From Lentimicrobium sp. (GTDB lineage Bacteria > Bacteroidota > Bacteroidia > Bacteroidales > Lentimicrobiaceae), in NCBI GenBank assembly GCA_024709105.1, contig JANJXJ010000136.1, positions 1 to 34,960 on the forward strand: 34,960 nucleotides of DNA. The letters run 5' to 3'. Made by a program: the position numbers and the translations under genes. Below the pieces are notes generated by a model. That model made no database searches. It saw only the letters and a list, made by a program, of their open reading frames with translations, and was not told the DNA's origin. Positions 1 through 34,960 of this stretch are shown one piece after another; within the stretch, counting starts at the first letter, position 1; every line of letters begins with the position of its first letter.

Positions 1-171
1 CCCAATTGCATTGGGGGTTATGATGGGCAATCCCTACGGGATTGTAGATCTGCAGATCATTTTATGGTCCATTGAAAAATGAGACAACCCCATTTATTCT
101 ATTCGCTTTTGTACTTATTTAACTATGCAAGTTAATGTTAAAATGACTTTTGATTATTTTAAGCAGGTTCT
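1..171. repeat. Interspersed hairpin repeat, copy 1 (cut by window start)
   Basis: Positions 22-171 match 265-414 with about 8 mismatches in 150 bases. In inverted orientation they also match 11140-11300 and 21966-22130. The window opens inside a hairpin (CCCAAT, TGC loop, ATTGGG at 1-15), followed by a second one (AATCCC, TAC loop, GGGATT at 29-43). Both hairpins recur in the other copies. No protein is supported. Similar short-palindrome intergenic repeats in other bacteria are moved by REP-type transposases, but none is encoded in this window. Confidence 0.85.
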
Positions 172-211
172 CCGCTCAGCACAATTGTTTGTATATCAAC
201 AATATATGTTA

Positions 212-232
212 GGCGTAATTTTTAATTACGCC
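212..232. repeat. Perfect hairpin between repeat copies 1 and 2
   Basis: A 9-bp perfect stem, GGCGTAATT/AATTACGCC, with a TTT loop lies in the 93-bp spacer between the two direct copies. There is no T-run on either side, so a simple terminator reading is weak. It may be another module of the repeat family. Confidence 0.6.
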
Positions 233-264
233 GTTTCATAGGACTTTTGAGACAGCCCTTTATT

Positions 265-414
265 GATGGGCAATCCCTACGGGATTTTACATCTGCAGTT
301 CATTTTATGGTCCATTGAAAAATGAGACAACCCCATTTTTTCTATTCGCATTTGTACTTATTTAACTCTGCAAGTTAATGCTAAAATGAGTTTTGATTAT
401 TTTAAGCAGGTTCT
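265..414. repeat. Interspersed hairpin repeat, copy 2
   Basis: Same orientation and same 150-bp length as 22-171, with a period of 243 bp. The AATCCC-TAC-GGGATT hairpin is at 272-286. The CCCAAT hairpin of copy 1 is missing here and a different sequence precedes the conserved GATGGGC. The right edge is about 150 bp before the pta start, so pta transcription must begin beyond or within this repeat. Confidence 0.85.
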
Positions 415-512
415 GTTTACAGTCATGATAACATTATGATGTTTCATAGAAAACGCGGTAAAAACTTCAATAAATTTAACAGGAATAAATAGGTGAGCAG
501 AAATTTAAATCA

Positions 513-520
513 TACCTTTG
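513..520 (+). promoter_or_regulatory. Candidate -7 box for the pta operon
   Basis: TACCTTTG fits the Bacteroidetes -7 consensus TAnnTTTG exactly and lies 47 bp before the pta start. No clear TTG/TTTG -33 element is visible at 19-21 nt upstream, so the call rests on one box only. Confidence 0.4.
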
Positions 521-567
521 TCCACTGAAAAAAAACTCATTATCACTACTTAAATCCACTGACAAAG

Positions 568-1569
568 ATGCCATTAATGAATGCAATCAGGGAGAATGCA
601 ATACGTTTAAACAAGTGTATTGTACTTCCTGAAGGAACTGAGGACCGCACCCTGAAAGCTGCCGATTTTATTCTGAAAGAAAAGCTTGCCCGGATAATTT
701 TATTAGGCAGCAAGGCAGAAATTGACCGCAAATCGGCCGAATTCGGATTACAATTTGTACAGCAGGCCAGAATCATTGACCCGAAAACCAATCCTGAAAA
801 GGAAAAATATGCTCAGTTGCTTTTCGAAATCAGAAGCAGCAAGGGTCTTACCTTTGAAGAGGCGCTCACACTAGTGGAAGATCCCTTGTATCTGGCAACT
901 TTGCTCATAAAAACCGGCGAGGCCGACGGCGAAGTAGCCGGAGCCCAGAATGCAACAGGAAACGTTTTGCGGCCTGCATTTCAAATAGTCAAGACATTAC
1001 CGGGAATCAGTGTGGTATCGGGTGCATTTCTCATGCTGCTGAAAGACAATCCTTATGTTCCCGGAAACATTCTGGTTTTTGCCGATTGTGCAGTACATCC
1101 CGATCCAACCGCTTCGGAGCTTGCTGAGATTGCTGTTTCAACAGCACTTACCGCCAAATCAATTGCCGGCCTCGAGCCCCGGGTAGCCATGCTGAGTTTT
1201 TCAACCAAAGGCAGTGCTAAACACGCATTTTGTGATAAAGTAATTGAAGCCACCCGCATCGCCCGCGAAAAAGCGCCCTGGCTTCAGATTGACGGCGAAT
1301 TACAGGCCGATGCCGCCATAGTTGAAGCTGTGGGAATGAGCAAGGCTCCGGGAAGTCCCATTGCAGGCAAGGCCAATGTGCTGGTATTTCCGAATCTGGA
1401 AACCGGCAATATCGCCTACAAGCTGGTTCAGCGCCTGGCTGGTGCCGAAGCCATAGGACCGGTGCTGCAGGGCATGGCAGCGCCCATCAACGACCTCTCC
1501 AGAGGTTGCTCGGTAAGCGATATTGTAAACCTGGTGGCCATTACAGCCAATCAGTGCGGAGAAAAGTAA
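568..1569 (+). CDS. pta: Phosphate acetyltransferase
   Basis: Converts acetyl-CoA and phosphate to acetyl phosphate and CoA, the first step of the acetate/ATP pathway in the cytoplasm. The 333-residue protein has the length of single-domain Pta enzymes and carries family blocks such as LPEGTEDRTLKAA near the N-terminus, MSFSTKGSAKH near residue 211 and DGELQADAAI near residue 242. Phosphate butyryltransferase is a related alternative, but these blocks and the ackA gene two genes downstream favour acetyl-CoA. The ATG at 568 is used here; an in-frame ATG at 577 is also possible because no Shine-Dalgarno sequence decides between them. It is the first gene of a three-gene operon with short gaps (32 and 44 bp). 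Confidence 0.93.
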   Translation: MPLMNAIRENAIRLNKCIVLPEGTEDRTLKAADFILKEKLARIILLGSKAEIDRKSAEFGLQFVQQARIIDPKTNPEKEKYAQLLFEIRSSKGLTFEEALTLVEDPLYLATLLIKTGEADGEVAGAQNATGNVLRPAFQIVKTLPGISVVSGAFLMLLKDNPYVPGNILVFADCAVHPDPTASELAEIAVSTALTAKSIAGLEPRVAMLSFSTKGSAKHAFCDKVIEATRIAREKAPWLQIDGELQADAAIVEAVGMSKAPGSPIAGKANVLVFPNLETGNIAYKLVQRLAGAEAIGPVLQGMAAPINDLSRGCSVSDIVNLVAITANQCGEK

Positions 1570-1601
1570 CTGAATTTCAACAAACATAACTTAAGTAAAC
1601 A

Positions 1602-2570
1602 ATGTCAGAAAGATTAGAAGATTTTAGTCTGGGCAAATCCATGCAGTCCAAAGGCAGTATCCAGAAAGTGGGTATTGTGGGCTGCGGAACTATGGGTCAG
1701 GAAATTGCTGTACTCATGAGTCAATCCGGAATTGATGTTGCCTTTATTGATATATCGGATGAAAGAATTGCCGATGTAATGTTGCGCATTGAGCGTCATC
1801 TCGACGACCGCATCTCCAAATGGGGGCTTACCGGAAGCGAGAAAAAACTGATTCTGTCGCGCATAAAAGGTTCAACCGACTACACCAGCATAGCCGATTG
1901 CGACGTGGTTTTTGAAACCGTTAATTCCAAGAAGAAAGGCACCAGCCTTGAACTCAGGCAGGAAATCTTCAGAAAAATTGAAGCTGTTGTTTCTCCTGAT
2001 GCTGTAATTACTTCAAATACAGCAACTCTGATGATCTCAGAAATTTCATCAGTGCTTAAAAATCCGGGCAGGGCAATGGGATTGCACTTCTTTTCTCCTG
2101 TTGGAAAGGTTAAAATTATAGAAGCAGTAAGATCGGTTTACACTACCGCCGAAACCTATGCCCTGGTAAGCAAACTGGCACTGCTGGTTGGTAAAAAGCT
2201 CATCAGTGTAAACGAATCAGCCGGCAACATCAGCACCCGCATGTTGGTACCACTCATCAACGAGGCCTGCGAAATTCTTATGGAAGGTGTTGCCACAGTT
2301 GCCGACATTGATGAAACCATGCGCGAAACCTCTGGCTTACAATTGGGTCCTTTCGAAATGGCCGACAAAATCGGGCTCGACAAGGTATTAAAATGGATGG
2401 AGAACCTGTATGCCGAATTCGGAGAGCAGAAGTACAAACCATCGCCGGTTCTCAAGCGCCTGGTAAGGGCAAATATGGTGGGCCGCCGCACAGGTGAAGG
2501 CTTTTATCTATACACAGGCAATAAAAAAATCGCAAAAGCAGGTTCCATCACCAACCTGGGCAGGGCTTAA
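1602..2570 (+). CDS. Divergent 3-hydroxyacyl-CoA dehydrogenase homologue
   Basis: The 322-residue fold is that of 3-hydroxybutyryl-CoA dehydrogenase. An N-terminal NAD-binding Rossmann domain has GCGTMG at residues 27-32, and the C-terminal dimerisation domain ends with a GRRTGEGFYLY block near residues 294-304. The catalytic His/Glu pair is present (H162 in LHFFSP, E174). By alignment from memory to the human enzyme (Ser137, His158, Glu170, Asn208), the serine is Ala141 and the asparagine is Thr212, and the usual HFFNP reads HFFSP. The spacings of 21, 12 and 50 residues are kept, so the alignment is firm. It may act on a different substrate or have lost normal activity. It sits between pta and ackA, suggesting a link to acyl-CoA/acetate flux. 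An alternative start at Met14 is possible. Confidence 0.75.
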   Translation: MSERLEDFSLGKSMQSKGSIQKVGIVGCGTMGQEIAVLMSQSGIDVAFIDISDERIADVMLRIERHLDDRISKWGLTGSEKKLILSRIKGSTDYTSIADCDVVFETVNSKKKGTSLELRQEIFRKIEAVVSPDAVITSNTATLMISEISSVLKNPGRAMGLHFFSPVGKVKIIEAVRSVYTTAETYALVSKLALLVGKKLISVNESAGNISTRMLVPLINEACEILMEGVATVADIDETMRETSGLQLGPFEMADKIGLDKVLKWMENLYAEFGEQKYKPSPVLKRLVRANMVGRRTGEGFYLYTGNKKIAKAGSITNLGRA

Positions 2571-2614
2571 CCCGCGTTTAAACGGAAGTTTACAAATTGT
2601 AAAAAGAAACCAAA

Positions 2615-3820
2615 ATGAAAATAGTTGTTTTGAACTGCGGAAGTTCATCCATTAAATATCAGCTTTTTGACCTCCCCTCGCAGGAAGTACTTGCTAAGGG
2701 ACTGGTTGACAAAATCGGGCTCAAAGGCTCGTTGATCAAACATTCGCGCAACGATGGCACCGAAGTTAAACTCGAAGGCGAAATCCTTGACCATCAGATT
2801 GGCATTGAGTATTTGCTCGGTATTCTCATCAGTGAAAAATACGGCAGCCTGAAAAGCCTTGAAGAAATCAATGCTGTTGGCCACAGGGTAGTTCATGCCG
2901 GCGAAAAATTCAACGGCAGTGTTTATATTACCCCTGAAGTAATTGCAGCACTTGAAGAATGTATTGACCTGGCTCCGCTCCACAATCCGCCCAACCTCAA
3001 GGGTATTTATTCCATCACAGCCCTGTTGCCTAATATTCCACAGGTGGGTGTATTTGATACTGCTTTTCACCAAACCATGCCCGATTATGTTTACCTGTAT
3101 GGAATTCCCTTTTCGCTTTACGAGAAGTACAAAATCCGCCGCTATGGTTTTCACGGATCATCGCACAGGTACGTTTCGCAGAGAGCCTGCGAGATACTGG
3201 GCAAAAAGATTGAAGATCTTAAAATCATTACCTGCCACCTGGGTAACGGAGCCAGCATTGCTGCCATTAAAAACGGCAAATCGCTCGATACCTCCATGGG
3301 TATGACCCCGATTGAAGGCCTGATGATGGGAACCCGCACGGGAGACCTCGACATAGGAGCCTTTATTCAGATTATGAATAAGGAAGAAATTGACATTGCC
3401 ATTGCCAACACCCTGGTAAACAAACACAGCGGTATGCTTGGTGTTTCGGGCGTTTCATCCGATATGCGCGATGTTGAAAATGCTGCAGCCGATGGCAATG
3501 AAAGAGCAAAAGTTACTCTTGAAATGTACTACTACCGCATCAGGAAGTACATCGGAGCCTATGCTGCTGCCATGGGAGGTGTTGATGTGATTATTTTTAC
3601 TGGTGGAGTTGGTGAAAACGATGGCACTACCCGCTATCTCACCACCAAAGACATGGAATACATGGGCATTGACTTCGATCAGAGCAAGAACGAAGGCCTT
3701 CGCGGAAAAGAAGCCATTCTTACCAAAGAAAACTCACGCGTAAAGGTGATGGTGGTTCCAACCAATGAGGAACTGGTAATTGCCCTCGATACTTTCGAAA
3801 TTGTAAACCAGCTGGCATAA
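2615..3820 (+). CDS. ackA: Acetate kinase
   Basis: Transfers the phosphate of acetyl phosphate to ADP, giving acetate and ATP. The 401-residue protein matches the numbering of the well-studied Methanosarcina enzyme: N7 in the NCGSSSIK signature, R91, H123, D148 in the FDTAFH signature, H180 and R241 are all in place, and a glutamate pair lies near 385. It is the last gene of the pta operon and is followed by a strong symmetrical terminator shared with convergent yebC. Nothing in the sequence suggests loss of function. A butyrate kinase is less likely given the exact match of acetate kinase residues. Confidence 0.96.
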   Translation: MKIVVLNCGSSSIKYQLFDLPSQEVLAKGLVDKIGLKGSLIKHSRNDGTEVKLEGEILDHQIGIEYLLGILISEKYGSLKSLEEINAVGHRVVHAGEKFNGSVYITPEVIAALEECIDLAPLHNPPNLKGIYSITALLPNIPQVGVFDTAFHQTMPDYVYLYGIPFSLYEKYKIRRYGFHGSSHRYVSQRACEILGKKIEDLKIITCHLGNGASIAAIKNGKSLDTSMGMTPIEGLMMGTRTGDLDIGAFIQIMNKEEIDIAIANTLVNKHSGMLGVSGVSSDMRDVENAAADGNERAKVTLEMYYYRIRKYIGAYAAAMGGVDVIIFTGGVGENDGTTRYLTTKDMEYMGIDFDQSKNEGLRGKEAILTKENSRVKVMVVPTNEELVIALDTFEIVNQLA

Positions 3821-3844
3821 GCCAAACCCAACTTATGTATCATG

Positions 3845-3870
3845 AAAAAGGCCGCAACAGCGGCCTTTTT
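3845..3870. terminator. Bidirectional terminator between ackA and yebC
   Basis: An 11-bp perfect stem, AAAAAGGCCGC/GCGGCCTTTTT, with an AACA loop. A-runs before and T-runs after make it work for both the rightward ackA operon and the leftward yebC gene. Confidence 0.9.
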
Positions 3871-3898
3871 CGTTCCCATTCTTCCCTCCTTCTGGAAT

Positions 3899-4642
3899 CT
3901 ATTCCAAAGACTCCATAAGCTCGTCGGTGAGTTCCATATTGTGGAACACATTGCTGATGTCGTCGTCCTCTTCAAAGAGGTCAATCAGCCTCAGTACTTT
4001 TTTGGCAGCATCGTTATCAACTTTTACAGTATTTTTCGGGATGCGCTGCAACTCAGCATTTTCAGGCTCAATGTTAAGTTCTTCAAGTTTCTTCATCATG
4101 GCGCCGAAATCTTCCATGGCGGTGGTTACGGTGATGGTATCCTCATCTACCTGTATATCCTCGGCCCCTGCATCAATGATATCCATTTCCAGCGCATCAA
4201 TATCAATGGTGCCTTTCGGAATGGTAAAAACTCCCTTTCTGTCGAAAAGGAAAGCCAGTGAGCCATTGGTACCCAGGCTGCCTCCGAATTTGTTAAAGTA
4301 CGACCTGATGTTGCTGATGGTACGCTGCTGATTGTCGGTAGTACAATCAAGATAAATGGCTATTCCGTTGGGGGCATACCCTTCGTAGGTAACTTCAATG
4401 TAATTGGCCGAATCTTTGTCGGAGCCCTTGTTGATGGCCCTGGCAATATTTTCCTTGGGCATGCTGGCGCCCTTTGCATTGGAAATAGCTAAGCGAAGCC
4501 GGGGATTTCCGTCAGGATCGGGGCCGCCCTCTTTTACAGCAACAGTTATTTCTTTGATAATCCTCGAAAAAATCTTGGAGCGCTTGGCATCGAGTGCACC
4601 TTTTTTACGCTTGATGGTTGACCACTTATTGTGTCCTGACAT
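3899..4642 (-). CDS. yebC: YebC/PmpR family protein
   Basis: A 247-residue protein of the YebC/TACO1 family, starting MSGHNKWSTIKRKKGALDA as family members do, with full family length. Members have been described as DNA-binding regulators (PmpR) and, more recently, as factors that help ribosomes through difficult stretches such as proline runs. Cytoplasmic; no signal peptide or membrane segment. It is a single gene on the minus strand, converging on ackA. Its upstream region contains a large hairpin (4752-4798) that could be a leader element. Confidence 0.93.
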   Translation of the reverse strand: MSGHNKWSTIKRKKGALDAKRSKIFSRIIKEITVAVKEGGPDPDGNPRLRLAISNAKGASMPKENIARAINKGSDKDSANYIEVTYEGYAPNGIAIYLDCTTDNQQRTISNIRSYFNKFGGSLGTNGSLAFLFDRKGVFTIPKGTIDIDALEMDIIDAGAEDIQVDEDTITVTTAMEDFGAMMKKLEELNIEPENAELQRIPKNTVKVDNDAAKKVLRLIDLFEEDDDISNVFHNMELTDELMESLE

Positions 4643-4751
4643 AAAGGTTTGTATTTTAAAATTTCAGTTGTGATCAGATTACATGATTTTCCGGATTTTG
4701 CAAATCCCACATCAAACTGAAATAAATTACTCAATAACAGCAACTTAAAAA

Positions 4752-4798
4752 TTACAGCCGGGCTTTTTGCTTTTTCCGGATTCTTTATCCGGCTGTAA
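4752..4798 (-). promoter_or_regulatory. Long hairpin upstream of yebC (leader or attenuator-like)
   Basis: A perfect 10-bp stem, TTACAGCCGG at 4752-4761 with CCGGCTGTAA at 4789-4798, encloses 27 nt. Read on the minus strand it is followed by TTTTT, so it has the shape of a terminator about 110 nt before yebC. It could end any transcript from the GIN gene that escapes 4824-4855, or act as a leader attenuator. Confidence 0.45.
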
Positions 4799-4823
4799 AA
4801 ATAGTACATTTTTGCAAAAAAAA

Positions 4824-4855
4824 AGAGCCGCATGAAAATACTGCGGCGCTTTTTT
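4824..4855 (-). terminator. Terminator after the GIN/barrel gene
   Basis: An 8-bp stem with one mismatch (AGAGCCGC/GCGGCGCT) flanked by A- and T-runs, 20 bp past the stop codon at 4875. On the minus strand the stem is followed by a run of nine Ts. Confidence 0.75.
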
Positions 4856-4874
4856 AATTCTGTTTATCTGACTT

Positions 4875-6422
4875 CTACCAACTTACCAAACTGATACCAA
4901 CAGTAAAAGGATAGAGTTCAGGTCCGCGGTTATTCTTGAATAGGGTATTGAGGGAATAGTTTGCATGCAGATTAAGTTTTCCCCAGCCTACGCGTACCAT
5001 AAGGTCATATTTGAATGGATTCAGATGGAAATCGCCGGGATCTTTGTCTTTTTTCTTACGACCATCTTCCTGATATACCACCTTGGTATGAGCTCCGATT
5101 CTGAGGCCTGTTTGTAATCCGGCACCAATATGGAAACTGTTCTTTTTTGAGAATCTGTTGGTCTGATATTCAAACATCAGGGGCAGGTTGAGATAATTGA
5201 CAACCAATTTGCTTTTGCTGTAGTTGACTGGTTCAAAATCATTGGCATTGATCAGGTCGGTACCATCTTTTTTGAGCAGTACATCATCGTTAAATCTGTA
5301 GTTGTTCCATTCAAAACCGAGACCGGTGGTAAAACCAAACTTATTGGCAATCAGGTTGAAGTTTTGCTCAAAGAAGTTGAGTTTTACATTGATTGATTTT
5401 TCCATTCTCAGGTCGAGAAAATCATATCCTTCGGGCATATCAAACTGTCTGTCCTTGTTTACGTAGCCGTTCACTCCCAGCTCAAAACCTCCCCAGTGTC
5501 CGTCGTAGCGGGTTTGTCTTTTGGTCTTTTTGAACTTTACATTACCGTCTTCATCTACTTCAAGTTCATTGCCACCGATGATAACGCGGGTTTTGTCGCC
5601 GTCTTCAACTTTTACTTCGATATCACCTATATTTATGATGGTTGAATCTATATTAACAGTAATACTTTCGGAGTCAGCAACGGCAACATCCGGTTTTTCG
5701 GAAGGACTAACAGGAGTAATGTTATAATCTCCGGTTTTGCTTATTTTTTTCACCTGGTTTTCATCGTAATAGCTTAATGATGAAGCACCGCTCAGGCTGG
5801 CTGAGAGTTGATTCATGGCATTTACCGATGCTTTTGAAGCTCCGCTTAAGTCCAGCTCAGAAGTTAATGTCTTGAGGCCAAACGCATTGAGGTTAACTGC
5901 TCCTGATATATCGGCATCGTGGCGTGTGGCATTGCCCTTCAGGATTACCTTAGCTGCTCCGCTGAGGTCAGAATCGAGTTCTTCAACATTCAGTTCTAAT
6001 TCAACTCTGGTTGCACCGCTGAGTTCCAGATCAAGTTTTGAGGCGTTGATTACACCGGTTGATGAAAGCCGGGCAGCTCCGTAAATCTCCATCTCTTTGA
6101 TTTCGGGAGCTGTAATCCATACTTTCATGAGGGTGGGATTTTTCATTCCCAGTGAGCTGATGGTCAATTTATCGCCTGAAACTGTAGTTTCAATCTTTTC
6201 CTGGTAATTGTCGTCGGTTTCAACCATCACCTTCGAAGGAGAGCCTTGTTCCAGAACAATGGTGAATGCACTGCCGGCTTCAATGCTTGTAAAAGCAGGA
6301 AGTTCCCTTTCCTGTTTAGACACGTTTCCGCTTCCCTGGGCAAAAACTCCGAGAGGCATGGCAATAGCCAGCGTTGCCAGAAGCAGTATGCTTTTGTGTT
6401 TGAGTTGTGATGTAGTTTTCAT
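4875..6422 (-). CDS. Secreted GIN/DUF2807 head fused to PorT-like outer-membrane beta-barrel
   Basis: The 515-residue protein starts with a signal peptide (MKTTSQLKHKSILLL, ending near VFAQ). Residues about 30-225 form a GIN/DUF2807 domain in which an SGA motif recurs every 18-20 residues, five times, as expected for rungs of a beta-helix. An acidic linker follows (about 245-300). The remaining ~210 residues alternate hydrophobic and aromatic positions and end in VGISLVSW, typical of PorT-family outer-membrane barrels. The longer frame starting at 6467 is rejected because that ATG lies inside the predicted promoter spacer and would bury the signal peptide. It is the third gene after the ECF sigma and anti-sigma genes and has its own matching promoter. 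Its role is unknown; surface adhesion or stress sensing would be guesses. Confidence 0.8.
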   Translation of the reverse strand: MKTTSQLKHKSILLLATLAIAMPLGVFAQGSGNVSKQERELPAFTSIEAGSAFTIVLEQGSPSKVMVETDDNYQEKIETTVSGDKLTISSLGMKNPTLMKVWITAPEIKEMEIYGAARLSSTGVINASKLDLELSGATRVELELNVEELDSDLSGAAKVILKGNATRHDADISGAVNLNAFGLKTLTSELDLSGASKASVNAMNQLSASLSGASSLSYYDENQVKKISKTGDYNITPVSPSEKPDVAVADSESITVNIDSTIINIGDIEVKVEDGDKTRVIIGGNELEVDEDGNVKFKKTKRQTRYDGHWGGFELGVNGYVNKDRQFDMPEGYDFLDLRMEKSINVKLNFFEQNFNLIANKFGFTTGLGFEWNNYRFNDDVLLKKDGTDLINANDFEPVNYSKSKLVVNYLNLPLMFEYQTNRFSKKNSFHIGAGLQTGLRIGAHTKVVYQEDGRKKKDKDPGDFHLNPFKYDLMVRVGWGKLNLHANYSLNTLFKNNRGPELYPFTVGISLVSW

Positions 6423-6445
6423 GATTCTAAGTTTTGCGTTTCCGG

Positions 6446-6475
6446 TGTGACGTGATGCCAAACCCATTTGTTACA
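6446..6475 (-). promoter_or_regulatory. Predicted ECF promoter of the GIN/barrel gene
   Basis: On the minus strand TGTAAC (6475-6470), an 18-nt spacer and GTCACA (6451-6446) closely match the element in front of the sigma gene (TGTAAC, 17 nt, GTCTTA). The expected start point is about 15 nt before the ATG at 6422. Confidence 0.6.
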
Positions 6476-6549
6476 AGTTTTTCAAAAAAATCTTTAATCT
6501 TTGGTTTTCAAACTTATATAAATTGACAAGGTGGTTTCTTCCGGCAAAA

Positions 6550-7695
6550 TTACAGTGGTGCTCTTCTGAGAGAATAGGTTTTTTCTTCATCTTCCAGCCG
6601 CACATCTCCGGTTTTGCCCGATGCATCCACTTCACGCACCAGTTTGAGTTCATTGTCGGTGAGTGCATTAAAACCTTTTATGCCCAGGTCGGCAACTGCC
6701 CATCCGTTCAGTGAGCCAGAAACCTGCGAAGCCACCTGAGTGCTGCTCTGCAGAATATGGCCAAACCTGCGGCCGACATTTACCGGCGATTTCCGGGTAT
6801 TGTCTTCGTAACGCACATTTTCGGCATAAGCCAGCATAAGCTCCTGCGAAAGCCTGATATCCTGATAAAGGCTGGAATAGGTATTGCGCATGTTCACATC
6901 AAAAGGTGCTGCATTGTTTACAGGAGCCTGAACCTGATGGATTGGTGAAAGTGCAGGCAGGGGCGCAATTTCAGTTTCAGAACCCGGAGCCCTTTCCTTG
7001 GAAACAGCGTTTACTTGCCCTTTTACCTTTACTACTGAAGTGGCTTCTTCATTCTTTATAACAGGATTTTCGGTTTCAGCAGGCACTTCTGCCTGGTTTT
7101 CATCAGTAACTTTCAAATCAGGCATCACCGGAATTTCGTAACCACCGGCCCGTTCGCTGGCCGATTCAAGGGTTTGCGGCTCCATTCTGATAAATAAGGT
7201 AATCAGTATAAGAATGCTTGCAGCGATTGATACGATCCAGTTGCGCCTTGTTATTACAAAAAGTGGCTTCTTTTTCAGAGATTCTTTCCCGGAAAATACA
7301 ATTGTTTCGTCAACCGGAAGCCTGCACTGCTGCATAAGTTCATAATCGCGCTGCAAGGCGGGGTGCTGAGCAACAAATTCGTTTACATGCTTCTGTCCTT
7401 TTTCAGTAAGGTCGCCTTCGAGAGCTGCGGTGAAGTAATAGAGGTAATTGTCCTGATTTATTTCAAGTGCATCTGCATCATAATTGTGTTTGAGCGCTTC
7501 GTTAAAGCCGAATACAGCAGATTCATCGGCTGTTGCTCTCATATTTCTGAGCTCTTCTATGTCCTCATTCAAGGCGGGATTTTTCTCAAGAAACAAGAAC
7601 AACTCAGCTGTTTCGAGCGGAGAGATGTTTCCGTCGAGATAATTTACGATGTATTCCTCGTAATTGCTGTGGTTGATATTTACTTCTTTTTCCAT
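6550..7695 (-). CDS. Putative membrane anti-sigma factor with duplicated N-terminal domain
   Basis: A 381-residue protein encoded 15 bp after the ECF sigma gene. One membrane segment lies at residues about 152-170 (WIVSIAASILILITLFIRM). The cytoplasmic N-terminus contains two similar units, about 10-70 and 80-141, sharing a Tyr-rich start, a PAL block (40-42, 112-114), a DE pair and VF..xE.LK at the end. After the membrane segment comes a low-complexity acidic/Pro-rich periplasmic part and a C-terminal region without a recognised domain. Position, topology and size suggest it holds the sigma factor at the membrane. No zinc-binding HxxxCxxC motif is seen, so it is not a ZAS-type anti-sigma. 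Function is inferred from context. Confidence 0.65.
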   Translation of the reverse strand: MEKEVNINHSNYEEYIVNYLDGNISPLETAELFLFLEKNPALNEDIEELRNMRATADESAVFGFNEALKHNYDADALEINQDNYLYYFTAALEGDLTEKGQKHVNEFVAQHPALQRDYELMQQCRLPVDETIVFSGKESLKKKPLFVITRRNWIVSIAASILILITLFIRMEPQTLESASERAGGYEIPVMPDLKVTDENQAEVPAETENPVIKNEEATSVVKVKGQVNAVSKERAPGSETEIAPLPALSPIHQVQAPVNNAAPFDVNMRNTYSSLYQDIRLSQELMLAYAENVRYEDNTRKSPVNVGRRFGHILQSSTQVASQVSGSLNGWAVADLGIKGFNALTDNELKLVREVDASGKTGDVRLEDEEKTYSLRRAPL

Positions 7696-7710
7696 GGCTT
7701 TTTCCTCTTA

Positions 7711-8196
7711 TTACAGAACTCTGTCGAGACTGCCAATGTAATTTTTAAGGGCAACACGTCCGCGGTAAATATAAACCTTAACCTGCGATTCGCTGAGCCC
7801 TGTAATTTTTCCGATTTCCTCGTAAGAATAACCTTCGTAGTCGCGAAGAGTGATTACCGCCTTCTGAATTTCGGGTAAAGTGTCGAGTGCAGCCTGCAAC
7901 ACTTCTTTAAGGTCGCTCCAGCTGTGATTTACTGACAGTTCCTTGCCCTCATTTTCGCCAAGCCGCGAAACACGTTTTTCTCTTCTTAGGTCGTCAATCA
8001 TGGTATGGTAGGCTGTGGTAAACAAGTAGGATTTTGCTTTATCAGCCGATATTTCACCCGATTTTTCCCACATTCGTGAGAAAGATTCCTGCACAATATC
8101 GCGCGCCCGTTCTTCATCCCTGATATTTTTCAGGATGAAACGATAAACTCCATCTGCATGATGGTCAACGCATTGATTGTATTCTGATGTGGTCAT
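7711..8196 (-). CDS. ECF RNA polymerase sigma factor
   Basis: 161 residues with the two domains of group 4 sigma factors. Region 2 (about 10-75) includes the DIVQESFSRMWEK block and the AYHTMIDDLRREKR segment that contacts the -10 element. Region 4 (about 97-155) has LPEIQKAVITLRDYEGYSYE and a helix-turn-helix, EIGKITGLSESQVKVYIYRG. No region 1 or 3 is present. The gene heads a minus-strand cluster with the anti-sigma factor, and its own upstream region holds the same promoter-like element as the GIN gene, suggesting autoregulation. Confidence 0.93.
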   Translation of the reverse strand: MTTSEYNQCVDHHADGVYRFILKNIRDEERARDIVQESFSRMWEKSGEISADKAKSYLFTTAYHTMIDDLRREKRVSRLGENEGKELSVNHSWSDLKEVLQAALDTLPEIQKAVITLRDYEGYSYEEIGKITGLSESQVKVYIYRGRVALKNYIGSLDRVL

Positions 8197-8226
8197 CAGT
8201 TCGTTTTAGAGTTCTTGTGCAATGGA

Positions 8227-8255
8227 TAAGACAATTTCGGGCAACAAATGTTACA
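8227..8255 (-). promoter_or_regulatory. Predicted autoregulated ECF promoter of the sigma gene
   Basis: TGTAAC (8255-8250), a 17-nt spacer, then GTCTTA (8232-8227) on the minus strand, with the start codon about 30 nt downstream. The same arrangement, spacing differing by one, precedes the GIN gene. Confidence 0.6.
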
Positions 8256-8409
8256 GAATGTTTCACTTTTTTTTTGTTTTTCTTTGCGTTACCGGTAATT
8301 CACAAGAAAGTGACTGATTCTCTGAGCCGTGCCAGGAGCAATTAACTTTATTCAAATGCAAATTTGCTGATTTTCATGTAATCTTTTCGCGGTTTCACAC
8401 AATAGTTTT

Positions 8410-8417
8410 TATCTTTG
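8410..8417 (+). promoter_or_regulatory. Candidate -7 box for the two-component operon
   Basis: TATCTTTG is an exact TAnnTTTG match 85 bp before the kinase ATG. A T-rich TTTTC stretch lies at the expected -33 position but no clean TTG. The 306-bp divergent region 8197-8502 contains only this and the ECF promoter. Confidence 0.5.
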
Positions 8418-8502
8418 TTCATCAAAACTATTTCCCGGTCTATTTTTTCTATTGATTTTTTCTAAAAACATTACGCTTTACAAACCCGGAATTTTGACGA
8501 TT

Positions 8503-9999
8503 ATGGATTTGAATAAACCCAAAGTTGACCAGGTTTTCTCTGATGCTTCAGTTCTTACCTGTTGCCTTGATGCAAACAGCAATACTTTTGATTTTTACTA
8601 TAATGGTTTGCCCCTTGGCGACCAGCCCCTTGCCGGAGATGATCAGCAGTTAAAAATTATTCTTCAGTCTTTTTCCATGCTCGGGGATATGGCTTTTATT
8701 CAGGCCAATTCCGGAGAAGCGCCCCGGGATATTATCAAGAGTTTGTGCATTGAAGGAAACGTTTATACTTTCCTGCTCAATATCAGCAGGCTACCTGCTG
8801 ACGGCAAGGCAACCTGCTTTGTTTCACTGAGAGATATCACATCCATTTCAGCAACGCTGGGCGAGAAAAAGAGCAACGATATGCTCCTGGGGTTAGTCAC
8901 CGGAAACATGACCGATGTATTCTGTGTACTTAATCTGCAGGGGAAGCTTATATTTTTAAGTCCTTCGGTGGAAAAACTTACTGGTTTTACACCCGGAGAG
9001 ATCATTGAAAAGCCATTCCATCAAATGATTTCAGAAGAAACATTCGGAGTTCTTCAGGAAAGGCTTACCTCATTTGACTCACTCAGAAAAAAGAAGATTC
9101 TTGACGAAACTGATCTGAATGCCAAAATCTTCCAGATTGAGTATTTTACCAAAGCTGGCGAAAAACGATGGGGCGAGGTATCTGCCGCACCATACTGCGA
9201 CCATAATCACAGATTAAAGGGAGCCTATGGAATTATCCGCGACATTACCGAACAGAAACAAAAACAGGAAGAAATTCAGTCAACATTGCTTTACGAAATA
9301 GAACTGAGCAATGTAAAATCAAAATATATTTCATCGGTTTCGCATGAGTTCAGAACTCCGCTTTCCATTATCTACAGCAACCTGCAATTGCTCGAAGCTC
9401 ATCTGTATGAACTTGATGCCGAAACACTTGCAGATGCTTTTGATTTGAGTAAGATGGCGGTAAAATCATTGTTGCGGGTGCTCGACAAGGTTACCATTAT
9501 TGATGCCGCCGGCAAAGGAAAGCTTGAGTTCAAACCTTCGCTGGTTAATCTGGAATCGCTGGTGCATAATATTGTAAATGAGGTAAATGAGATGGAAATA
9601 GTTCCGGGAAGGATAATTTCGAAAATATCCCCTGAAATCGGAGATGTGATTCTGGATGAACATCTTTTTAGCCAGATTCTTTCCAATCTTTTGCTGAATG
9701 CGCTAAAGTACTCAGATAAAAAACAATTTGTTAACTTTGATGTTTCCCTCATCAGCGAAAATGAACTTTACCTGGAAGTCAGGGACAAAGGCATAGGAAT
9801 TCCTCCACAGGACAAAAACCTGATTTTTGAACCATTTTACAGGGCTTCCAATTCCAGGGCTGTGAAAGGTTCGGGACTGGGACTGGCTGTTGTAAAGGAA
9901 TGCCTCAAACTTCATCAGGGCAGCATTGTTATTGAAAGTAAGCCGGGCGAAGGAACAACAGTAAAGGTTAAATTATCGGTAGTTAATACAAACGCTTGA
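8503..9999 (+). CDS. Soluble PAS-domain sensor histidine kinase
   Basis: 498 residues from the ATG at 8503; a longer frame from TTG 8452 is less likely. An unassigned N-terminal part (1-130) is followed by a PAS domain (about 136-250, ending in the ITEQKQ block typical of a PAC motif). Next comes a HisKA dimerisation domain with the phosphorylated His281 in SHEFRTPLS, then an ATPase domain with an N-box near 400 (NLLLNALKYSD), a G1 box (DKGIGIPP) and a G2 box (GSGLGLAVVKE). No membrane segment is seen, so it senses a cytoplasmic signal. It lies 18 bp before its presumed partner, the response regulator. Ligand unknown. Confidence 0.9.
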   Translation: MDLNKPKVDQVFSDASVLTCCLDANSNTFDFYYNGLPLGDQPLAGDDQQLKIILQSFSMLGDMAFIQANSGEAPRDIIKSLCIEGNVYTFLLNISRLPADGKATCFVSLRDITSISATLGEKKSNDMLLGLVTGNMTDVFCVLNLQGKLIFLSPSVEKLTGFTPGEIIEKPFHQMISEETFGVLQERLTSFDSLRKKKILDETDLNAKIFQIEYFTKAGEKRWGEVSAAPYCDHNHRLKGAYGIIRDITEQKQKQEEIQSTLLYEIELSNVKSKYISSVSHEFRTPLSIIYSNLQLLEAHLYELDAETLADAFDLSKMAVKSLLRVLDKVTIIDAAGKGKLEFKPSLVNLESLVHNIVNEVNEMEIVPGRIISKISPEIGDVILDEHLFSQILSNLLLNALKYSDKKQFVNFDVSLISENELYLEVRDKGIGIPPQDKNLIFEPFYRASNSRAVKGSGLGLAVVKECLKLHQGSIVIESKPGEGTTVKVKLSVVNTNA

Positions 10000-10017
10000 T
10001 CAAAAGAATAAAGGCAA

Positions 10018-11142
10018 ATGGCTTCAACGGAATCGAATGGCGTAAAAATTCTCCTGGTCGAAGACGACAGGGCTTTGGCAATTACCATCTCCAACCTGCT
10101 CAGAGTAAAAGGTTATGATGTAACCCATGCCGGAGACGGAGCTACAGGTATTCAAAAAGCATTTGAAATCAACCCCGATCTCATTCTTTGCGATATCTCC
10201 ATGAACGAAATCAGCGGTTATGATGTATTCAATGTACTTAAGGAAAGTTCGGCAACAGCCATGATTCCTTTTGTGTTTCTCACAGCAAAATCCGAATTAA
10301 AGGACATAAGATTCGGCATGCAGCTGGGCGCTGATGATTACATTGTTAAACCATTTGAGTACGACGAACTGCTCACCTCCATTGCCACCCGCCTGCACAA
10401 AGCCGAAGCCCACCGCAAAGCCAACGAAGAAAAATTCATTGCCTTGTCAATGATTGCCCCTTATGGTATTTTTATTTACCAGGGCGATACGTTTATTGAA
10501 ACCAACCCCAGCCTCTCTTCCACCCTGGGGTATTCGCGCAATGAATTTCTCGGAATGGGTTTTGCTGACATCATCACAGGCAAGGACAAAAGCACTGCCA
10601 TTGATAAAATAAGCCGGTGTTTGCGGGGTTTTGAAAAGGATATTCACATCAGATTCAATGTTAATCATAAAGACGGAGAGGTACTGAGTGTTGAGTTATA
10701 TGGAATTGTTGGCTTGAAAGTAAAGGGCAAATCCAGCATGCTGGGCACCCTGATAGTTTCAAGGCCCGATGTTATACAGGAGCAGGACCTCGAAGGCATC
10801 TCCATCAACGAAATTGAAGAGTTCGAAAAAGCCATTGACATGCTGGCCGGCACCCGCAGCTATATCTCTACCGAACTGGTAAATAAACTTATTTCTGTTT
10901 TCCGTGACAACGAAGCGGTGAAAGAAAAACCTATTGAAGAAATTGTAAGTTTTTCTGAAAGGGAGCTTGAAGTCCTCAGCTTTGTTTGTATGGGACTGTC
11001 AACCAAAGAAATAGCCGATAAGATGTTTATCAGCAGCCGGACGGTTGAAAAACACCGGGCCAATCTGATGACAAAAATCAATGCCAAAAACATCATCGAA
11101 GTCATCATCTATGCTGTTAAAAACAAACTGATTGACCTGTAA
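10018..11142 (+). CDS. Response regulator with REC, PAS-like and LuxR-type HTH domains
   Basis: 374 residues. The receiver domain (about 10-125) has the acidic pair ED near 16, the phospho-acceptor D59 (LILCDIS) and the conserved K111 (IVKPFE). The middle section (about 135-250) resembles a PAS domain (YGIFIYQGDTFIETNPSLS, then a conserved GYSR turn). The C-terminus (about 308-374) is a LuxR/FixJ helix-turn-helix (FSERELEVLSFVCMGLSTKE, then RTVEKHRANL). It is cotranscribed with the kinase at 8503-9999. A PAS module inside a LuxR-type regulator adds a possible second input. The stop codon coincides with the edge of a repeat copy. Confidence 0.9.
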   Translation: MASTESNGVKILLVEDDRALAITISNLLRVKGYDVTHAGDGATGIQKAFEINPDLILCDISMNEISGYDVFNVLKESSATAMIPFVFLTAKSELKDIRFGMQLGADDYIVKPFEYDELLTSIATRLHKAEAHRKANEEKFIALSMIAPYGIFIYQGDTFIETNPSLSSTLGYSRNEFLGMGFADIITGKDKSTAIDKISRCLRGFEKDIHIRFNVNHKDGEVLSVELYGIVGLKVKGKSSMLGTLIVSRPDVIQEQDLEGISINEIEEFEKAIDMLAGTRSYISTELVNKLISVFRDNEAVKEKPIEEIVSFSERELEVLSFVCMGLSTKEIADKMFISSRTVEKHRANLMTKINAKNIIEVIIYAVKNKLIDL

Positions 11143-11493
11143 ATAGGGTCTGCTTTTAAATATTTAAAAGCCATATTGGCAGTAACTTACAGAGTTAAAT
11201 AAGAACTAAAGTGCATAGTATTAATGAGGTTGTCTCATTTTTCCATGCAACATACAATGAACTGAATATGCAAAATCCCGTAGGGATTGCCCATCAATAT
11301 GGGACATTCCGACACTCGGAAACACCCAATGCAATTGGGGGTTGTGTAATATGACCTGATAAACAGAACCCCGGATTGGGTTCCCCCATGATAAAGGGCA
11401 ACCCCTACAGGGTTGTTTTGTTTGCCGATCCATTAACCCCCGGTTTGGCAAGCCGCACCGGGGGTTAATATAGGGAAACTCCTAACGGAGTTT
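11140..11493. repeat. Interspersed hairpin repeat, copy 3, with extra hairpin modules
   Basis: Inverted relative to copies 1 and 2 and parallel to copy 4. Similarity to the other copies starts at the stop codon of the response regulator. Hairpins in order: AATCCC-GTA-GGGATT (11274-11288), CCCAAT-GCA-ATTGGG (11325-11339), GAACCC/GGGTTC (11366-11383), CAACCC/GGGTTG (11399-11415), a perfect 12-bp stem TTAACCCCCGGT/ACCGGGGGTTAA (11433-11468) and AAACTCC/GGAGTTT (11476-11493). Short frames here are not credible genes. Confidence 0.85.
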
Positions 11494-11577
11494 TTAAGCA
11501 GACTCTATATATCAGAGGTCAGCAGAAACTCAATGTGTGGAGACAAACTGACTTCAGGAGTTTAAAACGGAATACAT

Positions 11578-11615
11578 AAAAAAGCCCTGCCTGAGATTGA
11601 CTCTGGCAGGGCTTT
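11578..11615 (-). terminator. Terminator of lepA
   Basis: An 11-bp perfect stem, AAAGCCCTGCC/GGCAGGGCTTT, with a 13-nt loop. On the minus strand it ends in a T-run (complement of 11578-11583), 43 bp past the lepA stop. Confidence 0.88.
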
Positions 11616-11657
11616 GGGTTTCATTAAAACTGCATTTAAACAGCCTTTAAACAGCTT

Positions 11658-13445
11658 TTAATCAAGTTTCAGTACTGCAAGAAATGCGGTTTGCGGAACC
11701 TCAACATTACCTACCTGACGCATTCTCTTTTTCCCCTTTTTCTGTTTTTCCAGCAGTTTGCGTTTACGGGTGATGTCGCCTCCGTAACATTTGGCAGTAA
11801 CATCTTTGCGCACTGCCTTCACGGTTTCGCGGGCTATGATTTTTGCGCCGATAGCGGCCTGTATAGCTATATCAAACTGCTGCCGCGGAATAAGCTCGCG
11901 GAGTTTTGAGCACATGCGGCGGCCAAAATCATAGGCATTGTCCTGGTGTATCAGGGTTGACAAAGCATCTACCGGCTCGCTGTTGAGCAAAATATCGAGC
12001 CTCACCAGTTTGGCAGGTTTGTATCCGCTCACATGGTAGTCAAAAGATGCGTATCCTTTTGAAATACTCTTGAGTTTATCGTAAAAATCAAATACAATCT
12101 CTCCCAAAGGAAGCTCAATGGTAAGTTCAACCCGGTCGCTGGTAAGATAAACCTGATTTTTGAGTGTACCGCGCTTGCCGATACATAAAGTCATAACTGC
12201 GCCAATGTACTCTGACTTTGAAATCACCTGAGCCGAGATGTACGGTTCTTCGATATGGTCAAGATAGTTAGGAGCAGGCAATCCCGATGGGTTATGAACA
12301 TCAATAATCTCACCCTTGGTGGTGTATGCCTTGTACGAAACGTTGGGAACAGTGGTGATTACATCCATATCAAATTCCCTGTCGAGGCGCTCCTGAATAA
12401 TTTCCATATGGAGCAAGCCAAGGAAACCGCAGCGGAATCCAAAACCCAGAGCTACCGACGACTCAGGCTCAAAAACCAGTGAGGCATCGTTGAGCTGCAA
12501 TTTTTCCATGGAAGCCCGCAACTCTTCGTAATCATCGGCATCTACCGGATAAATTCCGGCATAAACCATGGGCTTAACATTGCTGAAGCCTTCAATGGCT
12601 TTAATGCATGGTCTTTTAACGTGAGTTATGGTATCTCCTACCTTTACTTCGCGCGATGTTTTGATTCCTGAAATGATGTAGCCCACATCACCGGCCGAAA
12701 GCACTTCGCGGGGATGCTGTGTAAGCTTCAGTACCCCGATTTCATCGGCATTGTACTCCTTGCCGGTTGCAAAGAATTTTACAAAGTCGCCTTTTCGTAT
12801 CTCACCGTTAATAATTCTGAAATATGCAATAATACCGCGGAATGAGTTAAACACCGAGTCGAAAATCAAGGCCTGCAGCGGGGCTTCAGGATCGCCTTTG
12901 GGCGCAGGTACACGTGCTATGATGGCATGAAGTATTTCTTCAATGCCCATGCCTGTTTTACCGCTGGCTCTGATGATGTCCTCACTTTTGCAGCCGATCA
13001 GGTCAATGATTTGTTCTTCAACTTCTTCGGGCATGGCATTGTCCATGTCCATTTTATTCATTACCGGAATAATCTCCAGATCGTTCTCAATGGCCAGATA
13101 AAGATTGCTTATGGTCTGAGCCTGAATACCCTGAGTAGCATCAACTATAAGCAGGGCACCTTCGCAGGCGGCAATGGAACGGGAAACTTCATACGAAAAG
13201 TCAACATGACCCGGTGTATCAATCAGATTGAGTTTATAGTTTACACCTTCGTGCATATATTCCATCTGAATGGCATGACTTTTAATGGTAATGCCGCGCT
13301 CGCGCTCCAGCTCCATATCATCAAGAACCTGATCCTGCTGTTGTCGCTCACTGAGTGTGCCGGTAAATTCAAGCAAACGGTCGGCCAGGGTGCTCTTACC
13401 GTGGTCTATATGGGCAATAATGCAAAAATTTCGTATCGTTTTCAT
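11658..13445 (-). CDS. lepA: Translation elongation factor 4 (LepA)
   Basis: 595 residues, the standard LepA length. It is a translational GTPase that acts on ribosomes, proposed to back-translocate or aid ribosome assembly. The G1 loop [10 protein letters not shown] is at residues 11-20, followed by the switch [11 protein letters not shown] block, the DTPGH motif and NKMDMD. The C-terminal LepA-specific part is rich in Lys/Arg and includes [16 protein letters not shown] single gene on the minus strand with its own terminator. A close -7 box only 5 nt before the ATG suggests a leaderless or nearly leaderless transcript. Confidence 0.97.
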
Positions 13446-13450
13446 CGGTG

Positions 13451-13485
13451 CAAAAATACTAAAAACAGGGCAATCTTTTACAAAG
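13451..13485 (-). promoter_or_regulatory. Predicted lepA promoter giving a nearly leaderless mRNA
   Basis: On the minus strand CTTTG (13485-13481), 22 nt, then TATTTTTG (13458-13451), an exact TAnnTTTG. Five bases separate the box from the lepA ATG. The spacer is slightly longer than the usual 19-21. Confidence 0.5.
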
Positions 13486-13631
13486 ACAAAAAGTGTTAAA
13501 ATCAGGCAGTTTTATGCATGAAAACTGAATTGATTTTTACCCGTGAAAATAGGGTTTTACCAAAAATCAGAAGACCTACATCAGCTTTCTCATCAGAAAA
13601 ACCTAAAAACAGAAAACACTTTATGAATTAA

Positions 13632-13662
13632 TTGCAGCGGTATTAAAGGATTGTTAATTTTG
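13632..13662 (+). promoter_or_regulatory. Predicted promoter of the CotH gene
   Basis: TTG (13632-13634), a 20-nt spacer and TAATTTTG (13655-13662) fit the Bacteroidetes housekeeping consensus in both boxes and spacing. The ATG is 36 nt downstream. Confidence 0.65.
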
Positions 13663-13697
13663 TATGAATTATTATTGCGAACTAAAAACTACTGCAC

Positions 13698-15959
13698 ATG
13701 ACCCCCCGAAACCTGCGCACACTATTGCTTTTACTGCTTTTCGCTGTTCCCGGCTTTTTAAAAGCACAACCAGCTTTCCCTGATTACGGACAGCTTTATA
13801 CCCGTGATGTTGTTCCAAGAATTGACATACTGATACATCCTGATACACTGGACTGGATTTATAATCATGTGGAATCAGACCATGAATTCAGGGCTGTATT
13901 TGTGTTTAACAACGGAAGTGTGCACGATACCATTCCTGATATCGGCTTCAGACTCAGGGGAAATACTTCGCGGTATTCGCAAAAGAAATCTTTTAAGGTT
14001 TCTTTCAACACCTTTGTACAGGGGCAAAAATATTATGGTGTTGAAAAACTGAACCTCAATGGCGAGCACAATGATCCTTCCATCACCCGGGCAAGGTTGT
14101 GCTGGGATATTCTGCGCGAAGCAAAAGTTGCAGGAGCCAGGTCGAACCATGTACAGGTCTACATTAACGGCAATTATTATGGACTATACATCAGTGTTGA
14201 GCATATTGACGAAGAGTTTGTAAAACAGTATTTTGGAAATAATGACGGGAATCTCTACAAATGCCTTTGGCCGGCCGACTTAACCTACCGGGGAGCCAAT
14301 CCTGATCTGTATAAATTCACTTCCGGCGACAGGCGCACCTACGAACTGAAAATCAATGAAGAAACCGACGATTACTCAGATATTGCCCATTTTATTGATG
14401 TTTTGAACAATACACCCACCGCCTCCCTGCCCTGCGAACTCGAAAAGGTTTTTAATGTTCAGGATTACCTGAAAATTGCAGCCATTGATGTATTGACCGC
14501 AAACTGGGATGGCTATATTTTCAATAAAAATAACTTTTACCTGTATCACAACACAGCCACAGGCCTCTTTGAATACATTCCCTACGATGTTGACAACACC
14601 TATGGTATTGACTGGTTTGGCATTGACTGGGCAGCCCGGAATATCTACACCTGGGCACACCCCTCAGAACCCAGGCCACTATTCACCAGATTGCTCGAAG
14701 TGCCTGAATACAAAGCCCAATATACCTATTACCTCAGACAGGTGGTGGAAGAAATAACTTCAAATCCCGGATTTTTGCAGAATATGTTCAGTATCCGCGA
14801 CCAGATTTCACCTTATGTTGCCAACGACCCTTATTATCCCCGCGATTACGGATATAACATAACCTCGTTTAACACCTCGTTTGAATCAGGTACCGGTGCA
14901 CATGTACCCATCGGACTGCAACCATTTATTCAAACCAGAAATTCCACGGCAATCTCACAGGCCATGAGCACCAACGCCGCACCTATGATAAAATACATGG
15001 CCCACAATCATGCCAAAGCTTATCAACCTATTGTAGTTCAGGCATTTGTTGAGGATGAAAGTCTGTCATCGGTCAAGCTGGAATATAAGTTTGATGATGG
15101 CAACTGGCTGAGTGTTGACATGACCGACAACGGACAACAAGGTGATTTTGCAGCCGGCGACATGATTTATACTGTTACTCTGGAAGGAAAACCCGCCAAT
15201 ACCGTTATAAATTACCGGATTGTGGCCAGCGACAGTCAACAGGCAATCAGCTCAAAACCATGCAATTCAGCGGAGTATACCATCCCGGCATTAAATCCGA
15301 TGAAACTTTACATCAATGAATTTATGGCCAGCAACAGCTCTACCATCATGGATGAGCATGGCGAATACGACGACTGGATTGAAATTTACAATGGCAGTAA
15401 TCAGGAAATCTGGCTCGGAGATAAGTATCTGAGCGACAATCTGAATAATCCACAGAAATATGCCTTTCCGAATATTACACTGGATGCCGGCGAATACCTG
15501 TTGATATGGGCCGATGGTCAACCCGGACAAGGCCCGCTGCACACCTCCTACAAACTTGACAAGGATGCTGAAGAAATCGGTCTGTTTGATAATGCCGCTT
15601 CAGGATATGCGCTCATTGACGCCATTACTTACACCAATCAAACCAACAACATTTCCATGGGCAGGGTAACCGATGGTGCCGCCGAATGGAAATTATTCTC
15701 CTCACCTACCCCCGGAAGTTCGAACAGCTTAGTATCAATACCTGAATATGCTGAAATTCAAAAACTTCTGATACAGAATCCGGTTCTGAACGGAGAGTTG
15801 CGATTAAATAAAGTTTCAGATTTTGCCATTTATGATCTTACAGGCCGGAAACTGATTGAAGTTTATACCTCCGACAAACTCAATATAAATCACCTGAAAT
15901 CAGGAATTTATATTCTCAGAACCTCGTCAGGTGATGGATTGAGATTTCTGAAGCAATAG
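13698..15959 (+). CDS. Secreted CotH-kinase family protein with lamin-tail domain and T9SS tail
   Basis: 753 residues. A signal peptide (residues 1 to about 23, ending KAQ) leads into a CotH protein-kinase-like domain (about 40-320) with the QKKSFK lysines (96-97), E168 in VEHID, a TANWDGY block with D271, N278/N279 and the metal-binding YDVDN (D297, D299). A beta-rich module (about 440-530) is followed by a lamin-tail domain (about 535-675, starting LYINEFMASNS). The last ~70 residues are a type IX secretion sorting tail (IYDLTGRKLIEV, then LKSGIYILRT). It is therefore expected on the cell surface or outside. Spore CotH phosphorylates coat proteins; the target here is unknown. Expressed alone from its own promoter. 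Confidence 0.88.
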   Translation: MTPRNLRTLLLLLLFAVPGFLKAQPAFPDYGQLYTRDVVPRIDILIHPDTLDWIYNHVESDHEFRAVFVFNNGSVHDTIPDIGFRLRGNTSRYSQKKSFKVSFNTFVQGQKYYGVEKLNLNGEHNDPSITRARLCWDILREAKVAGARSNHVQVYINGNYYGLYISVEHIDEEFVKQYFGNNDGNLYKCLWPADLTYRGANPDLYKFTSGDRRTYELKINEETDDYSDIAHFIDVLNNTPTASLPCELEKVFNVQDYLKIAAIDVLTANWDGYIFNKNNFYLYHNTATGLFEYIPYDVDNTYGIDWFGIDWAARNIYTWAHPSEPRPLFTRLLEVPEYKAQYTYYLRQVVEEITSNPGFLQNMFSIRDQISPYVANDPYYPRDYGYNITSFNTSFESGTGAHVPIGLQPFIQTRNSTAISQAMSTNAAPMIKYMAHNHAKAYQPIVVQAFVEDESLSSVKLEYKFDDGNWLSVDMTDNGQQGDFAAGDMIYTVTLEGKPANTVINYRIVASDSQQAISSKPCNSAEYTIPALNPMKLYINEFMASNSSTIMDEHGEYDDWIEIYNGSNQEIWLGDKYLSDNLNNPQKYAFPNITLDAGEYLLIWADGQPGQGPLHTSYKLDKDAEEIGLFDNAASGYALIDAITYTNQTNNISMGRVTDGAAEWKLFSSPTPGSSNSLVSIPEYAEIQKLLIQNPVLNGELRLNKVSDFAIYDLTGRKLIEVYTSDKLNINHLKSGIYILRTSSGDGLRFLKQ

Positions 15960-15983
15960 CTGTAATCACCTGCTGTTCACCAA

Positions 15984-16020
15984 AAAAGCCTGAAAAGAAT
16001 CCATCTCTTTTCAGGCTTTT
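15984..16020. terminator. Bidirectional terminator between the CotH gene and pfkA
   Basis: A perfect 15-bp stem, AAAAGCCTGAAAAGA/TCTTTTCAGGCTTTT, with a 7-nt loop. A- and T-rich ends let it serve both convergent genes. Confidence 0.9.
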
Positions 16021-16040
16021 CGATTTTATTGCAGATGAAA

Positions 16041-17135
16041 TTAGTCACCAAAGCAAATGCCAACACCGCGGGCAGTTTTCATGAGTGCGGTATCGGGGTC
16101 AACCAGATTTGGTTTTTGAATGGCTTCTTTCAGGGTAACTGAAGTGATGTAGGGATGTCTGTATGAAACCATACGTCCGAACTCACCGGCCAGCACCAGT
16201 TCAAAAGCTTTAACACCATATTGGGTAGCCAGCACGCGGTCGTAAGCAATGGGAATGCCTCCCCTTTGCAGGTGTCCGAGAACGGTGGTACGAATGCTGT
16301 GCTCGCAGCCGGCAGATTTAAGTTCCTCTTCAAGACGGAAACCAACACCTCCCAACCTTACATTTGCGTAACCTACTTCCTCGTTTTTGCCGGTAACTTT
16401 ATTGCCTTTGATATTTCTGGCACCTTCAGCTACTACAACATTTACAAAACCACGTCCTTTGTCGAAACGCTGTTCAACACGCTCCATCACCTTATCAATG
16501 TCGTATGGAATTTCGGGAAGCAGACAAATTTCAGCACCTCCGGCAACGGCAGCGTTCAGGGCAATCCATCCGGCATCGCGGCCCATAACTTCAAGAATCT
16601 GAACGCGGTTGTGGCTTGCAGCTGTAGTTACCAGTTTATCAACAGCATCGGTAGCAATCTGAATGGCAGTTTGAAAACCAAAGGTAGCGTCAGTTGCAGA
16701 CAGATCGTTATCAATGGTTTTGGGAACTCCGATAATGTTTAATCCTTTTTCGAACAATGCCTGTGAGATTCGCTGAGAACCATCACCACCAATGTTGATC
16801 ACTGCATCAATACCCAGGTATTGAATCTTTCTGATCATTTCGTCGGAGCGGTCAACGGCGATAAAGGAACCATCTTTCTGTTTTACAGGCCATGCAAATG
16901 GGCCTCCGCGATTGGTGGTTTGTATGATGGTTCCTCCCTGGTAGTGGATTCCGGAAACAGCCTTTTCATCCAGAACAACCAGTTCGGTAGGTTCACGCAA
17001 AATACCATTAAATGCCTCTATACTTCCAACAACTTCCCAGTTTTTTTCGCGGGAGGCTCGCTTTACAATTGCGCGTATTACCGCGTTAAGTCCCGGACAG
17101 TCGCCTCCTCCGGTAAGTACCATTACTCTGTTCAT
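16041..17135 (-). CDS. pfkA: 6-phosphofructokinase
   Basis: Phosphorylates fructose-6-phosphate at C1, the committing step of glycolysis. 364 residues, the length of the group III (mixed-substrate) family rather than the ~320 of E. coli PfkA. The nucleotide loop TGGGDCPGLNAVIRA begins at residue 8. At the donor-selecting site the sequence is GGDGS (116-120), with Gly119 as in ATP enzymes, whereas PKTIDND (138-144) has Lys139 where ATP enzymes of the E. coli type have Gly and PPi enzymes have Lys. ATP is the more likely donor. The catalytic Asp is D142. Divergent from mgsA, sharing a 174-bp promoter region. Confidence 0.92.
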   Translation of the reverse strand: MNRVMVLTGGGDCPGLNAVIRAIVKRASREKNWEVVGSIEAFNGILREPTELVVLDEKAVSGIHYQGGTIIQTTNRGGPFAWPVKQKDGSFIAVDRSDEMIRKIQYLGIDAVINIGGDGSQRISQALFEKGLNIIGVPKTIDNDLSATDATFGFQTAIQIATDAVDKLVTTAASHNRVQILEVMGRDAGWIALNAAVAGGAEICLLPEIPYDIDKVMERVEQRFDKGRGFVNVVVAEGARNIKGNKVTGKNEEVGYANVRLGGVGFRLEEELKSAGCEHSIRTTVLGHLQRGGIPIAYDRVLATQYGVKAFELVLAGEFGRMVSYRHPYITSVTLKEAIQKPNLVDPDTALMKTARGVGICFGD

Positions 17136-17197
17136 TGAGTTTTTCCTTTAAAATTGAATAACTTAGGTCTTTTAGGTCTTGTTTTTAAAAAACGGTG

Positions 17198-17205
17198 CAA
17201 AGATA
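17198..17205 (-). promoter_or_regulatory. Candidate -7 box of pfkA
   Basis: TATCTTTG on the minus strand, an exact TAnnTTTG, with a leader of about 60 nt to the ATG. A direct repeat of TTAGGTCT (17163 and 17172) lies within that leader and could be a regulator site; this is only suggestive. Confidence 0.45.
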
Positions 17206-17261
17206 CAAAAATTATGCAAGGGTTTTCATGCAACTTATTAAGGTATTTAAAGAACTTTATC

Positions 17262-17292
17262 TCTGTGGTCTTGTTCATTTTTCTTAATTTTG
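17262..17292 (+). promoter_or_regulatory. Predicted promoter of the mgsA operon
   Basis: TCTG (17262-17265), 19 nt, TAATTTTG (17285-17292). The -7 box is exact and the -33 box imperfect. The start codon is 17 nt further on. Confidence 0.5.
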
Positions 17293-17309
17293 CCCGATAA
17301 TTCCGTAAA

Positions 17310-17780
17310 ATGGAAAGAAAAAAAAGAATTGCGCTGGTTGCTCACGACAACCGCAAACAGGACCTGATTGAATGGGTTGAATACAATGCCTTAAAACTCA
17401 GGGAACACAAGATAATTTGTACCGGTACCACCGGCAAACTCATAGAACAGCAATTACAGGCAAGTCTGGATGCAGATCAGTTCAGCAAATTTGAAGTAAA
17501 GAAGCTCAAATCAGGCCCTTTGGGCGGCGATCAGCAATTGGGTGCCTTGATTGTTGAAGGCGAGATTGATCTGATGATTTTTTTCTGGGACCCCATGCAA
17601 CCTCAGCCGCATGATGTTGACGTAAAAGCACTGCTCAGAATTACAGTGCTTTACAATGTTCCTACCGCCTGCAACCGGGCAACTGCCGATTTTATGATCT
17701 CTTCACATCTTTTTAATGAAGAGTATCATCAAAAAATTAAAGATTATTCTACTTATATCAACCGCGAAGTTAAAATGTAA
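17310..17780 (+). CDS. mgsA: Methylglyoxal synthase
   Basis: Removes phosphate from dihydroxyacetone phosphate to give methylglyoxal, a bypass that relieves phosphosugar build-up. 156 residues, the usual size. Family blocks are complete: IALVAHDNRK at 7-16, TGTTG near 39-43 (phosphate binding), SGPLGGDQQ with the catalytic D74, and PHDVDVKALLR with H101. The stop codon overlaps the next start (TAATG at 17778-17782), so it is translationally coupled to the HAD gene. It diverges from pfkA, an arrangement consistent with control of triose-phosphate flow. Confidence 0.96.
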   Translation: MERKKRIALVAHDNRKQDLIEWVEYNALKLREHKIICTGTTGKLIEQQLQASLDADQFSKFEVKKLKSGPLGGDQQLGALIVEGEIDLMIFFWDPMQPQPHDVDVKALLRITVLYNVPTACNRATADFMISSHLFNEEYHQKIKDYSTYINREVKM

Positions 17781-18442
17781 TGGCATCAGATTTTGCTGTA
17801 ATTTTTGATATGGATGGCGTTTTGGTTGACAACTTCCGCTACCATTTGCTGGCCTGGGAAAAATTTTGTGAACGCCACAAAAAAAGCATTTCAGCCGACG
17901 ATTTCCTGGAACATGTTTTTGGTGGTTCCAATGCCGACCATCTGAACTTTATCTTCAAAAAACAACTCCCCGAAGAGGTTATCATAAGTCATTCAGCCGA
18001 AAAAGAACTGATATACAGATATTTATATCAGGACAATGTGCAGCTTCTTCCCGGCTTGCGCGAGCTGCTGGTTCAGCTTAAAGCAAGGGAAATTCCTGTT
18101 GCCATTGCCACCTCAGCCGAAAGAGCCAACGTTGATTTTATACTTTCACAAACCGGAACAGAAGATTATTTTCAGGCCATAGCCGATGCTTCCATGGTAA
18201 GTCGTGGAAAACCCGACCCTCAGGTATTTCTTAAAGCCGCTGAATTGCTTAATATTGCACCCGAAAAATGTCTGGTTTTTGAAGACACCCTGAAAGGCAT
18301 TGATGCAGCCCTGAAAGCCTGTATGAAAGTGGTGGGTGTGGCAACCACACATCACAAAGCCGAACTTACTGAAGCCCACCAGGTAATCACTGATTTTACT
18401 GAGATTACCGCCGATGAGATTATTAACATTTTAAAACAATAA
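17780..18442 (+). CDS. HAD hydrolase of the beta-phosphoglucomutase/phosphatase group
   Basis: 220 residues with all four HAD motifs: FDMDGVLVD (nucleophile D10, acid/base D12), the motif II serine in IATSA, the motif III lysine in GKPDP and motif IV FEDT. A helical cap between motifs I and II includes YHLLAWEKF, similar to the cap-entry His of beta-phosphoglucomutase. It could be a mutase or a sugar-phosphate phosphatase; the sequence does not decide. Coupled by TAATG to mgsA and followed 18 bp later by a peptidase gene. Confidence 0.85.
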   Translation: MASDFAVIFDMDGVLVDNFRYHLLAWEKFCERHKKSISADDFLEHVFGGSNADHLNFIFKKQLPEEVIISHSAEKELIYRYLYQDNVQLLPGLRELLVQLKAREIPVAIATSAERANVDFILSQTGTEDYFQAIADASMVSRGKPDPQVFLKAAELLNIAPEKCLVFEDTLKGIDAALKACMKVVGVATTHHKAELTEAHQVITDFTEITADEIINILKQ

Positions 18443-18460
18443 CCACTTAACCTGCTCACC

Positions 18461-19786
18461 ATGAAATTAAATTTCAGAACCGGCTTATTGCTGGCGGGTT
18501 TGCTGTTTTCAATGGCAGCTACAGCCCAAAACAAGATCAGCTTTGTTGAGTATGATCTCGACAACGGGTTGCATGTTATTCTGCATCAGGACAACAGCAC
18601 GCCCATTGTAGCCGTTACCATTTCCTACCATGTAGGTTCAAAAAACGAAAATCCTGAACGTACCGGTTTTGCTCACTTTTTTGAACATCTGATGTTCGAG
18701 GGCAGCGAAAACATCGACAGGGGCGAATTCGACAAAATTGCCATGAATGCCGGTGCTGCTCTCAACGCTAATACCAGCTTCGACCGCACTTTTTATTATC
18801 TGCTGCTCCCCTCAAACCAGCTTGAACTGGGATTGTGGATGGAATCAGAAAGATTGCTGCACCTCCGCATCGACAGCTTAGGCGTTGAAACACAGCGCAG
18901 TGTGGTAAAAGAAGAGCGCAAACAGTCCTACGACAACCGCCCTTACGGCACTCTTATGGAAAAAACCTTCAGCACAGCCTTTACCGAGCACCCTTACCGC
19001 TGGATGCCGATTGGCTCAGCCGAATCCATCAACAATGCCACACTCGAAGAATTTATGGAATTTCATTCTATATTTTATGTCCCCAACAATGCCACCCTTT
19101 CCATTGCCGGTGATATTGATGTGGAACAAACCAAACAACTGGTTCAGAAATATTTTGGCGATATTCCCAAAGGCACCAAGCCCATTTACCGTCCCAGTAT
19201 CGTTGAACCCGAAAAAACTGCCGAAGTAAGAGATATTGTTTATGACAATATTCAGCTGCCTGCCGTGGTTCAGGCTTATCATATCCCGGCAATGGGAACC
19301 CCCGATTATTATGCCCTGAGTATGCTTACCACGCTGCTGAGCGATGGAGAAAGTTCAAGAATGACTAAGTCAATCGTTGACAAACAGCAGAAGGCTATGT
19401 TTGTAGGTGCATTTCCCTTTGCGCTCGAAGATCCGGGTTTATTTCTTGTTTTCGGAATCGTAAACTCAGGTGTTACTCCCGAAGATCTTGAAAATGCCAT
19501 CAATGATGAAATTTTAAAAGCCCAGACCGAAGAACTCGACGAAAGGGAATTCCAGAAACTTAGAAATAAGGTGGAAAACGACTTTGTCAGCAGCAATTCA
19601 ACCATGGCCGGTATAGCCGAAAGCCTCTCTGACTACCATATGTATTTTGGTGATGCCAACCTCATCAACACCGAGATTGAAAGGTATATGGCAGTAACCA
19701 AAGCCGATATCAAAAGAGTTGCCAATCAATACCTGAAAAAGGAAAACAGGGTTGTATTGTATTATTTGCCTAAAGAAAACCAGTAA
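18461..19786 (+). CDS. M16 family zinc peptidase, catalytic subunit
   Basis: 441 residues. A signal peptide (MKLNFRTGLLLAGLL, ending ATAQ) directs it to the periplasm or envelope. The inverted zinc motif HFFEH is at 72-76, with the third ligand glutamate at 151/152 (VVKEERKQ), about 76 residues later as in the family. It forms two M16 half-domains. The next gene encodes a related protein without the zinc motif, so the pair probably works as an active/inactive heterodimer, as known for mitochondrial processing peptidase and other bacterial M16B pairs. Substrates are unknown. Confidence 0.9.
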   Translation: MKLNFRTGLLLAGLLFSMAATAQNKISFVEYDLDNGLHVILHQDNSTPIVAVTISYHVGSKNENPERTGFAHFFEHLMFEGSENIDRGEFDKIAMNAGAALNANTSFDRTFYYLLLPSNQLELGLWMESERLLHLRIDSLGVETQRSVVKEERKQSYDNRPYGTLMEKTFSTAFTEHPYRWMPIGSAESINNATLEEFMEFHSIFYVPNNATLSIAGDIDVEQTKQLVQKYFGDIPKGTKPIYRPSIVEPEKTAEVRDIVYDNIQLPAVVQAYHIPAMGTPDYYALSMLTTLLSDGESSRMTKSIVDKQQKAMFVGAFPFALEDPGLFLVFGIVNSGVTPEDLENAINDEILKAQTEELDEREFQKLRNKVENDFVSSNSTMAGIAESLSDYHMYFGDANLINTEIERYMAVTKADIKRVANQYLKKENRVVLYYLPKENQ

Positions 19787-19804
19787 AAACAGGGAGGATA
19801 CAAC

Positions 19805-21904
19805 ATGAAAAAGATTTTAAACATAGTTATTGCAGTTGCTTTGGCAACCTGCCCTGTTCTCCTGAACGCACAGACCAAATCAGCGAAAACCAAAACCACT
19901 ACGCCTGCACTGGATCGCAGCATCAGGCCGCAGGCAGCTCCTGCCCCCGAAATAAACATAGGCAAATACGAAAGTTTTGAACTGGAAAATGGCCTGAAGG
20001 TTTTTGTGGTTGAAAATCATAAAATTCCAAGAGTTTCCTATTCATTGGTACTCGACTACAACCCGGTACCTGAATCAGAGCTGGCCGGAATGGCAGATTT
20101 TACAGGTCAACTCCTGCGCACCGGCACCACCAACCTGAGCAAAGATCAGTTAGACGAAGAGGTTGATTTTATCGGAGCCAGCCTCAGTACCTCTGCAACA
20201 GGTATTTATGCCGCATCATTGAAAAAACACAATGAAAAGTTGTTGTCTTTAATGGCTGATGTATTGCTCAATCCAGCTTTCAGCAGCGAAGAGCTCGACA
20301 AACTCAAAGTTCAGGCTGTTTCGGCGCTCAAGGCAGCACAAAATGACCCTTCTGCCATCAGCGACAGGGTAAGCAAACAACTCATTTACGGAGCCGGGCA
20401 TCCTTACGGCGAATCAATGACCGAAAAAACGCTCGGAAACATCACCACTGAGCATTGCCGTGGTTTCTATCAGGCGTTTTTCAAGCCCAACATTGCTTAT
20501 CTGGCCATTGTGGGTGATATTACTGTAAATGAAGCCAGAGAGCTGACCAGCAAATATTTTGGAAGCTGGCAAAAAGGTGAAGTATTCAAATATGAAGCAC
20601 CTCAACCCCAGGTTCCTGCTGTAACTACCGTTGCCATTGTTGACAGGCCCGATGCGGTTCAGTCGGCTTTGCGCATAGGATATCCGGTGGATTTAAAAAC
20701 CGGCTCCGAAGATGCCATCAAAGCCAGAGTGATGAACACCATTCTCGGCGGAGGTACTTTCAGGCTGTTCAATAACCTGCGCGAAGACAAAGCTTACACT
20801 TACGGTGCTTATTCGCAGCTTTCAACCGATAAGCTTATCGGCCGGTTTATGGTGAACACCGAAATCAGAAATTCGGTAACCGACAGTGCCATCAATGAGG
20901 TGTTCTATGAAATGCGCCGCCTTCGCGAAGAGCCTGTGGCTGCTGATGAGCTGAGTCTGGTAAAAAACTATCTGAACGGTAATTTTGCCCTGTCGCTCGA
21001 AAACCCGCAGACAGTGGCAAACTTTGCCATTTCAACAGCCAGATTCGGACTTGCACCCGATTATTACGCCAATTATATGAAGAACCTTGCTGCCGTAAGT
21101 GCTGAAGATATTCAGGCCATGGCGGTAAAATACATCAAACCCGATAACTCTTACATTCTGGCTGTAGGCAAGGCTTCAGAGATTGCGCCCAGGCTCGAAA
21201 AATTCACCGGAGGTAAAAGCATCAGATACTTTGATTTTGAAGGTAAGGAATATGATCCCAACCTGAAGGTGAAACCTGCCCCCGAAGGAGTAACTGCTGA
21301 AACTGTTAACAAAAACTACATCAATGCCATCGGGGGCGAAAAAGCGCTTCGCAAGATGAAGGATGTAACCATGATGGCCAGCACCACCATGCAGGGCATG
21401 ACGCTCGGATTTGACTTCTACCGCAAGGCTCCCAACAAATACATGATGAAAATCGGCTCGGGAGATATGGTTTTCCAGAAAATTATTTTCGATGGAACTA
21501 CCGCTAAGATGGTATCACCCATGGGTGGCGAAAACAAAACCCTCGAAGGCAAGGAACTCGAAGATATGAAAGTGGAAGCTACCATGAATGCTGAACTTTT
21601 CTACAACGAGCTGGGCGTTACCCTCAAACTTGAAGGCATTGAAGAAATTGACGGTGCCGATGCCTATAAACTGATTGTTACCAATCCTTCGGGAAAAGAA
21701 TCTACCCAGTATTATAGTGTTGAAACCGGATTAAAAATCAGGGAAATCAGTGAATCGGGCATGGTGAATCTGAGCGATTACCGCGAGGTAAATGGTGTTA
21801 AATTTCCTTATGCCATCAGTCAGCAAATGGGACCTCAAACCATTGACCTGAAGATTCTCAGCATCAAAGTCAATTCAAAACTTAAGGATGACATCTTCCA
21901 GTAA
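19805..21904 (+). CDS. M16 family protein, non-catalytic partner with C-terminal LolA-like extension
   Basis: 699 residues with a signal peptide (MKKILNIVIAVALA, ending LLNAQ). Two M16-type domains span about 50-480. At the place of HxxEH the sequence reads MADFTGQLL, so the zinc site is lost. The C-terminal ~200 residues (from about 495) form a separate beta-rich domain (a conserved NAIGGEKALRK start, then repeated short strands) resembling the lipoprotein-carrier LolA/LolB type fold; that similarity is judged by eye. Only 18 bp separate it from the catalytic subunit, and a strong terminator follows. Confidence 0.85.
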   Translation: MKKILNIVIAVALATCPVLLNAQTKSAKTKTTTPALDRSIRPQAAPAPEINIGKYESFELENGLKVFVVENHKIPRVSYSLVLDYNPVPESELAGMADFTGQLLRTGTTNLSKDQLDEEVDFIGASLSTSATGIYAASLKKHNEKLLSLMADVLLNPAFSSEELDKLKVQAVSALKAAQNDPSAISDRVSKQLIYGAGHPYGESMTEKTLGNITTEHCRGFYQAFFKPNIAYLAIVGDITVNEARELTSKYFGSWQKGEVFKYEAPQPQVPAVTTVAIVDRPDAVQSALRIGYPVDLKTGSEDAIKARVMNTILGGGTFRLFNNLREDKAYTYGAYSQLSTDKLIGRFMVNTEIRNSVTDSAINEVFYEMRRLREEPVAADELSLVKNYLNGNFALSLENPQTVANFAISTARFGLAPDYYANYMKNLAAVSAEDIQAMAVKYIKPDNSYILAVGKASEIAPRLEKFTGGKSIRYFDFEGKEYDPNLKVKPAPEGVTAETVNKNYINAIGGEKALRKMKDVTMMASTTMQGMTLGFDFYRKAPNKYMMKIGSGDMVFQKIIFDGTTAKMVSPMGGENKTLEGKELEDMKVEATMNAELFYNELGVTLKLEGIEEIDGADAYKLIVTNPSGKESTQYYSVETGLKIREISESGMVNLSDYREVNGVKFPYAISQQMGPQTIDLKILSIKVNSKLKDDIFQ

Positions 21905-21920
21905 AACATAATCTTTTAGA

Positions 21921-21948
21921 AAAGCCATCCGAAAGGATGGCTTTTTTT
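21921..21948 (+). terminator. Terminator of the mgsA-M16 operon
   Basis: A perfect 10-bp stem, AAAGCCATCC/GGATGGCTTT, with a GAAA tetraloop, followed by Ts. Confidence 0.92.
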
Positions 21949-21965
21949 ATTTCACGGCAGGCAAC

Positions 21966-22206
21966 CCTGAATAGGGTTTGCATAAAAATAATGAATAGTC
22001 ATATTGGCAGTAATTTACAGAGTTAAATAAGAACAAAAGTGCACAGTAATAATGAGGTTGTCTTATTCTTACATGCAACATACAATAAACTAAGGATGCA
22101 AAATCCCGTAGGGATTGCCCATCATAACCCCCAATGCAATTGGGGGTTGTGCAATACGACATAAAAAAAAGAACCCTGTAAGGGTTCCCCCATGATAAAG
22201 GGCAAA
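21966..22206. repeat. Interspersed hairpin repeat, copy 4
   Basis: Parallel to copy 3. Hairpins: AATCCC-GTA-GGGATT (22102-22116), a perfect 10-bp stem AACCCCCAAT/ATTGGGGGTT with GCA loop (22126-22148), and GAACCCT-GTA-AGGGTTC (22171-22187). The last occupies the same place as GAACCC/GGGTTC in copy 3 but has a different loop. Past it the two copies share CCCCCATGATAAAGGGCA and then diverge. Confidence 0.85.
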
Positions 22207-22573
22207 CCTTTCTTCTGCCCGTATTTTTAATGAACAACTTATACATCAGGTTCCAAATACTGTTCTACTCCTTTCTAAACCGAGTTTTCTTATTTAATCA
22301 CCTGAATCACGGGACTAAAATTGCAAAAACAGAACCTTGTCTCATAGAAAATCTGTCAATAAAACTCATTACAACCCGGGTGGTAAAATATCCAAATGAA
22401 AAAATTTGTTAAAAATGTAATATTCTGAATTTACTAAAGTGTTTATAATCAGTAATATGAGAAATTATTCCAAAAAATGTTTAATAAATTATCAAAAATA
22501 TTAAACAAAAATCAGCAGGCGCTGTTCTTATTCTTGTTCAATTATTTTAACTAAACCTTAAACAAAAACCAAC
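22207..22573. other. AT-rich intergenic region before the FAS1 gene
   Basis: No credible reading frame, RNA or strong hairpin was found. A promoter for the FAS1 gene must lie here or in the repeat, but no TAnnTTTG box is convincing. Confidence 0.5.
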
Positions 22574-23506
22574 ATGAAAACTCCTTTTTCAAAACTCAGC
22601 TTTGCACTTCTCGCAATATTTTCACTGGTATTATTTGCTTCATGCTCAAAAGACGACAAGGATGAGCCCATGGATACCCCAAAAAACATTGTAGAGGTAG
22701 CCTCGGGTGACGCCCGTTTTTCAATTCTGGTAGAAGCCGTTACCAAAGCCAATCTTGCCTCTGCTCTTCAGGCAGACGGACCGTTTACCGTTTTTGCTCC
22801 CACCAACGATGCTTTTAATGCCTTGTTTGCTCAGTTGGGCGTAAGCGGAATTGCTGACTTAGATGCGGCTACTCTTACTCCGATTCTTCTCAACCACGTG
22901 GTTTCCGGACAGGTGAAAGCTGCTGATGTAGCCACCGGTTATGCGTCAACTTTAAATACATCCGCTCCCGGCAACAACAGCGTAAAAATCTTCTTAAACA
23001 AGGGTTCAGACGTGAAAGTTGAAGGCAGCAAGGTAATCATTGCCGATATTATGGCTTCAAACGGTGTAATTCACGCAATTGATAAGGTGATTCTTCCTTC
23101 AACTGTAGTCGGACATGCCATCAACAATCCCAATTTCAGCATACTGGTTGAAGCGGTAGTTAAAGCCAATCTGGTAGAAGCATTAAGCGCGGCAGGCCCA
23201 TTCACAGTATTTGCCCCCACCAACGATGCTTTCAACAAACTCTTCAATACGCTGGGTGTTTCTGGTATAAGTGCCCTTACTGCTGAGCAGCTCACCCCGA
23301 TTCTTCTCTACCATGTAGTTTCAGGTAATGTGACCTCTTCACAGGTTTCAACCGGTTCTGTTCCTACACTTAAAGACGGAAGCAACCTGAATCTGCTGGT
23401 AAACAGCATGGGAGTAACCATCAACTCCGGTGTAAATGTTGTAGCTACCGATGTGCAGGGCAGCAATGGTGTAATCCATGTAATTGATGCTGTGCTGCTT
23501 CCGTAA
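22574..23506 (+). CDS. Lipoprotein with two FAS1 (fasciclin) domains
   Basis: 310 residues. A lipoprotein signal ends LFASC with the acylated Cys at 24, followed by an acidic SKDDKDEP tether. In Bacteroidota such acidic residues after the Cys often accompany surface export. Two FAS1 domains follow, about 38-172 and 176-310, each with the GPFTVFAPTNDAFN block, an ILxxHVVSG type strand and a final NGVIHxID motif. The two domains are close duplicates. FAS1 proteins are linked to adhesion or matrix binding. Monocistronic, with a terminator 27 bp after the stop. Confidence 0.93.
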   Translation: MKTPFSKLSFALLAIFSLVLFASCSKDDKDEPMDTPKNIVEVASGDARFSILVEAVTKANLASALQADGPFTVFAPTNDAFNALFAQLGVSGIADLDAATLTPILLNHVVSGQVKAADVATGYASTLNTSAPGNNSVKIFLNKGSDVKVEGSKVIIADIMASNGVIHAIDKVILPSTVVGHAINNPNFSILVEAVVKANLVEALSAAGPFTVFAPTNDAFNKLFNTLGVSGISALTAEQLTPILLYHVVSGNVTSSQVSTGSVPTLKDGSNLNLLVNSMGVTINSGVNVVATDVQGSNGVIHVIDAVLLP

Positions 23507-23532
23507 TTTTGTTTATCGCTCCATATATTCCC

Positions 23533-23564
23533 AAAAGGCCGTCTGTTGATTCAGGCGGCTTTTT
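23533..23564 (+). terminator. Terminator of the FAS1 gene
   Basis: Stem GCCGTCTG/CAGGCGGC (one G-T pair) extended by A/T pairs, with a 6-nt loop and a T-run. Confidence 0.82.
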
Positions 23565-23679
23565 CTTGTTTATAATAATTTATAAATCAATAATTTAAAC
23601 TATAATCCATGATCTTTGTTTTTATAATTCTTACTTTCACTTTCCATTGACTTGCCTGAAATAAAAGTTTTATTATCCT

Positions 23680-23687
23680 TATCTTTG
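23680..23687 (+). promoter_or_regulatory. Candidate -7 box of the GH65 operon
   Basis: TATCTTTG, an exact TAnnTTTG, with the ATG 49 nt downstream. The -33 region shows only a CTG at 21 nt, so it is a partial match. Confidence 0.45.
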
Positions 23688-23736
23688 CAAACCCAAATCA
23701 CGACCTGAGTTAAAAAAAAATCAACCACCAACCTTT

Positions 23737-26700
23737 ATGACAAAGAATTTATTTGATGCCGTAATATTTGACCTCGATGGCGTAATTACCAAAACAGCAC
23801 TGGTACACAGTACAGCCTGGAAGAAAATGTTTGATGATTTTCTTAAGGATTATGAAAACAGGCAAGGCCTTCCGTTCCGCGAATTTACCCATACCGGCGA
23901 TTATCTGCCCTATGTTGATGGCAAACCCCGATACAAGGGAGTTCAGGATTTTCTGAATTCAAGAGGCATTGAACTTCCCTTTGGCGACCCTTCCGATTCT
24001 TACGAAATGGAAACCGTGTGCGGATTGGGCAACCGCAAGGATTTTGCCTTTAACGAAATTCTGAAACGCGACGGAGTTGGCGTATACGAAAGCACCGTTG
24101 CTCTGATTCATGAACTTAAAGAACTGGGAATCAGGGTAGGAGTAGCCTCCTCGAGCAAAAACTGCGCTCCGGTTCTGGAAGCTGCAGGCTTGCTGCATTT
24201 GTTCGAAACCCGGGTGGATGGAGTAGTATCTGCCGAAATGAAACTGAAAGGCAAACCCGAACCCGATATCTTTACTACAGCCGCTTCTAATCTGGGTGTA
24301 CATATTGATAAAACAGTAATTGTTGAAGATGCCGTTTCAGGCGTACAGGCAGGCAGAAAAGGCGACTTTGGATTGGTAATAGGCATTGCCCGTGAAGAAA
24401 ATAAAAAAGAGCTGCTGCTCAATGGTGCCGATTTTGTTGTGGAAGATCTGGAAGAAACCAGCATTCAGGGCATCAACGAGTGGTTTTCAAAAGGGCTTGA
24501 AGAAGACAAATGGTCCATTACCTACCATGAATATGAGCCCAAAAAAGAGCGTACCCGCGAAGCTCTGCTGGCCATAGGAAACGGTTATTTCGGAACCCGC
24601 GGTGCTGTTGAAGAGACTGACAGCACACCCACCAATAACCCCGGTACCTATATTGCAGGATTATACAACCGCTTAGCCTCCAAAGTTGGCGACAGAATGG
24701 TTGAAAATGAGGATTTTGTTAATATTCCCAACTGGTTGCCGGTTACCTTCCGTATTGATGGCGGTGAGTGGTTCGACTTTAACCAGGCTGAGTTACTCGA
24801 TTTCAGCAAACAACTCGATTTCCGCACCGGAATTTTCAGCAGGCGAATTGTAGTAAAAGACAAGGCCGGCAAAATCACTGAAATTGTGTCGAAAAGGGTG
24901 GCCGGCATGAAGAATCCGCACCTGGCAGCTCTGCAGTATCAGCTTACCCCGGTGAATTACAGCGGACTGATTACCATCAAAAGCGGAATCAACGGCGATA
25001 TCATCAACGATAATGTTGAAAGATACAAACAGCTGAATCAGCAGCATCTTGCACCTGTTTCGCAGGATATGGAAGGAAATATGTTATGGGTAGAGGTAAA
25101 AACCACCCAATCAGAGATAATCATTGCCGAAGCCGCCCGCCACACTTTGTATGTGGATGGTAAAGCTGCTGATTACGAATTACATGCGGAGTTGTCATCC
25201 GCAAAAGCTTATCAGTTGTTCGAAACTGAGTCGCTGGCCGGAATACCAGTAACCCTTGAAAAATGTGTGGCCATTTTCACTTCCAAACCCGACGATGTGC
25301 AGCATCCGCTTCAGGAAGCCAGAAACGCTGCTTATGCACACCCCGGTTTTGAGTCGCTTTGTAAGGAAAGCAAGCTGGAATGGGACTGGATATGGCAAAA
25401 AACTGATGTTCAGGTAACCGGCAGCCGCATGGATCAGAAATTGCTGAGGCTGCATATTTATCATCTTATTGTTTCGGCCTCACATCACAATGCCGGCATT
25501 GACGCCAGTTTTACCGCCCGCGGACTGCACGGCGAAGCTTACCGCGGCCATATTTTCTGGGATGAGCTCTTTATTCTGCCCTTCTACAACATGCAGTTTC
25601 CTGATGCAGCCAAAGCCACGCTGATGTACCGCTACAACCGGCTGAACAAAGCCCGCGAATACGCTGCTGAATACGGATTTACCGGAGCCATGTTCCCCTG
25701 GCAGAGTGGCAGCGACGGCCGCGAAGAAACCCAGGTGGTTCACCTGAATCCGCTCTCGGGCGAGTGGGGAGATGACTACAGCTCACTGCAGCGCCATGTT
25801 TCACTGGCCATTGCCTACAACGTTTGGGAGTACTATCACGCAACCGGCGACCTTGATTTTCTTAAAAATTACGGTGCTGAGATGTTTCTCGATATCTGCA
25901 GATTCTGGGCAGGAAAAGCGAAGATTAACCCCGAAACCGGACGTTACAGCATTTCAGGTGTAATGGGTCCCGATGAGTTTCATGAGCAGTATCACGGCTC
26001 CACCGAAGGCGGGCTGCGCGACAATGCCTATTCCAATATTATGGTGGTGTGGGCCATTGACAAGGCATTTGATATACTCAGCCTGCTCGGCAATTCGGCT
26101 GCAGAGGTTAAAAATAAGCTCAAACTCAGCGATGAAGAGCTGGCTGAGTGGAAAACCATATCCAGGAAACTGAATATTGTAATTTCGGAGGATGGAATTA
26201 TTTCGCAATACGATGGCTATTTTGATCTGGCCGAATTAGACTGGGATCATTACCGCACAAAATACGGCAATATTTACCGGCTCGACAGAATCCTGAAAGC
26301 TGAAGGCAAATCGGCCGATGAATACAAAGTGGCCAAACAGGCCGATACACTCATGGCATTCTACAATCTCGACGATGCCGAAGTGCGCGGGATACTTGAG
26401 GAGCTGGGTTATTCGGTAAAGGATTCCTATCTGAAAGACAATCTGGAATACTATCTCGCACGCACTTCACATGGTTCCACCCTCAGCCGCGTGGTACATG
26501 CCCTGCTTGCCAACATGATCGGCGACCGCGAACTCAGCTGGGAGCTTTATCAGGATGCCCTGAGCAGCGACTACAATGATATACAGGGAGGCACCACTGC
26601 CGAAGGAATTCATATGGGTGTGATGGCCAGCACCATAATTATCGCCATGCACGCCTTTGCCGGTCTTAATCTTCGTGGAAACGAAATCAGAATCAATCCC

Positions 26701-26889
26701 AATCTGCCTGAAAAATGGAGATCGGTGAAATTTGGTTTTGAATTCCGCAGACAAAGGTTCAGCCTTTCGGTGGATGAAAAAAATGTGACATTTGCTTCAG
26801 ATGCAACCAATTCACAACCCGAAAAGGTGGTGATCTCTGGCCGCACCTTCGAAATAAAACCCGGAGAGGTTGTTAAAACCGATTTTTAA
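23737..26889 (+). CDS. Fused beta-phosphoglucomutase and GH65 disaccharide phosphorylase
   Basis: 1050 residues in one chain. Residues 1-250 are a HAD mutase: FDLDGV with D12 and D14, the cap block YVDGKPRYKGVQDFLNSRGI (59-78), S139 in ASSSK, K173 in GKPEP and E197/D198 in VEDAVSG. Residues about 258-1050 are a glycoside hydrolase family 65 phosphorylase: a beta-sandwich N-domain, then an (alpha/alpha)6 barrel with HIFWDELF, the general acid E747 in GPDEFH, the KQADTL block and the QGGTTAEGIHMGV phosphate-binding segment. It would split an alpha-linked glucose disaccharide with phosphate into glucose and beta-glucose-1-phosphate, then isomerise the latter to glucose-6-phosphate. The disaccharide (maltose, kojibiose, trehalose or nigerose) cannot be read off. 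It heads a run with two kinase-like genes, the first 24 bp downstream. Confidence 0.9.
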   Translation: MTKNLFDAVIFDLDGVITKTALVHSTAWKKMFDDFLKDYENRQGLPFREFTHTGDYLPYVDGKPRYKGVQDFLNSRGIELPFGDPSDSYEMETVCGLGNRKDFAFNEILKRDGVGVYESTVALIHELKELGIRVGVASSSKNCAPVLEAAGLLHLFETRVDGVVSAEMKLKGKPEPDIFTTAASNLGVHIDKTVIVEDAVSGVQAGRKGDFGLVIGIAREENKKELLLNGADFVVEDLEETSIQGINEWFSKGLEEDKWSITYHEYEPKKERTREALLAIGNGYFGTRGAVEETDSTPTNNPGTYIAGLYNRLASKVGDRMVENEDFVNIPNWLPVTFRIDGGEWFDFNQAELLDFSKQLDFRTGIFSRRIVVKDKAGKITEIVSKRVAGMKNPHLAALQYQLTPVNYSGLITIKSGINGDIINDNVERYKQLNQQHLAPVSQDMEGNMLWVEVKTTQSEIIIAEAARHTLYVDGKAADYELHAELSSAKAYQLFETESLAGIPVTLEKCVAIFTSKPDDVQHPLQEARNAAYAHPGFESLCKESKLEWDWIWQKTDVQVTGSRMDQKLLRLHIYHLIVSASHHNAGIDASFTARGLHGEAYRGHIFWDELFILPFYNMQFPDAAKATLMYRYNRLNKAREYAAEYGFTGAMFPWQSGSDGREETQVVHLNPLSGEWGDDYSSLQRHVSLAIAYNVWEYYHATGDLDFLKNYGAEMFLDICRFWAGKAKINPETGRYSISGVMGPDEFHEQYHGSTEGGLRDNAYSNIMVVWAIDKAFDILSLLGNSAAEVKNKLKLSDEELAEWKTISRKLNIVISEDGIISQYDGYFDLAELDWDHYRTKYGNIYRLDRILKAEGKSADEYKVAKQADTLMAFYNLDDAEVRGILEELGYSVKDSYLKDNLEYYLARTSHGSTLSRVVHALLANMIGDRELSWELYQDALSSDYNDIQGGTTAEGIHMGVMASTIIIAMHAFAGLNLRGNEIRINPNLPEKWRSVKFGFEFRRQRFSLSVDEKNVTFASDATNSQPEKVVISGRTFEIKPGEVVKTDF

Positions 26890-26913
26890 TTTGTTCAACT
26901 CAAAATCTGCAAT

Positions 26914-27552
26914 ATGCTGAATAACTGGCTCTTACTTTCTAAAAAGCACGAAGGTGCTGCGCAAACCATTTTTGAAAAATATCTTTCAGAACGGAGGGGC
27001 AAATACATCATTACCATCTCCGGCGAAGTGGAAACCGGAAAGTGTGAAGTTGCCCATGCCCTCGGAAAACTGATGAAAAAGGAAGGAATCATGGCAAAAT
27101 TGCTCCATATGGACAATTATTACAAGATTCCACCGCTCGAAAGAACCGAATGGCGCAAGCGAAACGGAATTGAAAGTGTGGGTTACGATGAATACGACTG
27201 GGAAGTAATCAACCGCTCGCTCGCGGGTTTCAGGGATGGCAAACTGACTACCTTGCCCTGTGTTGATCTCTTTACCGGACAAATTGACCAGCTCACCACC
27301 AACTTTGCCGGAATCGAAGTGCTGATAGTGGAAGGGCTGTATTCAGTTAAAATTGAAGAAGCCAATCTGAAGGTCTTTATCGAACTCACTTACAAAGACA
27401 CCATGGATGTGCAAAAGGCATCGGGCAAGGAAGAGCTGGATGAGTTCAGGATGCAGATTCTTGAACGGGAACACAAAGTGGTTCAGTCGCTTAAACCGCT
27501 GGCCGATTTTTACCTCGATTTTGATACCGCCAACGAAATTTTTCACTTCTGA
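26914..27552 (+). CDS. Uridine-kinase-like P-loop protein with degenerate Walker A (paralogue 1)
   Basis: 212 residues, aligned without gaps over most of its length to the next gene. The P-loop reads GEVETGKC (37-44): glycines and lysine are kept but the final Ser/Thr that binds magnesium is Cys44, and the usual glycine-serine pair is replaced by Val-Glu-Thr. The DNYY block (67-70) and the EYDWE segment, shared with uridine kinases and phosphoribulokinases, are intact, and IVEGLY marks the Walker B strand. The C-terminus (after residue 195) differs from paralogue 2. It may be a weak kinase, a regulatory partner of paralogue 2 or a binder. Cytoplasmic. Confidence 0.75.
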   Translation: MLNNWLLLSKKHEGAAQTIFEKYLSERRGKYIITISGEVETGKCEVAHALGKLMKKEGIMAKLLHMDNYYKIPPLERTEWRKRNGIESVGYDEYDWEVINRSLAGFRDGKLTTLPCVDLFTGQIDQLTTNFAGIEVLIVEGLYSVKIEEANLKVFIELTYKDTMDVQKASGKEELDEFRMQILEREHKVVQSLKPLADFYLDFDTANEIFHF

Positions 27553-27582
27553 GTAAACCAACCATCAATAAATCAAACCACC

Positions 27583-28221
27583 ATGTTAGGAGACGTACTG
27601 TTAATCGGCGAAAAGCATGAAAATGCCGCCAGGGAAATACTCCCTCATATTCTGAAAAACAGAAAAGACAAATTTATGATCGCCATTTCGGGCGAATCCG
27701 GATCAGGCAAAACCGAATTGTCGCATGTAATTGCAAAAATGCTCAGGAAAGAGGGTATTTTCTGCAAACCCATTCATATTGACAATTATTACCGCATTCA
27801 TCCGCTGGAGCGCACCGAATGGAGAAAAACTCACGGCATTGAAACCGCTGTCGGCCTTGGCGAATACGACTGGGACACCATCTACAGAAATATTTCAGAT
27901 TTTAAGAATGGCCGCGAGTCAACCATGCCCTGCATTGATCTGGTTACCGAACAGGTAGATCATCTCACCACCGACTTCAGTACCGTGGATATGATTATCA
28001 TTGACGGACTTTATGCCATAAATACCGAAGATGTGGATCTGAAAATCTTTATTGAGCTCACTTACCACGAAACCAAAAAAGCCCAGGTAGTTCGCGGCAA
28101 GGAACCCCAGAACGAATACCGCATGCAGGTGCTCGAGCGCGAACATCAGGTGGTGCAGTCGCTCAGGGACAAAGCCGATATTTTTATCAACAAGGAATAT
28201 CAGGTAGTTCCTGCCCGTTAA
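27583..28221 (+). CDS. Uridine-kinase-like P-loop kinase (paralogue 2)
   Basis: 212 residues with a canonical P-loop GESGSGKT (37-44), DNYYRI at 67-72, LERTEW (75-80) and IIDGLYA at Walker B. Overall it belongs to the uridine kinase/phosphoribulokinase superfamily. Standard Udk proteins have other conserved uridine-binding segments that I do not recognise here, so the substrate may not be a nucleoside. In an operon with a GH65 phosphorylase it could phosphorylate the glucose released, but this is inference. It lies 30 bp after paralogue 1 and is followed by a terminator. Confidence 0.8.
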   Translation: MLGDVLLIGEKHENAAREILPHILKNRKDKFMIAISGESGSGKTELSHVIAKMLRKEGIFCKPIHIDNYYRIHPLERTEWRKTHGIETAVGLGEYDWDTIYRNISDFKNGRESTMPCIDLVTEQVDHLTTDFSTVDMIIIDGLYAINTEDVDLKIFIELTYHETKKAQVVRGKEPQNEYRMQVLEREHQVVQSLRDKADIFINKEYQVVPAR

Positions 28222-28266
28222 GGGTTCCGCTGGATTTTCCCGGCAGGGAAATGACAAATTTCTGAC

Positions 28267-28294
28267 AAGCCGTTGTCCTGATCAGCGGCTTTTT
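28267..28294 (+). terminator. Terminator of the GH65-kinase operon
   Basis: Stem AAGCCGTTG/CAGCGGCTT (one G-T pair), 7-nt loop, T-run. The IS is inserted 44 bp beyond it, so it does not interrupt this operon. Confidence 0.85.
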
Positions 28295-28393
28295 CTTTGC
28301 TGCCTTGGCAGATATTTATATTTTTGCTGAGCCCTGCCTGAGATGGTCTAATAAAACTGGACAGAAATTTGTTAACTTTAAAATTTCTAAACC

Positions 28394-28681
28394 ATGAAAA
28401 GACCAAGAAGAACATTTAGTGCTGAATTCAAGGCCAAAGTGGCTATTGAAGCGATCAAAGAGTTAAAAACGACCCCTGAACTGGCTCAGATTTATCAGGT
28501 CCACCCCACCCTTATCGGACTTTGGAAGAAGGAGTTTCAACGGAATGCCGCAAAAGTTTTTGATAGTGGTAAAGACGAGGCTGAACAGTTAAGAAAGCTT
28601 CAAAAGGAAAAAGAAGAACTTATCCAGCAGATTGGTCAATTGACTGTGGATAATAACTGGTTAAAAAAAAAGGTTCTATGA
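28394..28681 (+). CDS. IS3-family transposase OrfA
   Basis: 95 residues: an N-terminal helix-turn-helix of the IS3/IS911 type (FSAEFKAKVAIEAIKE, then LIGLWKKEF) that binds the IS ends, and a leucine-zipper-like tail (about 65-92). Near its 3' end the slippery heptamer A AAA AAG (28666-28672) is in the right frame for a -1 ribosomal shift into orfB, giving the OrfAB transposase. Its stop codon overlaps the orfB start. Confidence 0.93.
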   Translation: MKRPRRTFSAEFKAKVAIEAIKELKTTPELAQIYQVHPTLIGLWKKEFQRNAAKVFDSGKDEAEQLRKLQKEKEELIQQIGQLTVDNNWLKKKVL

Positions 28682-29520
28682 TTCCATTGGACATACGCAG
28701 GGAATTAATAGAAGCTGGCGATAACCAGATGAGTATCTCAAAGCAATGCGAATTGTTAAGCGTAGCGCGCAGTACACTGTATTATACTCCCTCAAAAGCT
28801 TCAGGCAAGGATCTGGAGATCATGCAGGAGCTTGACATGCTTTACCTGGAAGACCCAACCCGTGGAACCCGCAGAATGACCAAAGAACTCAGGAAGTTGG
28901 GGTACACAATTGGTCGCTATCATGTCCGAAGTTTAATGCGAGTTATGCGCTTGAAAACGGTTTATTGCCTGCCACGTACAACAATATCAGACCCGACTAA
29001 GTACAAATATCCATATCTGTTGCGCAATTTAAAGATTACCCGACCCAACCAGGTATGGTCTTTGGATATCAGCTATATCCCTATGCCCAAGGGGTTTATG
29101 TACTTGGTGGCAATCATGGATGTTTACAGTCGGTTTATAGTAGGCTGGAGCCTGTCCAACACCATGGAAGCTGAATGGGTTGTAAATACTTTAAACGCAT
29201 CAATCGCTCAATATGGCAAGCCTGAGATTATCAATTCCGATCAAGGTGGCCAGTTTACTTCAGACGAATATGTGAATTTCGTAAAAAGCCTTGAAACGGT
29301 AAAAATATCAATGGATGGTAAAGGAAGGGCAATAGACAATGTTTATATTGAACGTTTCTTCCGAACCATAAAATATGATAAGATTTACCTGGAGCGACCA
29401 GAAACCGGAAATGAACTGTATACGGTTTGTAAACAGTTTATCAACTACTATAACGAAAGACGGGATCATTCTTCTATCGGGGATGTGCCGCCAAATAAGG
29501 CTTACAGGAGGGTTGCATGA
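28678..29520 (+). CDS. IS3-family transposase OrfB (DDE integrase domain)
   Basis: 280 residues. An N-terminal HTH_21-like segment with the RGTRRMTKELRKLGY block (62-76) precedes the rve integrase core. Catalytic residues are D130 (WSLDISY), D188 (NSDQGGQF) and E225 (YIERFF), followed by the usual basic R229/K232. By my count 36 residues separate the last D and E, one more than the typical 35. The frame is complete and could be active. It is read through the -1 shift in orfA or from its own ATG at 28678. Confidence 0.95.
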   Translation: MIPLDIRRELIEAGDNQMSISKQCELLSVARSTLYYTPSKASGKDLEIMQELDMLYLEDPTRGTRRMTKELRKLGYTIGRYHVRSLMRVMRLKTVYCLPRTTISDPTKYKYPYLLRNLKITRPNQVWSLDISYIPMPKGFMYLVAIMDVYSRFIVGWSLSNTMEAEWVVNTLNASIAQYGKPEIINSDQGGQFTSDEYVNFVKSLETVKISMDGKGRAIDNVYIERFFRTIKYDKIYLERPETGNELYTVCKQFINYYNERRDHSSIGDVPPNKAYRRVA

Positions 29521-29567
29521 GTTTTCAACAAAACAGGGAAGTTATTAGTCTCCCCCCGGCCCCCCTC

Positions 29568-29598
29568 TTGTTAACAATGACAATAACAATTATATTTG
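29568..29598 (+). promoter_or_regulatory. Outward-facing promoter near the right end of the IS
   Basis: TTG (29568-29570), exactly 20 nt, TATATTTG (29591-29598): both boxes and the spacing fit the Bacteroidetes consensus. It points out of the IS toward the amylase gene, whose ATG is 98 nt past the -7 box. No competing promoter is visible between the IS end and that ATG. Confidence 0.6.
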
Positions 29599-29695
29599 TA
29601 TTAAATACTGTCTAAAGGGATTAGACCATCTCATGCCATGGTGGCAATAGATATTGTCGCTATGCCGTTAATTATTTACAACAACTTTTTGAGCT

Positions 29696-30985
29696 ATGCC
29701 CAAAAGAAAAGATATGCCTGTTTCATGGAGTAAGAATCTTAGTATTTACGAAGTAAATCTGCGACAATACACTGCAGAAGGTACCATTGCTGCATTCAGG
29801 GAACATTTGCCCAGGCTTAAAGAACTCGGAGCCGGAATTCTTTACTTTATGCCGCTGCATCCCATCGGACAAAAGAATAAAAAAGGCGGGCTCGGAAGCT
29901 ATTACAGTGTAAGTGATTATTTCTCAGTTCATCCCGATTACGGAACCATTGACGAATTCAGAGACCTCGTAACCGAAATCCATGGCCTTGGGATGTATGT
30001 GATAACGGACTGGGTTGCCAATCATACCTCCTGGGACAATCCTTTGCTTGCAGAACATCCTGAATTTTACTCAAAGGACAGACATGGCAACTTCAGGTCG
30101 CCGCACCCGGAGTGGAGCGATGTGGTGGATCTTGATTATAACAACCATGCACTCAGGGAGTTTATGATTCATGCCATGAAATTCTGGATTGAAAAAACCG
30201 GAATTGATGGCTTCCGCTGCGACATGGCCAAAATGGTACCACTAGATTTCTGGCAGGAAGCCAGGGCAGAACTTGAAACCATAAAGCCGCTGTTTATGCT
30301 GGCTGAAGCCGATCAGCATGACCTGCTCAACGGTGCCTTTGATGTTTTGTACAACTGGAATTTATACCATGTAATGAACAGCATTGCCCGGGAGGAATCC
30401 TCGGTGTGGAACCTGAATGGCATGATAAACAGCGAAGTACTTGATTTTCCTGCCAGGGGTTATCAGATGCTGTTTATCAGCAACCACGATGAAAATTCGT
30501 GGAATGGCTCCGAACTGGAAAGGCTGCATCATGGCCTGGAAGCTTTTACTGTGCTCTATTTTACCCTCACAGGAATACCACTGATTTACAGCGGACAGGA
30601 AGCCGGAAATCCCAAAAGGCTGCGCTTTTTCGAAAAAGATGAAATTGAGTGGAAAGAGGACAAAATGTTCACACTTCTGCAACAGCTTATTCAGCTGAAA
30701 AAACGGAACATGGCGCTGTGGAACGGCCCCTATGGCGGAGGTTTTACACGAATCTCCACCCGCAACGACGGCAACATCATGGCATTTATGCGCGAACTGG
30801 CCGGAAACAAAGTGGTGGCAATTCTCAACCTGAGCTCATACGAACAGTTTGCCCATCTCTCGGCCGGGAATCTGCCGGGATACTACACCAATGTTTTTAC
30901 AGGCGAAAAGACTGAGCTCTTTGATAATCACTATTGTAAGCTCAATCCCTGGGAATACAGATTGCTGGAATACAACGCGGGTTAA
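29696..30985 (+). CDS. Cytoplasmic alpha-amylase family (GH13) enzyme
   Basis: 429 residues, no signal peptide. GH13 motifs: region I DWVANH (105-110), region II GFRCDM with nucleophile D176, region III LAEAD with general acid E204 and region IV SNHDEN with D265. The short C-terminal beta domain starts near 365. It acts on alpha-1,4-glucans or short maltooligosaccharides; hydrolysis versus transfer cannot be separated by sequence. An in-frame Met7 is an alternative start. Its last bases overlap the end of convergent malQ: the sequence TTAA contains both stop codons. Confidence 0.9.
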   Translation: MPKRKDMPVSWSKNLSIYEVNLRQYTAEGTIAAFREHLPRLKELGAGILYFMPLHPIGQKNKKGGLGSYYSVSDYFSVHPDYGTIDEFRDLVTEIHGLGMYVITDWVANHTSWDNPLLAEHPEFYSKDRHGNFRSPHPEWSDVVDLDYNNHALREFMIHAMKFWIEKTGIDGFRCDMAKMVPLDFWQEARAELETIKPLFMLAEADQHDLLNGAFDVLYNWNLYHVMNSIAREESSVWNLNGMINSEVLDFPARGYQMLFISNHDENSWNGSELERLHHGLEAFTVLYFTLTGIPLIYSGQEAGNPKRLRFFEKDEIEWKEDKMFTLLQQLIQLKKRNMALWNGPYGGGFTRISTRNDGNIMAFMRELAGNKVVAILNLSSYEQFAHLSAGNLPGYYTNVFTGEKTELFDNHYCKLNPWEYRLLEYNAG

Positions 30986-32472
30986 ATCCTGTTGTATAAT
31001 TTACTCATTTCCAGCATTTTTTCGGCGTGTTCCGCCTGAATCTGCCCTTCGGTAAACCTCCATTGCCAGTTGTTGACCAGGGTGCCGGGTACATTCATTC
31101 TGGCTCTGCTGCCGAGGCCAAGCACATCCTGCAAAGGAATTACCGCAATGCGCGATACCGATGCCCAGGCCAGCCTGATCATATCCCAGTGTATTTCGTA
31201 ACCATTGGCTGCTGAATATTTGTGCAGTTTCAGTTTGTCGTCGCTGTCGAGGCTTTCGTACCAGCCCACCACCGTGTCGTTGTCGTGGGTGCCGGTGTAC
31301 ACTACGGAATTGGAATCGTAAAAATGTGGCAGATAGGGATTGGCTTCACTTTTATCGAAGGCAAACTGCAGAATTTTCATTCCCGGAAGGTGAAACTGCT
31401 CGCGCACCGCATCCACATCGGGAGTGATCACCCCAAGGTCTTCGGCAATGATGGGAAGTTTTCCGAGTTTCTGATTGATGGCTTCGAAGAGTTCCACAGC
31501 CGGAGCTTCGATCCAGTCGCCGTCTTTGGCGGTTTTTGCTCCGAAAGGCACCGCCCAGAAAGCCACCAAACCTCTGAAATGGTCAATCCTGATGATATCT
31601 GCCAGCTCCAGATTGTGGCTGATGCGTTTGATCCACCAGTCGAAACCTGTTTGTTTCAGATAATCCCACTTGAAAAGCACATTGCCCCACAATTGTCCGT
31701 CTTCGCTGAAAAAATCGGGAGGAACACCAGCCACAAACTCGGGATCGAGGTTTTCGTCGAGCATAAACACTTCGGGACTTGCCCATGCATCGCTGCTGTC
31801 GAAGGAAACATACAGCGGAATATCGCCGACTACCTGTATTTTTTTGCTGTTGGCATATTCCTTGAGCGCCATCCACTGGCAGTTGGCCACAAACTGCAAA
31901 AACCTGTGATAGGCAGCCCTTTCGGCCAGCTCTTCACGGTATTTCTCCAGTACTTCTGCCTTTCTCAGCTTAATGTCATCAGGCCATTCGTACCAGGGCA
32001 ATCCGCCAAGGTTTTCTTTAATGGACATAAACAGGGCGTAATCGCTGAGCCAGTGCTGGTGTTTCTGCTCAAAACTCTGCAGGGCAGCCCGGTCGGTTTC
32101 GGGAGCCAGCGCGGCAAATGCCCTGAAGGCCTTCACAAATATATTTTCCCTTGAACCATTCACAAATGCATAATCCACTCTGCCTGAGTTGGTTTGTCTG
32201 GCTTCGTTCAGGTCGCTTTTGCCAATCAGCCCTTTGTTTACAAAGTGATTCAGGTCAATCAGCATGGGATTGAGCGCATAGGCCGAATAACTTTGATATG
32301 GCGAATCGCCCGGCCCGGTGGGTCCCAGCGGTAGCACCTGCCAGAGGTTCTGACCTGCACTTTCAAGAAAATCAATAAATTTATAAGCTTCGGGGCCAAA
32401 AGTTCCTATTCCGAATTCGTTGGGCAATGAGGTGGGATGCAACAATATGCCTCCGCTGCGGCTTTCTGTCAT
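30982..32472 (-). CDS. malQ: 4-alpha-glucanotransferase (amylomaltase, GH77)
   Basis: 496 residues, the usual size for bacterial MalQ. Transfers alpha-1,4-glucan segments between maltooligosaccharides, releasing glucose. N-terminal RSGGILLHPTSLP and SPYQSYSAYALNPMLIDL blocks, nucleophile D297 in RIDHFR, acid/base E344 in AEDLG and D397 in GTHDND are all present and equally spaced relative to the Thermus enzyme (293, 340, 395). Transcribed on the minus strand 48 bp after the MFS gene, so the two form an operon. A 310-residue antisense frame within it is not credible. Confidence 0.95.
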   Translation of the reverse strand: MTESRSGGILLHPTSLPNEFGIGTFGPEAYKFIDFLESAGQNLWQVLPLGPTGPGDSPYQSYSAYALNPMLIDLNHFVNKGLIGKSDLNEARQTNSGRVDYAFVNGSRENIFVKAFRAFAALAPETDRAALQSFEQKHQHWLSDYALFMSIKENLGGLPWYEWPDDIKLRKAEVLEKYREELAERAAYHRFLQFVANCQWMALKEYANSKKIQVVGDIPLYVSFDSSDAWASPEVFMLDENLDPEFVAGVPPDFFSEDGQLWGNVLFKWDYLKQTGFDWWIKRISHNLELADIIRIDHFRGLVAFWAVPFGAKTAKDGDWIEAPAVELFEAINQKLGKLPIIAEDLGVITPDVDAVREQFHLPGMKILQFAFDKSEANPYLPHFYDSNSVVYTGTHDNDTVVGWYESLDSDDKLKLHKYSAANGYEIHWDMIRLAWASVSRIAVIPLQDVLGLGSRARMNVPGTLVNNWQWRFTEGQIQAEHAEKMLEMSKLYNRI

Positions 32473-32520
32473 AAACAGTATGCTGTTAATATTAATAACT
32501 GATTTGTTGTGACGCTCACT

Positions 32521-33873
32521 TTATTTTGCAACCACATCGTCCTTGTCACTTACAAAATAAACCGAAACAGCTCCGATGATCAGCAGAAGGCCTGCTGTGA
32601 AGATGGCGTAAACTGCATGTCCGTGATAGAAATGTTTTACAATCGGTCCGCCGAAAATTCCGTTTACTATTTGCGGAAAAGTGATAAAAAAGTTAAAAAT
32701 GCCCATATACACTCCCATTTTTTTGGCTGGGATTGAACCGGCCAGAATGGCGTAAGGCATTGCCAGAATACTTGCCCAGGCTATACCTACACCTACCATG
32801 CTGAGGTTGAGCAGCCATTTCATTTCGGGTGAGGTAATTAAAATAATGGACATCAGTCCTATGCCGCCAATGCCCAGACAAATGGCATGGGTCATTTTGC
32901 GGCCAACCTTTAAGGCAATGTAGGGGAGGAGCAGCGCAAATACTGCGGCTACGGCATTGTAAACTCCAAAAATTACACCCACATAATTTCCTGCTTCATT
33001 GTATGCTTCGGAACTGCGGTCGGTGGCCGGAAGTCCCCACACATGCTGCGCCAGAGCCGGCGTAGTAAATACCCACATGGAGAACAGTGCAAACCACGAG
33101 AAAAACTGAACCAATCCCAGCTGTTTCATGGTTTTGGGCATGTTGGCAAAGTCTTTGAAAATGTCGAAAATGCTGGCGGTTTTTTCCTCTGTGGCATGTT
33201 CTTCCTCGTCAAATGAGGCCAGTTCTTCGGGCGAATACTCTTTGGTGGTGAAGACTGTAAGCAGAATGGAGCCTACCAGCACGGTGGCGCCAACAAAGAA
33301 TGAAAGTATCAGATACACGGGTACACTGCCTTCGCTGGCTTCGGATGAAACTCCGAACCAGTTGGCCAGCACATAAGGCAGCCATGAGCCAACCACAGCG
33401 CCCACACCAATAAGTGCGGTTTGTATTGAAAAACCAAGTGTGCGCTGATCGCTGGGCAGTTTGTCGGCTACCAGTGCCCTGAAAGGTTCCATGGCCACAT
33501 TGAACGAGGCATCCATAATCATAAGCATACCGGCACCTACGTAAAGGGCGGGGAGAAAGGCTGCAAATTCAGGAGAGTTGGGCATCAGAATCAATCCGAT
33601 GGCTGCCATAACTGCTCCGGCCAGGAAATAGGGTTTTCTGCGGCCAAAACGGTTCCAGGTGTTGTCGCTGTAATGTCCGATGATGGGCTGAACAATCATT
33701 CCGGTAACGGGAGCCACCAGCCAGAACCAGGATAGATGTTCCACTTCGGCTCCGAAGGTTTGCAAAATACGGCTGGCATTGGCATTTTGCAGCGCAAAAC
33801 CCATCTGAACTCCCAGAAAGCCAAAACTCATATTAAAAATTTGCCAGAAACTCAGGCGCGGTTTTCTTTTCAT
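32521..33873 (-). CDS. MFS sugar transporter (SLC45/GPH-like)
   Basis: 450 residues with about 12 hydrophobic segments. The N-terminal LSFWQIFNMSFGFLGVQ start and the WFWLVAPVTGMIVQPIIG segment, followed by GRRKPYF in the first cytoplasmic loop, are typical of the SLC45-type maltose/sucrose transporters found in Bacteroidota. An acidic central loop (about 210-235) separates two six-helix halves. It probably imports maltose or related oligosaccharides across the inner membrane for MalQ, the GH13 enzyme and the GH65 fusion. First gene of a two-gene operon; only a weak TAATTTTA box is seen upstream (33904-33897). Confidence 0.88.
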   Translation of the reverse strand: MKRKPRLSFWQIFNMSFGFLGVQMGFALQNANASRILQTFGAEVEHLSWFWLVAPVTGMIVQPIIGHYSDNTWNRFGRRKPYFLAGAVMAAIGLILMPNSPEFAAFLPALYVGAGMLMIMDASFNVAMEPFRALVADKLPSDQRTLGFSIQTALIGVGAVVGSWLPYVLANWFGVSSEASEGSVPVYLILSFFVGATVLVGSILLTVFTTKEYSPEELASFDEEEHATEEKTASIFDIFKDFANMPKTMKQLGLVQFFSWFALFSMWVFTTPALAQHVWGLPATDRSSEAYNEAGNYVGVIFGVYNAVAAVFALLLPYIALKVGRKMTHAICLGIGGIGLMSIILITSPEMKWLLNLSMVGVGIAWASILAMPYAILAGSIPAKKMGVYMGIFNFFITFPQIVNGIFGGPIVKHFYHGHAVYAIFTAGLLLIIGAVSVYFVSDKDDVVAK

Positions 33874-34136
33874 ATTCCAGTGCTAGTTTAAGAGGCTAAA
33901 ATTACGGAAAAACTCTGAATGGGCAAGCTACCACCCGGCCTGGAAACATTTTTCAGCGGACCGCAGGCCTCCCATCGCAACCGGAATTGTGGAACAGCTT
34001 CATTTTGTTATTATTATACAATCATAGCCGGGCAATAAACTCAGAAAACATGGGGCACACTGATTTTATCCTTGTTATAAATGCTTTTGAAGCAAAAAAA
34101 AAGCGGTTTTCTGCAACAGCATGCAGTTACTTTTTT

Positions 34137-34144
34137 TAATTTTG
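34137..34144 (+). promoter_or_regulatory. Candidate -7 box of the tRNA-Gly gene
   Basis: TAATTTTG, an exact TAnnTTTG, 10 bp before the mature tRNA. The start point would fall a few bases before the tRNA 5' end. The -33 element is not clear. Confidence 0.55.
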
Positions 34145-34154
34145 CATTACCGAC

Positions 34155-34227
34155 GCGGAAGTAGCTCAGTCGGTAGAGCATCAGCTTCCCAAGCTGAGGG
34201 TCGCGGGTTCGAGCCCCGTTTTCCGCT
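34155..34227 (+). tRNA. tRNA-Gly (anticodon CCC)
   Basis: All four stems fold: acceptor GCGGAAG/TTTCCGC (last pair G-T), D-stem GCTC/GAGC, anticodon stem TCAGC/GCTGA with loop TTCCCAA (anticodon CCC), and T-stem GCGGG/CCCGT with TTCGAGC. 73 bases including the discriminator T; no encoded CCA. Reads GGG codons. Confidence 0.95.
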
Positions 34228-34256
34228 CAACAGTGAAAATTGGATTTTTAATTGAT

Positions 34257-34291
34257 AACAGGCTGCCTGAAGCGGGAAGCCTGTTTTTTTT
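34257..34291 (+). terminator. Terminator after tRNA-Gly
   Basis: Stem AACAGGC/GCCTGTT with a 15-nt loop and a T-run, 30 bp past the tRNA. Confidence 0.75.
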
Positions 34292-34876
34292 ATTCTCAGT
34301 GTTGTTTTGAAGTGATGAAATTTATCTGTGGTTGAGGGTGATGATGGATTTTTGGGAGTTTTAAAACTGAACCTTCTTTGAACTGATAACATGATTTAAT
34401 AGAACACTGAGCTCGTCTAAGGCCGAGACATAGTGACACCGATAAGACTGATTTTCACAGATTTTGCGTTATTAAGAAAAGTAACTTGATGATTTTTTGT
34501 CTGATAAACTAAATTTGAAACATGTTATTATTTTGTAAATACAAGATGCATACTGGTATTAAATTTTAGAAATAATTTACTAAAGCAATTGATAATCAAG
34601 ATGAAAAGTTGAGTTATTATACCAGTTCTTAGCTTAATTTTGGCTAAACGCAAAATTTTAAGACTTAAAATACATAAGGAAGCAGTTTAAATACTATTTT
34701 TACTGTCATCAAAGATGTTCAGTTATCCTGATTAGTTAGGTATTGCTGGGCTTTACATGGTGCTGAATTTCAATGAAGTGTTTTAACTTAAAAACAAAAG
34801 TTGTTCCCTGGTTATTTAAATATGGTATTGAAAATAATGTGGTGGAGTTTTTGTTTTGATATTAACTGCAAGTCAA
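34292..34876. other. AT-rich region downstream of tRNA-Gly
   Basis: Visibly more AT-rich than the rest of the window, with no credible frame, RNA or strong hairpin. It may be the start of a transferred segment next to a tRNA, or a long regulatory region for the gene starting at 34877. Confidence 0.45.
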
Positions 34877-34960
34877 ATGGAAAAAGCTGATTTTAAGAAG
34901 ACCCTTGAGGAACTAAAACAAAAAATGAAGATGTATAAAGATCATCTTGAAACAACTGTT
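34877..34960 (+). CDS. Start of an unrecognised protein, cut by window end
   Basis: 28 codons from an ATG to the window edge, with an in-frame stop at 34835-34837 upstream. The peptide is Lys/Glu-rich with heptad-like spacing (MEKADFKKTLEELKQKMKM), suggesting a helical or coiled-coil start. The family cannot be named from this fragment, and a chance frame is not excluded. Confidence 0.4.
   Translation, partial: MEKADFKKTLEELKQKMKMYKDHLETTV

Follow-up and report, generated by a model that had tools for sequence, protein, structure and literature searches.

Lactococcus obtains trehalose 6-phosphate (T6P) through the phosphotransferase system (PTS). In the pathway described for Lactococcus lactis, T6P is split by phosphorolysis into beta-glucose 1-phosphate and glucose 6-phosphate (G6P), followed by the action of beta-phosphoglucomutase (PMC8950772, PMC4336185). 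A second described system is the Caldithrix abyssi GH65 enzyme CaGP (subgroup 22), which makes T6P from beta-glucose 1-phosphate and G6P and carries DQGQDE at the six GH65 specificity positions defined by De Beul et al., where maltose phosphorylases carry KV[MF]NES; no kinase is mentioned in the main text of that paper (PMC8537180). The third is AgaSK of Ruminococcus gnavus, in which the kinase domain is fused to an alpha-galactosidase. The isolated 212-residue kinase domain (RgSK) phosphorylates sucrose, reportedly on its glucose side, whereas RgSPP wants the fructose side; as described there, the kinase domain was modelled on uridine kinase and a crystal structure is cited for the galactosidase part only (PMC7688924). 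Sucrose-6F-phosphate phosphorylases, for which two motifs, KXXYYQ and GFDVHQ, have been given (PMC7178133), tend to share a cluster with a kinase (PMC6521584, PMC7178133). An ATP-dependent trehalose kinase is drawn in the figure legend of one review (PMC4336185) and has been postulated for yeast by authors who state that none has been reported (PMC5613340). In the open-access literature, outside which most subscription journals lie, the term "trehalose kinase" was found only in these two papers and no described gene was found, and the accessible text of papers on sucrose, disaccharide, trehalose or maltose kinases with T6P phosphorylase names no such kinase. The same literature yielded nothing joining uridine kinase to maltose phosphorylase in Bacteroidetes, a uridine kinase-like protein to sucrose phosphorylase, the uridine kinase family to glucokinase and fructokinase, or Lentimicrobium to glucokinase.

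The window analyzed here, a stretch of 34,960 nucleotides, is the entire contig C1 of a 4.47 Mb draft genome of Lentimicrobium sp., and its two kinase-like genes, P1 and P2, lie directly behind a gene encoding a beta-phosphoglucomutase (betaPGM)-GH65 fusion (Table 1). The first-pass annotation had described tandem 212-residue paralogues with one intact and one altered P-loop (residues 37-44 of P1, ending in Cys44) and DNYY in both, and the coordinates and translations bear this out, with all three genes on the same strand and gaps of 24 bases between the fusion and P1 and 30 bases between P1 and P2. Open reading frames were called mechanically in six frames. By P2, the nearest named relatives are Bacteroidales metagenome assemblies, two of which are called Lentimicrobium sp. 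(L109, L110).

Table 1. Features of the P1-P2 locus, with positions in the window.
Feature	Position	Strand	Description
betaPGM (HAD)-GH65 fusion	23737..26889	+	1050 aa; predicted T6P phosphorylase + beta-phosphoglucomutase
P1	26914..27552	+	212 aa, GEVETGKC; pseudokinase-like paralogue
P2	27583..28221	+	212 aa, GESGSGKT; predicted active P-loop sugar kinase, probable ATP:trehalose 6-kinase
Insertion-sequence genes	28394..29520	+	HTH_Tnp_1 gene and second, transposase-like ORF
GH13 alpha-amylase-like enzyme	29696..30985	+	429 aa
GH77 4-alpha-glucanotransferase	30982..32472	-	PF02446, 591 bits
MFS transporter	32521..33873	-	PF07690

From the observed fold, residue patterns, gene order and co-occurrence we infer a substrate for each enzyme, a contact between P1 and P2 and the inactivity of P1. 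We consider it reasonably probable that P2 phosphorylates a disaccharide with ATP, trehalose 6-kinase being the likeliest activity, and so feeds the fusion, with P1 as its non-catalytic partner. In the proposed route, maltose derived from maltodextrin would be converted to trehalose by a TreS-like enzyme, and P2 would use ATP to phosphorylate trehalose, giving T6P. Phosphorolysis of T6P by the GH65 half of the fusion would then yield beta-glucose 1-phosphate plus G6P, and the beta-glucose 1-phosphate would be converted to G6P by the betaPGM half. The net yield would be two G6P for one ATP and one phosphate, with no glucokinase or PTS taking part. P1 and P2 would form a mixed oligomer in which P1 is a non-catalytic, regulatory or stabilising subunit. 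The phosphorolytic and mutase steps would be those of L. lactis, but the kinase proposed here is a soluble one and the betaPGM and the phosphorylase are parts of one protein. Within this proposal, the evidence is stronger for a disaccharide kinase than for trehalose in place of maltose as its substrate. If true, it would explain how T6P reaches T6P phosphorylase in bacteria without a trehalose PTS and how the genus manages without RokA, it would assign likely functions to genes that occur in 23/119 sampled families of the order, and it would add a bacterial metabolic pseudokinase with a clear partner. We offer more tentatively, as a possibility, that an obligate kinase-pseudokinase trehalose 6-kinase is the key step of a PTS- and glucokinase-free route from starch to G6P in many uncultured Bacteroidales, the pseudokinase sensing trehalose, T6P or the ATP state.

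The prediction for the fusion comes from its specificity residues. The protein contains the Pfam GH65 N, central and C domains together with a HAD domain, and it scores 149 bits against the beta-phosphoglucomutase subfamily model, slightly below the cut-off of 153. Among solved structures its GH65 part is nearest to 9lb6 (546 bits), whose deposited name is trehalose-6-phosphate hydrolase; kojibiose phosphorylase 3wiq follows with 350 bits and maltose phosphorylase 1h54 with 201. When mapped via the 3wiq alignment, the residues at CsKP positions 64, 392, 394, 402, 416, and 585 are D326, Q656, G658, Q666, D680, and E856. This is the DQGQDE of T6P phosphorylase (EC 2.4.1.216); it does not match the KV[MF]NES expected of maltose phosphorylase (EC 2.4.1.8), an assignment that we rejected. 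The likeness to CaGP is one of motif. The GH65 half should hence be a T6P phosphorylase with beta-glucose 1-phosphate and G6P as products, a prediction that rests on six residues and on the one tested enzyme of exact motif named in the text of PMC8537180. Given these products, the better substrate for P2 would be the disaccharide before it is cleaved. The first-pass annotation had supposed that the kinase receives free glucose set free by phosphorolysis, which the predicted products do not support; its proposal that a kinase and pseudokinase pair tied to the GH65 fusion is a new pathway component is retained as likely. In a survey of 111 fusions drawn from two overlapping sets (seven long non-GH65 reading frames having been removed from 118), 100 carry DQGQDE, 6 carry DQAQDE, including the P2-linked L054, the remaining 5 being partial or single variants. 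Five sister betaPGM-GH65 fusions without P2 (L190, L192, L193, L195, L196) are 43-47% identical to the one in the window; four have DQAQDE and one DQGQDS, and all adjoin genes for T6P phosphatase, GT20 T6P synthase or TreT, which is another hint that the substrate of the fusion is T6P. These sister enzymes possibly serve trehalose synthesis or turnover from G6P.

The association of P2 with the fusion extends well beyond the window. We sampled 149 genomes, namely this one and its relatives, 19 of them from the genus and the rest across 118 other families of the order. A search with P2 at E 1e-10 gave a match in 49/149 genomes, and 42/149 have the P2 locus, counting as positive one whose contig ends inside P1 (G016) and one with a broken P2 (G008). 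The fusion, scored at an identity of at least 43%, occurs in 42/42 genomes with P2 and in 8/107 without (G049, G057, G068, G093, G112, G119, G120, G131); in three of the eight (G093, G112, G131) the contig ends inside the fusion or within 300 bases after it. Gene order was read in two sets that share genomes and are not independent, set A with 41 loci (from 60 stretches around P2 matches) and set B with 80 named loci. In 35/41 and 68/80 loci, respectively, the fusion precedes P2 on the same strand by no more than 1.5 kb, so that the pair does not lie mostly away from GH65. Among the exceptions, five start within 250 bases of a contig edge, four have the fusion farther along the stretch, and the rest have room for a fusion and none in it (e.g., L066, L076, L136, L156, L159, L172, L176, L181).

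A gene for the first step of the proposed route follows the same distribution. The protein encoded at L161 has trehalose synthases as its nearest solved structures, and such a gene is present in 19/19 genus genomes, the genome of the window having its own on a separate contig (G000:C199). That protein scores 448 bits on TIGR02456 (treS_nterm), by far its best family, against a cut-off of 678, and three such proteins scanned gave 437-454 bits; because these scores are under the cut-off we use the label "TreS-like". The gene is found in 36/42 genomes with P2 versus 5/107 without, a count based on 44 matching genomes from which three weaker ones, all without P2 (G049, G057, G135), were excluded and which is otherwise 8/107. 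The association holds outside the genus (18/24 versus 4/106) and by family (19/23 versus 3/96, Fisher p 2.5e-15), and the P2 genomes that have no TreS-like gene are G024, G031, G055, G064, G141, and G147. A TreS-like gene, taken as a match of more than 400 bits to the L161 protein, precedes the fusion by no more than 1.5 kb in 10 set A loci and 33 set B loci. In a phylum-wide survey with a P2 profile, 29/395 genomes matched: this genome, 25 of one family (f135) in another class, and 3 weak matches. Of the 25, 16 were tested, and 16/16 have a GH65 of the fusion type (43-47% identical) as well as a TreS-like match. The TreS-like frames are 1108-1147 residues long, perhaps a TreS joined to another domain, and none is close to P2; P2 and the fusion are likewise on different contigs or more than 180 kb apart, and the fusions checked have DQAQDE in 4/4.

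Both kinase-like proteins belong to PF00485 (PRK/uridine kinase), with scores of 43.9 bits for P2 and 31.6 for P1 against a gathering cut-off of 22. The first-pass annotation had named a true uridine kinase as the identity that would overturn its proposal, and this we rule out: on the Udk equivalog model (TIGR00235) P2 reaches 54.6 bits and P1 42.4 against a cut-off of 220.3, and a different gene of the same genome (G000:C146) passes it with 261.3. The model of P2 (pLDDT 92.5) has a PanK/UCK2-type fold and the AlphaFold2 model of P1 (pLDDT 87.7) a uridine-kinase fold, both by Foldseek. P2 aligns structurally with pantothenate kinase, uridine-cytidine kinase and the putative fructose-transport kinase 3c8u (VIA-align Z 15.6-19.2, rmsd 2.3-3.9, 167-204 residues), at an identity of just 13-20%. 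Sequence searches of the PDB with P2, a P2 profile and a cousin returned UCK, PRK and other P-loop proteins and no sucrose kinase.

A link to disaccharide kinases came from a tblastn search of plasmid records with P2. Only one of four matches lies under an annotated gene (E 1e-6, 84% of P2). It falls in the C-terminal part of an alpha-galactosidase of Agathobacter rectalis, with gtfA as the next gene, and by BLASTP this AgaSK-type kinase is related to P2 at E 2e-14 over 192 columns, though with only 24% identity, which weakens the link. Homology to a sucrose-kinase-like protein hence covers the whole kinase domain, via the A. rectalis relative and not RgSK itself. The two share the DNY motif and an arginine that aligns with Arg171 of P2, and in the A. 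rectalis gtfA the strict motif of sucrose-6F-phosphate phosphorylases is present as KNIYYQ. P2 and the SK domain of AgaSK, as the latter is described, also have in common a length of about 212 residues and a phosphorylase for a 6-phosphorylated disaccharide alongside. AgaSK differs in its fusion to alpha-galactosidase and in acting on sucrose, not the trehalose proposed for P2, and at the A. rectalis locus no twin gene is annotated beside the kinase, unlike P1 and P2. The reported mismatch between the glucose side phosphorylated by RgSK and the fructose side wanted by RgSPP complicates the use of AgaSK as a precedent. A cousin kinase in our own genome (L092, G000:C12:34783-35400) precedes a sucrose-phosphorylase-family enzyme (TIGR03852, 505 bits) with the motif GFDVHQ, so that with KNIYYQ in A. 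rectalis there are two members of the kinase family next to phosphorylases whose motifs call for a 6-phosphorylated disaccharide.

The alternative that survives best, which we nevertheless regard as unlikely, is that P2 is a glucokinase of uridine-kinase fold that replaces RokA, phosphorylating glucose from phosphorolysis or from the amylase, with P1 as a modulator. The 19 genus genomes gave no match to a RokA-, Glk- (PF02685) or Hexokinase_1-type glucokinase, the three types searched for. The ROK proteins that matched in these genomes share 27-32% identity with RokA, with frames, where listed, of 406-441 residues and one of 309, and the ROK protein read in our own genome carries a MarR-type DNA-binding part. 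RokA, counted by hand in 94 genomes with G047 partial, is absent from 28/42 P2-locus genomes versus 27/107 others (p 4e-6). A missing glucokinase fits a route without free glucose and equally P2 as the glucokinase; however, RokA is retained in 14/42 P2-locus genomes, and the association falls short of significance once the genus is left out (lacking in 10/24 versus 26/106, p 0.13; by family p 0.12). Cousin kinases L228, L229, and L230 adjoin GH100 invertase-like genes of 381-398 residues and may be hexose or sucrose kinases; such neighbours would release free hexoses, which speaks for a glucokinase and against the disaccharide-kinase theme. We place the glucokinase idea lower because the GH65 motif is of T6P type, predicting G6P and not glucose as product, and because it is the genus that accounts for the RokA anticorrelation.

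Maltose is a possible substrate of P2, and the scheme in which maltose or another alpha-glucobiose receives a phosphate at C6 from P2 and the phosphorylated disaccharide then serves as substrate for GH65 seems to us improbable. It can be likened to the maltose-6'-phosphate route of Enterococcus, AgaSK offers a precedent for a disaccharide kinase, and the amylase, GH77 and MFS genes adjoining the pair are maltodextrin genes, which counts against trehalose. The exact T6P motif of GH65 argues the other way, as do the T6P synthase, T6P phosphatase or TreT genes beside the five sister fusions without P2 and the strong association with the TreS-like gene, which would be needless were maltose used directly. 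The GH13 enzyme may supply short alpha-glucans. In the genus loci read, the GH77 gene adjoins the pair in 13/17 and an MFS homologue is present in 14/17.

The predicted role of P1 depends on which residues its clade has lost. P1 and P2 are 50% identical over 203 residues (E 1e-81), and in a tree of 167 distinct kinase sequences, 48 are of P1 type and 104 of P2 type (supports 0.958 and 0.844), with 15 distant cousins as a non-monophyletic outgroup. In the P2 clade K43, S/T44, D67, D141, R171, K173, and E174 are each kept with at most one exception among readable rows. In P1, Val replaces Ser39 in 47/48 and Arg171 is absent from 47/47 readable sequences. This arginine, which by analogy with the family would be the LID arginine that handles phosphates, is kept in P2 (103/103 readable), the distant cousins (15/15) and the AgaSK-type kinase. 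Outside the genus residue 141 of P1 is Asn in 22/30 and acidic in 0/30, and inside it is Glu in 15/17 readable. At residue 44, the 18 distinct P1 of the genus have 13 Cys, 2 Ala, and 3 Ser, a loss of Ser/Thr in 15/18, and the 30 elsewhere have 27 Ser, 1 Thr, 1 Cys, and 1 Ala. The Cys44 highlighted in the first-pass annotation is thus a real change but one of this genus; what marks P1 across its clade is the loss of Arg171 and, in sequences from outside the genus, also the lack of an acidic residue 141.

P1 has been maintained in spite of this clade-wide loss. It is 63-86% identical to its genus orthologues, and its median dN/dS is 0.047 (17/78 pairs computable) compared with 0.024 for P2 (8/36), dS being saturated in most pairs; pairs with dS below 1.5 give 0.027-0.029 for P1 (n=3) and 0.022 for P2 (n=1). 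The order fusion-P1-P2 is found in 18/41 loci of set A and 37/80 of set B, and together with the low dN/dS it disfavours a randomly decaying copy. Since residues needed for phosphoryl transfer are lost in a manner conserved in the clade, as expected of a pseudokinase, P1 is probably a non-catalytic partner of P2. Lactobacillus deoxynucleoside kinases form a heterodimer of two working kinases, and it could be imagined that P1 and P2 are likewise both active on different substrates or nucleotides, as the low dN/dS, the retention of K43 (48/48) and D67 (46/48) and the Ser44 of most P1 outside the genus would allow, but the losses of Arg171, of an acidic residue 141 outside the genus and of Ser/Thr44 within it make this very doubtful.

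Several minor observations concern these loci and their neighbours. P1-type genes L077, L078, and L079 lie away from P2 and the fusion; two adjoin amylase-like genes, and the P-loop of L079 is GENRTGKA. At L050 (G008:C166), in a genus member, P2 seems to be disrupted close to its N-terminal part, either through mutation or through an error of assembly, and P1 is open. In the window the PF01527 (HTH_Tnp_1) match spans 28394-28681, and the second ORF of the insertion, known from reading alone, presumably resembles an IS3-type transposase; the insertion sequence is probably a later arrival outside the pathway. It separates P2 from the amylase gene, and in the relative L042 these two genes are 477 bases apart. 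Upstream, a methylglyoxal synthase gene and, next to it, a second beta-phosphoglucomutase-family HAD gene face a phosphofructokinase gene (17310-18442 and 16041-17135), and some other genus loci also have parts of this group on their upstream side (e.g., L037, L110). The L092 locus, a probable PTS-free sucrose kinase route, also has a TonB-dependent receptor, an MFS gene and a LacI-like gene; at related cousin loci the phosphorylase motif is GFDVHQ (L091, L093) or GFDIHQ (L090), and in L094 the sequence ends before the site. Eight further cousin loci (L080-L086, L088), from a different branch of the kinase family, adjoin a sucrose-phosphate-synthase/MshA-like GT4 gene, four of which were scanned and the others alike by sequence; the GT4 proteins score below the cut-off of every family shown (best 25 bits, cut-offs 31-40). 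Near these GT4-linked cousins are a PrmC gene (L083) and an XdhC gene (L080).
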